A DNA stretch of 64,000 nucleotides from Lysinibacillus mangiferihumi (GTDB lineage: Bacteria > Bacillota > Bacilli > Bacillales_A > Planococcaceae), in contig NZ_PYWM01000018.1 in assembly GCF_003049665.1 (NCBI RefSeq), positions 1 through 64,000 on the forward strand, given 5' to 3'. A program made the translations under genes and the position numbers. This document shows, piece by piece, positions 1 to 64,000 of this stretch (position 1 is its first letter; each line of letters starts with the position of its first letter). The notes under the pieces were generated by a model, which did no database searches, was not told the DNA's origin, and was given only the letters and a program-made list of their open reading frames with translations.

Positions 1-2
1 AC

Positions 3-53
3 AACATTAAATCCATTGATATTCGAAGAAAAATTGAGCAAGGGGTAATTTAA
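3..53 (+). CDS. 3' end of an upstream prophage gene (partial)
   Basis: An open frame enters from the left edge and stops with TAA directly before the next ATG. Only 16 codons (ending KIEQGVI) are visible, so no function can be given. A competing frame is also open for 15 codons, so the choice rests on the tight stop-start spacing that is usual in this operon. Confidence 0.3.
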   Translation, partial: NIKSIDIRRKIEQGVI

Positions 54-281
54 ATGTCAATTGAAGATGAAATTTTAGCTAATCCAGTGTTACGAGAGAT
101 TCAAAATTCACTAGAATTACAGACTGCGAAAGGTCTTGCGAAGTATGGTACAACAGTCAATCCGATGGATTACACAACAATTGAATGGATTGAGCACGCA
201 ATACAAGAGTCGATGGACAAAATTGTTTATTTGACAGTACTAAAACAGAAACTGGAGGAAATGCAGAATGCGAGAGATTAA
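54..281 (+). CDS. Small phage protein, dATP/dGTP diphosphohydrolase N-terminal-like
   Basis: A 75-residue cytoplasmic protein. Residues about 25-60 carry the pattern GLAKYGTTV..., EWIEHA and a following acidic helix. This resembles the short all-alpha domain found in many Firmicutes phage proteins related to nucleotide pyrophosphohydrolases. The ATG is preceded by AGGGG at good spacing. It overlaps the following YopX gene by 14 bases, so the two are co-translated. A nucleotide-pool role is inferred from the family only; no complete catalytic metal site is visible in so short a chain. Confidence 0.6.
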   Translation: MSIEDEILANPVLREIQNSLELQTAKGLAKYGTTVNPMDYTTIEWIEHAIQESMDKIVYLTVLKQKLEEMQNARD

Positions 282-684
282 ATTTCGGGCATGGTGGAGC
301 AACATTGGAGAAATGGAATACTTTGATACAGTAGCATTTTTAAATTTTGAAGATGGTACTTTAATTTATCAAAAACATCCAGAAGAAGAAACTTGTACAG
401 ATGAGATATCAGATGGATTCGAATTAATGCAATACACAGGATTAAAGGACAAGAACGGGAAGGAGATTTATGAGGGGGATATTTTAAAAACTCCTTCAGC
501 AAGTGGAATAGGAGACATCATAACAACTATAGAGTGGACTGAATTTAGTTGGAAAGAGAAATTAATTTATTCACCTATTCACCAATTTTACGAGTATTTT
601 GATTTCTCAGATGAAACTGGAAACGATTGTGAAGTCATCGGCAACATCTACGAAAATCCTGAATTGTTGGAGGGCATAGCGTGA
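268..684 (+). CDS. YopX family phage protein (copy 1)
   Basis: A 138-residue protein with the YopX signature. The N-terminus reads REIKFRAW, a central block reads MQYTGLKDKNGKEIYEGDI, and the C-terminus reads IGNIYENPELLE. YopX proteins are common in the early and middle regions of Firmicutes prophages and have no established function. The gene overlaps both neighbours, and a second, diverged copy follows directly. Start chosen at the ATG eight bases after GGAGG. Confidence 0.9.
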   Translation: MREIKFRAWWSNIGEMEYFDTVAFLNFEDGTLIYQKHPEEETCTDEISDGFELMQYTGLKDKNGKEIYEGDILKTPSASGIGDIITTIEWTEFSWKEKLIYSPIHQFYEYFDFSDETGNDCEVIGNIYENPELLEGIA

Positions 685-1115
685 GCAGAGAAATTAAGTT
701 TAGGGCTTGGGTTGAAAATGAACACATCAAAAATGGTCCGTATCCATTCATGAATCAACATATCGAATTTATGGGAGGGTTAATAAACGATATTTTCGCC
801 ACAAGTGGCAAAGAGCCATTAAATTCACTTCATAACAAAATTACTTATATGCAGTATACGGGTTTAAAGGATGCCAAAGGAAAAGAGATATACGAAGGGG
901 ATATTGTTGATTACTTAGGCGATATAGACCATATAAACAGCAATGTATTACGTGTTATCGAATATAAAAACGAGGAAGCATGTTTTGTAGCTAGACTACC
1001 AGTAGGCGTTGATGGTGAGGAAGCAGTTTATTTGAATGAACATGATTTTAAAGTCGTTGGCAACATATACGAAAACCCTACACTACTGGAGGAACTACAA
1101 AATGGAACTAAATAA
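681..1115 (+). CDS. YopX family phage protein (copy 2)
   Basis: A 144-residue protein with the same three YopX blocks as its upstream neighbour (REIKFRAW near the start, MQYTGLKD...EIYEGDI in the middle, VVGNIYENP near the end). The sequence between the blocks is quite different, so this is an old tandem duplication or two independently acquired paralogues. It starts at a GTG that overlaps the previous stop (GTGA), with AGGGC upstream, which points to translational coupling. Function unknown. Confidence 0.88.
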   Translation: MSREIKFRAWVENEHIKNGPYPFMNQHIEFMGGLINDIFATSGKEPLNSLHNKITYMQYTGLKDAKGKEIYEGDIVDYLGDIDHINSNVLRVIEYKNEEACFVARLPVGVDGEEAVYLNEHDFKVVGNIYENPTLLEELQNGTK

Positions 1116-1629
1116 ATTTCAAGAGTTGTCAAAACGAACAATGCCATTACAAGGTGAGCCGAAAAACCATATTCATAAAGAACATGGCATAACTAATTAT
1201 GCTTTAGGCTTGATTGGTGAGTGTGTCGAGGTATTGAGTGCTGTTAACGATCGTGATGCAATTCTAAAAGAAATTGGTGATGTATCGCATTATGCTTTTG
1301 GTATCCTAACCTTCTTAGGCGAAACATACGAGCCACTTGCTAATTATACTGTGGAAGGCACAAGAGAAAGCATAATCAATAAAATCATCATCCTATCCGG
1401 TGAGATTTCAGAACAAGTGAAGAAATTCGTGTTTCATCGTCATGAATTAAATTCAAGTAAGATGATATTAGCATTAAAAATGTTAATTCAAAATTTAATT
1501 GTACTCGCTGAAATGTACGATTCATCCTTTGAACAAATTTGCAAAATGAACATTGATAAATTGAAATTGCGTTATCCAGATAAATTCAATGTTGAGGATA
1601 GTAAAAAGCGTGTTGATACGGTGCAGTAG
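1102..1629 (+). CDS. MazG-like nucleotide pyrophosphohydrolase
   Basis: A 175-residue all-helical protein beginning MELNKFQELSKRTM. The stretch YALGLIGECVEVLSAV...ILKEIGDVSHYAFGIL is the MazG-type helical core, where the paired acidic residues (GExxE and EIGD) hold Mg2+ to hydrolyse a nucleoside triphosphate to the monophosphate. Phage members are thought to adjust nucleotide pools. A longer open frame exists upstream, but the ATG at 1102 has GGAGGA at ideal spacing and is preferred. It overlaps the end of the second YopX gene by 14 bases. Confidence 0.8.
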   Translation: MELNKFQELSKRTMPLQGEPKNHIHKEHGITNYALGLIGECVEVLSAVNDRDAILKEIGDVSHYAFGILTFLGETYEPLANYTVEGTRESIINKIIILSGEISEQVKKFVFHRHELNSSKMILALKMLIQNLIVLAEMYDSSFEQICKMNIDKLKLRYPDKFNVEDSKKRVDTVQ

Positions 1630-1643
1630 AAAGGGTGAGTGGA

Positions 1644-2099
1644 ATGCAACGAGTCTTAGATGCCTGTTGCGGCAGCAGGATGTTTTGGTTCGATAAGCAA
1701 AATGAGGATGCGTTATACATGGATATTCGTGAAGAAGAAGCTACATTGTGTGATGGTCGCCGATTAGTTGTGAAACCAGATATTGTCGCTGATTTCCGTA
1801 ACATGCCGTTTGAAGATGACAGTTTTCACATGGTGGTATTTGATCCGCCGCACTTAGTACGTGCTGGAGATAATTCGTGGCTAGTTAAAAAATATGGCAA
1901 ATTGAATGAAGCTTCTTGGAGAATGGATTTGATGCAAGGTTTTGATGAATGTATGCGTGTACTAAAACCAAATGGCACATTGATATTCAAATGGAACGAA
2001 GACCAAATTTCTTTACGAGAGGTTTTGGACTGCTTTGGCCACAAACCGTTATTCGGGGATAAACGCAGTAAGACACATTGGGTAGTGTTTATGAAATAA
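1644..2099 (+). CDS. SAM-dependent methyltransferase, phage type
   Basis: A class I methyltransferase fold of about 151 residues. RVLDACCGSRMFWF near the N-terminus is the SAM-binding motif I, followed by VADFRNMPFEDDSFHMVVFDPPHLV with an acidic motif II/III and a DPPH motif IV. MRVLKPNGTLIFKW is the typical motif VI. A DPPH loop is compatible with amino-methylation of a base, but this small phage family has no assigned target. GTG at 1635 is an alternative start; the ATG at 1644 sits 9 bases after AAAGGG and is preferred. Confidence 0.8.
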   Translation: MQRVLDACCGSRMFWFDKQNEDALYMDIREEEATLCDGRRLVVKPDIVADFRNMPFEDDSFHMVVFDPPHLVRAGDNSWLVKKYGKLNEASWRMDLMQGFDECMRVLKPNGTLIFKWNEDQISLREVLDCFGHKPLFGDKRSKTHWVVFMK

Positions 2100-2123
2100 A
2101 TTAATAGAGGAAGTGGTGATTCA

Positions 2124-2297
2124 ATGGCAACCAAATACGCATTGTATAAAGGTGATGAACTACTATCGGTTGGAACTATTAAAGAGTTAGCAGAACAATT
2201 TCAAGTTGGTGAAAGGACAATCCATTTTTATATGACACCAACATATCAAAAGCGCACTAGTGAAAGAAAAGGCAGACGATTAATTAAGCTTGATTAA
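2124..2297 (+). CDS. Small phage HTH-like protein (57 aa)
   Basis: A short gene with GAGGAAGTGGTGATTC just before its ATG. The product reads MATKYALYKGDELLSVG, then TIKELAEQFQVGERTIHFYM, which fits a helix-turn-helix, and ends with a basic tail (RKGRRLIKLD). Proteins of this layout are frequent next to phage late regulators. A DNA-binding role is inferred from the fold pattern. It lies 30 bases before the RinA/ArpU-type activator. Confidence 0.7.
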   Translation: MATKYALYKGDELLSVGTIKELAEQFQVGERTIHFYMTPTYQKRTSERKGRRLIKLD

Positions 2298-2327
2298 TGA
2301 AATAAACAAACAAGGTAGGTGCTGCAC

Positions 2328-2750
2328 ATGCCTACGTTATCGCGTAGTGAAACACAAACGATTGAAAAGTACTGGACTGATTATGAAGTCTATAAAAAAC
2401 AATTAAAATATCGGGAATGGGAGTTATTAAATCCACACAATGAAGATGCCTTAAACTTTAATGCCAAGAGTAGTAAAATATCCAATCCTACACATAATAA
2501 AGCTGTAGTTCTAATGAATGATGTCTACTATCAAAATTTAAGCCGAATCGTAAAAACTGTGGAGGACATTTACAAAGAACTTGATAACGACTTAAAAACA
2601 ATTGTCGATATGCGTTATTGGGACACAGAAAACAACTGTTATGAATGGCAGCATATCGCAGATGAATTATATATGTCTGTTCAACGTGTACTACGAAAAC
2701 GCAATGCATTAATTGACATGACAGCTAAACGAATTGGTTGGATGATGTAA
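2328..2750 (+). CDS. RinA/ArpU-type phage late transcription regulator
   Basis: A 140-residue protein. The C-terminal half has a sigma-70 region 4-like HTH: LKTIVDMRYWDTENNCYEWQHIADEL..SVQRVLRKRNALI. The family (RinA, ArpU, DUF722) binds upstream of the packaging genes and switches on late transcription in Gram-positive siphoviruses. Its place as the last regulator before the HNH-terminase block agrees with that. ATG at 2328 is preferred over the GTG at 2319 because AGGTAGG precedes it at normal distance. Confidence 0.75.
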   Translation: MPTLSRSETQTIEKYWTDYEVYKKQLKYREWELLNPHNEDALNFNAKSSKISNPTHNKAVVLMNDVYYQNLSRIVKTVEDIYKELDNDLKTIVDMRYWDTENNCYEWQHIADELYMSVQRVLRKRNALIDMTAKRIGWMM

Positions 2751-2786
2751 CAGAAATGTGAGTTATCAAAAACGTACTATATAACG

Positions 2787-2848
2787 CTAATCCTAAAAGT
2801 GATTTAATAATATTAAAAGTTTATTTTCAATTACTTTTAGATTAGGAG
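2787..2848 (+). promoter_or_regulatory. Leader hairpin reaching the Shine-Dalgarno of the next gene
   Basis: Two arms, 2787-2803 and 2830-2845, are near-perfect inverse complements (about 15 pairs with one bulge). The right arm ends in ATTAG and runs into AGGAG (2844-2848), the ribosome binding site of the gene at 2857. The fold would partly hide that site, suggesting translational control. Inference only. Confidence 0.45.
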
Positions 2849-2856
2849 ACAAACAA

Positions 2857-3213
2857 ATGATTCGGAAGAATTTATATCAAATATTTTCAAATAAGCTTGA
2901 TTCGAATATTATGTACTTTTATTTGGGGAAAACAGAAGAAATTAGAAAAGGAATGATCCCTGAAACCTTAAATGAATTAGAACAAATATTAAAAGAAGAA
3001 TCATCTTACTATAATGAAACTAAAAACACTAGAGAAGTTATAAAAGCTTTTTTAGCTAAACGTAAAACGGAAATGCTAAAAGACAAAGAAGTGTTATTAG
3101 ATGCTCCATCTGAAAGAGATATGGATGAAAGTGAAATTGAAGATAACGAGGGAATACTTAAATATGTTGAAGAAATGATTTATTTTATAGTCGAATTGGA
3201 GAAAAATTATTAG
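2857..3213 (+). CDS. Hypothetical phage protein (118 aa)
   Basis: A hydrophilic, acidic, largely helical protein with no motif I recognise. The middle is rich in Lys and Glu (ETKNTREVIKAFLAKRKTEM) and the end is acidic (DESEIEDNEGILKYVEEMIYFIVELEK). The start is supported by AGGAG 8 bases upstream. It stands alone between a leader hairpin and the structured non-coding block that follows, so it is not clearly part of the preceding operon. No function is proposed. Confidence 0.6.
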   Translation: MIRKNLYQIFSNKLDSNIMYFYLGKTEEIRKGMIPETLNELEQILKEESSYYNETKNTREVIKAFLAKRKTEMLKDKEVLLDAPSERDMDESEIEDNEGILKYVEEMIYFIVELEKNY

Positions 3214-3399
3214 TAATTAATATTAATTAGGATATATGCGTAATTGTGAGGTATAGTGAACTTCGCTAAAAAACGTTGTAAATTGATATTGTGATAAGTT
3301 TTCAAAAGCGCACGGAAATGCGTTGAAAAATAGTATCTACAATAATAACCACGATCGCTTGTACGTGTGTTGCTAAAAACAAGCATTCAACTTAATAAG

Positions 3400-3665
3400 G
3401 CGATAGTGGCGGAATAAGTAGACGCTAAAACGTAGATTAATCAGCTTTAGTTATGAATTTTGACTATAAGTAACAGTAACAAGAACTTGGTCAAGGCTGT
3501 GTATTGTGCAATGGATAAACGCCTTTTATGGCACTAAAAGCAAGCGTAATCTTGTGAACTAAATTATGGCGCCAGTAACAATATAATGGCTACGATTCAT
3601 ATAATTCTAAAGTGGTGCATAAACGGTTAGATTAATCATGTAAGGTGTAAATCCTTACCTGTCGT
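3400..3665 (+). other. tRNA-Leu-like domain with a 190-nt insert in place of the anticodon arm
   Basis: GCGATAG (3400-3406) pairs with CTGTCGT (3659-3665) as a 7-bp acceptor stem. It is followed by TG and a D arm GCG-loop-CGC (3409-3425) that matches typical tRNA-Leu in 17 of 19 positions. A T arm GTAAGG/CCTTAC with 7-nt loop TGTAAAT (3640-3658) abuts the acceptor strand. In place of the anticodon stem, two copies of the self-complementary GATTAATC (3435-3442, 3630-3637) can pair and enclose about 190 nt. There is no CCA end, and the G18-G19 and C56 tertiary bases are lost. It is probably a tRNA mimic, not a working tRNA. No group I intron core is visible. Confidence 0.55.
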
Positions 3666-3776
3666 TAGGTTTACCGTATCATACTTATAGTATAGGTACC
3701 TACAAAGCCTTGGTTGAAGGCAGGAAAGACAACCATATAACTTAATAAGACGATTGCGGGATCGTCAACACTACGG

Positions 3777-3806
3777 AGAGGCTACTATGTTGGTAGTCTC
3801 TTATTA
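3777..3806 (+). terminator. Intrinsic terminator closing the structured RNA
   Basis: A 9-bp stem AGAGGCTAC / GTAGTCTCT with a 7-nt loop, followed by a U-rich but interrupted tract (TATTATTTAT). It marks the likely 3' end of the non-coding RNA. Confidence 0.6.
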
Positions 3807-3881
3807 TTTATGTCAGATTTATATTATTGGAATAACATACCATTTATCCTATGATATATAGGTAGATTGGAGGTGTTAAAT

Positions 3882-4046
3882 ATGTTACAAGTGAAAGTTG
3901 TTAAAGCTTCAGGTGCAGCGACTTTAGAAGAAAAAATCAATACTGCTCTAGCTAATATAGAGTCATATGAATTTGTTGACTTGAAAGTTAGCGGTGCTAA
4001 TAATGGTAAGGACGAGACTTTTGTGGCTGTAATACTTTACAAATAA
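3882..4046 (+). CDS. Small Cse60-like phage protein (54 aa)
   Basis: A short gene with GGAGGTG before its ATG. The product begins MLQVKVVKASGAATLEEKIN and continues with a beta strand (FVDLKVSG) and a final strand (ETFVAVILYK). This strand-helix-strand-strand pattern resembles the small Cse60 / DUF2758 family, which occurs both in sporulating Bacillaceae and in their phages. It is followed by its own terminator, so it forms a single-gene unit. Confidence 0.55.
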   Translation: MLQVKVVKASGAATLEEKINTALANIESYEFVDLKVSGANNGKDETFVAVILYK

Positions 4047-4060
4047 TAAATTACATAAGA

Positions 4061-4090
4061 AGTCGCACTCACTATGAGTTGCGGCTTTTT
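4061..4090 (+). terminator. Intrinsic terminator
   Basis: AGTCGCA-CTC pairs with GAG-T-TGCGGCT around a short loop, and T5 follows. Confidence 0.75.
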
Positions 4091-4159
4091 ATTATGCCAT
4101 AAGAGGGTCTAGTACATGATGTACCAAAGCTATAACTATGAATTGTGGAGGGCTGTATC

Positions 4160-4336
4160 ATGATTGATTTATCACAAGAAATTAATGAACTGAAACGCGA
4201 AAGAGATGCAAAGCTTATGGCACTTTATCATGAGGTTGGTAATTTATTTGAAGGTATTCAATCTAATGTATGTACTGAAATATTAACAGAACGGTTGAAG
4301 CGTCAAGTTGAATCACTAAGAGTTGTGGAGGGCTGA
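4160..4336 (+). CDS. Hypothetical phage protein (58 aa)
   Basis: A short helical, coiled-coil-like protein (SQEINELKRERDAKLMALYH). The ATG at 4160 follows TGTGGAGGG at good distance. The next gene, 3 bases after this one stops, has the same ribosome binding site word. Function unknown; it begins a run of small overlapping genes leading to the HNH nuclease. Confidence 0.6.
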   Translation: MIDLSQEINELKRERDAKLMALYHEVGNLFEGIQSNVCTEILTERLKRQVESLRVVEG

Positions 4337-4339
4337 ACA

Positions 4340-4573
4340 ATGGAATTAACAAAGGCTGAAAAGATTGTATTAGTATCTATGGTTACTGATTGTATAGGTG
4401 TTGAAGTACTTATCGAACTATGCGGAAAAGAATCTGTTAGCAAACTTGATGTAATGGCAATTGATTTGGCAGGTAATACAACTCCAAACGAAATGAGTGA
4501 GATTGGTCCAAGTGCTGTTAAGAAATTAGTTACCAGTATATTAGATGAATCGCTTAATCAAGAGGAGGGATGA
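4340..4573 (+). CDS. Hypothetical phage protein (77 aa)
   Basis: A small soluble, mainly helical protein with no recognised motif (ELTKAEKIVLVSMVTDCIGV at the start). It lies 3 bases after the previous gene, with GGAGGG as ribosome binding site, and 3 bases before the next, so it is firmly inside the operon. No function can be proposed from the sequence. Confidence 0.6.
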   Translation: MELTKAEKIVLVSMVTDCIGVEVLIELCGKESVSKLDVMAIDLAGNTTPNEMSEIGPSAVKKLVTSILDESLNQEEG

Positions 4574-4576
4574 ACA

Positions 4577-5152
4577 ATGCAAGTTTGTGAATGTATGAAT
4601 GACTCGTCCCATGTATTTAAAGGCAGACATTTAGATGGTGTAACTTGCCCTGTTTGTTGTGGTCCTGTTTTACTTAAGCCTTATGACAAGGAGAAAGATA
4701 AGAGCTTACCATATTACAGAGACTTAAAGAAACAATACAATAAAAAGTTTATACAAAGTGAATGTTTAAGATGCAAGCATGTTCAGAAAAATGAATGTAA
4801 TAACAAAGCCATTGATGTATTTGTGTGTGAGAAATGTAATGGTGCTTCCGTTGATACATGGACTAAGAACATTAAATATCTGGCTAAACCAAAGTCTACA
4901 ATCACCATTGATTTAAATTTCGATGACAAATCTAAGTTAAAGCTTAGAGCAATTGCAAAGCATGTTGGTGCATTGGCTGATGAGTTGGATAGGATTGATA
5001 ATGGAATTGTTAAAGATGGACCACAGATGCAAATCGAAAAGCTTAAAGAAATAATAATATCAATTGGCAAAGTAAATGGTAAAAGTGCCGAGGAAATTGA
5101 CAGCGCATTAAAAGATTTTACAACGCGAATAGAAGGGAGCAACTGGTTATGA
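4577..5152 (+). CDS. Zinc-ribbon-containing phage protein (191 aa)
   Basis: The N-terminal half contains several Cys pairs: C4-x-C6, CPVCC near residues 25-29, CLRC near 63-66 and CEKC near 83-86. These fit two zinc-binding knuckles or ribbons. The C-terminal half is helical and charged (LKLRAIAKHVGALADELDRI), with a pattern like a dimerising or DNA-contacting helix bundle. The specific role is unknown; the position before the HNH nuclease suggests DNA or packaging-related work. AGGAGGGATG gives a strong start, and the gene overlaps the next by 4 bases (ATGA). Confidence 0.6.
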   Translation: MQVCECMNDSSHVFKGRHLDGVTCPVCCGPVLLKPYDKEKDKSLPYYRDLKKQYNKKFIQSECLRCKHVQKNECNNKAIDVFVCEKCNGASVDTWTKNIKYLAKPKSTITIDLNFDDKSKLKLRAIAKHVGALADELDRIDNGIVKDGPQMQIEKLKEIIISIGKVNGKSAEEIDSALKDFTTRIEGSNWL

Positions 5153-5334
5153 AATTAGCAATTGAAATATTTGAGAGGGAAAAACGAAATGCTCAAAAAG
5201 AATTGAAACACACGAATGAAAATATAAATCACCATTCCGAACAATTAACCAAATTGAATAAAGACAAAACAAAAATCGAAAATACAATAGTTGAAATAGA
5301 TGATGCTATCCTTAAGCTTAAAGGCGGTCAATGA
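5149..5334 (+). CDS. Coiled-coil phage protein (61 aa)
   Basis: A very charged, almost entirely helical peptide (FEREKRNAQKELKHTNENIN and following heptads) predicted as one coiled coil. It is translationally coupled to the zinc-ribbon protein upstream (ATGA overlap) and followed after 1 base by another zinc-binding protein. It may act as a partner of one of these; no family recognised. Confidence 0.55.
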   Translation: MKLAIEIFEREKRNAQKELKHTNENINHHSEQLTKLNKDKTKIENTIVEIDDAILKLKGGQ

Positions 5335-5335
5335 T

Positions 5336-5629
5336 ATGGAACCAATCTACGCTAAGTGCAACAAGTCATGCGGTCATAAGTTTTATGTCCAACACTTTAA
5401 GAAAGACAAACTTCATAACTCAATTGAGAAGACATACTTCAACTGTCCTAACTGTGGACGTGAGTATGTCTGTTTTTATACAGATGAATCAATACGTAAA
5501 CTACAAGCAAAGATGCGTGAGCTACACCGCAAGATGAAGTGGGCTGATGGTGACAAGCTGGCACAGTTGAAGCAAGAGGAGTCCAAGCTAAAGGCAGACA
5601 TTAAGAACCGCATGGACACCATCAAGTAA
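5336..5629 (+). CDS. Zinc-finger phage protein (97 aa)
   Basis: It begins MEPIYAKCNKSCGHKFYVQH and then has CPNCGREYVCFY, a four-cysteine zinc ribbon. A basic coiled-coil tail (RKLQAKMRELHRKMKW ... KADIKNRMDTIK) follows. Proteins of this layout regularly precede HNH nuclease and terminase genes in Firmicutes phages. The ATG at 5336 follows AAAGGCGG at normal spacing and lies just after the previous stop. Confidence 0.65.
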   Translation: MEPIYAKCNKSCGHKFYVQHFKKDKLHNSIEKTYFNCPNCGREYVCFYTDESIRKLQAKMRELHRKMKWADGDKLAQLKQEESKLKADIKNRMDTIK

Positions 5630-5642
5630 GAGAGGACAACAC

Positions 5643-6014
5643 ATGAACAGTAAACCTTTACGACCATGTAACAAGCCTGGTTGTGGACAGCTAACTCGTG
5701 ATGGCTATTGTGACCAACATAAGACAGCCAAAGTCGATAACAATCGTTATTACGATAAGTATCATCGAAGCGACCGAAGCAAACAATTCTACCATTCAGC
5801 AGCTTGGAAACGAGCACGGGATTTAATTCGGATTCGCGATAATGGATTGTGTATTGAATGTCTAAATCAAAAACGAATTACAGTCGGAACTATTGTCGAC
5901 CACATCATACCAATCAAACAAAACTGGAATAAACGATTAGATGAAGATAACTTACAGCTACTTTGTCAGTCATGCCACAACAAGAAGACAGGTTCGGAGA
6001 GGAAAGAGGGATAG
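5643..6014 (+). CDS. HNH endonuclease (packaging-associated)
   Basis: A 123-residue protein. An N-terminal CNKPGCGQLTRDGYCDQH zinc knuckle is followed by the HNH core: YHSAAWKRARDLIRIRD, CIECL, VDHIIPI (catalytic His in the DH pair), then DEDNLQLLCQSCHNKKT. Phage HNH proteins encoded next to terminase genes stimulate cutting at the cos site by the terminase complex. The gene sits 125 bases before the small terminase gene, the arrangement typical of HK97-like cos phages. Confidence 0.92.
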   Translation: MNSKPLRPCNKPGCGQLTRDGYCDQHKTAKVDNNRYYDKYHRSDRSKQFYHSAAWKRARDLIRIRDNGLCIECLNQKRITVGTIVDHIIPIKQNWNKRLDEDNLQLLCQSCHNKKTGSERKEG

Positions 6015-6138
6015 CCCCCCTCTTGAATTGTGTGAAAATCACAAACAACTTACACCGGATGCCCGTTTTCCGCGCAGAAAAACCCGTTTTTAAAAATTTT
6101 TTCAGAAACCTAAAGAAATATGAAAGTGAGGTGATAGT
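6015..6138 (+). other. Intergenic gap between HNH and terminase, candidate cos/packaging region
   Basis: A non-coding gap containing a C-run (AGCCCCCC), a small hairpin (GTGTGAAAATCACA), and the GC-rich TTTTCCGCGCAGAAAA, which is unusual in this AT-rich phage. In HK97-like cos phages the cohesive-end site usually lies beside the HNH-TerS genes. This assignment rests on position and composition only. Confidence 0.3.
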
Positions 6139-6657
6139 ATGGCAGGTCGAATTAAGCAGCCGTTGCAAGTGATTCTAGGGAATGGGCGCTCAAAACATTT
6201 AACAAAAGACGAAATAAAAAAGCGTCAAAATCATGAAGAAAAGATGCGCGGGCCTACAGAAAACATTGAAATTCCGTCGTATTTAACAGCAGCTCAAAAG
6301 AAAGAGTTTGCTGATATTGCTGAAAAGCTTGTTGCCCTTGAAATATTCAGTGAGCTTGATATTGATTCATTAGCAAGATATTTAGACTCAAAACATCAGT
6401 ATTTGCAGTTGGTTAAAGATATACGAAAAATAAAGCCAACTGAAACAATCGAACAAGAGAACGGTAAAAAAATAGTAATTGCTAATGAGGATTATCCAAA
6501 ACTACAACGTACTAAGAATACATTGTTTAACGAATGTCGTTCCGCAGCTGCTGATCTTGGTCTTACTATTACATCTCGCTTGAAATTGGTTATCCCTTCC
6601 CCTTCAACTGTGGAAGGCAAAAGCGAAGCCCAGAAGCGGTTTGGTGATAGATTATGA
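6139..6657 (+). CDS. terS: Terminase small subunit (P27 family)
   Basis: A 172-residue protein that begins MAGRIKQPLQVILGNGRSKH, the usual start of P27-type small terminases. The helical DNA-binding region is followed by YLTAAQKKEFADIAEKL, then the central LARYLDSKHQYLQLVKDI, and it ends with a conserved SRLKLVIPSPS block. TerS recognises the packaging site and loads the large subunit on phage DNA. It overlaps the large terminase gene by 4 bases. Confidence 0.92.
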   Translation: MAGRIKQPLQVILGNGRSKHLTKDEIKKRQNHEEKMRGPTENIEIPSYLTAAQKKEFADIAEKLVALEIFSELDIDSLARYLDSKHQYLQLVKDIRKIKPTETIEQENGKKIVIANEDYPKLQRTKNTLFNECRSAAADLGLTITSRLKLVIPSPSTVEGKSEAQKRFGDRL

Positions 6658-8357
6658 ATTGGGTTTTAGAACGTGTTTTTAATTATTGTGATGATATTCT
6701 AAGCGGAAAAATTAAAGCTAGTATTAAACATAAATGGGCTATTCAACGCTTCTTAAAAGACTACAGGGATTGTCAAAGTGATGACAGTCCTTTTTATTTT
6801 GATGAAGAAGTGGCCGAGGATTTCTATTGGTGGGCAAATGAGTTTGAACATGTTGAAGGTGTACTGGCTGGTCAAAAGGTTGAGTTAAATGATTTCCAAC
6901 TCTTCATATCTGTAAATATCTTTTGCTTTAAAAAGAAACGCAATGGAGCACGTCGTTTCCGTAAAGTATATATTCAACTCGCACGTAAAAATGCCAAATC
7001 ACAGTTCTTAGCAATCGTCGGTTCATACATTGCATTCCTAGGCAATGAAAAACAACGTATGTATATTGCTGGATGGCAAAAAGACCAATCAGATGAGGTA
7101 TATATTGCTGTTCGTGACGGAATTAATTCAAGTGATCTTTTGGATGGAAGATGGAAAGAAGCATACGGAAAAATTGAAGTTTACAACAATGGTTCTGTCA
7201 TTGTTCCATTATCCCGTGAGACTCGTAAAACAGGTGATGGTAAAAACCCGTCAGTAGGCATTGTGGACGAATATCATAATCATCTAACGTCTGAAATTTA
7301 CGATGTATTGTTATCAGGGATGGTTGCTCGTAAAGAGCCACTAATGTTTGTTATTACCACAGCAGGATTTGATTTAAGTCGGCCGTGCTTTGTTGAGTAC
7401 GAATATGTATCTCGAATTTTAAATCCTGATGATGATACAGAGAATGATGATTACTTTGGCATCATTTGCGAATTAGATCCAGGGGATGACATAAAGGACG
7501 AGAGTAATTGGATAAAGGCAAATCCTATCGTAGCTACATACGAAGAAGGACTTGCTTCTATTCGTTCTGATTTAAAAACAGCTTTGGATGTTCCGGAAAA
7601 GATGCGATCCTTTTTAACAAAAACAATGAATGTATGGGTGGATATGAAAGAAGGGGGCTACATACCCGCGAATAAGTGGAAAGCCGGTGAAATCGAAGCA
7701 TTTGAGATGAATGGCCGTGATGTTTATATTGGGGTCGACTTATCAAAGAAGATTGACTTAACTTCAGTAGGATATGTTTTCCCTACTGACTACGGCTTTC
7801 ATGTTGGACAACATTCATTTATGCCTGAAGAAGCACTTGCAGAGCGTAGAGCGAAAGATAAAGTGCCATACGATGTGTGGATAGAAGAAGGATGGATGGA
7901 TGTTACACCAGGTGCAGTAGTAGATTATAGTTTCGTAGAGCAATGGATAATGGATTTTATCAATAACAATGAATTGAATGTCATTCTATTTTGCTACGAT
8001 CCATACGGTGCCACGCAGTTTGCTCAAAACATGGCTAACTATGGGCTAACAATTGTTGAAGTTCGTCAAGGTTTCCCTACATTATCAGAGCCAACAAAAG
8101 AATTTCGAGATTATGTTTATCAAAATAATGATCATCAAAAGAAAATTACCCATGTAGGCGATAAGGTATTATCATGGGCAGTCGGTAATGCAATTGCTGA
8201 AATGGCAGCCAATGAAAGTATTAAACTTTCAAAATCAAAATCTAGAGAAAGAATTGACCCAATAGCAGCCATTATAACTGCTTTTGTTCAAGCTAGATAC
8301 GCAACATTCGATAGTGGTGATGGAAACATCAGCTTCATTTCAATTCATGATTTATAA
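6654..8357 (+). CDS. terL: Terminase large subunit (ATPase and nuclease)
   Basis: A 567-residue packaging motor of the HK97/YmfN type. The N-terminal ATPase has a deviant Walker A, ARKNAKSQ (residues 110-117), and Walker B VGIVDEYH (201-208) with the catalytic Glu. The C-terminal RNase H-like nuclease begins near residue 357 with VYIGVDLSKKIDLTS, and later FCYDPYGATQFAQN carries the second acidic cluster. It pumps DNA into the prohead and cuts concatemers. Full length for the family. Confidence 0.96.
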   Translation: MNWVLERVFNYCDDILSGKIKASIKHKWAIQRFLKDYRDCQSDDSPFYFDEEVAEDFYWWANEFEHVEGVLAGQKVELNDFQLFISVNIFCFKKKRNGARRFRKVYIQLARKNAKSQFLAIVGSYIAFLGNEKQRMYIAGWQKDQSDEVYIAVRDGINSSDLLDGRWKEAYGKIEVYNNGSVIVPLSRETRKTGDGKNPSVGIVDEYHNHLTSEIYDVLLSGMVARKEPLMFVITTAGFDLSRPCFVEYEYVSRILNPDDDTENDDYFGIICELDPGDDIKDESNWIKANPIVATYEEGLASIRSDLKTALDVPEKMRSFLTKTMNVWVDMKEGGYIPANKWKAGEIEAFEMNGRDVYIGVDLSKKIDLTSVGYVFPTDYGFHVGQHSFMPEEALAERRAKDKVPYDVWIEEGWMDVTPGAVVDYSFVEQWIMDFINNNELNVILFCYDPYGATQFAQNMANYGLTIVEVRQGFPTLSEPTKEFRDYVYQNNDHQKKITHVGDKVLSWAVGNAIAEMAANESIKLSKSKSRERIDPIAAIITAFVQARYATFDSGDGNISFISIHDL

Positions 8358-8372
8358 GGAGGAGGTGAGAAA

Positions 8373-9611
8373 TTGAAACTATGGCAACGAATTAAAACTT
8401 CTGCCTATATGGCATATGCGGGGGCTACTACAGGTTGGAAGGGTTCCACATGGGATTTCTCCAATTGGTTTGGTCGAACCTTTTGGGGCATCGATAACAG
8501 CCAATTAGCAACAAATGAAACCATATTTAGTGTTATTAGTCGCCTTGCTAATACCATTTCGGCATTACCTATTAAATTACATCAAAATTATGATGTGATA
8601 CAAAACGATATTTCAGATGTACTCATAAATGAGCCAAACCAAAATATGAGTAGCTTTGATTTATTAAATGCTTTAGAAGTAAGTAGAAATGAAACAGGAA
8701 ATGGTTACGCGATTATATTGCGCGATATACGCATGCGACCAAATGAAATTGTCCCACTGGACCCATCCTGTGTTACTGAATTTATCAATAAAGATGATGG
8801 ATTGTTATGGTACCAAGTCCAAGGAGAGCGAGGGACGATGTTTGTAGCTAATACAGATATGGTACATGTTAAGCATATTCGTGGTCCAGCGCGTATCCGA
8901 GGTTTATCACCACTAAAAGTATTGGCTAATACCATTAAGTATGACAAGGCTGTTCAAGAATTTAGCTTATCGGAAATGGAGAAAAAAGAATCATTCATTT
9001 TGAAGTATGCAGCGAATGTTGATACAGATAAGCGAGACCGTATTATTGCAGATTTCAAACGATTCTATGCTGAAAATGGTGGTATCTTATTCCAAGAGCC
9101 TGGTGTTGAATTGACTGAACTTAAAAAACAATATTTTGCATCCGATACATTGGCATCAGAGCGGATAACGCGCTCACGGGTAGCCAATGTTTTTAATGTG
9201 CCAGTGTCCTTCCTTAATGATGTAGAAGGCGGAACAATGGCGTCCAATGAGCAATTAATAATTCAATTCGTAAACATGACATTGTTGCCTATCGTAAGAC
9301 AATACGAACATGAATTTAATCGAAAGTTACTTACGAAAGCAGACCGAAAGCAAGGTATGTATTTTAAATTCAACCTTGGTGGACTTTTACGAGGAGATAC
9401 TACAGCGCGTACAAACTTCTATCAAGCAATGTTACGGAGTGGGGCAATGAAGCCGGATGAGGTACGGATGCTTGAAGATTTGGCGCCGATGGGCGGTAAG
9501 GCGGATGTACTTTGGATTTCCGGAGACTTATATCCACAAGAAATGGATCCTGTATTGCGGAAGTCCACTGCTACTGCATCAACTGTGGAAGGAGGTGGGA
9601 AAAGTGAGTAA
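8373..9611 (+). CDS. Portal protein (HK97 family)
   Basis: A 412-residue portal protein forming the dodecameric ring at the capsid vertex. Family marks include WGIDNSQLATNETIFSVISR near the start, the LNALEVSRNETGNGYAIILR block, MVHVKHIRGPARIRGLSPLK, and the C-terminal VSFLNDVEGGTMASNEQ. It starts at TTG, chosen because a perfect AGGAGGTGA lies 8 bases before it and no in-frame ATG nearby is served. The end overlaps the protease start by 8 bases. Confidence 0.95.
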   Translation: MKLWQRIKTSAYMAYAGATTGWKGSTWDFSNWFGRTFWGIDNSQLATNETIFSVISRLANTISALPIKLHQNYDVIQNDISDVLINEPNQNMSSFDLLNALEVSRNETGNGYAIILRDIRMRPNEIVPLDPSCVTEFINKDDGLLWYQVQGERGTMFVANTDMVHVKHIRGPARIRGLSPLKVLANTIKYDKAVQEFSLSEMEKKESFILKYAANVDTDKRDRIIADFKRFYAENGGILFQEPGVELTELKKQYFASDTLASERITRSRVANVFNVPVSFLNDVEGGTMASNEQLIIQFVNMTLLPIVRQYEHEFNRKLLTKADRKQGMYFKFNLGGLLRGDTTARTNFYQAMLRSGAMKPDEVRMLEDLAPMGGKADVLWISGDLYPQEMDPVLRKSTATASTVEGGGKSE

Positions 9612-10356
9612 AAAACAACAACAAAAGTTTTTTCAAATGAAGGCGTCTACTGATGGGAAATCGGCTGACGTTTTTATTTATGGCGAAATAACTAAGTACG
9701 CATGGGAAGAATATGGAGAGGTTTCATCTATTACATTTAAGAACGAACTAGATTCGCTTGGTGATGGAATCGAAACTATTAATCTATACATTAATTCTCC
9801 GGGTGGTTCTGTATTTGAAGCAATGGCGATTATCGCTATGCTACAACGTCATCCAGCTGACATTATCTCGCACATTGATGGATTAGCTGCTTCTTGCGCA
9901 TCTGTCTTACCAATGATTTCGAAACGTATCATTATGCCGTCTAACGCATTAATGATGATTCATCATGCGATGACAGGTGCTTGGGGCAACGCTAAACAAC
10001 TTCGAAAAGCTGCGGATGATGTAGAGCGTATTAGCAAAGCAATGTGCCAACATTATTTAGATCGATCAGGCGACAAAATGACAGAAGAACAGTTATACGA
10101 GATGCTCGAAGAAGATAAGTGGCTTACTGCAGAACAGTGTTTAGAGTTAGGTCTTTGCGACGAAATTGTTGAAGCTAATCAAGCTGTTGCCTATGCGTTT
10201 GACGAAAAGTGGGCGAAGCAATATCGAAATGTACCACAACAACTTCTACAACAAAAGCCATCCACGCCAGTAATGAGTGCGGAAGAAAAAGCATTACGTG
10301 AACGCATAATTGCAGATTCGAAGGCGAATCTAACTTATTTAGAAACTATTCTTTAA
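9604..10356 (+). CDS. Head maturation protease (ClpP-like)
   Basis: A 250-residue ClpP-fold serine protease that trims the capsid protein during head assembly. NLYINSPGGSV (residues 60-70) forms the oxyanion loop, GLAASCAS (93-100) holds the catalytic Ser97, and MMIHHAMTG holds His120. The GTG start at 9604 overlaps the portal stop and has GGAGGTGG upstream. A longer frame that starts inside the portal gene is rejected. Place in the order portal-protease-capsid is canonical. Confidence 0.94.
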   Translation: MSKKQQQKFFQMKASTDGKSADVFIYGEITKYAWEEYGEVSSITFKNELDSLGDGIETINLYINSPGGSVFEAMAIIAMLQRHPADIISHIDGLAASCASVLPMISKRIIMPSNALMMIHHAMTGAWGNAKQLRKAADDVERISKAMCQHYLDRSGDKMTEEQLYEMLEEDKWLTAEQCLELGLCDEIVEANQAVAYAFDEKWAKQYRNVPQQLLQQKPSTPVMSAEEKALRERIIADSKANLTYLETIL

Positions 10357-10377
10357 TTACTTAGGAGGTAATTTCAT

Positions 10378-11610
10378 ATGAAAACTCAAACAAAAAAACT
10401 ATTAAAATCTTTGGAAAACAAAAACGCGATGAAAATGCTAATGCCATTGAACATTCAACTGTTCTCAGGTGACCAAAATCTTTACGAATTAAAACAATCA
10501 TTAATGATGATTGGTCAACAATTAAAGAAAGCAGAAGGCGAAGTAACTGCAAAAGCTTCTGATCCAACTTCAAATCCAGAAGATATCAAGGCGGCTCAAA
10601 AATCTCGTGATGATTTAAAATTACGTTTTGATGTAATTAAGCAACAACACGATCAAGTAGAAAAAGAAGTTAAAGCTAAACTTGATGCTAACAAAGGGTT
10701 AAATGCCATCGATAACCCGCAACAAAAAGTTATTGCTGCCAAAGCATCGTTGGTTCGTTCTACTATGCGTGGAAAAGCTATCGATGCAGATATTCGTGCA
10801 GCACTTGGGGATGATGCAGCATCGGGTGGAGGTAAATTCTTGCCTAAAACAGTTTCACAAGACGTAATCTTAGCGCCTTTAGCAAAAAACCCATTACGCG
10901 GCCATTCTGCAGTAACACAAATTACAAATCTTGAACTACCACGTTTATCTTTCACTTTAGATGATGACGACTTCATCGCAGATATGGCAACTGCTAAAGA
11001 ATTAAAAGCAAAAGGTGATACAGTAGCGTTCACGCGAAATAAATTCAAAGTATTTGCAGGTGTATCTGAAACTGTAATTAACGGTTCTGATGCTGATTTA
11101 GTTGGGCATGTTGAAAACGCACTTAAATCAGGTGTGGCAGCAAAAGAAAAGAAAGTGGCATTTGCTACTTCACCAAAAGTAGGAGAAGAACATATGAGCT
11201 TCTACTCAACTGAAAATGCAATTGTAAAAGTGGCTGGTGCAGATATGTACAAAGCTATCAAAAATGCTATTGCTGACTTACATGAGGATTATCGTGAAAA
11301 TGCAAAAATCATTATGACATTCAAGGATTATAGCGATATTATCGAAACGTTAGCAAACGGAAACGCAACGCTTTATACAGCACAACCAGAACAAGTATTA
11401 GGTAAGCCAGTTATTTTTGCGGATGCTGCAACAAAGCCGATTATTGGAGACCTTTCTTATTCTCACTTTAACTACGATATTGGTGAAACATTCGAACGTG
11501 ATAAAGATATCAAAACAGGTATCGAACAATTTGTTGTTACAGCTTACTTCGATCACCGTATCAAATTATCATCTGCATTCCGTATCGCAGAAGTAACTCC
11601 TACTCCTTAA
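10378..11610 (+). CDS. Major capsid protein (HK97 family)
   Basis: A 410-residue capsid protein. The N-terminal 100 or so residues form a charged helical delta (scaffold) domain (ELKQSLMMIGQQLKKAEGEV) that the upstream protease would remove. The mature HK97 fold begins near SLVRSTMRGKAIDADIR, followed by GGGKFLPKTVSQDVIL and the E-loop/P-domain region. The C-terminus (EQFVVTAYFDHRIKLSSAFR) is typical. A terminator overlaps its stop codon, probably raising the dose of the capsid transcript over downstream genes. Confidence 0.95.
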   Translation: MKTQTKKLLKSLENKNAMKMLMPLNIQLFSGDQNLYELKQSLMMIGQQLKKAEGEVTAKASDPTSNPEDIKAAQKSRDDLKLRFDVIKQQHDQVEKEVKAKLDANKGLNAIDNPQQKVIAAKASLVRSTMRGKAIDADIRAALGDDAASGGGKFLPKTVSQDVILAPLAKNPLRGHSAVTQITNLELPRLSFTLDDDDFIADMATAKELKAKGDTVAFTRNKFKVFAGVSETVINGSDADLVGHVENALKSGVAAKEKKVAFATSPKVGEEHMSFYSTENAIVKVAGADMYKAIKNAIADLHEDYRENAKIIMTFKDYSDIIETLANGNATLYTAQPEQVLGKPVIFADAATKPIIGDLSYSHFNYDIGETFERDKDIKTGIEQFVVTAYFDHRIKLSSAFRIAEVTPTP

Positions 11611-11630
11611 TAAAAGGAATAGGGTTTTTT
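11599..11630 (+). terminator. Intrinsic terminator at the end of the capsid gene
   Basis: CCTA and TCCTT pair with AAGGA and TAGG around a short loop, followed by T6. The stem includes the last codons and stop of the capsid gene. Confidence 0.75.
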
Positions 11631-11655
11631 ATTTTAACGAAAGAAGGTGAACTGC

Positions 11656-11889
11656 ATGTACAAAGTAATTAATCGATTTCAAGAAAAAAATCATGACGGC
11701 CATGTTTATGAAGTGGGTGACAACTATCCAGTCGATGGTAAAAAGCTAGTGAAGGCACGTGCCGAGTCTTTAACAGAAATCCATGAAGAATATGGGGTAG
11801 CATTCTTAAAAGCTGTAGAGGATCCTAAAAAGGCTACTGCAAAGCAAGCACCTAAAGAGCCTTCCACAGATGAAAAGAGTGATGCTTAA
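11656..11889 (+). CDS. Small phage head protein (77 aa), YqbF-like
   Basis: A small protein beginning MYKVINRFQEKNHDGHVYEVG, with GEDYP-like spacing (GDNYPVDGKKLVKARAESL) and a Lys/Pro-rich tail. This pattern is shared by the short YqbF-like proteins found between capsid and connector genes in Bacillus phages. Start chosen at ATG 11656, 9 bases after AGAAGGTG. The last base overlaps the next start. Function not established. Confidence 0.6.
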   Translation: MYKVINRFQEKNHDGHVYEVGDNYPVDGKKLVKARAESLTEIHEEYGVAFLKAVEDPKKATAKQAPKEPSTDEKSDA

Positions 11890-12221
11890 TGCAATTACTC
11901 GATGAACTAAAAGAATATTTACGAATTGATGGGGATGATGAAAATCGTTCCCTTTCTACTTTTATTCAATCAGCACAATTTTACCTTGAAAATGCAGGGG
12001 TTAAGCAACCAAGTGACTACTATTTGATTGTGGAGGGCAAAGACGTATTTGCACAGCACCGATTAGCCATTATGACGCTCGCTACACACTTTTATGAGAA
12101 TCGCATAGCAATTACGCCTTCCACAATTAAAACGGCACAACAGCCCATTCCGTACGGTTTACAGTCGATGATTCTGCAATTGAAGTGGGTGAATCCTGAT
12201 GAATTATCAGTACAACAATAA
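11889..12221 (+). CDS. Head-tail connector (gp6-like)
   Basis: A 110-residue helical protein with the pattern LLDELKEYLRIDGDDENRSL ... FIQSAQFYLENAGV ... HRLAIMTLATHFYENR ... GLQSMILQLKW. This is the phage gp6/QLRG connector family, which forms the ring under the portal and completes the head after packaging. It overlaps its neighbours on both sides, as usual in this block. Confidence 0.88.
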   Translation: MQLLDELKEYLRIDGDDENRSLSTFIQSAQFYLENAGVKQPSDYYLIVEGKDVFAQHRLAIMTLATHFYENRIAITPSTIKTAQQPIPYGLQSMILQLKWVNPDELSVQQ

Positions 12222-12531
12222 TGCTGCTCGATTAAATAAACGTGTTACATTCTTTAACCCACCAGGGCAAATAGTAAATGGTTGGCCGAGTCAAGATTGG
12301 ACACCGTATAAAAAATTATGGGCAGAAGTAAAATCGCAAAAAGGTTACAAAGTGTTTAATTCGGACGCTACACAATGGCAAGGTAAACGTATTGTGGGTA
12401 TTCGCTATCGAAACGATATTCATGAAGAAATGCGGGTTGAAATAGCAGGCAAGCTTTATGAAATTGAATCTTTAGTGAATGATGACGAGCGTAACCAATG
12501 GCTCACTATCATTGTTACGGAGGTGTTGTAA
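12199..12531 (+). CDS. Head closure / head-tail adaptor protein
   Basis: A 110-residue beta-rich protein: LNKRVTFFNPPGQIVNGWPS, then YKKLWAEVKSQKGYKVF, IRYRNDIHEEMRVEIAGKLY and a C-terminal WLTIIVTEVL. This matches the SPP1 gp16-like head-closure family, which seals the portal channel and joins the tail. It begins 23 bases inside the gp6-like gene and ends directly before the GTG of the tail-completion gene. Confidence 0.88.
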   Translation: MNYQYNNNAARLNKRVTFFNPPGQIVNGWPSQDWTPYKKLWAEVKSQKGYKVFNSDATQWQGKRIVGIRYRNDIHEEMRVEIAGKLYEIESLVNDDERNQWLTIIVTEVL

Positions 12532-12957
12532 GTGCGCTTAGAACTGAATGGGATGGAAGCAATACTACAGAATCTAATGAATTTGCCACTAGAAGAAGCT
12601 GATGAAAATAGAGCATTGAATAAAGCGGCAAAAGTAATTCAAGAAGCAGTGATTGAAGAAGCCCCACAGGATGAAAGAAAAGAAAATTCTAGTGCTACTT
12701 CTATCAAAAATAATATTAAGATAAAGCGAGCTAAAGAGGGAGAAGCCAAAGTGCATACAGGGAGTGCTTACCATGCACACATTATCGAAGGTGGCCGTTC
12801 TGCTGGGAGTAAATATACGCTCAAGAATGGCAAACGTCAGTTAGTAACATGGGGACCAATTGCTCCTAATCCATTCTTTACAAGAGGATTTGAAAATAAA
12901 AAGTCAGAGGCAGTCAATGCTATGGCTGATGAAATTAGAAAGGCGTTGAGATTGTGA
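12532..12957 (+). CDS. Tail completion protein (HK97 gp10-like)
   Basis: A 141-residue protein with LNKAAKVIQEAVIEEAPQDE near residue 28, then VHTGSAYHAHIIEGG and a C-terminal PNPFFTRGFENKKSEAVNAM. These are the usual features of HK97 gp10 / phage minor tail proteins that cap the head-proximal end of the tail. GTG start after ACGGAGGTGTTGTAA. The gene overlaps the next by 4 bases. Confidence 0.88.
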   Translation: MRLELNGMEAILQNLMNLPLEEADENRALNKAAKVIQEAVIEEAPQDERKENSSATSIKNNIKIKRAKEGEAKVHTGSAYHAHIIEGGRSAGSKYTLKNGKRQLVTWGPIAPNPFFTRGFENKKSEAVNAMADEIRKALRL

Positions 12958-13298
12958 TTGATATTAGCGAGTACATCACTCAATTACTAGAGCCGTTAAT
13001 TCAAGACATTTATTTTAATACAGTCCCTACTGGTTCGAATATTCCTGCTCAATACATTACTTTTCTTGAAGTGAATGCAAATCCTGAACTAGAAGCTGGT
13101 GATAAAGAGCTTGAAACAGGGCGATTAATTCAAGTGAATGTGTGGTCGAAAACAAATTATCATAATCTTGTGGAAGACATCAGAAATACAATGGAATCAG
13201 CAGGTTATGAACGAACATTTGAATACGATGCACCAAAACAAGAAGGCGACTCGCACTTTAACAAAGTGTTGCGATTCGTCTTTTTTGATGAATATTAA
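12954..13298 (+). CDS. Tail terminator-type protein (DUF3168-like)
   Basis: A 114-residue protein reading DISEYITQLLEPLIQDIYF, then YITFLEVNANPELEAGDKEL, IQVNVWSKTNYHNLVEDI and VLRFVFFDEY. The strand-helix order and position before the major tail protein fit the DUF3168/gpU-like tail terminator that fixes tail length. GTG start overlapping the previous stop (GTGA). Confidence 0.78.
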   Translation: MIDISEYITQLLEPLIQDIYFNTVPTGSNIPAQYITFLEVNANPELEAGDKELETGRLIQVNVWSKTNYHNLVEDIRNTMESAGYERTFEYDAPKQEGDSHFNKVLRFVFFDEY

Positions 13299-13322
13299 TA
13301 TTGAAAATTGGAGTGATATAAC

Positions 13323-13610
13323 TTGGATTTCGGGCAAGCATTAGAAAAGTTAAAACAAGGTCACAAAGTGGCTCGTAAAGGTTGGAATGGGAAAGGAATG
13401 TTCATTTATTTAGTCAACGGAACAAAAGTATTCCGCGAAAACTTAAGAAATGAAGCGAAACAACATGTTCAACCTACTGTTCCAGCACTAACTACTTGTG
13501 TGCAAATTAACGCTCATATCGACATGAAAGCGGCTGATGGTTCTATAGTAGTTGGATGGTTAGCTTCACAAACAGATATGTTGGCAGAAGATTGGGAAAC
13601 TGTTGAATAA
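13323..13610 (+). CDS. Tad2-like (DUF2829) protein, putative anti-Thoeris sponge
   Basis: A 95-residue protein with the DUF2829/Tad2 signature: DFGQALEKLKQGHKVARKGWNGKGMFIYLV at the start, IDMKAADGSIVVGWLASQTD near the end and the closing DMLAEDWE. Tad2 proteins form tetramers that bind the cyclic ADP-ribose-type signal of the Thoeris defence and so protect phages. The family assignment is by recognised motifs; activity against Thoeris is inferred. It starts at TTG with TTGGAGTG upstream and sits between tail terminator and major tail protein genes, where no structural gene is required. Confidence 0.8.
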   Translation: MDFGQALEKLKQGHKVARKGWNGKGMFIYLVNGTKVFRENLRNEAKQHVQPTVPALTTCVQINAHIDMKAADGSIVVGWLASQTDMLAEDWETVE

Positions 13611-13640
13611 CAATTTATAAAACAATAGGAGGTCATGTAA

Positions 13641-14225
13641 ATGGCAGCTACAACGGTAAATGAAAAACCGCAAAAAATTAGTTTAAAAAGAATCCACTAT
13701 GCTTTAATGACAAATGAACAAACTGAAACATGGGGTGACGTTAAAACATTAACGATGCCTATTTCATTAACGCTAACACCTAACTTTTCAGAGGCATCCT
13801 TAGATGCTGGAGACCGCGTGGTGGACCAAGAAGCACAAATGGATTCCATTACAATTGCAGGTGAAACTGCTGATTTACCAACAGAAGTTTTAGTTGATTG
13901 GTATGGGCATAAAAAGTCAGCAGAAGGTGGTATTATCACCAACTCAAATGATTCACCTAATGCTATTGCTATCGGATTTGAATCAGGATCTAAATTGGTT
14001 TGGTTCTACAAAGCAAAATTAAAGCCTGGCGAAGAATCAAATGCAACACGTAAAAAAGGCGAAACAAACTATAAAGTATATCCATTTAGTGGTGAAGCTT
14101 TACCGTTAATTGACGGGAATATCAAACATACAGTTGATACGCGCGATGCAGGGGTAACAGCTACAGCAGAAACATTCTTTGCTTCAGTTGCAAAACCTAC
14201 AGAACAAACAGTACCAACTCCTTAA
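13641..14225 (+). CDS. Major tail protein
   Basis: A 194-residue tail-tube protein of the phi13 type. The N-terminus reads ISLKRIHYALMTNEQTETWG and is followed by LTMPISLTLTPNFSEASLDAGD, with DLPTEVLVDWYGHK and YPFSGEALP further on. Major tail proteins stack in hexameric rings around the DNA channel. AGGAGGTCATGTAA before ATG is the strongest ribosome binding site in the tail block, as expected for a highly made protein. A terminator follows. Confidence 0.92.
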   Translation: MAATTVNEKPQKISLKRIHYALMTNEQTETWGDVKTLTMPISLTLTPNFSEASLDAGDRVVDQEAQMDSITIAGETADLPTEVLVDWYGHKKSAEGGIITNSNDSPNAIAIGFESGSKLVWFYKAKLKPGEESNATRKKGETNYKVYPFSGEALPLIDGNIKHTVDTRDAGVTATAETFFASVAKPTEQTVPTP

Positions 14226-14229
14226 AACT

Positions 14230-14255
14230 GAAGTCCTTTCGAGGGCTTCTTTTCT
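14230..14255 (+). terminator. Intrinsic terminator after the major tail gene
   Basis: GAAGTCCT and AGGGCTTC pair around a TTCG tetraloop region, followed by TTTTCTTTT. Confidence 0.75.
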
Positions 14256-14297
14256 TTTAAATAAAATTATGTAACTAACGAAAAGGATGGATGAAAC

Positions 14298-14609
14298 ATG
14301 CAAATCACATTACGAGTTAACAAGGAAGAAAAAACTTTTACTAACGACTTTATCAAGGCAAGGGTTTTCCGTAATGCTTTAAAGATGAATGAAAAAATGC
14401 GTAATGAAGGCAATGAGATTTCAGTGGAAACTTTCGATGAAATGATTGGATTTGTTGTAAATGTTTTTGATAATCAATTCACTGTGGATGACGTATGGGA
14501 CGGTTTAGAAGCAGGTAAATTAAATGATGAAATCATGCGTGTTTTTAATAATGTGCTTAATATCGGTGGTCTTGAAACAAAGCCCTCCACAGATAATGAG
14601 GGAAAGTAA
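14298..14609 (+). CDS. Tail assembly chaperone (gpG equivalent)
   Basis: A 103-residue acidic helical protein (MQITLRVNKEEKTFTNDF ... FDEMIGFVVNVFDNQFTVDD ... GLEAGKLNDEIMRVF). It precedes the tape measure gene and so occupies the position of lambda gpG, which coats the tape measure protein during tail assembly. Its last codons contain a -1 slippery sequence that produces a longer form. Confidence 0.88.
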   Translation: MQITLRVNKEEKTFTNDFIKARVFRNALKMNEKMRNEGNEISVETFDEMIGFVVNVFDNQFTVDDVWDGLEAGKLNDEIMRVFNNVLNIGGLETKPSTDNEGK

Positions 14610-14770
14610 GAAGTCCATATCAAAGTATTAAACAGTTTTATAGAAGCCTTTTGAAAGAGGGCTATAAATTACATGAAATCGATGAAATGGACATCCATTT
14701 TTGGTTTGAGCTTTCAGATGAATATGAAGAAATAGAAGAAGTCACAGCCGACGAAATTTCGTGGTTGTGA
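14298..14770 (+). CDS. gpGT: -1 frameshift product of the tail chaperone
   Basis: The zero frame ends GAG GGA AAG TAA. The heptamer GGGAAAG at 14600-14606 has the X XXY YYZ form and is the same slippery word as in phage lambda G/GT. Reading after a one-base slip continues from GTA at 14606 to TGA at 14770. It adds about 54 residues (…SIKQFYRSLLKEGYKLHEID…DIHFWFELSDE) with no start codon of their own. The T extension contacts the tape measure protein and recruits the tail tube. Coordinates span the joined product (14298-14606, then 14606-14770). Confidence 0.88.
14600..14606 (+). other. Programmed -1 frameshift site GGGAAAG
   Basis: A canonical slippery heptamer in the correct phase, one codon before the gpG stop. 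The alternative frame is open for a further 160 bases. Confidence 0.88.
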
Positions 14771-14803
14771 TTTTTATTTTTGCCAAGAAGGTGGTGAGAA
14801 TAT

Positions 14804-17800
14804 ATGGCAGAAATCGGTTCTTTAGAAGTCAGTCTTAGTCTAAATGCAGCTAATTTTAACGGCTCGATTGCTCAAGTAAATAGAAGAATGACAGCAATGG
14901 GAAGTGAGCTAAGGGCTTTATCAGAAAGAGGAGATGCTTATGGTAGATCCGTAGAAGGTTTAGGCCAGAAGCAGAACATTCTAACTCGTCAATTCGATGC
15001 AGCAAGTATAAAGCTACAGGAGCAACGTAGACGTTACGATGAATTAGTGGCTAGTGGAACAGCGTCAGAAGCTGCAATTGAACGACAAGCAAATGCTGTT
15101 AACCGGGCACAAGCTGAATACAATCGATTGGAACGACAACTCGGAGAGGTAACAGAAGAATTGCGTGTTCAATCTTCCCAATGGACACAAGCAGGTCGAC
15201 AATTACAAGAAGTCGGTAATAAAATGCAAGCCATAGGGGGCAATCTCTCTTCACTAGGTAAAGACTTATCGATGAAAGTAACTGCGCCTATTGCTGCATT
15301 AGGTGCAGGTGCATTTAAAGCGGCCGTTGATTTTGAATCAGCTTTTGCAGGTGTTCGTAAAACTGTTAACACAAGCGAAGAAGGATTCAAAAAGCTTGAA
15401 CAAGGCATACGTGATATGGCGAAGGAACTACCCGCAAGTGCATCGGATATTGCTGCAGTGGCTGAATCAGCAGGTCAATTAGGGATTGCAGAAGATAAAA
15501 TTTTATCTTTCTCGCGGACAATTATTGATTTAGGGGAATCCACCAACTTAACACGCGAACAAGCAGCTACAGAGTTTGCTCGTTTTGCCAATATCGTAGG
15601 TATGAGCCAAGACAATTTTGATCGTTTAGGTTCTTCGATTGTTGGACTAGGTAACACAATGGCTACAACCGAAGCAGAAATCATGTCTATGGGGATGCGT
15701 CTAGCAGCGCAAGGTAAACAAGTAGGTATGTCAGAAGCGCAAATTATGGCGTTAGCAGGTACTATGTCCAGTTTAGGTATACAAGCTGAAATGGGTGGTA
15801 CTGCGATGACAACTGTGCTTAAAAAGATGCAAACAGCCGTAATGGATGGTGGCGCAGCTTTAGGTACGTGGGCTGAAGTCGCTCAAATGTCTAGTAGTGA
15901 ATTTAAGAAGCTTTATGACGAAAGTGCTATCAATGGTTTAGATGCTGTTATCAAAGGGCTTGCCACTATTTCTTCACGTGGTGAAAACCTTGCAGTAGTA
16001 CTAGAGGATATGGGCATCAAAGGTATATATGAATCAGATGTAATGATGCGTATGGCTGGAGCTAGTGAATTATTATCATCTGCAGTAGCTACGTCCACAG
16101 ATGCATGGAAAGAAAATACGGCATTATCAAACGAAGCTTCACAACGATATGCAACTACGGCATCTCAAATGGCAATGTTGAAAAATAAAATCGTGGATAT
16201 TGGAATCACTTTAGGTAACATCTTGATACCAATGGTAATGAGTGTACTTGATGTGATACAACCGTGGATTGAAAAATTCGCAACGCTTAGTGAAGGCACT
16301 CAAAAATTAATTGTTATTATCGCCGGAATAGCCGCAGCCATAGGACCAATAATTGTTGTGATTGGAACGCTCATATCCAGTATTGGGACTATTGTTTCTA
16401 CAGTTGGAACGTTTGCATTAGCAATAGGTGAGGCGGGCGGAATTGTAGCTTTACTGACTGCTAAACTATCATTTTTAGCACCTGTATTTACTGCACTGAC
16501 TGGCCCGATAGGATTAACTGTTGCAGCTATAGGCGGATTAACTATTGGTACGATTGCTTTCGCTAAGCATATGAGCAAAGATGCTTTACCAAGCGTCGAG
16601 CGTTTTGGCAAAGGCGTTTCTGATTCTACAAAAGAAGCACTTAATGGATTTTTTGATCTAAGTGAAGGTGCCTCGCAATCTGTCACAAATATGTATGTGA
16701 CGTCCACAAAAGTAACGACTGAAATGGCAAAAGAACTTACTTCTAAGTATGATCAAATGAATACTCAGATTGTGGATGGCATGAAGAAACGTAACGCTGA
16801 GCAAATGTCAGATTTAAAAGAGTTCTTTATGAATTCCTCGGCACTTACATCTGAAGAAGAAGAGAAGATAATTGCTGATACTAAAAAACGTAATGAGTAC
16901 AAAATTCAAGACCAGATAACCATGAATGAGATAGCAAAAGAAATTACTCAAAAGGCAGCTAATGAAAAAAGAGAATTAACAGAGCGCGAAAATGAAGTTC
17001 TCAATAACATCAACCAATTGATGAAAGAGAATGCTATAAGAACGTTCTCTGAAAGTGAATTAGAACAAAAAGTTATCTTCGAACGCATGAAAGAAAATGC
17101 TTCTATTATTTCAGCAGAACAAGCAGCAGAAGTTGTGAAAAATGCTGTAAAGCAAAAAGAAGAAGTAGTTAAGGAAGCGAATGAGACTTACGAAAAAAGA
17201 ATGGCCTCAATACTTCAAATGCGTGATGAAACAGGTGTTATCACTGCAGAGCAAGCCGATAAGATGATTGCTGAAGCAACAAGGGCTAAAGATCAAACTA
17301 TTTATTTAGCTGAAGAACAACACCTGAAAATTGTAGAAACCGCTCAAAAGCAAGCGGATGAACATGTTGAAAAAGTGAACTGGGAAACTGGTGAAATTTT
17401 ATCAAAGTGGGAAGTATTCAAGAATAAGCATTCCGAAATATTCGATTCGGTCGAAGAGTATTACAAAAAAGTTACTGATTCATTAAAGGAAATCACTTCT
17501 ACTGCTTATGAATATATCAAGACTACAGTTGAGGAGCATTTAAGCGGTGTCGTTGATTTTGTAAAAGAGCAACTTGATAAACTTAAAGATTTTTGGGATG
17601 AAAATGGCGAGGCAATATTCACTTTAGTTAAAGGCCATTTCGAAAACATTCAGTCCAATATAGAACTAGTAATGGGAATCATAAAAGGACACTTTCAAAT
17701 TATTTGGCCAATTATATCCGGAATAGTTAAAATCGCTTGGAACGCAATAAAATTAACCATTGGGAATACTTTAGATATAATTCTTGGCATTATCCAAACT

Positions 17801-19633
17801 GTCCTTAAATTAATTCAAGGTGACTGGAAAGGTGCTTGGGAAACCATTAAGGCAACTTCTGAAAAAATCATGAAAAACATCGTTCAGTTTTTCAAGGATA
17901 TAGATTTACTTCAAGTTGGTAAAGACATTATTCAGGGGTTAATTGATGGTATTGGTTCAATGGCAAAAGCTGTACGGGAAAAGGCTAAAAGTATTGCAGA
18001 CGGAATTGAAAAAGCTATACGTGGTAGATTAGACACTCATTCTCCATCCCGTGTAATGATTGCAGTAGGTAAAGATATTGGCGAAGGTCTAGCAGTAGGT
18101 ATTGAATCAACCCAAGCCCGTAATGAAAGTGCAATGAAAGAACTTGGCCAACTACTAGTTGATACAACAAAGTCCAACCAAGCTGAAGTAACTAAAATAG
18201 CAGATGAAGCTGAAAAAGAGCGTACTAAAATTCAACAAGATGCGGCTAAAAAGAAACTTGAAATTGAAAATAAATTAGGTGTAGATCTTAAAAAGGCAAA
18301 CAACACAATAAGCGCTAAGAAAAAAGGGGCTACAGCAAATGACAATATCAAGATTCAACAATTAAAAGAAAATGCGAATGCTAAGCTTGTGAAGCTTGAA
18401 CAAGACACGCAAGAAAAATTAAAAAAGGTCAACGACAAAGCTTGGTCTGATATGGTCAAAAAAGAAGAACAAGCGTCCAGTGAGCGATTGAAAGTTCTTA
18501 AACAATACATCGCTGACAAAGATTCAACAAACGAACTTTCATTGGCTACTGAACAACATATTTTAGAACAGTCATTAAAGTTCTTTAAAGATGGCACAGC
18601 AGAAAAAATTGAAGTTCAAAAAATGTATAAAAACGTGACAGAAAGTATCAATAAAGAAAAAGAGTCCATTGATAAAACTTACGTTGATAACGTTAAAAAA
18701 TTAAATGATGATTATATCAAAGAAGAAGAACGATTAACTAAGGTTTATCAAGACGAATTTGATAAGCGAAGAAATGCGTACTATTCATTTGCAGGTTTAT
18801 TCGATGAGATTGCACAACGAGATGTTACCGGTGCGACCCTTATAGCTGCTTTACAGTCTCAAGTTACGGCTTTTGAAGATTGGCAGAAGAATATAGCGAG
18901 TCTTGCTTCAAAGGGTATAAACGAAGGGCTACTGGCTGAACTACAAGCAATGGGGCCTAAAGCCGGTGCAGAGATAGCAGCATTAAATACTTTGACAGAA
19001 GAACAATTGGCCGAGTATACAGGACTGTGGAAGACAAAGAATGAACAAGCGCGGACTCAAACTGAATCAGAGCTTACAGAGTTGAAACAAAATACAGAAA
19101 AACAAATCAATGAGTTAAAAACAAAAACTGCCGAACAGTTACGTATTTATCAAAATGAGTGGCGTAACAGCATGATTGCATTAAAGGGTAATGTGAAAAC
19201 GGAAATGGCTGAAATGCCTAACATTGGTGTTTTTGCTGTCAGTGGTTTGATTGAGGGTATGATGTCTAAGCAAGGGGATTTGTTGAATGCTGCACAATCG
19301 CTTGCTGCTATTGTTTCAAGTGCATTTACAACTGCATTAGATATTCATAGTCCATCACGTGTTATGCGTGGTTATGGTGTGAATATTGGTGAGGGTCTTG
19401 TATTGGGTATCAATGATATGGTTGGAAAGGTTGCAGGAGCTACCAATCGATTAGCGAAAGCTGTAACAGATGGTTCTTATAAATCGGGACCAGGAACAAC
19501 TACATCGTCTTCCACAACACACAATACAGAAAATAACTATAACCTAACAGTGAATAGTCCTAAACCACTGGATCCATACGAAACAGCTAGATTAAGCAAA
19601 AACGGTTGGAAAGAGATTGCATTACAAATTTGA
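14804..19633 (+). CDS. Tail tape measure protein
   Basis: A 1609-residue protein, the longest gene here, setting tail length. The order is: a coiled-coil N-terminus (residues 1-130), a TP901-type core (about 150-450, starting ALGAGAFKAAVDFESAFAGV), hydrophobic membrane-active stretches near 480-580 (LIVIIAGIAAAIGPIIVVIG), then long charged coiled coils. The C-terminal third has two copies of a motif, LDTHSPSRVM and LDIHSPSRVM, each followed by GxxIGEGL, hinting at an internal duplication. No lytic transglycosylase or peptidase domain is seen. Start chosen at ATG after AAGGTGGTGAG. Confidence 0.95.
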   Translation: MAEIGSLEVSLSLNAANFNGSIAQVNRRMTAMGSELRALSERGDAYGRSVEGLGQKQNILTRQFDAASIKLQEQRRRYDELVASGTASEAAIERQANAVNRAQAEYNRLERQLGEVTEELRVQSSQWTQAGRQLQEVGNKMQAIGGNLSSLGKDLSMKVTAPIAALGAGAFKAAVDFESAFAGVRKTVNTSEEGFKKLEQGIRDMAKELPASASDIAAVAESAGQLGIAEDKILSFSRTIIDLGESTNLTREQAATEFARFANIVGMSQDNFDRLGSSIVGLGNTMATTEAEIMSMGMRLAAQGKQVGMSEAQIMALAGTMSSLGIQAEMGGTAMTTVLKKMQTAVMDGGAALGTWAEVAQMSSSEFKKLYDESAINGLDAVIKGLATISSRGENLAVVLEDMGIKGIYESDVMMRMAGASELLSSAVATSTDAWKENTALSNEASQRYATTASQMAMLKNKIVDIGITLGNILIPMVMSVLDVIQPWIEKFATLSEGTQKLIVIIAGIAAAIGPIIVVIGTLISSIGTIVSTVGTFALAIGEAGGIVALLTAKLSFLAPVFTALTGPIGLTVAAIGGLTIGTIAFAKHMSKDALPSVERFGKGVSDSTKEALNGFFDLSEGASQSVTNMYVTSTKVTTEMAKELTSKYDQMNTQIVDGMKKRNAEQMSDLKEFFMNSSALTSEEEEKIIADTKKRNEYKIQDQITMNEIAKEITQKAANEKRELTERENEVLNNINQLMKENAIRTFSESELEQKVIFERMKENASIISAEQAAEVVKNAVKQKEEVVKEANETYEKRMASILQMRDETGVITAEQADKMIAEATRAKDQTIYLAEEQHLKIVETAQKQADEHVEKVNWETGEILSKWEVFKNKHSEIFDSVEEYYKKVTDSLKEITSTAYEYIKTTVEEHLSGVVDFVKEQLDKLKDFWDENGEAIFTLVKGHFENIQSNIELVMGIIKGHFQIIWPIISGIVKIAWNAIKLTIGNTLDIILGIIQTVLKLIQGDWKGAWETIKATSEKIMKNIVQFFKDIDLLQVGKDIIQGLIDGIGSMAKAVREKAKSIADGIEKAIRGRLDTHSPSRVMIAVGKDIGEGLAVGIESTQARNESAMKELGQLLVDTTKSNQAEVTKIADEAEKERTKIQQDAAKKKLEIENKLGVDLKKANNTISAKKKGATANDNIKIQQLKENANAKLVKLEQDTQEKLKKVNDKAWSDMVKKEEQASSERLKVLKQYIADKDSTNELSLATEQHILEQSLKFFKDGTAEKIEVQKMYKNVTESINKEKESIDKTYVDNVKKLNDDYIKEEERLTKVYQDEFDKRRNAYYSFAGLFDEIAQRDVTGATLIAALQSQVTAFEDWQKNIASLASKGINEGLLAELQAMGPKAGAEIAALNTLTEEQLAEYTGLWKTKNEQARTQTESELTELKQNTEKQINELKTKTAEQLRIYQNEWRNSMIALKGNVKTEMAEMPNIGVFAVSGLIEGMMSKQGDLLNAAQSLAAIVSSAFTTALDIHSPSRVMRGYGVNIGEGLVLGINDMVGKVAGATNRLAKAVTDGSYKSGPGTTTSSSTTHNTENNYNLTVNSPKPLDPYETARLSKNGWKEIALQI

Positions 19634-19648
19634 TAGCGAGGTGAAAAT

Positions 19649-20527
19649 GTGAGAACATCATTTGGCTTTAATGAAAAATTAATCTTCCACAATAACAAGG
19701 GACAGTCACTTGAAATATCAGTGACGAGTCCTTTTTTCTTGCAATCAGCAGACGGTATTGACTCGTTAGAAAATGAATTTTACAACGTTAAAAACTATAA
19801 CGAAGATGGCACAAATATTAAAGGTTCCAGTGTTCGTGAAAGAAATATTGTTGTGGGGGGCCAGTTGAGACGACAGGATAAAGAAATGAATCGGCAAAAG
19901 TTAATTCGTTTCTTTAATCCAAAAAACAAGTTTACATTAGAGTACACAAACGGTGACTTCACTCGCTTTATCGATTGTCGTGTTGAAAAATCGCCTATCG
20001 TCAGTAAACATATATGGCCCGAGTTTATGATTTCGTTTTTATGCCCGAATCCTTGGTGGTACACAGAAGAACAAAAATATGAAATTGCTATGTGGGTGGC
20101 AGCCTTTGAATTTGAGCTTGAAATAGACGCGGAAGGAGACGGTATTGAAATGGGTTATCGTGAGCCGAATAATGTAGTCAACGTGTTCAATGATAGCGAT
20201 ACAGCCTCTCCTTTACGTATTCAATTTAAAGCCATCGGAAGTGTGGTTAATCCGTACATCGAGGTAGTGGATACAGGAAGAATTGTAAAAATAGAAGCTA
20301 CCTTAAAAGGTGGGGACGTTGTTACCGTTAATACAAAGCGTGGAGATGAGTATGCCATTCTGGAACGTAATGGCCAACAAATAAATTATTTCAATTACCT
20401 TTCATATGACTCCGACATTCAACTAAGTGTAGATGTTGGCGACAACTTGATTCGTTATGATGCTGCTGAATTTGTATCTAATTTAGAGGTGTCTATTTAC
20501 TTCACACCTCAATTCGTGGGGGTGTAG
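19649..20527 (+). CDS. Distal tail protein (Dit)
   Basis: A 292-residue siphovirus distal tail protein. The N-terminal half (FGFNEKLIFHNNKGQSLEIS ... VRERNIVVGGQLRRQDKEMN ... FISFLCPNPWW) is the tube-like domain that forms the hexameric hub of the baseplate. The C-terminal half is a galectin-like beta domain. GTG start after GCGAGGTGAAAAT. Position directly after the tape measure is canonical. Confidence 0.9.
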   Translation: MRTSFGFNEKLIFHNNKGQSLEISVTSPFFLQSADGIDSLENEFYNVKNYNEDGTNIKGSSVRERNIVVGGQLRRQDKEMNRQKLIRFFNPKNKFTLEYTNGDFTRFIDCRVEKSPIVSKHIWPEFMISFLCPNPWWYTEEQKYEIAMWVAAFEFELEIDAEGDGIEMGYREPNNVVNVFNDSDTASPLRIQFKAIGSVVNPYIEVVDTGRIVKIEATLKGGDVVTVNTKRGDEYAILERNGQQINYFNYLSYDSDIQLSVDVGDNLIRYDAAEFVSNLEVSIYFTPQFVGV

Positions 20528-20529
20528 CG

Positions 20530-21627
20530 ATGCTTTATGTATGTAATGAGAAATTTGAACGTTTAGGGTACATTGGCAACTTCTCATATTTACTGTGGAG
20601 GAAAAAGTATGGTCCTGGTAGTGAGGCGGAAGTACATGTTGATGTAACACCTAAAAATATTGAGTTGTTGAAAAATGGTAATATTATTTTCCGCCAAGAT
20701 GATAACGAAGCTATGTATATTTATTATCGTCAATTCGATGATAGTAATGGTGTAGATCAATTGGTTATCAAATGCTTCTCTCTTACACGATGGACAGACC
20801 GAAGAATCCTGTGGAAGCAATATGATTTTAATGATACTCCTGAAAAAATCATGAGGCAAAGCATCATTGAAAATATGATTAGTCCTACTGATTCAGCACG
20901 TAAAATTCCACAGGTACAACTTGCTATGGTAAAAAATATCGGTAAAGCCATTCAACAACAAATATCCTATAAGCAAGTTTTTGAGGTGTGTGAAAATTTA
21001 TGTACCACTCATGATGTTGGAATGCGCTGTTTATTCGATGGACGAACACTCAAATATGATTTTTACGAAGGGACAGACAGAACCATTAATCAAAGTTTGA
21101 ATCCTCGTATTATCTTATCAAAGAATCGTAGTAACTTGCTTAAACGAACGTACGAGGATGCAGATAATGATTTGAAAACAACAGCTCTTATAGGCGGTGC
21201 TGGTGAAGGTACAGCTCGTAAGATGGCGAGCATCGGAACATCTATTACAGGGTTAAACCGACGTGAAATATTTATCGATGCACGGGAAATTTCCGATACA
21301 AGGGACGGTGACGGCGAGCAGATACCGATTCCATACGGTGAATACAACAATTTACTTGTAGCTAAAGGCAACGAAAAGATAGCCGAATATACAGAGTTCA
21401 TCGGCTTTGATTGCGAGTTAGATGTGACCAAAGAAAATACAAAATACAATGAAGATTTCTTCTTGGGTGATTTAGTCACGATTAAAGATGATGATTTAGG
21501 AATTTTAATGAATAGCCGTGTGATGCAAGCAGATGAAGTATTTCAGGAGGATGGTAAATCAATCTACGTGACGGTTGGTAAATCAGTGCCTACCCTTCCA
21601 CAGGCTATTAAAAGGATGGTGAAGTAG
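20530..21627 (+). CDS. Tail-associated protein (Tal/ReqiPepy6 gp37-like)
   Basis: A 365-residue baseplate hub protein. LYVCNEKFERLGYIGNFSYL, WRKKYGPGSEAEVHV, then ISYKQVFEVCENLCTTHDVG and FFLGDLVTIKDDDLGI match the gp37-like family, which corresponds to the gp27-like core of the tail spike. There is no extra enzymatic C-terminus, so this is a short form that plugs the tail. It lies 2 bases after the Dit stop. Confidence 0.85.
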   Translation: MLYVCNEKFERLGYIGNFSYLLWRKKYGPGSEAEVHVDVTPKNIELLKNGNIIFRQDDNEAMYIYYRQFDDSNGVDQLVIKCFSLTRWTDRRILWKQYDFNDTPEKIMRQSIIENMISPTDSARKIPQVQLAMVKNIGKAIQQQISYKQVFEVCENLCTTHDVGMRCLFDGRTLKYDFYEGTDRTINQSLNPRIILSKNRSNLLKRTYEDADNDLKTTALIGGAGEGTARKMASIGTSITGLNRREIFIDAREISDTRDGDGEQIPIPYGEYNNLLVAKGNEKIAEYTEFIGFDCELDVTKENTKYNEDFFLGDLVTIKDDDLGILMNSRVMQADEVFQEDGKSIYVTVGKSVPTLPQAIKRMVK

Positions 21628-21629
21628 TA

Positions 21630-22496
21630 ATGATGAGATTTGGAATGTTTAACTCTATTAATGGAGATAGAAAATACAAAGCAGAAGATTTTGCCCAGTA
21701 CTTTGCCACGTTTATCGGCAATGGTATTTTCGTTAAACCTTCTGATTGTTTACAGGTAATGGCTGTTTCTAATACCATGAAAGTTATTATCAGACCAGGT
21801 AAAGCGTGGATTAACGGATATTATTTAATTAATGATGAGGATTATAGTTTATCACTAGCAGTTGGTGATACATCGCTTAACCGCATTGATCGCATTGTTA
21901 TACGATTAGATTTCCTCCAAAGAAAGATGAGTGTGGAAGTCAAGAAAGGTACATTATCAGCAACTCCAGTAGCTCCTACATTAAAACGTGATGCAGATGT
22001 TTATGAATTAGCTTTAGCTGATATTTATATTGCAAAAGGAGCATTAACAATTACACAAGCATCTATTACAGATACACGATTAAATAATAGCCTTTGCGGT
22101 ATGATGCATGCAGTTGTAAATCAAGTAGACACAACTACAATCTTTAATCAATACCAATCATGGTTTAATAGCTATAGTGTCACAAAGGCAAATGAATTTG
22201 CAGAATGGCAGACCAATGTAACAACAGCTTTAGAAGCTTGGATTGATGCACAAGAAAAAGATTTTATAGACTGGAGACGTGCGGAAGAAGCACTATTTCT
22301 TGCTTGGTTTGAAACTATAAAAGGTAAATTAAGTGAGGATGCAGCAGGAAATTTATATAACATGATTGAGGAACACAAAAATACCGCACTACCTCATAAG
22401 TTTTTAGATACAACAGATAACAAAAATTACAAATATGGATTTAAGACCAATCAAGCAAAGGATGGTCTTATTTTTGTTTATGAGGAGGTTTTATAA
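21630..22496 (+). CDS. Baseplate/tail fibre-type structural protein
   Basis: A 288-residue protein. The N-terminal domain reads MMRFGMFNSINGDRKYKAED ... FVKPSDCLQVMAV ... IRPGKAWINGYY ... DRIVIRLDFLQR, a frequent phage structural module that attaches receptor-binding parts to the baseplate. Residues about 165-245 are helical (NQYQSWFNSYSVTKANEFAE), suggesting a trimeric stalk. The C-terminus is a short beta region. Probably an upper baseplate or fibre protein; target receptor unknown. Confidence 0.75.
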   Translation: MMRFGMFNSINGDRKYKAEDFAQYFATFIGNGIFVKPSDCLQVMAVSNTMKVIIRPGKAWINGYYLINDEDYSLSLAVGDTSLNRIDRIVIRLDFLQRKMSVEVKKGTLSATPVAPTLKRDADVYELALADIYIAKGALTITQASITDTRLNNSLCGMMHAVVNQVDTTTIFNQYQSWFNSYSVTKANEFAEWQTNVTTALEAWIDAQEKDFIDWRRAEEALFLAWFETIKGKLSEDAAGNLYNMIEEHKNTALPHKFLDTTDNKNYKYGFKTNQAKDGLIFVYEEVL

Positions 22497-22996
22497 TGCC
22501 AGAAATTAATTTACCTACAAAGGCAACACAAGATGCTATAAAAACAAATGTAGATAATGTAAATACAAATGTAACAAGTGTTAAGAATGACGTTGCTATA
22601 GTTAAAACAAATGTGGCAACAGTAAACACTAATGTAAATACACTAAACACTAATGTAGGTACTCCTACTTCATCCGCAAGTAGTTCCACAAGTGGGAATG
22701 CTCACGCTAAATTAAATTGGCTGTTAACTAATTTACAAACATTGGTGTCGGGTCGAGTAGTTAAGAGTATACAAAGAGGAATGCGGTCACGTGAAGAAGT
22801 GCCGGATGATACAGTTAGCATTTCCACAGTGGATGTTAGTAAAACTATAGTGCTTCTTGATGGACGCAAAGAATCATCAAATGGAGCCGTACCAGTGATG
22901 TTGAGAAGTCTATCGTCCACTTCGTTTACCGTAACTTCGAATGTTGGTGGAACCTCTAGATATGACTATTCTTGGCAAGTAATTGAATTTTATTAA
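22496..22996 (+). CDS. Short tail fibre-like protein with N-terminal repeats
   Basis: A 166-residue protein. The N-terminal 45 residues are a low-complexity coiled stretch built on repeats such as VNTNV and VKTNVATV, encoded by ACAAATGTA-like DNA repeats. A Ser-rich linker is followed by a beta-rich C-terminal domain with SIQRG, STVDVSKTIVLLDG and YDYSWQVIEFY, typical of distal fibre tips. The start overlaps the previous stop (TAATG). Probably a trimeric receptor-contacting protein. Confidence 0.65.
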   Translation: MPEINLPTKATQDAIKTNVDNVNTNVTSVKNDVAIVKTNVATVNTNVNTLNTNVGTPTSSASSSTSGNAHAKLNWLLTNLQTLVSGRVVKSIQRGMRSREEVPDDTVSISTVDVSKTIVLLDGRKESSNGAVPVMLRSLSSTSFTVTSNVGGTSRYDYSWQVIEFY

Positions 22997-23008
22997 GGGA
23001 GTGGTTAA

Positions 23009-23275
23009 ATGTTTATATACGCACAATTAAATAATGAAGATATTGTTGTTGGTATAAGTCAATTAAGTGGAAAAGTAGATAATGACAACATGATATTAAT
23101 TAATGATTTAAAAGTTGTAATGGGAAGTACTTATAATAGACAAACAGGCGAATTTACGCCACCTGTTATTTCTGAACCAACGCCAAACGAACCTCAACCA
23201 ACATTAGAAGAAATGCAGGCTCAAACATTATTAAATACTGAAGTATTAATTGCAATGAAAAATATCGGAGTGTAG
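23009..23275 (+). CDS. Small tail protein (88 aa)
   Basis: A small protein with a beta N-terminus (MFIYAQLNNEDIVVGISQLSG) followed by a Pro/Glu-rich linker and a helical end (LEEMQAQTLLNTEVLIAMKN). Such bipartite proteins are common after tail fibre genes and before XkdX-like peptides. GGGAGTGG precedes the ATG. Exact role unknown. Confidence 0.6.
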   Translation: MFIYAQLNNEDIVVGISQLSGKVDNDNMILINDLKVVMGSTYNRQTGEFTPPVISEPTPNEPQPTLEEMQAQTLLNTEVLIAMKNIGV

Positions 23276-23287
23276 GGAGGAACAAAT

Positions 23288-23470
23288 ATGAATATTGTAT
23301 ATCGTGCTGCGGAGTTATTAATCACTAGTCCGGGATGTAACTATGATGTAATGGCAACAAATTTAAGTTTACTTATGTTAAATAAACAAGTCAGTCAAGA
23401 GGAGTATTCGAAGTTATGTGCATTAATGAACGAACAGCAAAATAAAGTATCAGAAGCAACGCAAGCATAA
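23288..23470 (+). CDS. XkdX-like small protein (60 aa)
   Basis: A short helical protein (RAAELLITSPGCNYDVMATN ... LSLLMLNKQVSQEEYSKLCA). The size and place (after the fibre genes, before holin) resemble XkdX-type proteins, but the sequence match is loose. AGGGAGGAACAAAT is a strong ribosome binding site. A terminator follows 20 bases downstream. Confidence 0.5.
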   Translation: MNIVYRAAELLITSPGCNYDVMATNLSLLMLNKQVSQEEYSKLCALMNEQQNKVSEATQA

Positions 23471-23489
23471 GCTTAGCGTTATTTTTATG

Positions 23490-23517
23490 CCCTCCACTTT
23501 GTGGAGAGCTTTTATTA
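23490..23517 (+). terminator. Intrinsic terminator before the lysis genes
   Basis: A perfect CTCCAC / GTGGAG stem with a TTT loop, followed by AGCTTTTATTAT. Confidence 0.7.
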
Positions 23518-23537
23518 TGCGAAAAGGAAGTGTTGTA

Positions 23538-23831
23538 ATGGAATTAACAGCTATCGTAGGTGTGCTAAGTGCTTTGTTTGGAATGCTTTTCACATACCTC
23601 GCATTTTTGAAAAACAGAGATAAAGACGTGCAACAAAGTGCTGCAGAATCAGCGGTTATCAGTACGAAATTAGATTCAATTAATAATGGTGTGGAAAACA
23701 TACGAGTGGACATGAAAGTCGAGCAAAAGGCACGTATGGACTTATCAGAACGTGTTACACGCGTTGAAGAATCAAGTAAGCAAGCACACAAACGAATCGA
23801 TGAATTGGGGGATAAAGTGTATGAAAATTAA
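23538..23831 (+). CDS. Membrane-anchored lysis accessory protein (XhlA-like)
   Basis: A 97-residue protein. One N-terminal membrane segment (TAIVGVLSALFGMLFTYLAF) is followed by a positively charged stop and a long coiled coil (VQQSAAESAVISTKLDSINN ... RVTRVEESSKQAHKRIDELG). The layout resembles XhlA-type holin partners, which sit next to holin and amidase genes. AAAGGAAGTG precedes the ATG at 23538; upstream frame extension runs through a terminator and is rejected. It overlaps the holin gene by 11 bases. Confidence 0.65.
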   Translation: MELTAIVGVLSALFGMLFTYLAFLKNRDKDVQQSAAESAVISTKLDSINNGVENIRVDMKVEQKARMDLSERVTRVEESSKQAHKRIDELGDKVYEN

Positions 23832-24084
23832 TTGGAAAGTACGTTTACAACACAAACAATTTTGGGTGTCTTTAATTGCATTATTACTTGTGCTTGCGAA
23901 TCAAATCGCAGGCATTTTTAATGTCGATATTACGATTTACAATGAGCAAATTACAGCCATTTCAGAGACGATTCTAAGCATTTTAGGCTTACTTGGTATT
24001 ATCATTGACCCAACAACAAAAGGCGTTTCAGATAGTACACAAGCATTGTATTACGATACACCAAAGGACGGTGAAACAAAATGA
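23821..24084 (+). CDS. Holin (phi LC3 family)
   Basis: An 87-residue inner-membrane protein with two hydrophobic segments (QFWVSLIALLLVLANQIAGI and ISETILSILGLLGIIIDPTT) and the family's C-terminal pattern GVSDSTQALYYD. Holins of this type form lesions that release the endolysin at the end of infection. It starts inside the XhlA-like gene and overlaps the amidase gene by 4 bases, so the three are translated together. Confidence 0.9.
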   Translation: MKINWKVRLQHKQFWVSLIALLLVLANQIAGIFNVDITIYNEQITAISETILSILGLLGIIIDPTTKGVSDSTQALYYDTPKDGETK

Positions 24085-24854
24085 CTTATGTTATCGAACA
24101 ACGCATAATGTCAGGATTGCCGAACTACTCTTTAACTACAGTTAAATATGTTATTGCGCATGAATCCGGTAATGCCAAAAACAATGGTCCGAATGCATTA
24201 GAAAATGAATTAGCCTTTATGAATCGTAATAAAGCAAATGCCTTTACATCACATTGGGTTGGAGATGGCGGTAAAATTGTACAAGTTGCCCCAGTCAATA
24301 AATTGCAATATGGTTGTGGACCTAAAGGCAATCCACTTAGCTATGCCCAAGTAGAATTGGCACGTACAGCTGATAAGGAGCAGTTTAAAAAGGACTATGC
24401 AGCTTATATTTGGTTATTACGAAAACTTGCTAAAGACGCTGGCATACCTATTGTGCTAGATGGTAGTGGCAATGGTATCAAGTCACATCGATGGATTACA
24501 AATAATTTAGGTGGCACTACACATGTAGATCCGTATGCGTATTTAGCAAGTATGGGAATTACAGAAGCACAATTTAAACGAGACATACAAAACGGATTAA
24601 ACGAGGAGGGCCTAACAGTGGACCAATATAATGAATTGAAAAAGGAAATTAAAACATTACAAGGCTTAATTGCAGAAAAAGCAAATCTACAATCTGAATC
24701 AGAGGTAGCATCGTCACATAAAGAGGCTTGGGAATGGGCCATTAAAGAAGGTATTATTAAAGGTGACGGCAAAAGCATGAATCCTACAGGCGCGCTTACA
24801 CGTCAACAAATGGCAACAATGCTTAAAAGATACCACGATAAATTTAATAAGTAG
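24081..24854 (+). CDS. Endolysin, N-acetylmuramoyl-L-alanine amidase
   Basis: A 257-residue lysin. Residues 1-160 are an Amidase_2 domain: YVIAHESG with His27, TSHW with His58, and THVDPYAYL with His148 and Asp150, the zinc ligands and catalytic residues. It cleaves between muramic acid and L-alanine. The C-terminus (about 213-255: KEAWEWAIKEGIIKGDGKSM ... LTRQQMATMLKRY) looks like a single SLH-type wall-binding repeat. There is no signal peptide, so it depends on the holin. Confidence 0.93.
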   Translation: MTYVIEQRIMSGLPNYSLTTVKYVIAHESGNAKNNGPNALENELAFMNRNKANAFTSHWVGDGGKIVQVAPVNKLQYGCGPKGNPLSYAQVELARTADKEQFKKDYAAYIWLLRKLAKDAGIPIVLDGSGNGIKSHRWITNNLGGTTHVDPYAYLASMGITEAQFKRDIQNGLNEEGLTVDQYNELKKEIKTLQGLIAEKANLQSESEVASSHKEAWEWAIKEGIIKGDGKSMNPTGALTRQQMATMLKRYHDKFNK

Positions 24855-25072
24855 TGTTTGCAAAATCAGAGTTATTAATCGTTATAGAATGTTTTTTATT
24901 ATTTATTACACAAATATTTGCGTTTATAATGAATCTTTTGATAAAAAAATGCTATTGAAGAAAATGTTAGGTGAAAATTATTGTATTTTTAATTATCTTA
25001 TGTGTTATAAGACCTAAAAATGATCGAAATACTTGAAAACAAGTCTTATTAAGTGTTTAATAAGGGTAAGCA

Positions 25073-25132
25073 ATGGGAGAATATAGGAAATAAGAAATAC
25101 AATCGTCATGTATTTTTAATTAATTCTCCCAT
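25073..25132 (+). promoter_or_regulatory. Nested inverted repeats upstream of the cargo operon
   Basis: A perfect 10-bp pair, ATGGGAGAAT (25073-25082) and ATTCTCCCAT (25123-25132), encloses a perfect 7-bp pair, AAATACA and TGTATTT (25095-25101, 25109-25115). They end 11 bases before the ribosome binding site of the next gene. Could be an operator, an attenuator or an mRNA structure. The preceding 218 bases after the lysin hold nothing I can name. Confidence 0.5.
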
Positions 25133-25155
25133 AGACTATTATAGAGGTGATAACG

Positions 25156-25338
25156 ATGGCTACTCAAAGCTTTCTTAGCGATTTTAAATTCACAGCAAAG
25201 TCAGGCAAAAATATTCTAGAAGCAATCGAAAATTCGAAAACAAATGAACATGTTTTCAGCCAAAAAGTAACTGTGGTTAAAGATAAGGAAGTAATTAATA
25301 AAATGATGGATTCATTATTGGGAGCCCGTGGTAACTAG
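25156..25338 (+). CDS. Small protein paired with a GNAT gene (antitoxin-like)
   Basis: A 60-residue charged protein (MATQSFLSDFKFTAKSGKNI ... LEAIENSKTNEHVFSQKVTV ... EVINKMMDSLLG). It is the first gene of a two-gene unit; GAGGTG precedes its ATG, and it ends 11 bases before the GTG of the GNAT gene. The size, order and pairing resemble antitoxin-toxin (GNAT) modules, but it has no clear DNA-binding fold, so this is a suggestion only. Confidence 0.5.
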   Translation: MATQSFLSDFKFTAKSGKNILEAIENSKTNEHVFSQKVTVVKDKEVINKMMDSLLGARGN

Positions 25339-25349
25339 GTGAAGAGTAC

Positions 25350-25988
25350 GTGTCATTAGAAGTTGTTCAATTAAAGGATTTACTAGATACAGGTAGAAGT
25401 AAGGAGGAAATACAACAAATCCTTCTTACTTTTTGTTCATTACCATGTTCTAATCCAGATGATGTTCATGACGTACAGTTTTTCCTACATAATAAAGCCA
25501 TAGAGTTTGAAAAAATGGATATTTCAAGAACATTCCTTGTGTTTTCTACATATAAAAACACTCCTTACTTAGCTGGATATTATTCTCTATCCAATAAACC
25601 ATTAGTTATTAGTAAAAAGAATTTTTCTAAATTGAGTAATTCGTTGAAGAAAAGTCTAATGGGAATTGGGCATAAAACAGATGCCGCTAATTATGAAGTT
25701 AAAGGTTTTTTGCTTGGGCAACTTGGAAAAAATTATTCGGAACAAGCACTAGCAGCTAACATGGTTAGTGGTGCGGATTTAATAGCACTAGCAAATGAGT
25801 CAATGTATCAAGCATATAGGACTGTTGGCGGAAGAATCTTTTATCTGGAATGTGAGGATGTACAACCCCTTAAAGATTTCTATATTAAATTGGGTTTTAG
25901 AGAAATCCTGAATTATAGATCAGATAGTGGTTATTGTATATTTGTACAACGAATTGAAAATGTAAGTAAGGCCAGCGCAGCAATATAG
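25350..25988 (+). CDS. GNAT-like acetyltransferase, prophage cargo
   Basis: A 212-residue protein. Its C-terminal half carries the GNAT pattern: VKGFLLGQLGKNYSEQALAA (motif A, acetyl-CoA binding), then IALANESMYQAYRTVGGRIF and LKDFYIKLGFREILNY, the usual end of the fold. The N-terminal 80 residues are extra. A plain GNAT role (acetylating a small molecule, protein or tRNA) cannot be told apart from the sequence. Pairing with a small upstream gene and its place after the lysin suggest lysogenic cargo or a toxin-antitoxin module. Confidence 0.7.
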   Translation: MSLEVVQLKDLLDTGRSKEEIQQILLTFCSLPCSNPDDVHDVQFFLHNKAIEFEKMDISRTFLVFSTYKNTPYLAGYYSLSNKPLVISKKNFSKLSNSLKKSLMGIGHKTDAANYEVKGFLLGQLGKNYSEQALAANMVSGADLIALANESMYQAYRTVGGRIFYLECEDVQPLKDFYIKLGFREILNYRSDSGYCIFVQRIENVSKASAAI

Positions 25989-26007
25989 CAGAGCTGGTCT
26001 TTTTTTG
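25968..26007 (+). terminator. Intrinsic terminator ending the cargo operon
   Basis: AAGGCCAGC and GCTGGTCTT pair with one G-T, followed by T8. The left arm lies inside the last codons of the GNAT gene. Confidence 0.85.
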
Positions 26008-26008
26008 T

Positions 26009-26245
26009 TTACTCATTGTTACCAGTTAGTATTTCTGAACCAAACCACATTTTCATTAAGGTAGTCGTTAAAATCCATGTCCTGTGTGATTTTTTTATTA
26101 ATCCTGCCTCAACTGTTCCTTCCAATTTCGCTTCATCTTTCACCAGAGCCCGTATTCGACTATGTATGGTATCAACACTTACACCCCATCTTTCAGAAGC
26201 TTCTTGAACACTCATTACATCATTTAAATTGTATATAGTAATCAC
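26009..26245 (-). CDS. HTH DNA-binding protein, start uncertain
   Basis: The C-terminal part reads MSVQEASERWGVSVDTIHSR, a clear helix-turn-helix, then a basic strand-helix tail (AGLIKKSHRTWILTTTLMKM). The open frame continues upstream to an ATG at 26356, but that ATG lies inside the terminator of the lipoprotein gene. A good promoter with operator is found at 26279-26313, so translation must start below about 26275. AGAGGTG at 26243-26249 has no normal start at correct spacing; GTG 26245, a non-standard start, or ATG 26215 are the choices. Probably autoregulated. Confidence 0.6.
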   Translation of the reverse strand: MITIYNLNDVMSVQEASERWGVSVDTIHSRIRALVKDEAKLEGTVEAGLIKKSHRTWILTTTLMKMWFGSEILTGNNE

Positions 26246-26278
26246 CTCTAAATTCTGATTCAGTGTAAATTTGTAACT

Positions 26279-26313
26279 ACGTTTAGTATAAACGTTATGT
26301 TGTTGGTTGTAAA
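26279..26313 (-). promoter_or_regulatory. Promoter with palindromic operator for the HTH gene
   Basis: On the minus strand TTTACA (26313-26308) and TATACT (26290-26285) are spaced 17 bp. A perfect palindrome ACGTTTA-TAC-TAAACGT (26295-26279) covers the -10 box. This fits repression by a dimeric HTH protein, most simply the gene it drives. Confidence 0.7.
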
Positions 26314-26341
26314 CGAAAATTTGTTTGTTGTTTATCTTTAC

Positions 26342-26370
26342 AAAATAAAAAGCCACTCATTTGAGTGACT
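26342..26370 (-). terminator. Terminator of the lipoprotein gene
   Basis: On the minus strand AGTCACTC and GAGTGGCT pair around AAAT, followed by TTTTATTTT. Confidence 0.85.
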
Positions 26371-26389
26371 AATATATATCTTATTGCCG

Positions 26390-27130
26390 TTACCAACTCC
26401 AACCATAAGATTTAACTTCAATAGTAGAAATTTTACTTATAACATCTGGTGGTAATTCAGGGTAGCTCAATTCGAAACCAGCTTCACTACCTGGCGCAAT
26501 TCCTACATCAACACTACCAGTTAAAGCTCCTAACAAATCTCCGTTTGCGTCAAATAAAGCAGCAGCTAAACGTACATCATCTTGTTGTTCTTTAGTTATA
26601 TTTTTGACAACACCAGTTACCTTGTATCCATAATCTCCTGCGATACCTTTTGTACCACTAACTTCTAAAAGATTAGAATCTTCTTCAGTTTTATCAAAAC
26701 TAAAATTAAATGACGTTTCCTTATATGCATCAGCTGGTGCACCATCTAATATTGTTGATTCAGCTATAATAGCAGTTTCACCAGGTTTTATGATACTTGG
26801 AACAGAGTAAATCATTGTGGATGTACCAAGCATACCACCATCTTTGTCTTTATAATTCATTTGTGTTTCGCCGACTTTTACTGGTGTATCACCTGTATTT
26901 TCAAATATGGCTGCAGAATGAACATAAACCGAACCAATAGAATTAGTCCAAGCGACTCCTGTATGCTTAGTGATTTCAGCAACTGTTTTTATTTCCTTTT
27001 CTGCTTCTTTTTTTGTTTCAGTTGGTTTACTTGTATCTCCACCTGTACTAGCTGTGCTGCCACCACTTCCGCAGCCTGCTAATGCTAAACTTAATACTAA
27101 TGCAGCACTAAAAATTAACTTTTTCTTCAT
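26390..27130 (-). CDS. Lipoprotein with tandem FxLYD-like domains
   Basis: A 246-residue exported lipoprotein. The signal peptide MKKKLIFSAALVLSLALAGC ends in a lipobox with Cys20, followed by a Gly/Ser/Thr linker. Two beta-sandwich regions (about 60-150 and 150-240) show the FxLYD-type pattern (GDYGYKVTGVVKNITKE, DVRLAAALFDANGDLLGA, and closing phrases on GxEAGF). Such domains are widespread in Firmicutes lipoproteins of unknown role. As prophage cargo it may alter the lysogen's surface. GAGGGAGG upstream supports the start. Confidence 0.78.
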   Translation of the reverse strand: MKKKLIFSAALVLSLALAGCGSGGSTASTGGDTSKPTETKKEAEKEIKTVAEITKHTGVAWTNSIGSVYVHSAAIFENTGDTPVKVGETQMNYKDKDGGMLGTSTMIYSVPSIIKPGETAIIAESTILDGAPADAYKETSFNFSFDKTEEDSNLLEVSGTKGIAGDYGYKVTGVVKNITKEQQDDVRLAAALFDANGDLLGALTGSVDVGIAPGSEAGFELSYPELPPDVISKISTIEVKSYGWSW

Positions 27131-27188
27131 TTTTATATTCCTCCCTCTATATTACCATTCTAGGAAATTTGAAGGAAAAAGTACATAC

Positions 27189-27219
27189 AAAAAAACAGAC
27201 AACCATAATTAGTTATCTG
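27189..27219 (-). terminator. Terminator after the repressor operon
   Basis: On the minus strand CAGATAAC and GTTGTCTG pair, followed by T7. Confidence 0.75.
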
Positions 27220-27220
27220 C

Positions 27221-27388
27221 TTAAAATAATTTTTTAATTGCCCGTTTCAATGATGGTTTACGTGGCTTCTTAATCAACGAATTAGGCTTCTTAATCTTAA
27301 TAGGCTTAATTCCAGTTGCTTCGTATATTGCCTTTTTAGCTTGTTTCTTTAATTGTCGCTTCTTTTTACTAATCAACTTTTTAAACAT
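27221..27388 (-). CDS. Small highly basic protein (55 aa)
   Basis: Almost half the residues are Lys or Arg (MFKKLISKKKRQLKKQAKKA ... IKKPRKPSLKRAIKKLF), suggesting nucleic-acid or membrane contact. It starts at ATG 27388 with GGAGGG upstream, 2 bases after the stop of the Cro/CI-type repressor gene, and shares its transcript. No family recognised. Could be an antirepressor or a small DNA-binding accessory; this is a guess. Confidence 0.55.
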   Translation of the reverse strand: MFKKLISKKKRQLKKQAKKAIYEATGIKPIKIKKPNSLIKKPRKPSLKRAIKKLF

Positions 27389-27389
27389 G

Positions 27390-27599
27390 TTAGCCCTCCA
27401 CAAGCTCTAATATATCCTCAATTCGTTTAATATTGAGTGCTTCACATATTTTTGTGATGTGCTCTTTTTTTAAGCTCATTCGTTGGTTATTCACTAATTC
27501 GCTTACAACAGCTTGTCGTAGCCCGGTCATCTTTACTAGTTCACCTTGTGTCATATTTCTTTCTTCTAACACTTCTTTAAGCTTTACTCGCATTTCCAC
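27390..27599 (-). CDS. Cro/CI-type repressor (HTH_XRE)
   Basis: A 69-residue single-domain XRE protein: MRVKLKEVLEERNMTQGELV, then MTGLRQAVVSELVNNQRMSL (recognition helix), and CEALNIKRIEDILELVE. It lacks a cleavable C-terminal domain, so it is not a RecA-sensitive CI of the lambda type. Start taken as the GTG at 27599, 8 bases after AAGGAAGG; ATG 27593 is an alternative. It is transcribed left from an operator-rich region shared with the divergent early genes. Confidence 0.85.
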   Translation of the reverse strand: MEMRVKLKEVLEERNMTQGELVKMTGLRQAVVSELVNNQRMSLKKEHITKICEALNIKRIEDILELVEG

Positions 27600-27628
27600 T
27601 ATAATCACCTTCCTTCAATAATATTCCT

Positions 27629-27744
27629 ATGAACATTATATAACATTTCCGTTTAAACGTAAATAAATTAGTTGACTTTCCGTTTGAACGTATATAATAT
27701 TAAAAACAATAAAACGTTTAGGCGGAAAAACGTATAAACGGAAA
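27629..27744 (+). promoter_or_regulatory. Divergent immunity switch with four operator-like sites
   Basis: Consensus ACGTnTAAACGGAAA. Sites: 27646-27660 and 27677-27691 (reverse orientation), and 27714-27728 and 27730-27744 (forward, tandem; the first less conserved). Rightward promoter: TTGACT 27672 with TAATAT 17 bp on (or TATAAT at 15 bp), the second site lying between the boxes. Leftward promoter: TTTACG with TATAAT 17 bp on, the first site between its boxes. Presumably bound by the XRE repressor. Confidence 0.75.
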
Positions 27745-27758
27745 GATAGGTGGACAAA

Positions 27759-27935
27759 TTGAAAACAATCCAACAACGCAATGAGTATCTTCAAGTAAAG
27801 ATGAAACAACATGATTCAATATCTGATGTCCACAAGTATCAGCGACGCTTGAAATGGATTATAAGGTATCACAGTCTGTTGACTGATTTAGAAGTAAAAG
27901 AGATACGTGAGAATTTACAAAAAGCATTTAAGTAA
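27759..27935 (+). CDS. Small early protein right of the switch (58 aa)
   Basis: A basic helical protein (MKTIQQRNEYLQVKMKQHDS ... YQRRLKWIIRYHSLLTDLEV) and the first gene under the rightward promoter. TTG at 27759 is preferred, with AGGTGG 5 bases before it. Position matches that of cro-like or antirepressor genes, but no HTH is evident. Function unknown. Confidence 0.5.
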   Translation: MKTIQQRNEYLQVKMKQHDSISDVHKYQRRLKWIIRYHSLLTDLEVKEIRENLQKAFK

Positions 27936-27968
27936 TGTAAAGGTCTAGTGAAAGCGAGGTGGAAAACG

Positions 27969-28862
27969 ATGGCATTCGAATACTTAGAACAATATACAAC
28001 ATTTGATTCAATAGCAGATATGGATAAGAGTGTGGAGGACCACATGGCGCTTCATTATTACGATTTAACAGAATCAGAACGTGCCATCGTTTATAAACTT
28101 GCTTCTCACAGCTTAGAACATACTGGGGCATGTCATTTAAAAGCTTCTACAATTGCTGAAGCATTGGAGATTAGCACAAAGACAGTTTATCGAAGTGTAA
28201 AAAAATTAGAGTCATTAGGCATCATTGAAAAAGTACCAGGAACGAAATTAAACGGTATTAAAGGGGCAAGTATTTATCGCATTTTACCTTATGTCCCATC
28301 GAGTGTGTCCCAACGAATGACAGCCGATGAAGCTAGTAATGACGTGGTTTGTCGTCCACAATCTGAAAACCAACCATCTAGTTCTTTTAATCTTTTAAGT
28401 TCTAAACAAGCAAATAATATTATGAGTCTTGGTAATGAATTAGCTTTGCAAGCTGAAAAGAAAAAGGAATACATGAACGAATATCAAGTCATGCTGTTCG
28501 ATTTCATGAATAGCTTACCATTAGCAGATAACTTGAAAGATGAATTGAATAAGGTTGTATTGGCAGCACAAGTTAATTCTGTGGAGGACTTCATTAAAGC
28601 TAAAAATGTTCTATTCAAAATTGCTATGGATATTAAAGAAGGTACGTTAACTGTAGCAAGTACATTAAGAGCTGTATTTGTAGGGGCATATAACAAGGCT
28701 GTGGAGTGTTCAAATAATAAGGTATATAAATCATCTTCTATAGAAGAAACTCCTGTTAAAGAACGTCCTGTACCTTTTTACAATTGGGTAAAGGAACGTG
28801 ATAGCCTTCCACAATCAATCGTGCATGGTGAACCATTGTTATATAATTGGTTGGAATGGTAA
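27969..28862 (+). CDS. Winged-helix protein, replication/partition-like (HTH_36)
   Basis: A 297-residue protein. Residues about 25-100 form a winged helix typical of phage and plasmid replication proteins: YDLTESERAIVYKLASHSLE, then STIAEALEISTKTVYRSVKK and LGIIEKVPGTKLNGI. The middle is a linker, and a helical region near 165-240 resembles DnaD-type tails. The end reads RPVPFYNWVKERDSLPQS ... NWLEW and is found again as a broken copy at 32457. Start ATG 27969 with GAGGTGG; the longer GTG start is rejected. Confidence 0.7.
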   Translation: MAFEYLEQYTTFDSIADMDKSVEDHMALHYYDLTESERAIVYKLASHSLEHTGACHLKASTIAEALEISTKTVYRSVKKLESLGIIEKVPGTKLNGIKGASIYRILPYVPSSVSQRMTADEASNDVVCRPQSENQPSSSFNLLSSKQANNIMSLGNELALQAEKKKEYMNEYQVMLFDFMNSLPLADNLKDELNKVVLAAQVNSVEDFIKAKNVLFKIAMDIKEGTLTVASTLRAVFVGAYNKAVECSNNKVYKSSSIEETPVKERPVPFYNWVKERDSLPQSIVHGEPLLYNWLEW

Positions 28863-28924
28863 ATAAGGGGAACCATTTGTAAGGAGTAACGTTTTCTTTA
28901 TAAATGATCAAGGGAGTTGTATGA

Positions 28925-29326
28925 ATGAGAAGGCTAATTGTATTATGTTTAGTTGGATTCTTACTAGTAGGATGTGCAGAGAAGGGTAAAACAGCTGAAC
29001 AATTTGATAAAGGAATTTCTGTAGAAATGGATAATTCTCAAGATATCAAACTTATGAGATTAATTAAATTTGTAAATGGCGAAGAGGTCACAGATGAAAA
29101 TGTAGTTAATGCCGATAATACTCCTTTCAAAAAAGGACAAATCATTTGGTATGATATACCGCTAGACAAGGCTAATTCAACTGTTGAAATCCAAATAGCG
29201 TATAGTAAAAATGATGACGGAACAAATGAAAAGACAACAGAAAAGATTGATGTATCCGAAGCAAAAAAGTGGGTTAATTTTAAATTAAATGAAGAATACC
29301 ATCTTAAAATAATTGATATGAAATAG
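28925..29326 (+). CDS. Small lipoprotein (133 aa)
   Basis: Signal peptide MRRLIVLCLVGFLLVGC with lipobox LVGC gives a membrane-anchored lipoprotein. The mature part is a single beta-rich domain (VEIQIAYSKNDDGTNEKTTE ... WVNFKLNEEYHLKIID). AGGGAGTTG precedes the ATG. It has no recognisable family; as the only exported protein in the early-type block it may be cargo. Confidence 0.65.
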   Translation: MRRLIVLCLVGFLLVGCAEKGKTAEQFDKGISVEMDNSQDIKLMRLIKFVNGEEVTDENVVNADNTPFKKGQIIWYDIPLDKANSTVEIQIAYSKNDDGTNEKTTEKIDVSEAKKWVNFKLNEEYHLKIIDMK

Positions 29327-29389
29327 GTGTAAATTGAAATAAAAACAAAGGATCATAAAATTTATTAAAGTTAAAGAGGAGTATATATT

Positions 29390-29686
29390 TTGTTTAAATT
29401 TATCGATAAGCTAGATAAAGAGGTAAAAGTGATAATAGTTATCGGATTGATACTAATATTAAGTTTTGGCGGATATATGGTAAAAGTACAATACGATGAA
29501 TATAAGTGTAACTTATATAACACAAGTGATAAAAAGTACGTTGGTGATTTATGCAGATATATATTAGATGGGTTTCCTACAGATGATGAGGATCCAGCAA
29601 TCAAGACAGATGCTGAACGAAGAGATGAGGAGTTTAAACGTCAATTAATTGATGATGCTATTAGACTAGATAAGGAAGGTTATTAA
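29390..29686 (+). CDS. Single-span membrane protein (98 aa)
   Basis: A short cytoplasmic start (FKFIDKLDKEVK) is followed by one membrane span (VIIVIGLILILSFGGYMV) and an acidic outer part with two Cys (CNLYN and DLCRY) that could form a disulfide. It starts at TTG with GAGGAG upstream. No family recognised. It is the last intact gene before the scarred right boundary of the prophage. Confidence 0.55.
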   Translation: MFKFIDKLDKEVKVIIVIGLILILSFGGYMVKVQYDEYKCNLYNTSDKKYVGDLCRYILDGFPTDDEDPAIKTDAERRDEEFKRQLIDDAIRLDKEGY

Positions 29687-29839
29687 TTTTAGAGTTTTTA
29701 ACATATGTTATTCTTATAATAAGATAAATGTTTTATTTAATATTATCAAAAGAAAAAGACCACTCCGTAATGGGGGTCTAAAAACTAAGGTAAACAAAAG
29801 GTAAACATTGTAGTTGTAAACCATTGATATATCAGTGTT

Positions 29840-29985
29840 ATTGTATGTCCTCCTGGGACGTCTATAACAAATCGTAGGTTGATTTTTAACCAAAAAGAAA
29901 AACGCTTAAAACCTTGGGAATACTGGGTTTGGGGCGTTTTCCCTTTTTTTGAGAATACGTTAGAAAAGGATAGAAAATGAAAAGT
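29840..29985 (+). repeat. Boundary repeat, copy A
   Basis: Contains ATGTCCTCCTGGGA (29845-29858), an AAAACGC...GCGTTTT terminator-like hairpin (29899-29950) and GAGAATAC...GAAAATGAA. Copy B at 33357-33492 has the same parts in the same order. They are diverged direct repeats that may be phage-end or att-type sequences. The following 290 bases (29986-30274) hold short Y-rich words (TTTCTACACA) but no gene. Confidence 0.55.
29899..29950 (+). terminator. Terminator-like hairpin in boundary repeat A
   Basis: AAAACGC pairs with GCGTTTT, with an inner AAACC/GGTTT pair. CCCTTTTTTT follows. Confidence 0.65.
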
Positions 29986-30274
29986 TTCTACACATTTTCT
30001 ACACAAAATAAGGTGTTACTAAAACGTTTGGTGACTGTTACAGAACTAAGCCGCAATAAGGTTAGTTGCATACAAATTGCCGAGCAGACTTCAAGACAAC
30101 CTATATTCCATTAATTTTTAATAATCAATCAATTCTTTTTTAATCATTTAATTAGTGACCTTAAAAAGTGCAGTTTCCCGATAAATATTTTATTAATGTA
30201 GGGTTTTAAAAAATTTGATCATTAAGTTTGATTAGTTTTGAAAAATAATAAATGTGTTTATAAATGTAATTGAT

Positions 30275-30316
30275 TTATTCAACAAACGGGCCATATTGTT
30301 GAATAAGGGGGCCCGT
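30275..30316 (+). repeat. Two interleaved inverted repeats
   Basis: TTATTCAACA (30275-30284) mirrors TGTTGAATAA (30297-30306), and ACGGGCC (30286-30292) mirrors GGCCCGT (30310-30316). The arms interlock, so both cannot form as simple hairpins together, but a pseudoknot could. Confidence 0.55.
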
Positions 30317-30353
30317 CAGATTTATGCGGATATACAAAGTTAAGCAAAGGAAT

Positions 30354-30384
30354 GTCCCCAAATCCCGCTTTGGGGACTTTTTTT
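30354..30384 (+). terminator. Strong intrinsic terminator
   Basis: A perfect 9-bp stem GTCCCCAAA / TTTGGGGAC with 6-nt loop and T7. No gene immediately upstream is served by it, so it may close a lost or non-coding transcript. Confidence 0.8.
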
Positions 30385-30386
30385 CC

Positions 30387-30413
30387 TTCAACTAACAGGG
30401 TCGTTTAGTTGAA
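30387..30413 (+). repeat. Short inverted repeat TTCAACTAA / TTAGTTGAA
   Basis: A perfect 9-bp palindromic pair separated by 9 bases. A half-copy (TTTAGTTGAATAA) occurs at about 33197. This looks like a remnant of a small mobile repeat. Confidence 0.5.
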
Positions 30414-30423
30414 TAAACACTTA

Positions 30424-30468
30424 GAAAAAGAGACCGCACCTGTATATTTTGGGTACTGTCTCTTTTTC
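30424..30468 (-). terminator. Terminator of the sigma/anti-sigma operon
   Basis: A perfect 11-bp pair GAAAAAGAGAC / GTCTCTTTTTC; works in both directions and lies 60 bases past the anti-sigma stop. Confidence 0.8.
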
Positions 30469-30526
30469 CTTGATACCTTTATTTTTCCTACAAAGTAAAA
30501 CTACTGATTGTTATAATTACTATTCA

Positions 30527-31450
30527 CTATTTTTCGGGTTTAATATAAGGAACCATTTTTGCAGTTGCGCCTACTGACGCTCCTCGAATAAAATCTTGAT
30601 TTTCTAACGCTTTAAAATTTTGCGTTTGGCCGGTCAACATTACCCCTAAAATACCCACTTCATTCCACTGTTTATTTTTATTTAATTTTAAAAACTTCTG
30701 GATTGTTTCATCATTACCATTGTCATCATATATTTCGAGCGTATCAATAAAGCCTTTGTAAAAATCTTTATCTCCCTCTTTCAGTGAAGACGGTGGAACA
30801 AATCCATAAACTGGCGTACCAGAAGGTCCCGTACTTTCATCAGTAATTCGTGAGGTCATATACAACCATACGATATTTAAATTCTCGGGTATCTTTGCTT
30901 CTATTTCTTGTAATGTATACGGTTGATCAAAAGAAATAGCAACTTCCGCCACGTAATTTTCCATTTGTGAAACTTCACTTAGTTCGTTTTGTACACCATC
31001 AAAATAAGCTTGAATCGAAGGATGATAAAATGTAGCCACTTTATTCTTTGTTTGTTTATCATACTCATAAAAATCTGAGCTGGACCAATAAAATCCAGGT
31101 GTTAACTCGTTGTGATCAATCTTACGGCGAAACCAATCATATGAACTTGTAAGTGTGCTCCATTGAACTACATAGCCATTAATATTTTTTGAACGATTCG
31201 TAATAATGTTACCACCAAACGTTGTTGAATTAGCCGTTACTTGAGAGTCGATTTGAATATTCGGCTCGGCAATTGCATTATGTAAGAAAAGTGAATCGTG
31301 AAGTCGTGTAGAACTTTTGGCTGCAAAGTAGTTGCCTGTTTTATATAAGATTGGTATTAGAATAAGTACAACAATAATTGAAGTAATGATAATCTTTAGT
31401 AGTTGTTTTCGTTTAGCTTTTTTTAAAGCAGTTTTAATCGAAGTATCCAT
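30527..31450 (-). CDS. Anti-sigma factor (Sigma_reg_N / Sigma_reg_C type)
   Basis: A 307-residue membrane protein. A basic N-terminus (TALKKAKRKQLLK) precedes one membrane span (IIITSIIVVLILIPILYKTG), and the rest is extracytoplasmic. The arrangement matches the sigma-factor regulator family (N and C domains) represented by YhdL of B. subtilis, which holds an ECF sigma factor at the membrane until an envelope signal arrives. It starts directly at the sigma gene stop (shared base), so both are co-translated. Confidence 0.82.
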   Translation of the reverse strand: MDTSIKTALKKAKRKQLLKIIITSIIVVLILIPILYKTGNYFAAKSSTRLHDSLFLHNAIAEPNIQIDSQVTANSTTFGGNIITNRSKNINGYVVQWSTLTSSYDWFRRKIDHNELTPGFYWSSSDFYEYDKQTKNKVATFYHPSIQAYFDGVQNELSEVSQMENYVAEVAISFDQPYTLQEIEAKIPENLNIVWLYMTSRITDESTGPSGTPVYGFVPPSSLKEGDKDFYKGFIDTLEIYDDNGNDETIQKFLKLNKNKQWNEVGILGVMLTGQTQNFKALENQDFIRGASVGATAKMVPYIKPEK

Positions 31451-31941
31451 TAATGTGTCCCTCCTATTTGTGAGTGAATAGATTTACGTGCACGATATAA
31501 TTTTTGTTTGACACTGTCTTTTTGAATGTCCAAAATAATAGCAATTTCTTCATACGTAAAATCGTAGTAATACTTTAAAAAGAAAATTTCTTTATATTCT
31601 GTTTTGACATCTTTTAATAAATAGAAAATCTCATTTTTATTTAATATGACATCCAATTCAAGATCTGCTCGCTGTAGCTTTGAATAGATTTCTTCAGATA
31701 AGTAAATGTTCTGTTGCTCTTTCTTCCTTTTCAAGTCAATATATTCATTGAGTGATACTCTAAAAAACCACGGACGTATATTGTTTTCTGTTAGGTCGTC
31801 CAACAATAAATACACTTTGTAAAAGGAATTTTGAATAATATCTTCCGCATCCTCTTTTTTGGCTCCTTTCGTTAGTAACAGGCGGAACACTTCCTCTCCT
31901 AACTTGATAAGATAGGAGGCTAGTACATCTTCTTTTTTCAT
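31450..31941 (-). CDS. ECF RNA polymerase sigma factor
   Basis: A 163-residue sigma-70 family protein. Region 2 is AKKEDAEDIIQNSFYKVYLL ... RPWFFRVSLNEYIDLKR. Region 4 is VKTEYKEIFFLKYYYDFTYE ... EIAIILDIQKDSVKQKLYRA. It directs polymerase to envelope-stress-type promoters and is controlled by the adjacent anti-sigma. GAGGG precedes the ATG. I could not see a convincing ECF -35/-10 pair upstream, so self-regulation is not shown. Confidence 0.88.
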   Translation of the reverse strand: MKKEDVLASYLIKLGEEVFRLLLTKGAKKEDAEDIIQNSFYKVYLLLDDLTENNIRPWFFRVSLNEYIDLKRKKEQQNIYLSEEIYSKLQRADLELDVILNKNEIFYLLKDVKTEYKEIFFLKYYYDFTYEEIAIILDIQKDSVKQKLYRARKSIHSQIGGTH

Positions 31942-32255
31942 CTTTTGCCCTCCCTATAATTAAACAACGAATGAGCGTTTTAAAATGTATACACTTTATA
32001 CAAAAAATAAATATTATGTACGGTTTAGAAATATTTATAAATTGGATAAGGTAGCGATTCACAAGCATTTAAGACTGGAAAATAAACATATCAGGGGTAG
32101 TAACTGCTACCCTGGAAGCTCTATAATTAGCGGTTCTGTTTTATATCGTTGTACACAAGCTGTTGAACTTATTATACTAGTGAAGTAGTTTACTTGAAGA
32201 TCATTGAGTTGCATTACAGCTCTTATTTGCTTATTAGGGGGATGCGGTTACAACG
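31942..32255. other. Intergenic region without a recognised gene
   Basis: It contains one small hairpin (AGGGGTAG / CTACCCT, 32093-32113) with no T-run. An open frame of 67 codons here has no ribosome binding site and no recognisable pattern. Confidence 0.4.
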
Positions 32256-32453
32256 TTAAGAGAAGAATTGTTCCCAAACAGCTTTGTGTGCTTTTTTTAT
32301 CCAACTGACGGCGCAGTTGTTTGTAGCGTTTAATTCAACCTTATGAGTCAAGTCTAAAGTGATATATCCATCGTCTATTGCATCTCTTACACATGCTCTG
32401 ATATGTGTATTAAGCTTGCGTACGTTTTCTTTTGATGTTACCTTTACCATCAT
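32256..32453 (-). pseudogene. Tyrosine integrase fragment
   Basis: The frame reads TSKENVRKLNTHIRACVRDA then IDDGYITLDLTHKVELNAT. This matches the SAM-like core-binding domain of phage tyrosine recombinases (pattern VRKLNTHIRACVKDAIDEG). The arm-binding N-terminus and the whole catalytic domain (R...HxxR...Y) are absent, and the sequence becomes unrelated after ELNATN. A broken remnant of an integrase from a lost element. Its upstream side abuts a fragment of another phage gene. Confidence 0.65.
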
Positions 32454-32456
32454 TTT

Positions 32457-32579
32457 ATAGAAGAAACTCCATATAAAGAACGTCCTGTGCCTTTTTATGA
32501 TTGGTTAAATGAAAGGGATAGCCTTCCACAATTAATGGTGCATGGTGAACCAGTGTTAGGTAATTGGCTGGAATGGTGA
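32457..32579 (+). pseudogene. C-terminal fragment of the winged-helix gene (duplicate)
   Basis: The last 40 codons (IEETPYKERPVPFYDWLNER ... HGEPVLGNWLEW) match the end of the gene at 27969-28862 in about 32 of 40 residues. Nothing of the upstream part is present: the match begins a few bases after the integrase remnant. This is a truncated paralogue left by deletion or recombination between two related prophages. Confidence 0.85.
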
Positions 32580-32655
32580 ATGGAAAATTTAACCAATGTA
32601 TTTTATTTAAGGTAATATTAATACGAACAAAGCAAGCTTGTTGAGGAGGAGTATA

Positions 32656-33108
32656 ATGCGTTTTCTTTTTTTGCTAAGTATTGTTATATCGGGAATTGTA
32701 AGTGTTGTCTGTTTTGCATTCACTAATATGTCTACTACTTCATTCGATCCCACAGGTGACAATTTTGTTGGAGGAAATGGAAACCCGGGTTTAATGTTTG
32801 TTATGTTTCCAATGTTAATTATTCTTTATTTTTTCTTCGCAGTGATGTTTGTTTTTGAAAAGTTACATGAACGTTTTTCAGTGAAAAGGAAACTATTTCA
32901 AGCTTACTATTCAGCGGTGTTTGTGCTGATTTCGGGAATGACGATTTACCAAATCGTTTCATTTCGAAATGAAATCAATCCATATTTTGAATACGAAATA
33001 TCCTATTTAAACCCTTATTCTAATCATTTATTTTTTAACTTTTGGACGTTTATAGCCTGCCTTTGTCTTTCAGGATTTTGCTCATTTTATATAAAGAAAA
33101 GAATGTGA
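32656..33108 (+). CDS. Four-span membrane protein, unknown
   Basis: A 150-residue hydrophobic protein: a first span (FLFLLSIVISGIVSVVCFAF), an outer loop rich in Asn/Gly, a second span (GLMFVMFPMLIILYFFFAVM), a third (YYSAVFVLISGMTIYQIVSF) and a fourth near the end (FWTFIACLCLSGFCSFYI). GAGGAGGAG precedes the ATG. Not recognised; it lies between phage remnants and may be cargo. Confidence 0.6.
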   Translation: MRFLFLLSIVISGIVSVVCFAFTNMSTTSFDPTGDNFVGGNGNPGLMFVMFPMLIILYFFFAVMFVFEKLHERFSVKRKLFQAYYSAVFVLISGMTIYQIVSFRNEINPYFEYEISYLNPYSNHLFFNFWTFIACLCLSGFCSFYIKKRM

Positions 33109-33356
33109 GATAGTTTGTACTTAAACTCCCATGAAAGAACAATCTTTCATTTTCTGTGGTTTAGCGATGATTTTATGAGACCTGAATGGGGTGCTTTAGT
33201 TGAATAACCAAAAACAAGACCACTTCAATGATCAATTCCTTAACAATGCGTTCTTCTAGATAAGTTAATAAAGAAAATTACACATTTATATGGTGTTACA
33301 CAAATATTACACAAGACACAATATAAACCTTGGTACTAAAAGGATTTAAAGCTATA

Positions 33357-33492
33357 ATTCAATGTCCTCCTGGGAACGTATTAAGGTTCAGATAGAATAA
33401 GTTTGAACCAACTAAAAAGCGCTTCAAATCCTTTAACATTAAAGGTTTGAGGCGCTTTTCTTTTTTTGAATGAGAATACAGAAGAAAATGAA
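33357..33492 (+). repeat. Boundary repeat, copy B
   Basis: ATGTCCTCCTGGGA (33362-33375), GTTTGAACCAACTAAAAAGC, a terminator hairpin and GAGAATAC...GAAAATGAAC repeat the layout of copy A at 29840. The preceding 250 bases (33109-33356) contain GTGTTACACAAAT-type words, also near copy A, and no gene. Confidence 0.55.
33415..33467 (+). terminator. Strong terminator hairpin in boundary repeat B
   Basis: AAAAGCGC and GCGCTTTT, with inner TTCAAA/TTTGAG and CCTTTAA/TTAAAGG pairs, then TCTTTTTTT. Confidence 0.8.
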
Positions 33493-33639
33493 CTATGCAG
33501 GGAAGTCTTGAATGGTTGTTACAAGCTTAGTTATAAAATGAAAGCCCACAAATAATTGTTGACAATCGCTAGCATCGGTACAACCTGTTGCTTCCCAAAA
33601 CAGATCATCGTATATAATTTGTTCTTTATGTTGTGTCAT
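33493..33639 (-). CDS. Possible small protein (48 aa)
   Basis: A short frame beginning MTQHKEQIIYDDLFWEATGC with three Cys, following the Old Yellow Enzyme gene on the same strand. No ribosome binding site is visible and no family is recognised. It may be a remnant or chance; listed because it is the only open frame between the enzyme gene and boundary repeat B. Confidence 0.25.
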   Translation of the reverse strand: MTQHKEQIIYDDLFWEATGCTDASDCQQLFVGFHFITKLVTTIQDFPA

Positions 33640-33677
33640 TTGTTTAGTTAGTGCGTCATGGTGGTTCGTTTTTACAA

Positions 33678-34772
33678 TTATTTTACGCCAGGCACCCAAC
33701 CTACATTACGTTTCATCATGTTCATTAGGGGCTCTGGAATGTTATTCTCACGGCTCATATCCATTTCCGTAATAATGGGTTCACCAGCGGCTACTTTTTC
33801 CACCCAGTGTGCTTCAATTAATAGCTCACGACCAAGTGCAAGTAAATCAGCACCTGTTTCCGTCGCTTCTTTCGCATCTTCTGGTGAATAAATTGAACCA
33901 ACGCCGATAAACGGTATTCGACCGTCAATGACGCGTTTTAAAATTTTAATACGGTTTTCTTTTTCACCGCTATAACGATGTGCTTTAGAGCGGAAATCAC
34001 CTAATGAAATGTGCAAGTAATCGAGCTTTTCATCTGCTAAACGATTTACAAGTTGAACCGTTTCATCTAGCGTGATGCCGTCTTCTTCAGGCTCTTCTGG
34101 GCTAAAACGATAACCAATGATAAATTGATCATTCGCATATTGCGCTTTTGCACGGTTTACACTTTCGATAATTTCTAATAAGAATGTCATACGTTTTTCA
34201 ACAGAGCCACCATAACGGTCTGTGCGTTTATTTGTAAAGCCTGAGAAGAATTGTTGTAATAGATACGTATTTGCACCGTGAATCTCCACACCGTCAAATC
34301 CTGCTTCAATGGCGCGACGTGTCGTTTCACCAAATGCTACGACGATTTCCTCAATTTCTTCTACCGTTAATGCACGTGCCACACCGCCATCTGCTGCAAC
34401 GTTTTCACTTGCACTTACGATATCGCCATTTGGTACAAGGTCACGTACTGCTTGGCGACCGCCGTGATAAATTTGTAAAATTGCTTTTGCGCCACCGTCG
34501 TGAATCGCATCAGCAATACGTTTTAAGCTCAAAATATATTCATCGCTATGTGCCGAAATTTGACCTGGGAAGCCTTTCCCATTAGGAAGTACGTAAGCAC
34601 ATGCTGTAATCACCGCACCGACGCCATATGAGCGCTCACGGTAATATGTAATCTCCGCATCTGATACCGTATCATCCGCATTTGCTGAGTAAGTGGTCAT
34701 TGGCGCCATTAAGTAACGATTACGAATTGTGACGCCGTTATGAAAAGTAAATGGTGTTAAAAAAGTTGTCAT
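33678..34772 (-). CDS. NADH:flavin oxidoreductase (Old Yellow Enzyme family)
   Basis: A 364-residue TIM-barrel flavoenzyme. YLMAPMTTYSA near residue 24 is the FMN-contact start, LQIYHGGRQA holds the FMN-binding Gln/His, GFDGVEIHGANTYLLQQFFS with NKRTDRYGGS is the family signature, and GSIYSPEDAKEATETGADLL...GRELL closes the phosphate site. These enzymes reduce activated C=C bonds with NAD(P)H and respond to electrophile stress. Start at ATG 34772 with GAAGGAGT. Confidence 0.93.
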   Translation of the reverse strand: MTTFLTPFTFHNGVTIRNRYLMAPMTTYSANADDTVSDAEITYYRERSYGVGAVITACAYVLPNGKGFPGQISAHSDEYILSLKRIADAIHDGGAKAILQIYHGGRQAVRDLVPNGDIVSASENVAADGGVARALTVEEIEEIVVAFGETTRRAIEAGFDGVEIHGANTYLLQQFFSGFTNKRTDRYGGSVEKRMTFLLEIIESVNRAKAQYANDQFIIGYRFSPEEPEEDGITLDETVQLVNRLADEKLDYLHISLGDFRSKAHRYSGEKENRIKILKRVIDGRIPFIGVGSIYSPEDAKEATETGADLLALGRELLIEAHWVEKVAAGEPIITEMDMSRENNIPEPLMNMMKRNVGWVPGVK

Positions 34773-35122
34773 GTTATTCACTCCTTCTAAAACAAGAGTA
34801 AATTTATAGGATTTAAAAGTCAAAGATCATGCTTACGGCTATTCTCTATTTACTACAACGTAATGAAAAAATCAGTAGAAAGAATGATTGTATGGAGGAA
34901 GAGGGGCAAAAAGTGGTCGGTCTAACAGGTGCGGGGATTTAACAGGATGGACCAGATTTTCGTTTGGAAAAAGGTCTTATCGTAAAATATTGATTCACAG
35001 CATACTGCCATGATTGGAGCCTTTGAAAACGACTATTCGTTATTTCACCCTTACACAATGCGCAAGATACATCTTGCTTCACGTTAGCCGAACGAAGGAC
35101 ACTTACGTATTCTAATAAAACA
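34773..35122. other. Intergenic region without a convincing gene
   Basis: An open frame of 75 codons on the minus strand (34939-35166) lacks a ribosome binding site and has odd composition (many Cys, Arg, Trp). It could be an old remnant, but nothing identifies it. Confidence 0.4.
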
Positions 35123-35155
35123 TAAAAAAAAGCGGCCAAAGAGTCGCCTTTTTCT
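35123..35155 (-). terminator. Terminator of the lipoprotein operon
   Basis: An AT-rich stem (AAAAAGGCG with CGCTTTTT, minus strand, one mismatch) followed by T8. Confidence 0.6.
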
Positions 35156-35203
35156 ATGTCTATCATTAGCTTACAATATCGTGTAACCTTTTAAACTAGC
35201 CCT

Positions 35204-35776
35204 CTACTTACGTATCGTAGAAAACAACTCAACATCATCAAAGTAATGAATCGCATCTTTATCTTGGTCATAAATATATAATCCATAACCATTTTGATTT
35301 TGTACTATCTCTTTTATTTCACTAGTAGTCAATGGTTTATCTACTTCTATATTAAGAGTAACAATATATTTTAGTGAATTAAATTCCATAATAGCTCCAG
35401 GAACTAACCCTGTACTATCTTTGTTTATTATTGAAGATATATTTCCGGGTATCTTTAATTCAAAATAATATTTACTATCAATTTTACTTAACACATCATA
35501 AAGCTGAGGACTGATTCTGTAAGAAATTTTAAATTCCACAAATTTATCATTGGTATTTATTTTAAATTCATCAACGCCAAAATTTGGTGGAATAAATTGC
35601 TTTTCTAAAGAAATGGTACTACTGACTTCCTCCATTTGTTGATGATTACTTTGTTTTTCCTCTAATTGCTTACTTTGTTTATCTTCAATTTGTTGATTAT
35701 TATCGCATGCTATCACAAAAATAGTTGATAAAATAACTAGCATAAAAATAAAATATTTACGATTAATTTTTATCAT
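35204..35776 (-). CDS. Lipoprotein translationally coupled to a small exported peptide
   Basis: A 190-residue protein. The signal (YFIFMLVILSTIFVIAC) ends in a lipobox with the lipidated Cys near residue 24, followed by a Gln/Lys/Glu-rich linker and a beta-rich domain of about 130 residues (EFKISYRISPQLYDVLSKID ... LYIYDQDKDAIHYFDDVEL). No family recognised. Its start overlaps the stop of the small secreted peptide gene, so one transcript and coupled translation are likely. A surface immunity role for the neighbour is possible but unproven. Confidence 0.65.
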   Translation of the reverse strand: MIKINRKYFIFMLVILSTIFVIACDNNQQIEDKQSKQLEEKQSNHQQMEEVSSTISLEKQFIPPNFGVDEFKINTNDKFVEFKISYRISPQLYDVLSKIDSKYYFELKIPGNISSIINKDSTGLVPGAIMEFNSLKYIVTLNIEVDKPLTTSEIKEIVQNQNGYGLYIYDQDKDAIHYFDDVELFSTIRK

Positions 35777-35982
35777 TGTTTAACCTTATCGCTCCAACTA
35801 GTATACGTCCATTTTCCTGTCACAGTCTTAGAACTTATTACTTTGCCTGCACTCCATAGTTTTTCAGTTCCTCTTGCTTGTACTGAGTTTGTAAGGTCTA
35901 CAGGTTCTTCAGCGCTACCAATACTAACAGCATTTAAAGAAAGTAAAGATAAAATTGATGTTGCTAATAACGTTTTCTTCAT
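35773..35982 (-). CDS. Small secreted peptide (69 aa), bacteriocin-like
   Basis: Signal peptide MKKTLLATSILSLLSLNAVS followed by IGSAEE, with likely signal peptidase I cleavage near SIGSA-EE. The mature part is about 45 residues, has no Cys, and is Trp/Lys-rich (EKLWSAGKVISSKTVTGKWT ... YTSWSDKVKQ). This has a faint likeness to lactococcin 972-type bacteriocins, but it is shorter than they are. GGGGGCTG precedes the ATG. The coupled lipoprotein gene follows by a 4-base overlap. Confidence 0.6.
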   Translation of the reverse strand: MKKTLLATSILSLLSLNAVSIGSAEEPVDLTNSVQARGTEKLWSAGKVISSKTVTGKWTYTSWSDKVKQ

Positions 35983-36236
35983 AAACAGCCCCCATTCAGT
36001 ATACAAATTTTAACCTGAAATTTTACAAAACTTAGGTTAATGAAATTATATAGTACCTTTTCCTTATTTTCAATTTTTTTACATAATTAAATCTTTAAAT
36101 TTGTTTTTTAAACAATCGTTTTATAGAATGGCTAAAATTTAGCATCATTTGAGAAACTGATTTGTTTGTTGTCGCACTTATAACATGAAAACACTTAAAA
36201 TTTCTATTAACTAATATAGGATAAAACAGATTTTGT

Positions 36237-36268
36237 AAAAAGGAAAAGACCACTCCGAATAAGTGGTC
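36237..36268 (-). terminator. Terminator of the small hydrophilic protein gene
   Basis: GACCACT and AGTGGTC pair perfectly; on the minus strand TTTTCCTTTTT follows. Confidence 0.75.
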
Positions 36269-36292
36269 AAAATAGATCAAAAGGGTCTTATT

Positions 36293-36457
36293 TTATAATG
36301 AAGTCGACTTACTTTTTTTCTCATTCATAATAAGGTCTTCTTCATGTTTTGGGCGAGGGGGTTCAGTATGCCCGACACGCTCATTAGGTTTTTTAATATT
36401 GGATGGTTTTGTTGACTCGTCTGTTGCAAATTCTGTATCTTTTTTATCCCTTTTCAT
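36293..36457 (-). CDS. Small hydrophilic protein (54 aa)
   Basis: Not found by a 60-codon cut-off. It has a perfect AGGAGGTG 7 bases before its ATG and a terminator 25 bases past its stop, so it is a complete single-gene unit. The product is disordered and charged (MKRDKKDTEFATDESTKPSN ... PNERVGHTEPPRPKHEEDLI). Small proteins of this composition are frequent in spore formers; the role is unknown. Confidence 0.7.
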   Translation of the reverse strand: MKRDKKDTEFATDESTKPSNIKKPNERVGHTEPPRPKHEEDLIMNEKKSKSTSL

Positions 36458-36958
36458 TTCGACACCTCCTAAAAATAGTATTTAACTTATCTCAATAAAA
36501 TATCCTTATTTTTTTCAACTTCACATTTTCAAAATTCTTTCATTCCGACCATTAGTGGACAGGCTTTGATAGCGACGATAATGGATAGCACACAAAAATA
36601 AAAAAACAGATAACCATAATAGGTATCTGCTGAAATAAGTTTCTTCTAATTAGGATAGAAGGATAATTTTGTGATTGGAATGAGGAATAGCGTCCAAACT
36701 AAAGAAAATCGGTGCAAATATTGTTAACATTACAAAAAATAGGTGGCGTAATAAAATAGCCAATACTACCTTAAATCAATACTTCTTTTTCATTTGATAT
36801 ACATATAAAAGCGTAGAATTCGATTTCCTAGAAAGTGGATAACTGCCAGCACTTTTAAGTTAGGGTATTATTCTGGAATAATAGGCAATCTTCAATGTTG
36901 GGGATCGTAAAAAATCCTGTTATGTAGAAGGAAATAATAGGAACAGAACATCTTTGAT
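36458..36958. other. Intergenic region, no gene seen
   Basis: Contains a hairpin CAGATAACC / GGTATCTG near 36606-36630 that resembles the terminator at 27189, and a TATTATT / AATAATA pair near 36866. No open frame with a ribosome binding site. Confidence 0.4.
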
Positions 36959-37363
36959 TTAAGTTTGGGTATCAAAGCTGCCTAATACCATAAAATCTAC
37001 CACTACGCCACTTACGGGGTTTTCTGAACCTAAAACATTAATGCCTAAGACTGTTACACCACTAATATTGGTAACGTTAGCAGAGACATATTTTGCAGCA
37101 ATGTTCTTTTCTCTCATTTGTACCCGCGGTCTTGCATTAATCGATGAATTGGTGGAATAGACGCTTGACACTGCGTAGTCGATTGTTGATAACAGTGTAT
37201 TGCCCGTAGCTAAAGCATTGTCTGTAAAATAAAACGTCGCTACACCATTAGCATCTGATGTAGCTTGCCCATAGATAATACGCTTTTCCTTTTTAGGATT
37301 GGACTCGCCTGCTTTAAACACATGAAATAATGTCGGTGATAATGTAATAACTTCAATGCTCAT
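36959..37363 (-). CDS. Hypothetical beta-rich protein (134 aa)
   Basis: Ser/Thr/Val-rich, with alternating strands (VITLSPTLFHVFKAGESNPK ... SDANGVATFYFTDNALATGN ... ISGVTVLGINVLGSENPVSG). This looks like an Ig-like or carboxypeptidase-regulatory beta fold, but it has no signal peptide. Start at ATG 37363, 7 bases after GGAGG; ATG 37369 is too close to it. Divergent from the ankyrin gene. Unknown function. Confidence 0.6.
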   Translation of the reverse strand: MSIEVITLSPTLFHVFKAGESNPKKEKRIIYGQATSDANGVATFYFTDNALATGNTLLSTIDYAVSSVYSTNSSINARPRVQMREKNIAAKYVSANVTNISGVTVLGINVLGSENPVSGVVVDFMVLGSFDTQT

Positions 37364-37561
37364 AGCCATCCTCCATTACATTTTACAATAGCCTATGAAC
37401 TTTTGTTTCGTTTAATACTTTAAATATGCATTATTAAACTTTTCGTTAGAAGCAGACGAATAACACGCGAATTATGGAGAATGCATACTACAAGAAATGA
37501 ATAAGTAGTAAAATATAGGAATGGATTGATTTAAAAAAACTGACTTAAGGAGAGAATACAA

Positions 37562-38617
37562 ATGGGCAGGAAGCGAAAAACCTTACCGAAAAATTTCGAG
37601 GAACTCATTGAAATAGGAGATCTATCAGCGTTAAAAGAGGTATTTTTACAATGTGAATTAGATGCTCGTGGTGGTTACAGTAAATCAACAGCTTTAAGTT
37701 TTTTTAAAGTACCGAATGATTTGGTTCGCTGGCTTGTGGATCAAGGGGCTGATATTAATGCGCGTGATAGTTACGGAAGAACGGCTCTACATAAACAGGC
37801 AATGAGTTGGTGTGGAAATATTGAATTGCTGCTTGAGTTGGGTGCAGCGATAGAAGCACTGGATTATCAAAATGAGACACCTTTATTTGCAGCGACAGAG
37901 TCATTTAATCCAAATGCAGTTTACACATTAGTTGGCAAAGGCGCAAATCTTAGCGCAGAAAACAAGATGAAACAAACACCCTTAGAAAAAGCTTTGGCAA
38001 CCTGTAGAAACATAGATATCGTCAATATGGCAAAGGTTGCAGAAATTTTGTTAAACGCTGGAGTGACTGTAACGCAGGATATGCAAAACGCTATTAAGCG
38101 AATTGGAGACGATTTTGAATTTCACCGAGATAACTTTAATAAGGAATATTTGAATCAAACGGATGAGGCACTTTACCGTCTATATCAGCTATTTGCTGTT
38201 CCCCCAGTCGGAAAACGAAAGACGCATGATGGCAGCTCTCCAATAACGGTATCTACAAATGGTTGGCAGGCGCAGCATAATGAACTATGGGGTTTACTCA
38301 TTCCTTCACAAGGCCATGCGAAAACCATACAGGGTGAGGTAATTCGTATTACTGGTAAAGTCGCTTATGAAATTTTAGATAACGGTGGCATCAACTGGGA
38401 TAATCAATATCGTAAGATGCTCCAGCGTTTGGGCCATTATTTTCGTCTGGGCACGCCATTAAACCTAGCTACCTTGCAAGAGGCTGAAACATTAGTGAAA
38501 GAACTTCACAACGGCAATGGTTGTGATGAACCTGCGAGACTGTGTGAACTAGCTGTGCACTGGGTACTTAGCAATCCGAACCCAATAAGGTTGGAACAGC
38601 CAGGTTATAAGCGATAA
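37562..38617 (+). CDS. Ankyrin-repeat protein (351 aa)
   Basis: Residues about 10-180 hold four to five ankyrin repeats (LVRWLVDQGADINARDSYGR, TALHKQAM, ELLLELGAAIEALDYQNETP, YTLVGKGANLSAENKMKQTP). The C-terminal 150 residues are a separate helical domain of unknown type (HNELWGLLIPSQGHAKTIQG ... INWDNQYRKMLQRLGHYFRL). Ankyrin proteins of this build occur as immunity proteins in toxin loci. AAGGAG precedes the ATG. First gene of a run of four on this strand. Confidence 0.75.
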   Translation: MGRKRKTLPKNFEELIEIGDLSALKEVFLQCELDARGGYSKSTALSFFKVPNDLVRWLVDQGADINARDSYGRTALHKQAMSWCGNIELLLELGAAIEALDYQNETPLFAATESFNPNAVYTLVGKGANLSAENKMKQTPLEKALATCRNIDIVNMAKVAEILLNAGVTVTQDMQNAIKRIGDDFEFHRDNFNKEYLNQTDEALYRLYQLFAVPPVGKRKTHDGSSPITVSTNGWQAQHNELWGLLIPSQGHAKTIQGEVIRITGKVAYEILDNGGINWDNQYRKMLQRLGHYFRLGTPLNLATLQEAETLVKELHNGNGCDEPARLCELAVHWVLSNPNPIRLEQPGYKR

Positions 38618-38762
38618 CTATGTATGCCTTGTTCAGCCCAATAAGCATCTAATGCACTAACAATTCTCTTACTTTACAAGCTAAAAAAGAGAATCGGACA
38701 GATAAGGAATGACAAAACACCTTTATTGGCTTACTAAACATATTTGGAAGGAATGTTTCACT

Positions 38763-39791
38763 ATGAGTTATGATGTTCATATCGGAAGGTTAATCAGTGG
38801 GAGAAGAGAATTAGAAGGTAAGGGTAATTATCTACTATGTACGGCCAATCAAACGATTCAAGAAATAACGACATTTGGTTCCAAAGATGGGATATTTATT
38901 AGTACGCGTGATTTGGAGAATGGCCTTTACGACTTCTGCAAATCTGCAATTGCTCGCTATATAGAAGAAGGAAGAAACAAGGATGTGTATACTTTCTCAC
39001 TCTATACGGATAGCTATAATGGAAGCTATATAGTGTACATTAATAATCGGGATTCTTTAGAGCAAACGGTTGCTCAATACTATGCACAATATCAAGAAAG
39101 TTACTTGGAAACTGGTAGCAAGTTTTACAATCAAACTCTTGAGCAAATCTATCGTTCCTGTAAATTTAGTGAAGGCGATTATCCCTTTATGTACGACGAG
39201 ATGCCGAATGGTCTTGAAACCTATCTTGAAATGTTCAACTGTATTAGCCAAGAAACACCCGCGTATTTAAGTAATGACAAGAACTACATATTTGAGAAGA
39301 CCATTATAGATTCAGAGCTCTTTTTAATTGCCATCCAAGTTATTCATCGATTGCAAAATGACCTAAAGCAATTGAACCGTACGGAGGACTTTATTGCCTA
39401 CGTGTCAGCCGCGGATGGCGTTGGTGGTGATTATTTGACATTAAGCCAGCTCATAAGAAAAACTGTACCCGAAGACCAATTGTATCAATCAATGCCTGAC
39501 TTAATGAAGAAAGATATGGAATTCCATGCTGCTGTCGATGCTATACAGCAACGCCCCCTTGTTCAACAGGTAAAACATTGGGTAGATGTAATCGAAAGAG
39601 GAGAATTTGGTAAAGGCAGCATGCGAAGCTTCTGGCGAACAGATTATGAGGCTTATGAACAACTTGTGGGGCTTGGAGGTCAAGCCATCCCACATATTCA
39701 AGAGCATCTGAACAGTGAACTTAAAGATGACACTAGGCGCATTCTAATGGTGGTATTAGAAGATCTGGCAGAACAAGCTGCTCGCTTATAA
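38763..39791 (+). CDS. DUF4303-like protein (342 aa)
   Basis: A soluble protein with CTANQTIQEITTFGSK, FCKSAIARYIEEGRNKDVYT and TDSYNGSYIVYINNRDSLEQ, patterns loosely like DUF4303 proteins found beside SMI1/KNR4 and ankyrin genes. The last part (EAYEQLVGLGGQAIPHIQEH ... RILMVVLEDLAEQ) looks like one HEAT-type repeat. Start ATG 38763 after GGAAGGAATG. Family assignment is tentative; function unknown, immunity-type role inferred from neighbours. Confidence 0.55.
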   Translation: MSYDVHIGRLISGRRELEGKGNYLLCTANQTIQEITTFGSKDGIFISTRDLENGLYDFCKSAIARYIEEGRNKDVYTFSLYTDSYNGSYIVYINNRDSLEQTVAQYYAQYQESYLETGSKFYNQTLEQIYRSCKFSEGDYPFMYDEMPNGLETYLEMFNCISQETPAYLSNDKNYIFEKTIIDSELFLIAIQVIHRLQNDLKQLNRTEDFIAYVSAADGVGGDYLTLSQLIRKTVPEDQLYQSMPDLMKKDMEFHAAVDAIQQRPLVQQVKHWVDVIERGEFGKGSMRSFWRTDYEAYEQLVGLGGQAIPHIQEHLNSELKDDTRRILMVVLEDLAEQAARL

Positions 39792-39829
39792 TTTTACAAA
39801 ATCGTATAAGGCGAAAAGGGGAATCCAAT

Positions 39830-41116
39830 ATGACGCAACGACTACCATGTAAGACGGAAGGCTGTAGCGCAACAATACTGCCGACTACAGCAGCCAAAAC
39901 GGGCGGTATTTGTATGCCATGTCATCAGGAGCATGCACGAAAAAAGCAACAAGCTTATATTGAGCAGCACCGCAAAACGGTTAATCTCTATGAAGGACTT
40001 ACGAATTATGTGGACATTCTTAAGGTAATGCATGCGCCGACAACGTATGCTCCTCTTATTCAATACATTCCTTATCCGTTAAGCATGGAGCAGATATACA
40101 TAGCATTATCAGAACAAGAAGCGGACAATATGTTGAAATATGCCATGGAATTACTCGCTAAAAACAATGAAAATGAAGCAGAGGACATTCTATTGTCGCT
40201 AGTATGCTATCGAAATAAAAATATCGCCAATGCTTTACCTGAACTGATCGAGCGTAGCTTGTTTCATTATCCACTTGTTTTTAAAGATGCACCACCAGAT
40301 ATACAACAGCTCCTTTTAGAGCGTGTTAAATGGGATCAGGATAACCGAAACCATCTCCTCCTTGTGCTCGGTTGGATTGGTAATGCCATGGTCATAGAGC
40401 AGTTTCGGCAATGGCAAAAACAGCCGCCAATATGGACAGAGCAGTTGTATGTAACGCCAGAAACCTACGCTCTTGAAGGCGGATGGGAGCTTAGCCGTGA
40501 CGGAAAGAGGCGTGACCTAATTAACCATGTCTGCTATGCAATTAGGCAAACAGATCAACAAAGTGAAGATTTCAATGAAGAGCAGTATGCGCATTTTCTT
40601 GGGATAAGCCATTCAACCTGTCCGTGGTGTAATAGGAAGTTAACGAAATTAATGGACGTGGCTACCGCTCATCCATCTTTGCAATACCTCAACATGCACA
40701 AGAACTTGCAGGTAATAACCTGTGATTTATGTGGAAGCTTTAGCACGATTTATATGGAGTTGGGCAATGATGGTGTTCCAGTTTGGAGCCGTTATAATCA
40801 AGAACCAGCGTATCTTCCAGAGAGTGATGACGTAAACAGCTCTACTGAAATCACACCTATGTTAGCCCTTTCACATGAGCCACAATCACCTTACTATGCT
40901 GCGCTTTGAACAATGTCACAATTAAATTCGCAGATTGGTGGTTATCCAAGCTGGGTGCAGGATCCAGCATATCCTCTTTGCCCCTGCTGTGAACAAAGAA
41001 TGCGGTTTATAGGGCAGATTGATTATGCTGATTTTGATGAATATGCTGAAGGTATTTTTTACATGTTTATCTGTCCAAAAGACAGCATTACAGCAACCAT
41101 CTATCAGCAAAGTTAA
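39830..41116 (+). pseudogene. Zinc-ribbon/DUF1963-like gene split by an in-frame TGA
   Basis: The first open part (39830-40909) has an N-terminal zinc knuckle (CKTEGCSATILPTTAAKTGG ... CMPCH), a helical middle, a second Cys cluster (CPWCNRKLTKL, CDLCG), and ends at TGA 40907-40909. In the same frame, 40913-41116 continues with IGGYPSWVQDPAYPLCPCC and FIGQIDYADFDEYAEGIFYM, a conserved end normally fused to such proteins. One nonsense change thus removes the final domain. The second part could restart at ATG 40913, but no good ribosome binding site is present. Confidence 0.75.
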
Positions 41117-41147
41117 ATAACGTTACCATGTCAAAGGGGGAATAATC

Positions 41148-41855
41148 TTGCGTTGGAAGGAAGTTAGCAAGACAGATAATCTGTCACTTGTCCACCAGGC
41201 AGCAATGGAACTGGATGTGAATGAACGGGACGAGCGCGGGAGGACACCGCTGATGCTTTTTTTAACTAATCGAATGCCTGTACAAGCGATTGAAATATTA
41301 ATAGAGCACGGAGCAGAACTTGAAGCACAAGATAAACTTGGTGAAACGCCACTAAAAAAAGCTGTAAAGTTTAAGCAAGTGGATGCTATATTGAAGCTGA
41401 TCGAAGCGGGAGCCGAACTGGATTCGCCACTGGGTATTTTAGCGACGGCTTGGAATGCAGCTCGTACAGATAAAAAGCTTGCTGACCTTCTGCTTGCAAC
41501 AAAAGGAGCGGTTCGCCTTTCGTTGACAATGGAAGAACAAAGCTTTGTTGAGGAGCTGTTGTATGAAGAGTCACAAAACAAACTATGCGAGAAAATAGCA
41601 CACATTAATTCGCCAGAAATATTACATGCCATTGTGAACGGATATAACTGGGATGATGGTCCGGAACCGATGCTATGCGTTTTTCATAATCCAGCAACGC
41701 CAGAAATTACACTTCTTGATATGTATGATTTGTTAGATGGGGATTACTGGATGGACAAGAGGGATTCACATGATTTATTAAACACAGGTGAGGAGAAGCG
41801 TTTTACGGAGCTTGCTGTTGCACTGTATAAAAGATTAAAGCAGTGCCGTCACTAA
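41148..41855 (+). CDS. Ankyrin-repeat protein with DUF4274 domain
   Basis: A 235-residue protein. Residues about 12-100 carry ankyrin repeats (ELDVNERDERGRTPLMLFLT, IEILIEHGAELEAQDKLGET, AILKLIEAGAELDSP). Residues about 160-230 match DUF4274 (ILHAIVNGYNWDDGPEPMLC, TLLDMYDLLDGDYWMDKRDS). Both modules are known in immunity-type proteins of polymorphic toxin loci. TTG start with AAGGGGGAATAATC upstream; terminator follows directly. Confidence 0.75.
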   Translation: MRWKEVSKTDNLSLVHQAAMELDVNERDERGRTPLMLFLTNRMPVQAIEILIEHGAELEAQDKLGETPLKKAVKFKQVDAILKLIEAGAELDSPLGILATAWNAARTDKKLADLLLATKGAVRLSLTMEEQSFVEELLYEESQNKLCEKIAHINSPEILHAIVNGYNWDDGPEPMLCVFHNPATPEITLLDMYDLLDGDYWMDKRDSHDLLNTGEEKRFTELAVALYKRLKQCRH

Positions 41856-41862
41856 TGATAAG

Positions 41863-41890
41863 AAGAGCCCGCTTTGCAAGCGAGCTCTTT
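41863..41890 (+). terminator. Bidirectional terminator between convergent genes
   Basis: AGAGC-GCTT pairs with AAGC-GCTCT around TGC, with T's on both strands. Confidence 0.85.
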
Positions 41891-41896
41891 GTATTA

Positions 41897-43279
41897 TTAG
41901 TAAGCATTTAATTTATTGATAACTTTCTCTGCAAACACATTGCTAAAGCGAATAATTCCATGTTCTTGTATAATCAGCCCTTCGTTGAGGCGATGATCGA
42001 GCCAATCTGTAATAAAGGAAGGTGCATACCCACCTAGACCGAACTCACTGCCAAATGCGATGATGTTTTGATAAGCTTCTATATATTGGTCGTAACTAGT
42101 TTCAGGATACGACTTTGTATATAACCAAAATTGCACATCATACATGGTATAGGATAATTGATCTGCATGAAAACTAAAATGGCCTTTCTCTTCGACAATC
42201 TGTGTACATATGCTACGGATTTTCTGTTCCACTTGATCCACCTCTGTTACACGAGAGCACAGCTCCTCCAGCAGAGGAGAAAACTTCCCATGCGCTACTT
42301 TAGCCAGGGCTTCTTCTTTGTCTTCTTCAGAAGTATCATAGTGTTCTTCATTCACTAAGCCTTTAATAAATGCTTCAAAATTATCGGCAAGGAACGTAAT
42401 CTCATAATCATCTTCTTGATCGACATGAATCACTTCAGGTTCACCATCTCGACCACATGCTCGATAGTCTAACATCACGACATCATGCCCGGCTGAAGGA
42501 CAATCACAAATAACTACTCCAATGTCTGGATATCCCCATTCCTCTATCATAAACGGACTGCCCAAATCTCCGCATAGGGAATAGCTTTTCTCACGTCCAA
42601 TACCCATAATACCTGTAATGGCAATATGATCTTCCGCCCAGGAAGTTGCCACCTCTGTTGGAAAGCAAGTATTCCTCGGTACTCCGCCATTATGTTGCTT
42701 CATTAAATAAATATACGAAGCGGGGAGTTTATAACCAAGCTCTTTCTCTATAGAGGCAATTAATTCATCCGACGGTGGCTCTGATTGATAGGATTTTCTT
42801 GCATACTCGCTATCTTCCCAAAATGCATGTAGAGACATCTCTGAAAAAGGAATCCTCTTTTCTACGGAGCCACCACGCTCGGAGTAAGCTTTCTTCTGGG
42901 CAAGCCGAAGTTCTTCACTTTTTTGCTTCTTGGCTTTAAGGGTACTCTGTCTTAAAAAATACTCGGTGCTGCGATCTCCGGAATCTAATTGGTCAGATAT
43001 GCTAAAAGCTTGAGCTGCTTCCTCATAGCGCTTTAAATAATAGAAAGCAAAGCCTACCCGATAATGCCATAGCGCATCTTGTTTACCTGCCTCAGAAATT
43101 TTACTAAAATGATTGAGCGCTTCTTCGTAAAGACCCAAATTGTTATAGGCTCTAGCCAAAATGCTAATCAATTCATCGTCTCGTTCTTCTTCAGGAATTG
43201 CTAAAAGGGTATCGACAATTCGCTGATGCTCATCTACTTCATGCCACTCGTTCAATTGATTTATAAGCTTTTGTTCCAT
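41897..43279 (-). CDS. TPR and SMI1/KNR4 (SUKH) domain protein
   Basis: A 460-residue protein. Residues about 1-120 are TPR-type repeats (ISILARAYNNLGLYEEALNH, YRVGFAFYYLKRYEEAAQAF). Residues about 170-310 are a SUKH domain: SDELIASIEKELGYKLPASY with LMKQHNGG, then GIMGIGREKSYSLCGDLGSP and DIGVVICDCPSAGHDVVMLD. The C-terminus is helical. SUKH proteins are a large class of immunity proteins, also used as regulators. Start ATG 43279 with TGGAGGTAGCA. Confidence 0.85.
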   Translation of the reverse strand: MEQKLINQLNEWHEVDEHQRIVDTLLAIPEEERDDELISILARAYNNLGLYEEALNHFSKISEAGKQDALWHYRVGFAFYYLKRYEEAAQAFSISDQLDSGDRSTEYFLRQSTLKAKKQKSEELRLAQKKAYSERGGSVEKRIPFSEMSLHAFWEDSEYARKSYQSEPPSDELIASIEKELGYKLPASYIYLMKQHNGGVPRNTCFPTEVATSWAEDHIAITGIMGIGREKSYSLCGDLGSPFMIEEWGYPDIGVVICDCPSAGHDVVMLDYRACGRDGEPEVIHVDQEDDYEITFLADNFEAFIKGLVNEEHYDTSEEDKEEALAKVAHGKFSPLLEELCSRVTEVDQVEQKIRSICTQIVEEKGHFSFHADQLSYTMYDVQFWLYTKSYPETSYDQYIEAYQNIIAFGSEFGLGGYAPSFITDWLDHRLNEGLIIQEHGIIRFSNVFAEKVINKLNAY

Positions 43280-43478
43280 TGCTACCTCCAAATGATTATT
43301 CAATAAATACTACCTATGTATCTGGTCAATCCTTACCTTTAAAATAGTAACATCTATAAATGAAGGATTCTAGAATTTTCCTGTATGAAACCATTAAGCC
43401 GGATTTACATTTTGATTGTTTATTGATTACTTCATGCCCATTTGTCCCATGATATAGGTAGATGGGGGGTGCAGGCTA

Positions 43479-43706
43479 ATGGATTATGAATACACCGTGA
43501 AGTTTTACTTTAACGAAAGCCGTGAAGAAGAATATAAAATTAAAAATAATATTGGACAAGAAACATTTGTAGAAGAACTGTCTAATGGATTTAATGAAAA
43601 GCCTTGGTATTCATTTACCGAAACTGAACATTTTAAAACGATATTAATTAGCACGAAGGAAGTTTATAAGGTATCGGTCGTGCAAAATGTTGTCACATTT
43701 GATTAA
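43479..43706 (+). CDS. Hypothetical small protein (75 aa)
   Basis: A soluble alpha/beta protein (YEYTVKFYFNESREEEYKIK ... WYSFTETEHFKTILISTKEV) with no recognised family. GGGGGGTG lies before the ATG, and a strong terminator follows 45 bases after the stop, so it is a single-gene unit. Confidence 0.6.
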   Translation: MDYEYTVKFYFNESREEEYKIKNNIGQETFVEELSNGFNEKPWYSFTETEHFKTILISTKEVYKVSVVQNVVTFD

Positions 43707-43752
43707 TTCAATGAATTTAATGTTTTTATCGTTATGCTTACAACTATATTTC

Positions 43753-43783
43753 AAAAGGAAGCTCTAATCGCTTCCTTTTTGTT
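43753..43783 (+). terminator. Intrinsic terminator
   Basis: A perfect 10-bp stem AAAAGGAAGC / GCTTCCTTTT, T-rich on both sides. Confidence 0.85.
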
Positions 43784-43837
43784 TATATAATATTACGCTA
43801 TAGAAAATGGCGATTAGTGTAAATAAAAAGGTTAACG

Positions 43838-44062
43838 TTAAATCGTCTGTTTCGTTTCATACTGGATGTTTACTTTGATTTTGTGCAAGTCCCTATCAAT
43901 TTTTGAAATTAACATATGTATTTCTTCATTTTCTGAAGCGTTAAACGTCTCTCCTCTTCGTTTGCTTAACGTGACTGTTTGATTGATTAACCGCAAACAA
44001 GATTTAATTAACGCTAAATCTGTTTTGATTGCTTCTTTATTTAAAATGTCTATTTCATCCAT
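43838..44062 (-). CDS. Hypothetical helical protein (74 aa)
   Basis: A helical, charged protein (EIDILNKEAIKTDLALIKSC ... EEIHMLISKIDRDLHKIKVN) with no family recognised. GTGGGGGTGAG precedes its ATG. It shares the terminator region with the convergent gene at 43479. Confidence 0.55.
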   Translation of the reverse strand: MDEIDILNKEAIKTDLALIKSCLRLINQTVTLSKRRGETFNASENEEIHMLISKIDRDLHKIKVNIQYETKQTI

Positions 44063-44264
44063 TAATACTCACCCCCACTATAGATAATACAATATTAGTA
44101 ATAATAGTAACCAATGCACAGCGCTGTCCTCAAAAAACTGATGAAATATATCTTAACCAGTTCATCTGTTGTTCATCTTGCCTTTGTAAAATATATCTGG
44201 GCAATAAATGTATGCATTCTTATAAAGGTACATTTAAATTTGTGCTATGAATCGGGTGATTGAA

Positions 44265-44639
44265 ATGCTAATAATGGCTACAATATTTATTACAGCAGCA
44301 CTAATTTTTTATACAGTAGGAGTATGGTCAGAAAAATTTCGAAAAACATTAAAATTGTGGCATGTGATTATTTTTTGGATAGGCTTCATGTGCGATACGC
44401 TTGGAACGACCATGATGGAAAAAATGGCTACAGAAGGATCTTTATTTAGCTTTCATGGCGTAACAGGTTTATTAGCTATTGTGTTAATGTTATTTCATGC
44501 CATTTGGGCTTCTATTGTATTGGTGAAAAATGACTCTAAAATGAAGCATAAGTTCCATAAGTTAAGCATGGTGGTATGGTTCATCTGGTTGTTTCCTTAT
44601 ATATCTGGAATGATATTTGGAATGATTAATAAAATTTAA
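44265..44639 (+). CDS. HsmA-type membrane protein
   Basis: A 124-residue protein with four membrane spans: ATIFITAALIFYTVGVWSEK, LWHVIIFWIGFMCDTLGTTM, GVTGLLAIVLMLFHAIWASI and LSMVVWFIWLFPYISGMIFG. The pattern with conserved His (LWHVI, FHG, FHAIW, KFHKL) fits the HsmA/TIGR03987 family of small membrane proteins, whose His residues suggest cofactor or metal binding. ATG 44265 with GGGTGAT is preferred; ATG 44247 is possible. Confidence 0.7.
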   Translation: MLIMATIFITAALIFYTVGVWSEKFRKTLKLWHVIIFWIGFMCDTLGTTMMEKMATEGSLFSFHGVTGLLAIVLMLFHAIWASIVLVKNDSKMKHKFHKLSMVVWFIWLFPYISGMIFGMINKI

Positions 44640-44976
44640 AGTTTAGTTCTTTGAAAAAATGTTCTAAAAATTACCCTGTTTATTATTATGTCACAATACT
44701 TTCATTTGATATTCAAATCTTATATGGTATGGTTTTGAATGGGGCATTTACTGAATTCCAATTTTCAATGGGCGCTATCTAAATCAACATTATATTTTAG
44801 TTCTAAAATAAATGTATGGGCAAAATAACATCCAATTAGATGGTTACAATTAATGTAAATCCCTTTTGAATGAGTGGTGGATGAAAACATCCCTCTAATG
44901 AAACACGGAGCAATGAAGGTGATACAATTTAATTACTTGCTACTACATTAATAAATTATGAAAGAGCTGATAAGAT
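44640..44976. other. Intergenic region, no gene seen
   Basis: AT-rich, with no open frame that has a ribosome binding site, and no terminator or promoter I can defend. Confidence 0.4.
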
Positions 44977-45417
44977 ATGACATGGGGTTTAGTTATGACA
45001 ATAGTGATTGGATCTATTGTTAAATTGGTAATGAGTCCTCCAAGCATCGTTGTAGGATGGACTGTCAGTAAATTTGAACTGCACAAAAAACTGGATGCAA
45101 AAGATGTTACCGTAACCTATAACGGAAAGAATTTAGAAGAAGAAGAAAAAAGTAGATTTACTAACTATTTTAATGAAGCTTCGTTTTTAAAAAAGCATTA
45201 TATTTTCCCAGGTAATGAAAAGTTATTTTTAGAACCTGAATCGAATATCACGCCATTTGTTATCAATTTTAAAAAAGGCAAAAAGGATATACACTTCTTT
45301 GTTTTTAATTACGATAATCACGTTGATATCGTGAAGAAATACAAGGAAAAAGTCGTTTCGTACAGTGTAAGTTCTGATTGTTTACAAAACTTTTCAACGT
45401 CTAAAGGTTTAGTATAA
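44977..45417 (+). CDS. yfmQ: YfmQ family protein
   Basis: A 146-residue protein. An N-terminal hydrophobic stretch (GLVMTIVIGSIVKLVMSPPS) is followed by VVGWTVSKFELHKKLDAKDV, TVTYNGKNLEEEEKSRFTNY and FNEASFLKKHYIFPGNEKLF, the blocks I associate with B. subtilis YfmQ. Function unknown; probably membrane-anchored with the C-terminal domain in the cytoplasm. The ribosome binding site is weak (AGAGCTGATAAG). A terminator follows. Confidence 0.7.
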   Translation: MTWGLVMTIVIGSIVKLVMSPPSIVVGWTVSKFELHKKLDAKDVTVTYNGKNLEEEEKSRFTNYFNEASFLKKHYIFPGNEKLFLEPESNITPFVINFKKGKKDIHFFVFNYDNHVDIVKKYKEKVVSYSVSSDCLQNFSTSKGLV

Positions 45418-45439
45418 AAAGCTTTCATAGCAAATGATT

Positions 45440-45480
45440 CAACCAGTTGTCGGTATTATAGCGGCGACTGGTTGTTTTCG
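45440..45480 (+). terminator. Terminator after the YfmQ gene
   Basis: CAACCAGT and ACTGGTTG pair, with inner GTCG/CGGC. TTTTCGTTTT follows. Confidence 0.75.
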
Positions 45481-45493
45481 TTTTACATGAAAT

Positions 45494-45528
45494 GAAAAAG
45501 GCACTTACCAAATTGTAAGTGCCTTTTA
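45494..45528 (-). terminator. Bidirectional terminator
   Basis: A perfect stem AAAAGGCACTTAC / GTAAGTGCCTTTT with a 6-nt loop. It serves the decayed minus-strand gene next to it. Confidence 0.85.
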
Positions 45529-45927
45529 TTGCGTCGTCTTTTTTAAAATAGTAAAAAAATTGCTATCGTTTGTGATTGTATAGTCCTCTTTGGTACTTAT
45601 GACAGTCAGTGATTTATTATGTGAATCAAGGAATATCGCATAACCTGTATTTAATGTGAAGTTGATTCGGTAATCATAATCAAGCAAGGATGCTGATGCT
45701 TTTTCAAATTTGGCGTTTTTAAAAGATTCTAAAAGTTCTTTTTGTGTTTCTTCGGGGAGTTTTATTTCTGTAAATATATCTTTGTCGCCTATATTGACTC
45801 TATGAACAGTGACAGTTGGATTGGCTGCATTGAAATTAGCGTTCGTTAATACATCTGTTGCAGAATAAGTTCGACTTTTTATTGCAATAAAAAAACTAGC
45901 AACAACGATTACAAGTAAAACCCCTCT
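45526..45927 (-). pseudogene. Membrane-anchored protein gene without a start codon
   Basis: An open frame of 133 codons with coding character but no ATG, GTG or TTG at its head. It reads GVLLVIVVASFFIAIKSRTY (an N-terminal membrane anchor), then FNAANPTVTVHRVNIGDKDI, LPEETQKELLESFKNAKFEK and FLDSHNKSLTVISTKEDYTI. The region just upstream (AAAAAAAGGATAAAGAGGGG) has a ribosome-site-like AGAGGGG. A one-base shift before it would restore a start with a short Lys-rich head. Likely a recent frameshift. Function unknown. Confidence 0.6.
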
Positions 45928-46035
45928 TTATCCTTTTTTTATAAAATTATAGCAAAATGCTGCAATTAAAAAGAATAGCATTTGCAATTCTATTACGAAA
46001 GATCATAAAATTTTTATATTGTATTTATTTGAAAA

Positions 46036-46064
46036 TTGACTAGGATGGATTTTGTTTATAAAAT
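46036..46064 (+). promoter_or_regulatory. Possible promoter of the restriction-modification operon
   Basis: TTGACT (46036-46041) and TAAAAT (46059-46064) are 17 bp apart, about 180 bases before the methyltransferase start. The remaining bases of this gap (45928-46243) hold no gene. Confidence 0.4.
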
Positions 46065-46243
46065 TTGTGTACTGTGTTTAGTAAGTTAGTGGTTTTTACA
46101 GCACAAAATAGCTTTAAGTTAGCAGCATTTGCCTTCTATAAAAATTAGCAAATACATGAATTACACGTGATTTTCTTACTAATGGTTAGAGGTTAGTTAA
46201 AATGATTAATAATACATGGCGTTTGAATGGATGGTGTCAGTAA

Positions 46244-47533
46244 ATGTTAGCAGAAAATATAAGGTCAGCTAAAAGAGGAAAAAATGAACGGAATGGTATT
46301 CACAATTGGCATCCCTATTATGCTAGTTACTCTGAATACTTTGTGGAGGATATGCTAGATTATTTAGGAGCTAATGAAAGCTCGATTGTACTCGATCCTT
46401 GGATGGGTAGTGGGACAACGGCTTTAGTGTGCCAAAAGAGAGGAATCAAATCTTTTGGTATAGATATCAACCCAGTGATGGTCATTTTTTCGAAAGCTAA
46501 AACTAGAAATTTAATTGAATTTAATTTGGATAGTATCGGAAATGCTATTAAGGAAACTGCTAGTCATGTGAAACTTGCAGAAGATGAATTTTTAAATAAT
46601 GAAGACACATTAGAATTTGTAAGTTATAAACATCTGAATGTGTTAAATAAAATTCAACTAGCTATCGACGACGTTTGTAAGCATCACAGCGATATTTCGG
46701 ATGCACCATTATCAGATACAATACGAGCTTTTTACTTTGCAGTTCTATTTAGATGTTTAAGATACGTAGGGAAATTCAAGATAGGTAAAAATCCAACATG
46801 GCTAGTGAATGAAATACGCAAAGCGAGAACCGACGAAGTAGATACATATCATTTATTTTATCATTATGTAAAGGCCATGATAAAAGACTTAGAAACATAC
46901 TATACGAATATTTTAAATTATGACTATTTCTATCCCTCTTTGTATGAAGGGGACAGTAAAAAAATGATTTTTTCTGATTGTACCGCAGATAATATCATTA
47001 CTTCTCCTCCGTATTTAACACGCATTGATTACGCTGTTTCTACAAAGCCAGAATTATTGTTTTTAGGCTATAAACAAGATACGGATTTTGATAGAGTGAG
47101 AAGAGCGACTATGGGAGCTCCTGTTATTGCTGATAAAAATATAGACATAAACGAAAAATGGGGTAGTTGTATTTGTTCCTTTTTAAAACAAGTGAAAGAA
47201 CATCATGCAAAAGCCTCCCAAAGTTATTACCTACCTATATTTCTACAGTATTTTAGAGATGCATTTGAGTCATTACGTGAAATCAAACGAGTGTTAAAAC
47301 CGAATGGAAAAGCTTGTCTTGTGGTGCAATCTTCTTATTATAAAGATGTAGAAGCTAAACTAGGAGAAATGTATGTGGAAATGGCTCAATCCCTTAATTT
47401 AGAAGCACAAATTATTAAACGAGATGTTGTGAAACATCATTTAGCCAATGTTAATACGAAATCTTCGAAATATGTGAAAAATAAAATTTACTATGAGGAT
47501 GCTGTTCTTATAAGAAAGAAGGGGAAAAATTGA
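46244..47533 (+). CDS. DNA methyltransferase (SPPY type) of a restriction-modification pair
   Basis: A 429-residue amino-methyltransferase. DPWMGSGTTALV (residues 51-62) is motif I for SAM binding, and TSPPY (253-257) is the catalytic motif IV, a form often seen in N4-cytosine enzymes. VLKPNGKACLVVQSSYY near the end is motif VIII-like. About 190 residues separate motif I and SPPY, placing a large recognition-type insert between them. It protects host DNA from the adjacent nuclease. The stop overlaps the next start. Confidence 0.88.
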   Translation: MLAENIRSAKRGKNERNGIHNWHPYYASYSEYFVEDMLDYLGANESSIVLDPWMGSGTTALVCQKRGIKSFGIDINPVMVIFSKAKTRNLIEFNLDSIGNAIKETASHVKLAEDEFLNNEDTLEFVSYKHLNVLNKIQLAIDDVCKHHSDISDAPLSDTIRAFYFAVLFRCLRYVGKFKIGKNPTWLVNEIRKARTDEVDTYHLFYHYVKAMIKDLETYYTNILNYDYFYPSLYEGDSKKMIFSDCTADNIITSPPYLTRIDYAVSTKPELLFLGYKQDTDFDRVRRATMGAPVIADKNIDINEKWGSCICSFLKQVKEHHAKASQSYYLPIFLQYFRDAFESLREIKRVLKPNGKACLVVQSSYYKDVEAKLGEMYVEMAQSLNLEAQIIKRDVVKHHLANVNTKSSKYVKNKIYYEDAVLIRKKGKN

Positions 47534-48351
47534 CGGAGTATAGTAGCCATAGAGAACAAGTAGCACAAGTTCATCGTGTGTCAGATAGACAAAATATCGT
47601 CGAAAATGCTTTATTACACGCATTCGAACCTTTTATTTTTATAAAAGAAGTACCATTTATTAATTTTGGTAATATGACTGCTGGTGAATTAGCGAATGCA
47701 TTTAGCGCTTATCCTATCGTGGTCAAATCCATTTTAGCGACGGTAAATGTTGCAGGAAGGGCGATTAAGCGAGATTTAGATATATCTATTGATACATATA
47801 GTGATAAGTTACCGAAAGAAAAAGCGGCTATTTTAGCAGGTTATATTAAACCGATGTTACCCAATGAACTTGCAATTCCTGCAATATGTGAGCTGGATAG
47901 ATGGTTTTATGTAGATAAAGAAATAAGAAAATTTAAAGGTAGTTGGGAAAAAGCGATTCTTACTATTTTAAAAAAGAATGCAAGAACGGATGATTTTAAA
48001 AAAGTTAAGTTTGAATGTGATGGGGAAAACTTTCAATTAGATGCAGTACATCCATCCAATGCGCCCTATAAGGTTGGTATCGATGTCAGGAGAATTGAGG
48101 CAAAACAAGATATCCATAAAAGAGCGGATGAAATCATCAATAAGGCGAGAAAATTTAAAAAAATTTGTCCGAATGCTAGCTTTTACGCAATAATTTATTA
48201 CCCATTTACGAGTGAACATATTAATTTACAAACCAGATTAAAAGATGAACATATTAATGGTGTTTTTTTTGCTACCGAATCATTTTCAAGCATTGAACAG
48301 CAGACAAAGTATATTTTAAGTTCAGAAGGTTTACTTAAGGATGAGATTTAA
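47530..48351 (+). CDS. Putative type II restriction endonuclease
   Basis: A 273-residue protein beginning at TTG in a 4-base overlap with the methyltransferase stop. The C-terminal half shows a PD-(D/E)xK-like core: FQLDAVHPSNAPYKVGIDVR with Asp171 and Asp185, followed by a helix (ADEIINKARKFKKICPNASF) and a strand (YAIIYYPFTSE). The usual Lys of DxK is Arg187 here, so the catalytic assignment is tentative. Coupling to a methyltransferase strongly supports a restriction role. Site unknown. Confidence 0.75.
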   Translation: MTEYSSHREQVAQVHRVSDRQNIVENALLHAFEPFIFIKEVPFINFGNMTAGELANAFSAYPIVVKSILATVNVAGRAIKRDLDISIDTYSDKLPKEKAAILAGYIKPMLPNELAIPAICELDRWFYVDKEIRKFKGSWEKAILTILKKNARTDDFKKVKFECDGENFQLDAVHPSNAPYKVGIDVRRIEAKQDIHKRADEIINKARKFKKICPNASFYAIIYYPFTSEHINLQTRLKDEHINGVFFATESFSSIEQQTKYILSSEGLLKDEI

Positions 48352-48412
48352 TAAATAATGAATAAATAATAGGTTATGAAGCAAAGTTAGAAATAATAAG
48401 GAGGAAACAAAT

Positions 48413-48979
48413 ATGTCAAAGAAAAATAAAATGTTATCACTCGAACAATGTGAGGAATTACTTCAAACTTTGCAAGAGCGATTTGAGAAAAATATGAATC
48501 GCCATCAAGGTCTTGATTGGGCGACAGTACAAGCAAAGCTCGAAACGAAAGCCGAAAAATTATGGTCACTCAATGAAATGGAAAGTACTGGCGGTGAGCC
48601 TGATGTCGTAGGGCATGACGAAAATACGGGGGAGTTTATTTTTTATGATTGTGCGAAGGAAAGCCCGAAAGGTCGCAGAAGTGTTTGTTACGATCGTGAA
48701 GCATTGGAGTCAAGGAAGAAGCACCAACCAGAAAATACTGCGATAGATATGGCAACGGCTATGGGCATTGAACTTTTAACAGAAGAACAATACCGAGCAT
48801 TGCAGGAACTAGGTACTTTCGATTTAAAAACATCGAGCTGGGTACAAACACCTGCAAATATTAGAAAGCTGGGCGGGGCCATCTTCTGTGATCGTCGCTA
48901 CGATACGGTCTTTATGTACCACAATGGAGCGGATTCCTACTATGCTGCAAGAGGCTTCCGTGGTGCGCTTAAAGTATAA
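48413..48979 (+). CDS. DUF4256 family protein
   Basis: A 188-residue soluble protein with LLQTLQERFEKNMNRHQGLD, TGGEPDVVGHDENTGEFIFY, DCAKESPKGRRSVCYDREAL and GGAIFCDRRYDTVFMYHNGA, the blocks of DUF4256. It is widespread as a single gene in bacteria; its function has not been established to my knowledge. AAGGAGGAAAC is a strong ribosome binding site. Confidence 0.85.
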   Translation: MSKKNKMLSLEQCEELLQTLQERFEKNMNRHQGLDWATVQAKLETKAEKLWSLNEMESTGGEPDVVGHDENTGEFIFYDCAKESPKGRRSVCYDREALESRKKHQPENTAIDMATAMGIELLTEEQYRALQELGTFDLKTSSWVQTPANIRKLGGAIFCDRRYDTVFMYHNGADSYYAARGFRGALKV

Positions 48980-48997
48980 TATAAAAAAACTTCGGAG

Positions 48998-49035
48998 AGC
49001 TTTCTAAAGCGTTTATGCTGTTTAGGAAGCTTTTA
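48998..49035 (+). terminator. Terminator after the DUF4256 gene
   Basis: AGCTTTCTAAA pairs with TTTAGGAAGCT (one mismatch), then TTTT. Confidence 0.7.
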
Positions 49036-49144
49036 GTATTGAATGCTAAAGCAAAACATTCATATACTAGCGACTTCTAGCGTTTGAAGGCTAATCACCA
49101 TAAGGAGAGTCCAAACGATGAAGAGCTAGTTTTGTTAATAATGA

Positions 49145-49185
49145 AAACAGTCATCCATGCAAATTTGCAGGGTGACTGTTTCTTT
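49145..49185 (+). terminator. Terminator-like hairpin
   Basis: AAACAGTCA and TGACTGTTT pair with an inner CAAATTTG palindrome, followed by TTTCTTTC. No gene is seen between 49036 and 49144, so it may end a short RNA. Confidence 0.6.
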
Positions 49186-49324
49186 CATATGAAAGCGGGA
49201 GCTAGTGAAAAAATGTAAAGACCGTATTTCAACCAGCTCGTCTATTTTGAAACACAATGAAAAGGGTCATTAGGCTGGGCATAACCCTTTTTAAAGAGAG
49301 GTGCAATGAATCTGTATGTTAGAA

Positions 49325-49495
49325 TTAGCAGTCTTCTTTGCTATTTATGAAAGTAGCGCCAACAATAATTAAAAGAATGAATAATACAACGATTAGAGCG
49401 AATGTTGAACCATAGCCATTGTTATTACCGTATTCATAGTTACCACAATAATTGTTGTTCCAATTGCCCCCTACATTTCCGCCGAAGTATCCCAT
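49325..49495 (-). CDS. YjcZ family sporulation protein (56 aa)
   Basis: Gly/Asn/Tyr-rich N-terminus (MGYFGGNVGGNWNNNYCGNY) followed by the diagnostic hydrophobic motif FALIVVLFILLIIVGATFI. YjcZ-type proteins are small spore-associated membrane proteins of Bacillaceae. GGAGGGAT precedes the ATG at 49495. Its presence is one of the better clues that the host forms spores. Confidence 0.88.
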   Translation of the reverse strand: MGYFGGNVGGNWNNNYCGNYEYGNNNGYGSTFALIVVLFILLIIVGATFINSKEDC

Positions 49496-49583
49496 GGAAA
49501 ATCCCTCCTTTCTTCAATATATAGTATGTAAACTACTAAGAAGTGGAGGGGTGTTTATCCATTGGGGTAAGAAAAATAATGAA

Positions 49584-49674
49584 ATCGCCACAAAAATCGT
49601 TGGAATCGCCACTAGAACAAAAGAAATCGCCACTAAAGCGGAAGAATCGCCACAAAAACCTCCAAAATCGCCAC
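49584..49674 (+). repeat. Five 21-bp tandem units carrying ATCGCCAC
   Basis: ATCGCCAC recurs at 49584, 49605, 49626, 49646 and 49667, a spacing of 21, 21, 20 and 21 bp, with AAA or GAA on each side. Read as codons the unit is seven residues (EIATK..), but the 20-bp step breaks any single frame. It lies between the YjcZ gene and the 3' end of the ABC ATPase gene. Confidence 0.75.
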
Positions 49675-49705
49675 AAAAACCATTTGTTCTTCGGTTCGTT
49701 ATTGG

Positions 49706-51442
49706 TTACATCGCAACCCAGTGATCTTTAGAAACTTCCACAAGTTGTGTATTGTCTAAGTTAAAACGGTTCACCATCAACTCTTCTTCGGTCATGACTT
49801 GGCGTTTCTTTTGTTTTTCAATTGCTGGGTCTGGAATCGGAATAGACTGCAATAACATTTTGGTATAAGGATGTTGTGGATTGGCATACAGCTCTTCGCT
49901 CTCTGCTAATTCTACAATTTTTCCTCCATACATAACGGCAACGCGATCGCTAATATGTTTGACCATCGACAAATCATGGGCGATAAATAAATAGGTTAAT
50001 CCTAAATGTTGTTGTAAGTCTTTCAATAAATCCACAACTTGCTTTTGAATGGAAACATCTAGAGCAGACAGTGGTTCATCACATACTATAAAATTTGGCT
50101 CGACAGCTAAAGCACGTGCAATGCCAATACGTTGACGTTGCCCGCCACTAAATTCATGAGGGTAGCGTAAAGCATGTTCTTTTTTTAAGCCTACTAGTTC
50201 GAGTAATTCTTCAACTCGGGCACGACGTTGTTCTGTTGATGTCGTTAATTTATGTACATCAAGCGCTTCCCCAATAATATCAAGGACCTTTTTACGAGGG
50301 TTTAGTGATGAATAGGGGTCTTGGAAAATAATTTGCATATGGCGTCGCATACTTTTTAACTCATTTTTAGATAAGCGTGTAACAGGTACCCCTTTATACA
50401 ATACTTCACCATCTGTTGGTTCATGGAGCTGTAAAATCGTACGTCCTGTTGTTGACTTGCCTGATCCGGATTCACCAACGAGCCCCAATGTCTCGCCAGG
50501 GAAAATACGGAATGATAAGTCATCGACTGCCTTTAAAAGTTCACCTTTCTTTAAATCGAAATGCTTTGATAAATTGCGAACTTCAATTAGCGGTACAGTT
50601 AAATCGATATCTTGTGCGATATGGGGTGGCTGTTTCGGTTCTTTTTTTTCATGAAGCTTTGGCAATGCGTTTAACAGACGCTTTGTATAGGGATGCTGTG
50701 GGTTAGCGAATATTTCTTCCGTAGTGCCTTCCTCAACGATTTCTCCCTCTTTCATGACAATGACACGATCACACATACCGGCAACTACACCTAAATCATG
50801 CGTAATTAAGATAATAGATGTCCCTAGACGTTCTTGCATTTGTTTCATAATGCTTAAAATTTGTGCTTGGATTGTGACATCCAGTGCTGTTGTTGGTTCG
50901 TCAGCAATTAACAGGGCAGGGTTACAGGCAAGAGCCATGGTAATCATGACACGTTGACGCATACCACCACTAAATTCATGCGGGTACTGATGATAACGCT
51001 CCTCGCTATTTTTTATACCAACAGATTTTAATAATTCAATCGTTTTTTCGTAGGCTTGCTTTTTAGTCATTTTTTGATGCTTCATTAAACCTTCAGCGAT
51101 TTGTTCACCAACACGAATGGTTGGGTTAGTGGAAGTCATTGGGTCTTGGAAAATCATACTAATATCTTTTCCCCGAATTGCTTCCATTTGCTTTTCCGAT
51201 TGTGTCACTAGATTGTCCCCTTGGAAAAGAATTGTTCCAGACTTTAAAAAAGAAGGGGGGGAAGGGAGAAGGCGCATGATGGATCGAGCCGTTACACTTT
51301 TACCGCTACCAGATTCGCCTACAATGCCCACTGTTTCTCCTTTATTGACATAAAAGTTTACCCCTTTTACTGCTTCAAATTCACTTTCACCTGTAATAAA
51401 AGAAACGCGTAAATCTTGTATTTCAAGAATTTTTTCACTCAT
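49706..51442 (-). CDS. Peptide-type ABC transporter ATPase, two fused NBDs
   Basis: A 578-residue protein made of two DppD/DppF-like ATPases. NBD1 has Walker [12 protein letters not shown] (39-49), Q-loop [11 protein letters not shown], signature FSGGMRQRV and Walker [16 protein letters not shown]2 has [33 protein letters not shown] and [12 protein letters not shown]. Each is followed by a HPYTK oligopeptide motif. It powers uptake by the divergent permease-binding protein operon across the 168-base gap. Single-chain double ATPases exist in the family (GsiA type). Confidence 0.93.
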
Positions 51443-51479
51443 CGAATGCTCATCCTTTTATAAATTTTAAATATTCTTG

Positions 51480-51508
51480 TTGACGAAATGTAGTCGTTCA
51501 TACATACT
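51480..51508 (+). promoter_or_regulatory. Possible promoter of the permease operon
   Basis: TTGACG (51480) and CATACT (51503) at 17 bp, about 100 bases before the first permease gene. The -10 box is weak. Confidence 0.35.
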
Positions 51509-51610
51509 ATACTATACAGGTAGGGATTGTACAATATAACCTGTCATGTAAATTATTTCGTTTGATTTTCATACCTTACTACTATAGTAAACGCAGAAAG
51601 GAGGAAATAC

Positions 51611-53041
51611 ATGATTAATTTTCAGAATATTAAAAAGTTTGATGGGAATTATTATTTCAAGCGGGTTTTTAGCGAGATAACGAGGAAACATAGTTATTCA
51701 ATTGCACTTTTTTTACTAGGATTCCCAGTTCATGTTGTTACATATTTTTTATATTTGTTAAAAAAGGATAAAAATTTATATGTGCCGTTGTTTGCACAAA
51801 TGAAACAACAATTTATTTCAGAGGGAAAAGTACATGCTTGGGCAGCGGAATATAGGCTACAGGAACAAACAAAGGCTGCATTTTTTAATAAATCACTGAA
51901 TGAACGTCAACTGGATTTGGTTGTTAATCAATTAACAGAACAAAAGCTACATAGAGAAATAGAAAAAATATTAACAAAGGATGGTTTAGCAAAGCCTTCC
52001 TATAAGAGTTATTTTAGCGAACTGCTTGGAAATCCACTGTTTTTAGTTTTGTCATTTATTCCAGGCGTTTTTATGTATATTTTCCTTATCTTATGTAGTA
52101 ACGCATTTAGTCGGTTTATCGTTGAACGTTTAGTTCAAAGTGCCTTTGTCATCGTTGGTGTTGCCACATTAGTATTTACGATTTTATATTTATCACCATT
52201 TGACCCTGCTCGCAATTTGCTAGGTATTGAGGCAACACCTGAACAAGTCGCAAATTTTAATAAAATTTATGGACTCGATCAACCTTACTTAGTGCAACTA
52301 TGGCATTCATTATCTGGGCTGTTTACGTTTGATTTAGGCAATTCGTTTGAAGGCAAGGAAAATATTACGCAAAGTATTATGAATAAATTTCCTGTGACAT
52401 TGGAAATTGCCCTATTGTCATTACTAATGGCGGTGGCGATTGCCATTCCTGTTGGGATTATCTCAGCGGTAAGACCAAATTCTTTTGCAGATTATGCGTT
52501 TATGTTTATCGCACTTATTGGTTTATCCATACCGAGCTTCTGGCAAGGTTTGATTTTTATTTTAACGTTTTCATTAAAATTACAATGGTTCCCAGCTACG
52601 TATAATCCGCATAATTGGTTATCCATTGTTATGCCAGTTGTTGTATTAGGTACTTCTATTACAGCATCGATTGCTCGCATGACAAGGTCGAGCATGCTTG
52701 AAGTGATTCATGAGGATTATATTATTACAGCCAAAGCGAAAGGATTGAGTGAGCGCAAGGTTATCACAAAACATGCAATTCGCAATGCAATGATTCCTAT
52801 TGTTACGGTAATCGGTCTGTTATTTGGTGGTATGCTTGGCGGTGCTTCTGTTACAGAGAAAGTATTTAACATCAGTGGTATCGGTAGCTATATCGTTGAT
52901 AAACAATTTATTCCGGATATACCGGCACTCCTTGGAGGGGTTGTCTATATTGCGATTACGATTTCGATAGTCAACATGGTGATTGATGTGTTATATGCAT
53001 TCTTTGATCCACGTATTCGTTCAAAAATGAAGAAATCTTAG
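51611..53041 (+). CDS. DppB-like permease with N-terminal extension
   Basis: A 476-residue protein. Residues about 175-476 are a normal DppB/OppB permease: FIVERLVQSAFVIVGVATLV, LSPFDPARNLLG, the EAA loop (EDYIITAKAKGLSERKVITK) and AFFDPRIRSK at the end. The first 170 residues are unusual: two hydrophobic segments (ALFLLGFPVHVVTYFLYLL and FLVLSFIPGVFMYIFLILC) separated by a charged helical region (AAEYRLQEQTKAAFFNKSLN). AAAGGAGG supports the start, so the extension is real. It pairs with the similarly extended next gene. Confidence 0.88.
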   Translation: MINFQNIKKFDGNYYFKRVFSEITRKHSYSIALFLLGFPVHVVTYFLYLLKKDKNLYVPLFAQMKQQFISEGKVHAWAAEYRLQEQTKAAFFNKSLNERQLDLVVNQLTEQKLHREIEKILTKDGLAKPSYKSYFSELLGNPLFLVLSFIPGVFMYIFLILCSNAFSRFIVERLVQSAFVIVGVATLVFTILYLSPFDPARNLLGIEATPEQVANFNKIYGLDQPYLVQLWHSLSGLFTFDLGNSFEGKENITQSIMNKFPVTLEIALLSLLMAVAIAIPVGIISAVRPNSFADYAFMFIALIGLSIPSFWQGLIFILTFSLKLQWFPATYNPHNWLSIVMPVVVLGTSITASIARMTRSSMLEVIHEDYIITAKAKGLSERKVITKHAIRNAMIPIVTVIGLLFGGMLGGASVTEKVFNISGIGSYIVDKQFIPDIPALLGGVVYIAITISIVNMVIDVLYAFFDPRIRSKMKKS

Positions 53042-53057
53042 GAGGAGAGGGTATAGT

Positions 53058-54554
53058 GTGAAATTCATCTCGAATGTAAAGCTGCTAATGAAAATAACGC
53101 AAGAATATGTCAATGCACAGTTTACCATTGTCTTTTCTGCTATTTTTTCAGTGCTGTTTTTACTAAATAGTTTTAATTTTGCTGACGGTGTATGGCGTCC
53201 CTATGTCCTTGGGCTATTTATCATTTACGTTGCTACCACTTTATATGTATGGGTCGCAACGTGGCAAATAAAAAAGGATTTAGCAAAACACCGAGAAATT
53301 CAAAAGCGAACACGACTGCTTGGTTACCCATTAATGCTAACAGTCGTTGTGGGCAATGTTTTTGCAGCAGGTTTCGGTTTTATGCTCGCAACAAAAAATA
53401 AAACGGCAGAATATACTTTTGCTATCTATGCCTTCATTACACAAATTTTTATTATCGGTATTTCGGCACTCAATTTATTTAAGCCGTATGTAGTCGATAC
53501 ATTTTTATTCGCAATGGGTGCGTTTTTAGCACTCGCTGTCTTTTATGCCGTGATGGCTATACTTGTAGCGCGTTACGTTACGGCTAGTAATGCGCCAAAA
53601 TGGATGATACCCCTTGGTGTGGTGTTACTTTTACCTACACTAACTGGCAATTTATTTTCATTACTGCTTGGCTTGACATTAATTAAAAAAGCGCGCAATA
53701 CAGATCCATCGGCAGTAGAAAAATGGCAAAAAATATGGAATAAAATCTTGCGCAATATGATGGCTGTATTCGGCATGTTCTTTATTATTTTTATGTTCTC
53801 GCTGTCAGTCGTGAGTTCATGGACATTTGATTACGATTTTGCCGTGCAAAATAATTATAGTGCCTTGCTACAGACGCCATCTTTAGACTATCCGCTCGGG
53901 ACTGATAATTTTGGTCGGGATTTATTTTCTAGAATCGTATTTGGTGCTCAAATTTCATTAATCGTTGGTTTCTTTTCTACGATTATACCAGCTGTAATAG
54001 GAGGAGCACTCGGTGCGTTTTCAGGCTATTACGGAAAAAATACAGATAACATTATCATGCGTTTGCTAGATATTTTATATGCTATCCCAGGCATTTTACT
54101 AGCTATTGCAATTATTGCAGCATTTGGTGCAAATACAGTGAACTTAATTATTGCATTAAGTGTAGGGGCTATTCCAACCTATGCAAGAACGATGCGCGCC
54201 AATGTGATGCAAATTGCCAATTTTGAATTTGTTGAATCAGCAAAGGCGCTAGGCGTATCAGATGCCGCCATTATTTTTAAACATATCGTACCGAACGCTC
54301 TTGCTCCGATGATAGTAAAAGCGACTTTAACAATTGGCGGAGCGGTCATTTCGACTAGTAGTTTAAGCTTCCTTGGACTCGGTATAGAGCCGCATATACC
54401 AGAATGGGGCAATATTTTAAAAGTTGGTAGTACGTATTTAGAAACCAATGCTTATGTGGCTATTTTCCCAGGGTTATGCATTATGTTACTCGTCTTATCG
54501 TTTAATTTTTTCGGCGATGGATTACGCGATGCCCTTGATCCTAAAACAAATTAA
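53058..54554 (+). CDS. DppC-like permease with N-terminal extension
   Basis: A 498-residue protein. The last 290 residues are a DppC/OppC permease: LDYPLGTDNFGRDLFSRIVF, LLDILYAIPGILLAIAIIAA, EAA loop EFVESAKALGVSDAAIIFKH and FGDGLRDALDP at the end. Before it lie about 210 residues with five or six extra membrane spans (YVLGLFIIYVATTLYVWVAT, LMLTVVVGNVFAAGFGFMLA, VVLLLPTLTGNLFSLLLGLT). GTG start after AGGAGGAG. The added spans have no equivalent in standard permeases. Confidence 0.88.
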   Translation: MKFISNVKLLMKITQEYVNAQFTIVFSAIFSVLFLLNSFNFADGVWRPYVLGLFIIYVATTLYVWVATWQIKKDLAKHREIQKRTRLLGYPLMLTVVVGNVFAAGFGFMLATKNKTAEYTFAIYAFITQIFIIGISALNLFKPYVVDTFLFAMGAFLALAVFYAVMAILVARYVTASNAPKWMIPLGVVLLLPTLTGNLFSLLLGLTLIKKARNTDPSAVEKWQKIWNKILRNMMAVFGMFFIIFMFSLSVVSSWTFDYDFAVQNNYSALLQTPSLDYPLGTDNFGRDLFSRIVFGAQISLIVGFFSTIIPAVIGGALGAFSGYYGKNTDNIIMRLLDILYAIPGILLAIAIIAAFGANTVNLIIALSVGAIPTYARTMRANVMQIANFEFVESAKALGVSDAAIIFKHIVPNALAPMIVKATLTIGGAVISTSSLSFLGLGIEPHIPEWGNILKVGSTYLETNAYVAIFPGLCIMLLVLSFNFFGDGLRDALDPKTN

Positions 54555-54578
54555 CTTATTATATTGGAGGAAAAGACA

Positions 54579-56390
54579 ATGAACAAAAAATTATTTACAT
54601 TGGCTACATCAGCAACTGTTGCTGCGGTTGCGTTAGCTGGTTGTGTAGAAACAAAATCAAATGTAGAAAATAAAGATGATAAATCAGAAACAGCTAGTAC
54701 TAAACCAGTTCTTGAAGTGCTAGGGATGGCTTCACAAGAACAAGATATGAATATTGTACGAGACCAATTAGTGAAAAATGGTTTTGAAGTAAAGTTAAAT
54801 ATTCAACCAGACTACGGTTCTTACTCGGCACAAAAAGATGCTGGTAACTATGATGTAGCGGTATCTAGCTGGACAACTGTAACCGGCAATCCAGACTATG
54901 CAGTGCGTGGGTTATTCAGAACAAATGGAAGTTCTAGTGTACATGCCGATGCTACTGTCGATAAATTAATAGATGAAGCCAGTACGTTAACGGGGGATGC
55001 TGCAAAAGAGAAGTATAAAGAGCTAGAGCAAGCATTAGTGTTTGATAATGCGTATATTGCGCCATTATATATTTCTCAAAAGTTCCAAGGTATTTATGCA
55101 AAAGAAGTAAACCCAGACACTGTACGTTTATCAAAATCACGTGCACAAGCATGGGAAACAATTTCATTTAATGATACCGCTAAAAATGCAACAGATACAT
55201 TAGTTTTACATCAAGGGATTGCTTCCTTAACTTCTCTTGACCCGGTAAAAGGAAATGACGGTTCCATTAATACATTAAATACAAATATGTATGTACGATT
55301 AGTGAATTTATCTGATACGGATGAGGTCGTTTCTAATGGTTCACTATCCTATAATCACGCTATTTCCGAAAATAACAAAGAATACTATTTCGTCTTACGT
55401 GATGATATCAATTTTGCTAAGGTGGAAAATGGCAAAGCGGTAGATACTGGCGATTTAGTATCGGCTGAAGACGTTGTATTCTCTTTACAACGTGCAAAAG
55501 ATCAAAATTCAGTACCAGATCACCGCACATACTCTATTCATGAGAATATTGATTCTGTAGAAATTGTTTCAGATATAACTGCACTTGAAGCAGTGAAAAC
55601 GGCTGACGGTCAATCAGTTTTAGATGAATTATCGGCTAAACTTCCTGCAGCGATTGCACAAGTTGTAACGGACGAAGCGAGTGTAGACAATGCAGCAGGT
55701 AAATATCAAGTTGTGAAAATTACAACACCGAATCCTTTCCCACAAGTGCTAAACTATTTAGCTCACCAATCGGGCGGAATTGTGTCTGAAGCGGCAGTTA
55801 AAGCAGTCAATACATTTGACGTAGCAAGTTATGACCCAAATGTAAATGTGGCATACGGTGACCAAGCTACTGTAACGGAAGGGGCAACATATGCCAATCA
55901 TTTAGCGGCATCTGGACCTTACATTTTAGTTCAAAAAAATGATTATGAAGCAACGTTTGTCAAAAATCCAGCTTACCAAGTAGGGACTGAAAACGAGCCG
56001 AAAATTAATCATATTAACGTTCGATTCATTGAAGATAATGACTCAGCACTTTCTGCTCTACGTAATGGTGAAATTGACGTATTACAATCTGTGCCTGAAA
56101 CGAAAATTGATGTTGTAAAAGGTGATGCAAACTTAGCGTTAAAAACAGCGGATAGTAATGCCGTATCATATTTACTAATCAATCCAAAAGGCCGTGAAGT
56201 TTCGAAATCTACAGACTTGCGTAAAGCCATCCTTTACTCTATCAACCAAGATGAATTTATTAGTTTCTATCAAGGTAATAAAAAACCAGCCGTTTCAACA
56301 GTTTCCCCACTTGTTGACACAGGCCTAAAATTAACAGCAGATAGCACAAAGGTCAAAGAATTTCTAAGTGCTTATAAAGCTAGTAAATAA
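54579..56390 (+). CDS. Circularly permuted peptide-binding lipoprotein (SBP_bac_5)
   Basis: A 603-residue lipoprotein; lipobox ALAGC with Cys22. Residues about 43-196 look like the usual C-terminal segment of DppA/OppA proteins (LEVLGMASQEQDMNIVRDQL, NYDVAVSSWTTVTGNPDYAV, ELEQALVFDNAYIAPLYIS). Residues about 207-603 look like the usual N-terminal and central segments (VLHQGIASLTSLDPVKGNDG, YFVLRDDINFA, LVSAEDVVFSLQRAKD, then SGPYILVQKN and AILYSINQDEFI). The chain ends where a normal protein would continue into the C-terminal segment. Cognate ligand probably a peptide. TTGGAGGAAAAG precedes ATG 54579. Confidence 0.9.
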   Translation: MNKKLFTLATSATVAAVALAGCVETKSNVENKDDKSETASTKPVLEVLGMASQEQDMNIVRDQLVKNGFEVKLNIQPDYGSYSAQKDAGNYDVAVSSWTTVTGNPDYAVRGLFRTNGSSSVHADATVDKLIDEASTLTGDAAKEKYKELEQALVFDNAYIAPLYISQKFQGIYAKEVNPDTVRLSKSRAQAWETISFNDTAKNATDTLVLHQGIASLTSLDPVKGNDGSINTLNTNMYVRLVNLSDTDEVVSNGSLSYNHAISENNKEYYFVLRDDINFAKVENGKAVDTGDLVSAEDVVFSLQRAKDQNSVPDHRTYSIHENIDSVEIVSDITALEAVKTADGQSVLDELSAKLPAAIAQVVTDEASVDNAAGKYQVVKITTPNPFPQVLNYLAHQSGGIVSEAAVKAVNTFDVASYDPNVNVAYGDQATVTEGATYANHLAASGPYILVQKNDYEATFVKNPAYQVGTENEPKINHINVRFIEDNDSALSALRNGEIDVLQSVPETKIDVVKGDANLALKTADSNAVSYLLINPKGREVSKSTDLRKAILYSINQDEFISFYQGNKKPAVSTVSPLVDTGLKLTADSTKVKEFLSAYKASK

Positions 56391-56409
56391 AGTATCTGCC
56401 ACTTTATGC

Positions 56410-56453
56410 AAAGCACTTCAAAGCCATTTTTTATGGTTGAAGTGCTTTTTTTA
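56410..56453 (+). terminator. Terminator of the transporter operon
   Basis: A perfect 12-bp stem AAAGCACTTCAA / TTGAAGTGCTTT followed by T's. Confidence 0.88.
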
Positions 56454-56543
56454 GTACAAAGATACATTATTTGTTTAAAATTGGAACTTTTCTGAGTTTT
56501 AATCGTATATGGAGAAAAAAGATAAAGAAGGGGAGTGAGGCAT

Positions 56544-56882
56544 ATGCGAAAGAAAGATGTACTTATTATGCTAGTCACTTTGATTGTAGAAGGAATCATT
56601 ACTTACTTGATTGCATCGTTTTTCTCTGTTCGATTTATCGAAATTATGTTTTTTGTTGGCTTTGCCATTGCATGTGGAATTTTTTACCTTTCTAGTAGTG
56701 GTGGACCAATGGCTAGATACAATGAAGTTCAAGTTACTGCGCAAACAGGAATCATTCACAAAAGCGAGGGATTTACTACCAAGAAAGGTCCGATATTTTT
56801 GGCTTCTGTATTATTTTGTTTAATTGGACTGGTGTTTTTTCTCCTACTAATTGCAGAGATTATTCCACCTAGTGCAAAGTAA
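56544..56882 (+). CDS. Small membrane protein (112 aa)
   Basis: Two adjoining spans at the start (VLIMLVTLIVEGIITYLIAS and FIEIMFFVGFAIACGIFYLS), a soluble loop (GGPMARYNEVQVTAQTGIIH), and a third span (IFLASVLFCLIGLVFFLLLI). It resembles the DUF3899-type small membrane proteins in layout, but I am not sure of the family. Start ATG 56544 after GGGGAGTGAGG. Confidence 0.6.
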   Translation: MRKKDVLIMLVTLIVEGIITYLIASFFSVRFIEIMFFVGFAIACGIFYLSSSGGPMARYNEVQVTAQTGIIHKSEGFTTKKGPIFLASVLFCLIGLVFFLLLIAEIIPPSAK

Positions 56883-56938
56883 TATAGAAAAGTTATGCAG
56901 CTTTTATTCCGACATTTAAAAATACTTTACTTCCATTA

Positions 56939-56979
56939 AAAAGCCCTTCTACCATTATCCAACGGTTAGAAGGGCTTTT
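56939..56979 (+). terminator. Strong intrinsic terminator
   Basis: AAAAGCCCTTCTA pairs with TAGAAGGGCTTTT; T-rich on both strands. Confidence 0.88.
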
Positions 56980-57096
56980 GCTGTTGACATGATAAACCAA
57001 AATAGAGGACATTCTAGTGTCAGTTGTAAATCAACGTAACGAATAATTCGCATAGTAATTGGAAAGTACTTTAAGAAAAAGTCGGAGTTGATTGTT

Positions 57097-57297
57097 TTGA
57101 TATTTAATCAAGATAAAGAAATTTACTGCTATAGCTGTCGTAAAAAAACGGTCTTTACATGTAAAGATCGACACAATAAAAGCGGAGTAGAAAGTCATTG
57201 CAGTGAATGTAGCGGCATTTGGTTTGAATGGCAAAATCGAGCCGTTGAGCGAGAAATGGAAAAGTGGGTTGAATATAACCACAAAATCGTCAATTAA
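57097..57297 (+). CDS. Small zinc-ribbon protein (66 aa)
   Basis: Two CxxC pairs (CYSC near residue 10 and CSEC near 41) form a zinc ribbon, with FTCKDRHNKSG between them and an acidic helix after (NRAVEREMEKWVEYN). TTG at 57097, 8 bases after CGGAG, is preferred over TTG 57088, which is too close to it. No family recognised. Confidence 0.5.
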   Translation: MIFNQDKEIYCYSCRKKTVFTCKDRHNKSGVESHCSECSGIWFEWQNRAVEREMEKWVEYNHKIVN

Positions 57298-57506
57298 TAC
57301 TAGTATTTCCATAAAAAAATGGTATTCTTCCTTGTAAAATATTAGATGAAAAGAAAAACCTTGCTTAAAATATTACGATATTTTACTTAAATATGATATA
57401 AATTATCCATTTCAATCACCTGTTTAGTACTTAAGGTTTGCTAATATGGCTATGTCTGATTTAGTTGTATATAATAAAATAAAGTTAACGCGTGAAGGTG
57501 ATTGTA

Positions 57507-58402
57507 TTGGACGACATAGTCATAACAGGGTATGGCATTAAAGCTCCTGGAATTCTAGATAAACATAGTTTTTTAAATGTATAAAAAAGGTATTTGTACA
57601 CAGTGTAATTTAAATAATGCTCATCAGCCTCAAGCAAACATCGTTGCGGGCGTGATTGATCAGAACTTTCAGGAGATTAATGGCATAAATTATCGCGACA
57701 TCCACGTTCTGTAAGAATGGCAATTGCCGCGACATTGGATGCAATTGAAATGGCAAATTTAAAAGATGTTCAACCGCATCGAATAGGTGTCATTATGGGT
57801 ACATCCGCTGGAGCGATTTTGGAAATCGAAAAATATGCTGCGGATGGTTTTGATTTAAGAAAATTCCCTATTCATGGGGTTGCGCTTGTTGATACCCACA
57901 CGCTTTCGAGCTCTGTTGCAGAAGCTATCGGATCGTGTGGTTCTGCATTTACCGTCATAACTGGTTGCAGTGCTAGTTTAGATGCCATTTTAATAGGGAA
58001 ACAATTATTAGAGTCTGGAAGTGTTGATGCTTGCATTGTAGGAGGAACAGAGGCTCCTTTAGGCCAATGGACAATTAATGGCTTTAAAAAATTGAGGTCT
58101 CTTTCAACAGAGAGCTCAATCGAAAAAAGCGGGTGTTCCCTTTTCAACACTGCATCAAGGCTTTGTTTTATCCGAGGGAGCTGGCGTTATGATTTTAGAA
58201 CGTAGACAATCTGCAAATGCACAAGGGCAGAGCATTTATGGGAAGGTTGAGCGTGTTATTTCGAGAAATGAAGGGCAGAAACTATTAAATTCTGATAGTA
58301 CTGGTAGACATATGTTAGACGTTTTTCAAGAAACGGTTGGGGATACACTACCAAGTTATATAAACAGTCAGGCACTAGGCATAGCATTGAATGATCAAAT
58401 CG
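57507..58402 (+). pseudogene. Beta-ketoacyl-ACP synthase, frameshifted and truncated
   Basis: Pieces in three frames add up to a KAS-type protein: DDIVITGYGIKAPGI at the start, a shifted part KKGICTQC...ANIVAGVIDQNFQ, then HPRSVRMAIAATLDAIEMAN, GVIMGTSAGAI, a Cys active site in VITGCSASLDAI, and after another shift SEGAGVMILERRQSANAQG. At least three frameshifts (near 57580, 57690 and 58130) separate the parts. The C-terminal His-containing half is missing and replaced by the PAS-GGDEF remnant. It would have condensed acyl chains in fatty-acid or polyketide synthesis. Confidence 0.85.
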
Positions 58403-59832
58403 ATAAAAGAAGAAGCTATTACATCCGCTTCGGGGGAAGTTGTATGGGTACAAACGGTCAAAGTTCCGATTCATATCAATGATAGTGCTACATTACTGGC
58501 AGTTTCAACTGATATTACGGAACGCAAGCGCTATGAAGATGAAATCAAGTTTCAAGCTAATCATGATGCATTAACAGGGTTACCAAATAGAAGGATGTTC
58601 AATGAAGATTTAATAGTGCAGCAAAACTTAAAGGAAGTCAAAATGCCATATTGTTCTTTGATCTAGATCGTTTTAAATATATCAATGATTCACTTGGGCA
58701 TGATGTGGGTGATCTCTTATTGATTGAAGTATCAAGGCGTATTGAAATATTGCTAAAAGAAAAACATAGCAAGGCAACGATCTATCGACTCGGTGGAGAT
58801 GAATTTACCATTTTACTGCCTGATTATGATGCTACTGAAAGTGAGAGATTTGCTAAAGATTTGTTATATCGATTTAATACAGCGTTTTGGATTGATGGAA
58901 GTGAGTATTTCATTACACCAAGTATTGGTATTAGCACTTTCCCTAATGATGGGTATGATGCGAATACATTGATTAAGCATGCAGATACAGCCATGTACTA
59001 CGTAAAAGAACGAGGGAAAAATAACTATCAATTATTTACTTCAGAAATGCAACAACACTTCTATCGAAAGATGATGCTTGAAAAGCAATTACGAACAGCA
59101 TTAGATAATGAGGAGTTTGAGCTTTATTACCAGCCTATTATTGATGTGAAAACGAATGAAATTATTGCTATGGAATCACTCATTAGATGGAATAATGAGG
59201 TGCTTGGTCAAGTTACCCCAGATGAATTTATTTCGGTTATGGAAGAAACAGGGATGATTATTCCGATAGGTAAATGGATATTGACTACAGCCATAGCACA
59301 AACTGCCCGTTGGCACAATGAAACAAATAAGCCTTTAAAAATAAGTATTAATGTATCGGTGAAGCAGCTGCTTGAATCAACATTTGTAGAAAATGTTAAG
59401 CAAGCAATAGAGAATGCTTCATTCGATGCATCCTATGTTGTGTTGGAGATTACGGAGAGTATTGCGATGTACGCTGAGTCAATGATTGAAAAATTATATG
59501 CATTGAAAAAACAAGGAATCAGTCTATCAATGGATGATTTCGGCACAGGCTATTCATCGCTTAGTTATTTAAATAAATATCCATTGGATTCCTTAAAAAT
59601 TGATAAATCATTTGTTATTGGGATGAACCAAGATGATGAAAACAAAGCGCTTGTCAAAACCATTATAGCGATAGCCAAGCAGCTCGATTTAAAAGTAATA
59701 GCGGAAGGAGTAGAAGGGGCGGAAGAATACGAATTCTTAGCCGAAATTGGCTGTGACTATGCGCAAGGTTATTTGTATAGCCGACCACTGCCTGTCGCAG
59801 CATTTAAAGCGCAATGGCTTAGCATTAACTGA
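58403..59832 (+). pseudogene. PAS-GGDEF-EAL protein, N-terminally lost and frameshifted
   Basis: It begins inside a PAS domain end (SASGEVVWVQTVKVPIHIND ... DITERKRYEDEIKFQANHDA) and runs into GGDEF (LTGLPNRRMFNEDL). A shift near 58615 interrupts it before AILFFDLDRFKYINDSLGHD. The rest, 58651-59832, is open: RLGGDEFTILLP is the cyclase site, and an EAL domain follows (YYQPIIDVKTNEIIAMESLI, with ESL instead of EAL; DDFGTGYSSLSYLNKYPLD; AEGVE). It would have made or broken c-di-GMP. A late TTG start might still give GGDEF-EAL without the first cyclase helix. Confidence 0.8.
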
Positions 59833-59870
59833 TGTACTTCCTATCCATTAACAGTTAAAATTTGTTAGCT

Positions 59871-59903
59871 AGGCTTTCTCTTTTTGAGGAAGCCTTTGCT
59901 ATA
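59871..59903 (+). terminator. Terminator-like hairpin
   Basis: AGGCTTTCTC pairs with GAGGAAGCCT around TTTTT; only a short T-run follows. Confidence 0.55.
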
Positions 59904-59985
59904 ATTACAATAATTGTATTGCGACTATACGGTTGAACAAAATAGTGGAGATAGACAAATAGATTAAAAGGAGCGAATGGTGTTT

Positions 59986-61194
59986 ATGAAAAAATGGATA
60001 GTATTCTTTACGCTAATAATATGCTTAAGCTTTCAATCAAATACAAAAGCACAGGTTATTTGGGATGGTGCGGAAATTACAAAAGGGCAAACTGGTAAAT
60101 TGACCTTTTCAAAAGATGTAAAAATATATAAAAAAAATGCTGATGGCACGTTCACCTCACTCGTTGTCAAGAAAGGAGAATTTTATCGTGTATACGGCCA
60201 TGAGTATTCGACTGTTGGCAAAGTATACAAGATGAGTGGTGGCTATCGTGTACAAGCAACCAATTTAGTGATTTACAAGGATGTTCCGTTAGCTATTCAA
60301 CAACAAGTAGCAGGTGAAAAGTTTACGGTTGGAACACCTATATTTTCAAGCTCAGCAAAAGGCGTTTCTATTAAAGAAGCCCCGAATAGTTCAGCAAAAA
60401 CTATTATGCATACGCCATATGGAGCTGTTTTTAAAGTAGTCGAGCTAAGTGGAGATTATGTAAAAGTAGAATACAATCCAAGAACGGATTCAACAATTGA
60501 TTATGTATGGGGATATGTACCGCAAGACTATGTTTCCAATTTACCTGAAGGAACTATTCAATATGTAAAAGACAATGTTGATGTATCCGTTCGTCCTGGC
60601 TGGCAAAGTCAATCATTAAAGACGGGCACATCTGTTGCAGTCTATTTCACAACAGCAGATGGTCGTGCCTACGTGTCTTCAAATAAAATATATGGATACC
60701 TCCCTGCAAGTGCTTTATCCAAAACGCCAATCATGGACAAGGAGCTACTAAGTTTAGCTGAACCGTCGAACATTTTATTTGATGCAACGAAAAAGATTTC
60801 CTTATCACAAACAGCCCCAGATTACTATTTAGCCGAGTTTTCACCGACTGCTAGTAATCGCTGGCAAGGCTATATGCAACTAGTAAATGATGATGAAATT
60901 ACTGGAGGTAAACAACTAGCAGGAGTTCTTAGCTATGCACTTGTAAATAATAAGCTAACTTATCATTTAGCAAGTGAAGTGCACGACCATAAAATAACGA
61001 TTCAGTTCCCGCTAAAAGTGAATGATACAATTTATATCAATGGAAATGAGCAAAAAGTGACCAAAATATATGAGCACTTATCTTTAAGCATAACAGGTAG
61101 TTATGAAACATTTAACAATGTAGTAATGGCAGGCGATTATATTATTGCTAAAGGATTAGTGAAGGGTCGTTACGATTATTGGGTTCAATTGTAA
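59986..61194 (+). CDS. Secreted SH3-type protein
   Basis: Signal peptide MKKWIVFFTLIICLSFQSNTKAQ. Two bacterial SH3-like domains follow: one near residues 105-175 (GTPIFSSSAKGVSIKEAPNS, VFKVVELSGDYVKVEYN, YVWGYVPQDYV) and a second near 180-230 (VDVSVRPGWQSQSLKTGTSV, YGYLPASAL). The C-terminal 170 residues are beta-rich and end DYWVQL. Probably acts in the cell wall, where SH3 domains bind peptidoglycan. AAGGAG precedes; ATG 59986 fits a signal peptide better than ATG 59977. Confidence 0.7.
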   Translation: MKKWIVFFTLIICLSFQSNTKAQVIWDGAEITKGQTGKLTFSKDVKIYKKNADGTFTSLVVKKGEFYRVYGHEYSTVGKVYKMSGGYRVQATNLVIYKDVPLAIQQQVAGEKFTVGTPIFSSSAKGVSIKEAPNSSAKTIMHTPYGAVFKVVELSGDYVKVEYNPRTDSTIDYVWGYVPQDYVSNLPEGTIQYVKDNVDVSVRPGWQSQSLKTGTSVAVYFTTADGRAYVSSNKIYGYLPASALSKTPIMDKELLSLAEPSNILFDATKKISLSQTAPDYYLAEFSPTASNRWQGYMQLVNDDEITGGKQLAGVLSYALVNNKLTYHLASEVHDHKITIQFPLKVNDTIYINGNEQKVTKIYEHLSLSITGSYETFNNVVMAGDYIIAKGLVKGRYDYWVQL

Positions 61195-61362
61195 CGTGGT
61201 CTATTAAGAAAGTCTGTATAAAAATTTATTGATTTAAAAGAAGTGTTTCTGTATTGAATGAAAACGCTCTTTTAGTAAAAAGCTGAATTAGCAAAAAAAT
61301 TGAAATATTGGTAATGAGAATTTATAATAATTACAAATATTTTATGGGAGGGATTTTTTTAT

Positions 61363-61884
61363 ATGAAACAAAAAATATGTATTTTGTTATCATTAAATTT
61401 ATTGCTTTCCACATTCTTACCAATGTTTAATTATGTTGGAAACGCAGAGGCTAATAGTAGTTTTGAGAATAGTATGGAGTTAATCAATCAAGAAATAGAA
61501 GAAGTTTTAAATAATCTAAACTTTATTGAAACAAGTGAATTAAAAACTATATTTTCAATTATTGAAGATGACGGAATTCTTTATGAGTATGAAAGTTTAG
61601 TATTGAATGAGAATACAAGAGATGAAAAAATAGCTGTAAGTAAATATTTAATCGAGAATGGAGTTAGATCAAAAACAGTAGAGTATTCAGAAGAAGATGT
61701 GTATGATAATCAACTTGCAAGATTCGTGCCTTATGCCTCAGCTATTGCTGGATTTCTATGGTTTGCTGGAGCTGGATTTAAAGCGATATCAGGCAATGGA
61801 CAATACGGAGTAGGATATCATATGGCAAGAAATCCTTTAACAGGGAACATCTATGAGCTGGTAGGAATACCTTGGAGACAGTAA
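61363..61884 (+). CDS. Small exported protein, bacteriocin/toxin-like
   Basis: A 173-residue protein. Signal peptide MKQKICILLSLNLLLSTFLP with cleavage near GNAEA-NS. An acidic propeptide-like middle (INQEIEEVLNNLNFIETSEL ...) is followed by a hydrophobic, Gly/Ala-rich end (FVPYASAIAGFLWFAGAGFK, ISGNGQYGVGYHMARN) and IYELVGIPWRQ. This resembles exported putative toxins of the SAR2788 kind, though I am not certain. GGGAGGG precedes the ATG. A 2-span small protein follows. Confidence 0.6.
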   Translation: MKQKICILLSLNLLLSTFLPMFNYVGNAEANSSFENSMELINQEIEEVLNNLNFIETSELKTIFSIIEDDGILYEYESLVLNENTRDEKIAVSKYLIENGVRSKTVEYSEEDVYDNQLARFVPYASAIAGFLWFAGAGFKAISGNGQYGVGYHMARNPLTGNIYELVGIPWRQ

Positions 61885-61900
61885 GGTGTGTAGAAAATAA

Positions 61901-62068
61901 ATGATATATCGATTTTTATTGATAATGGCGACATTCATCTTTATACTCAATTTATTTGTTCTTCCTACATTTTTTGCCATTGAGTCAGATAATACAGGTA
62001 CTTTTATTGGCTTAATAATCATAGTAGTTATACTTCATCATCTATTAAAAAACAATGCTAAAAATTGA
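61901..62068 (+). CDS. Two-span small membrane protein (55 aa)
   Basis: A short gene not found with a 60-codon cut-off: RFLLIMATFIFILNLFVLPT forms one span and GTFIGLIIIVVILHHLL the second, with a basic tail. It follows the exported protein by 16 bases, with AAGGTG 12 bases before its ATG, and a terminator 16 bases past its stop. The size and pairing fit an immunity protein for the upstream peptide, which is an inference. Confidence 0.55.
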   Translation: MIYRFLLIMATFIFILNLFVLPTFFAIESDNTGTFIGLIIIVVILHHLLKNNAKN

Positions 62069-62084
62069 TTTGACAAACTATATT

Positions 62085-62127
62085 TCGTGTAGCGCATTTG
62101 AATGGTGATGTGCTGCACGATTTTTTT
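62085..62127 (+). terminator. Strong terminator ending the two-gene unit
   Basis: TCGTGTAGCGCAT pairs with ATGTGCTGCACGA (two G-T pairs), followed by T7. Confidence 0.85.
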
Positions 62128-62300
62128 GAAATGAAAATAGTTAACCAGATGCATTAGATTACCTAATTTTTTTGTCTTTTAAAAGACCGTAAATGGATTT
62201 AAATTGAAAAAAATTGCCCAAAAGATTAAAAAAATGAGCTCATGGACTAAATTAATGGTACAGTTATAAGTATATTTTAATAGTGAGTAGGAGAACGAAT

Positions 62301-62678
62301 ATGATAGAAATTAAAACATCTCCATTAAGTGATGGAGAATTCAATAGAGGGGTATTTGCTACGTGCGATATCCAAAAAGGAGAGCTGTTGCATGAAGCAC
62401 CAGTCATTTCTTATCCAAATGAACAGCATCAATATATCGAGCAAACATTGCTTGGTGATTATGCTTTTGAATATGGTATAGGTCAATCTGCAATTCTTCT
62501 TGGTTATGGGATGTTGTTTAACCATTCTTATGAACCAAATGCAACCTATGAGATTAATTTTAGAAACCAGACATTTGATTTCTTTGCTTTCAAAGACATT
62601 AAGGCTGGGGAAGAAATATGTATTAATTATAATGGTGATGTAGATAATCAAGACCAATTATGGTTTAATGAGAAATAA
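62301..62678 (+). CDS. SET-domain protein
   Basis: A 125-residue minimal SET domain: EFNRGVFATCDIQKGELLHE, GYGMLFNHSYEPNATYEINF (the NHS..PN knot) and FKDIKAGEEICINYNGD. The NH and closing Tyr residues that bind SAM and shape the active site are present, so lysine methyltransferase activity is possible. Small stand-alone SET proteins occur in Bacillaceae with unknown substrates. ATG 62301 after AGGAGAACG is preferred over the upstream GTG. Confidence 0.85.
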   Translation: MIEIKTSPLSDGEFNRGVFATCDIQKGELLHEAPVISYPNEQHQYIEQTLLGDYAFEYGIGQSAILLGYGMLFNHSYEPNATYEINFRNQTFDFFAFKDIKAGEEICINYNGDVDNQDQLWFNEK

Positions 62679-62687
62679 TAAAGAGTG

Positions 62688-63004
62688 AACGAGGCTGGGA
62701 CAAAACTAAAAAAATTTAAGGAACAGAGGAAAGGTGTTCATAAATTTTTGCTATATGGAGCTTAGCTATTCTTGCTTTGCAATTTAAAAAATTAGAAGTA
62801 TTCACTAGTTGTTGGTAGCGAAGGCGGTGACTCCAGCGGGAACGCACACAACGTAAGACGCTGGCATTCTGCGCGTTAGCGAGGGTTGCGGCTTACTGTG
62901 CTGAGCGGAAAGCACCGCCGTAGCGGACAACAACGGTATAGCAAAAAAGTGTTAGATTGACTGCCATCAATCTAACACTTTTTCTCTTTTGTCCCAGCCT
63001 CGTT
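62688..63004. repeat. 317-bp intergenic inverted-repeat element (MITE-like)
   Basis: Perfect 18-bp terminal inverted repeats, AACGAGGCTGGGACAAAA (62688-62705) and its complement (62987-63004). The interior (62811-62935) is GC-rich and unlike its surroundings (GGCGGTGACTCCAGCGGGAA). Near the right end a perfect 17-bp hairpin AAAAAGTGTTAGATTGA / TCAATCTAACACTTTTT (62945-62983) is terminator-like. No ORF. Similar intergenic repeats are known to me from Bacillaceae genomes, so it is probably multi-copy. Confidence 0.8.
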
Positions 63005-63058
63005 GAAAAGATTTAAAAGAATATGAATAAAGAAATTGAAAGTTGTTTATACTAGTAC

Positions 63059-63087
63059 TAGACAAAAGAAATTTTGTAGTATATAAT
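63059..63087 (+). promoter_or_regulatory. Promoter of the cold-shock gene with long leader
   Basis: TAGACA (63059-63064) and TATAAT (63082-63087) with 17 bp between. Transcription from about 63094 gives a leader of about 145 nt, as usual for cold-shock genes whose mRNA fold senses temperature. Confidence 0.65.
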
Positions 63088-63237
63088 GAAATTAATAAGA
63101 TCGTTTGCGAAGAAACAATGAATTCACATGTTACAAAGAGTAATCGTGTTATTTGTTCGGTACTTTTTGTAATATGTGAATTTTTTTCTTTTGAGGAAAT
63201 CGGATATTATTAAATACAATTAATGGAGGTCATTTAA

Positions 63238-63441
63238 ATGACACAACAAGGTACAGTAAAATGGTTTAACGCAGAAAAAGGTTTTGGTTTCATCGAAGTA
63301 GAAGGCGGAAACGATGTATTCGCTCACTTCTCAGCTATCCAAGGTGACGGTTTCAAATCACTTGACGAAGGTCAAAAAGTGGAATTTTCAGTAGAAGATG
63401 GTCAACGTGGACCACAAGCTACAAACATCGTTAAACTTTAA
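63238..63441 (+). CDS. Cold-shock protein (CspA/CspB family)
   Basis: A 67-residue OB-fold protein. RNP1 is KGFGFIEVE and RNP2 is DVFAHFSAI, on a chain beginning [17 protein letters not shown] and ending [10 protein letters not shown]. It binds single-stranded RNA and melts structure at low temperature. GGAGGTCATTTAA is a strong ribosome binding site. The end resembles CspD of B. subtilis and the middle CspC, so no letter is assigned. Confidence 0.97.
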
Positions 63442-63483
63442 TTTTTATTAAACTGACGATAGGCATCTTCATTGATGCTTAAG

Positions 63484-63530
63484 ACTGTAGGCAAACTCAA
63501 AGCAATTTGGGATTTGTCTACAGTTTTTTT
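63484..63530 (+). terminator. Terminator of the cold-shock gene
   Basis: ACTGTAGGCAAA pairs with TTTGTCTACAGT (one G-T), followed by T7. The next 300 bases (63531-63836) hold no gene. Confidence 0.85.
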
Positions 63531-63836
63531 ATTTCAGTGTCTTTTGAGATGACTCACAATAAGCCCATTCATTGAAGCTTTCTAACAGCATGTGTACGCT
63601 CTTTTAAACAGTGAATGATTCTTTCCCTTTATATGAAGTTAAAAGGTAATAGGGAGCGTAGAGAAGCGCTTAAAACGTATCTGTACTTCTGTAAATGGTT
63701 TTATGCAAACAGATAACTTAACTTTGCTTAAATAAAACGAGTTTGGAATAAAGAAATAAAAAACACTATGAATAAACTTGTTTGTATTTCGTGTCTTTAG
63801 GATAGACTGCAATCAACAGCAAAGGAGGGTATCGAA

Positions 63837-64000
63837 TTGTTACAAATTGAATCTAATATTGTCGGAAAAGAAATAAGCTTTGGTTACTTACGTGATCATA
63901 TAGAAAGACATGGGTTTACAATTGGAGGAAATTGGGAGTATCACAAAGGAAGTTTTGATACGATTTTATCAAGTGAAGGTGGAGAAACCATCTATTTGCG
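63837..64000 (+). CDS. YugN-like protein (partial, 5' end)
   Basis: The first 54 codons of a gene cut by the window edge: LQIESNIVGKEISFGYLRDH, then IERHGFTIGGNWEYHKGSFD. The FGYLRD...GGNWEY blocks are those of the YugN-like family of Bacillaceae, about 130 residues long, function unknown. It starts at TTG with a perfect AAAGGAGGG upstream. Confidence 0.72.
   Translation, partial: MLQIESNIVGKEISFGYLRDHIERHGFTIGGNWEYHKGSFDTILSSEGGETIYL

Follow-up and report, generated by a model that had tools for sequence, protein, structure and literature searches.

The window, i.e., the whole stretch of 64,000 nucleotides of Lysinibacillus mangiferihumi DNA that was analysed, holds a gene encoding a family-5 lipoprotein in which the C-terminal third stands ahead of the N-terminal two thirds. 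This protein is very likely a naturally circularly permuted member of family 5 (cluster C) that serves a GisABCD-like ABC importer as its binding subunit. Circular permutation had been put forward in the original prediction, and it is borne out by sequence matches, a rotation test, a structure model, and conservation. A large binding protein of family 5 has been permuted and kept in this form across several families of the Bacilli, and, in every full-length case of the panel that was searched, it is accompanied by an extended permease. The coordinates of the gene, its parts, and its neighbours are given in Table 1.

Table 1. Features of the permuted binding-protein locus (positions in the window)
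Feature	Positions	Strand	Basis
Divergent ATPase, two ABC domains, GsiA/YejF-type	49706..51442	-	Domain and family profiles
Promoter-like TTGACG-17-CATACT, then conserved operator-like element (51513-51537)	51480..51537	+	Intergenic alignment
OppB-type permease, 476 aa, core from ~167	51611..53041	+	PF00528, PF19300; Opp2B-type profile
N-terminal extension of OppB-type permease, ~166 aa, two hydrophobic segments flanking a ~90-residue loop	51611..52108	+	Crude hydropathy
OppC-type permease, 498 aa, core ~222-497	53058..54554	+	PF00528, PF12911; GsiD/Opp4C-type profiles
N-terminal extension of OppC-type permease, ~217 aa, six hydrophobic segments	53058..53708	+	Crude hydropathy scan
Permuted SBP_bac_5 lipoprotein gene, 603 aa, GisD-like	54579..56390	+	ORF, Pfam, DppA comparison, rotation test
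Signal peptide ending LAGC; lipobox Cys22 at 54642-54644	54579..54644	+	Sequence; Cys in 62/62 distinct permuted proteins
Residues 44-203, usual C-terminal segment of family-5 proteins (DppA ~343 to C-terminus)	54708..55187	+	Profile and PDB sequence matches, alignment
Residues 204-603, usual N-terminal segment of family-5 proteins (DppA 1 to ~342)	55188..56387	+	Profile and PDB sequence matches, alignment, structural match
Terminator-like hairpin, then T run	56410..56448	+	Fold -19.6 kcal/mol, z -4.69, 0/200 shuffles

Segment Order of the Binding Protein

The reading frame opens with an ATG (54579) that is preceded by a GGAGG site and separated by 24 bases from the stop of the upstream permease gene (54554), and it extends, stop codon included, to 56390. 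These are the coordinates first proposed for the gene, and the join between its two segments, located here near 55187, lies close to the ~55170 given originally. SBP_bac_5 (PF00496) is the only Pfam family found in the protein in a scan at E up to 1 (144.1 bits, for a cut-off of 32.4), which places the protein outside the Type I sugar-binding family. The match is split in two with its pieces in reverse order, the pattern for which a Pfam scan had been suggested, and the best piece aligns residues 261–580 of the protein with positions 11–252 of the 368 of the profile. A scan of the genome likewise returns an upstream piece (54699–54932) on profile positions 289–366 (26 bits) and a downstream piece (55359–56321) on positions 11–253 (117.5 bits); the permuted gene accounts for two of the 14 family-5 rows of the scan of its own genome. 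The protein is thus of the SBP_bac_5 family in sequence and in fold, but not in the usual order of the segments, which is swapped.

Comparison with PDB sequences, for which a profile was built from 17 permuted relatives, leads to the same order: profile positions 233–338, 469–596, and 63–166 match residues 31–135, 207–338, and 374–481 of DppA (1dpp), respectively. The transposed piece searched alone matches residues 380–489 of 5u4o and 386–486 of MppA. As predicted, the displaced segment (residues ~44–203), which is the usual C-terminal third, comes directly after the lipobox and is followed by the usual N-terminal two thirds.

In the rotation test, the mature chain was turned in 3-residue steps, and a profile built from 33 ordinary Bacilli proteins served to score each rotation. 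The unrotated mature window protein scores 140.6 bits and covers positions 15–325 of the model only, whereas the best rotation, at mature residue ~171, scores 176.5 bits as a single domain covering positions 16–486 of 513. A gain of 42 to 55 bits was obtained at the corresponding place in all four relatives that were tested (L035, L095, L096, and L097, out of six named relatives, the other two being absent from the non-redundant set), and the single held-out ordinary protein scores highest when unrotated (712.4 bits). When the rotated permuted proteins are aligned with the 33 ordinary ones, the chain end, ...STKVKEFLSAYKASK, falls on the ...DPEKAKxLLxEAGY helix of the latter, and the residues after STKVKEFLSAYKASK, PVLEVLGM, fall on the strand that follows. 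The cut is gapless, with no residue lost or duplicated, and the C-terminus does stop where the displaced segment would begin. Insertions of 9, 32, and 24 columns are present in the permuted proteins and absent from most ordinary ones. Each segment is found once, the two are swapped, the old ends are joined, and the chain is whole after rotation, as expected of a circular permutation.

Structure prediction, another of the checks suggested at the outset, gave an AlphaFold2 model of the window protein with a pLDDT of 90.5 and the family-5 fold, based on an alignment that was made assuming the permutation and in which some fragment ends are misplaced. The top structural match of this model is E. 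coli GsiB (PDB 1uqw); the structural alignment is order-dependent, and its matches cover residues 204–603 while scarcely reaching residues 44–197. An earlier AlphaFold2 run on 17 permuted sequences alone was poor (pLDDT 60.8) and was excluded from the structure searches.

Conservation and Origin

Other proteins with the same order were readily found. Among near-relative genomes, 26 of 61 show it, the window genome counted. A scan of named genomes confirmed eight permuted loci among 80 pattern-matching stretches, all eight with the permuted order; they belong to Solibacillus (three), Metasolibacillus, Lysinibacillus (two, one of them a metagenome bin), Ureibacillus, and Gracilibacillus. In a class-wide panel of Bacilli searched at E 1e-60, 35 of the 398 genomes were positive, 34 with a full-length protein and one (G385) with a fragment, and these carriers are spread over 11 of the 145 genera. 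A phylum panel searched at E 1e-40 gave four positive genomes out of 398, every one in the same class. The 84 permuted open frames that were collected reduce to 62 distinct proteins, including the window's own (L001), which is entered twice in the 63 rows of their alignment. Of note, the permuted protein of G385 (L098, 9186–9833) is reduced to a C-terminal piece of ~215 residues, with no recognised permease beside it.

These data bear on a trivial explanation, namely that an ordinary collinear protein was misread, or that an assembly or sequencing error occurred near 55170, the two findings that would have spoken against the original prediction. A collinear order was looked for and not found, the rotation test preferring the permuted reading (176.5 vs 140.6 bits). 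Likewise, no sign of an assembly error was found, as the order recurs across genomes (26/61 relatives, 8/8 named loci, 34/398 class genomes), including several single-contig assemblies. Both forms of this explanation can be considered as ruled out, with practically no doubt left.

The permuted proteins are also well separated from the ordinary ones. In a 41-genome panel searched with residues 202–603, the permuted proteins of three genomes score at least 270 bits and the next match, an ordinary protein, 52 bits, with no intermediate between the two in this panel. In a tree of 61 sequences (taken from 96 with an identity filter of 93%), the 28 permuted ones form a single group, set apart by a branch length of 1.68 substitutions per site. 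The rearrangement looks like a single old event, which could have started from one gene that was duplicated and then trimmed, or from two related genes whose halves were fused. If the C-terminal part came from one family-5 protein and the N-terminal part from another, the topology would be the same with different parents, and this could explain why the nearest ordinary proteins differ between the trees of the two halves and why these halves show only a weak correlation in their identities to the 33 ordinary proteins (Spearman 0.27, p 0.13, for 12 permuted sequences). However, both halves lie on long, poorly supported branches, so that the difference between the trees, which sample 12 permuted sequences (14 relatives had been named, some of them absent from the set) and 33 ordinary ones, is within noise; in addition, a gapless cut without doubling is the expectation for the permutation of a single gene. 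Fusion is therefore an unlikely, albeit not negligible, origin. Permutation of a single gene is the preferred reading. In the chain as it stands, the cut lies at the place of mature residue ~342/343 of DppA, the old ends are joined via residues ~175–206, and the lipobox is at the new N-terminus.

Permeases, ATPase, and the Lipid Anchor

Of the 20 neighbourhoods that were fetched, 19 encode the permuted protein together with the two permeases and the ATPase, the exception being L098, where only the binding-protein fragment is found; linkage to permeases and ATPase is also seen in all seven named neighbourhoods listed. The operon of G421 (L097, 6892–13792) has a different layout, in which a pair of individual ATPase genes, placed after that of permease C and before that of the permuted protein, replaces the single divergent two-domain ATPase of the other loci. 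On the other side of the gene, window positions 57717–59832 hold a ketoacyl-synthase-like frame and a PAS/GGDEF/EAL-like region in several short frames (names read from the translations), the counterpart of which in G019 (L110, 11993–15589) consists of two long frames of 397 and 796 aa.

Both permeases carry an N-terminal extension, and neither extension matches any Pfam family above cut-off. According to crude hydropathy, the OppC-type extension adds six hydrophobic segments in the window protein and three in L095. This extension is present in 34 of the 398 class genomes, which are exactly the 34 with a full-length permuted protein, and in each of them it lies on the same contig as that protein; the query consisted of seven fairly close sequences, and strongly divergent extensions may escape it. 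Genomes of family f9, which is probably Staphylococcus or a neighbour, match the second half of the extension only, and weakly (E 1e-7 to 1e-12).

As the original prediction proposed, the lipid anchor has moved on the protein; the altered orientation to the permease that it drew from this is a hypothesis. Cys22 is conserved in all 62 distinct permuted proteins and, because the chain is circularly permuted, it now stands at the start of a strand that is usually internal. Residues 1–39 are predicted to be disordered in the AlphaFold2 model, so that the tether would be flexible, and the model suggests that the ordinary docking surfaces may be kept despite the new place of the anchor. DppB carries a scoop motif in the region after its first core helix, as described in the accessible text of PMC12136057; the corresponding region is present in permease B (PF19300 match at 168–266) and, by analogy, ordinary docking is therefore likely retained. 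The extra N-terminal hydrophobic segments of both permeases, which the original prediction does not mention, are nonetheless a hint of an altered interface between binding protein and permease.

Mechanistically, the folded protein would open and close like an ordinary Venus flytrap and would capture a small peptide-like ligand; in the staphylococcal relatives, this may be glutathione or glutathione disulfide. The ligand would be handed to the two permeases, with the ATPase driving import. Through the new N-terminus, the protein would be tethered at a strand that is usually internal; the extensions of the permeases have probably evolved together with the permuted protein, and the step that changed could be the tether itself, perhaps through its fit with these extensions. 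A bolder and rather doubtful proposal is that these systems form a Bacilli subfamily of peptide/glutathione importers in which the re-tethered permuted protein is held or guided by the membrane-embedded extensions gained by the permeases, that of permease B including a loop that faces outwards, the meeting of binding protein and permease having co-evolved. With this system, it becomes testable whether a binding protein's work with its permease depends on where its lipid anchor sits.

Flanking Regulatory Elements

The operator-like element lies directly after the promoter-like -10 box and is kept in related loci, including L102 and L104; it is absent from the f9 locus L095 in the intergenic alignment. 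Its one exact match in the genome is the locus itself, and 22 matches are found when three mismatches are allowed, vs 10 for a backward control. Promoter-like sites are no more frequent in the region than in shuffles. We take the element, as a guess, to be a candidate CymR-type (cysteine regulator) site. A comparison of the promoter with the CodY site gave nothing above chance, 998 of 1000 shuffles reaching the same level. At the other end of the gene, the terminator-like hairpin is not among the calls of a simple terminator scan, and an Rfam scan of positions 48000–58000 gave no match at the gathering score.

Likeness to GisD and Possible Substrate

Glutathione import in S. aureus is described as depending on a divergent gisA gene followed by gisB, gisC, gisD, and ggt, and S. 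aureus is said to need the Gis system to use GSSG and micromolar GSH (accessible text of PMC10355420). In the f9 genomes L095, L096, and L114, the gene next to that of the permuted protein encodes a ~670-residue protein; those of L095 and L096 are gamma-glutamyltransferases (PF01019, 526.8 and 517.8 bits), and L114 has a PF01019 match at the same position according to a genome search. Because the f9 relatives have ggt next, matching the published gisA/gisBCD-ggt arrangement, the window protein can be called GisD-like. Its identity to the L095 and L096 proteins, which have the same permuted order, is 39–42% over nearly the full length (in a comparison of 39 of the 62 permuted proteins, at an identity filter of 96%, with the window protein and with 33 ordinary proteins represented by 66 fragments). 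The permuted protein appears to belong to the same family as the staphylococcal glutathione-binding protein. The survey published in PMC10355420 is described there as finding the complete GisABCD-Ggt only in the S. aureus complex; the relatives found here are more distant, with ggt not adjacent.

No gamma-glutamyltransferase was found beside the window gene or anywhere in its genome, nor in any of the four other genomes of its genus that were tested; 28 of the 34 carriers of the permuted protein have one somewhere in the genome. In addition, the three f9 proteins differ from the other 59 distinct ones in several conserved motifs, for instance GNPDYAVR vs GDPNYSMS and SVPDHRTYS vs SVPNNITYN, which may line the ligand cleft. 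Given the missing gamma-glutamyltransferase and these differences, glutathione is no more than a possible substrate in the window organism. In DppA, D436 is reported to bind the amino group at the amino end of dipeptides (PMC12136057, accessible text). The corresponding position is a valine in 62 of 62 permuted proteins (Val101 in the window) and an aspartate in 17 of 33 ordinary ones; a gamma-glutamyl compound, or another ligand that lacks a free alpha-amino group there, would be in keeping with this.

Together with the distance from ordinary family-5 proteins (52 vs at least 270 bits in the 41-genome panel, residues 202–603), the valine in place of this amino-group-binding aspartate could also be expected if the permuted protein had left transport and become a surface sensor or receptor. 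This is highly improbable in view of the permease and ATPase linkage, seen in 19 of the 20 neighbourhoods fetched and in the seven named ones listed, and of the loss of glutathione use reported for S. aureus gis mutants in the accessible text of PMC10355420. A binding subunit of an importer remains by far the preferred reading.

Comparison With Known Systems

Among well-known relatives, E. coli DppA, whose D436 aligns with Val101 of the window protein, has the ordinary chain order, and so has the glutathione-binding GsiB (YliB) of E. coli (1uqw), which matches the model over residues 204–603 only. The closest precedent for the rearrangement is TpMglB-2 (Tp0684) of Treponema pallidum, termed "Type Ic", which is likewise a naturally circularly permuted lipoprotein binding protein of an ABC importer; it differs by its type I sugar-binding fold and its cut site, and is not of family 5 (PMC4990184, as far as its accessible text goes). 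Its authors raise there the question whether the anchor drove the permutation. TpMglB-2 is the sole natural permuted importer protein found in the openly accessible literature on permutation and binding proteins or staphylococcal lipoproteins, and permutation is unmentioned in the main text of the GisABCD papers PMC10355420 and PMC12510641.

The closest system is GisABCD-Ggt of S. aureus. The window locus shares with it the divergent ATPase with two ABC domains, the two permeases, and the lipoprotein binding protein, and the f9 relatives of the window protein are found in the exact published gene order, ggt included. The nine transmembrane regions predicted for GisB and GisC, as described in PMC10355420, fit the extended permeases seen here. 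In contrast, the window locus has no adjacent ggt and its motifs differ, and its likeness to GisD is one of arrangement and of f9 relatives. Because of the permutation, relatives of GisD match family profiles in pieces only, and the permutation also bears on the modelling of the staphylococcal glutathione importer.
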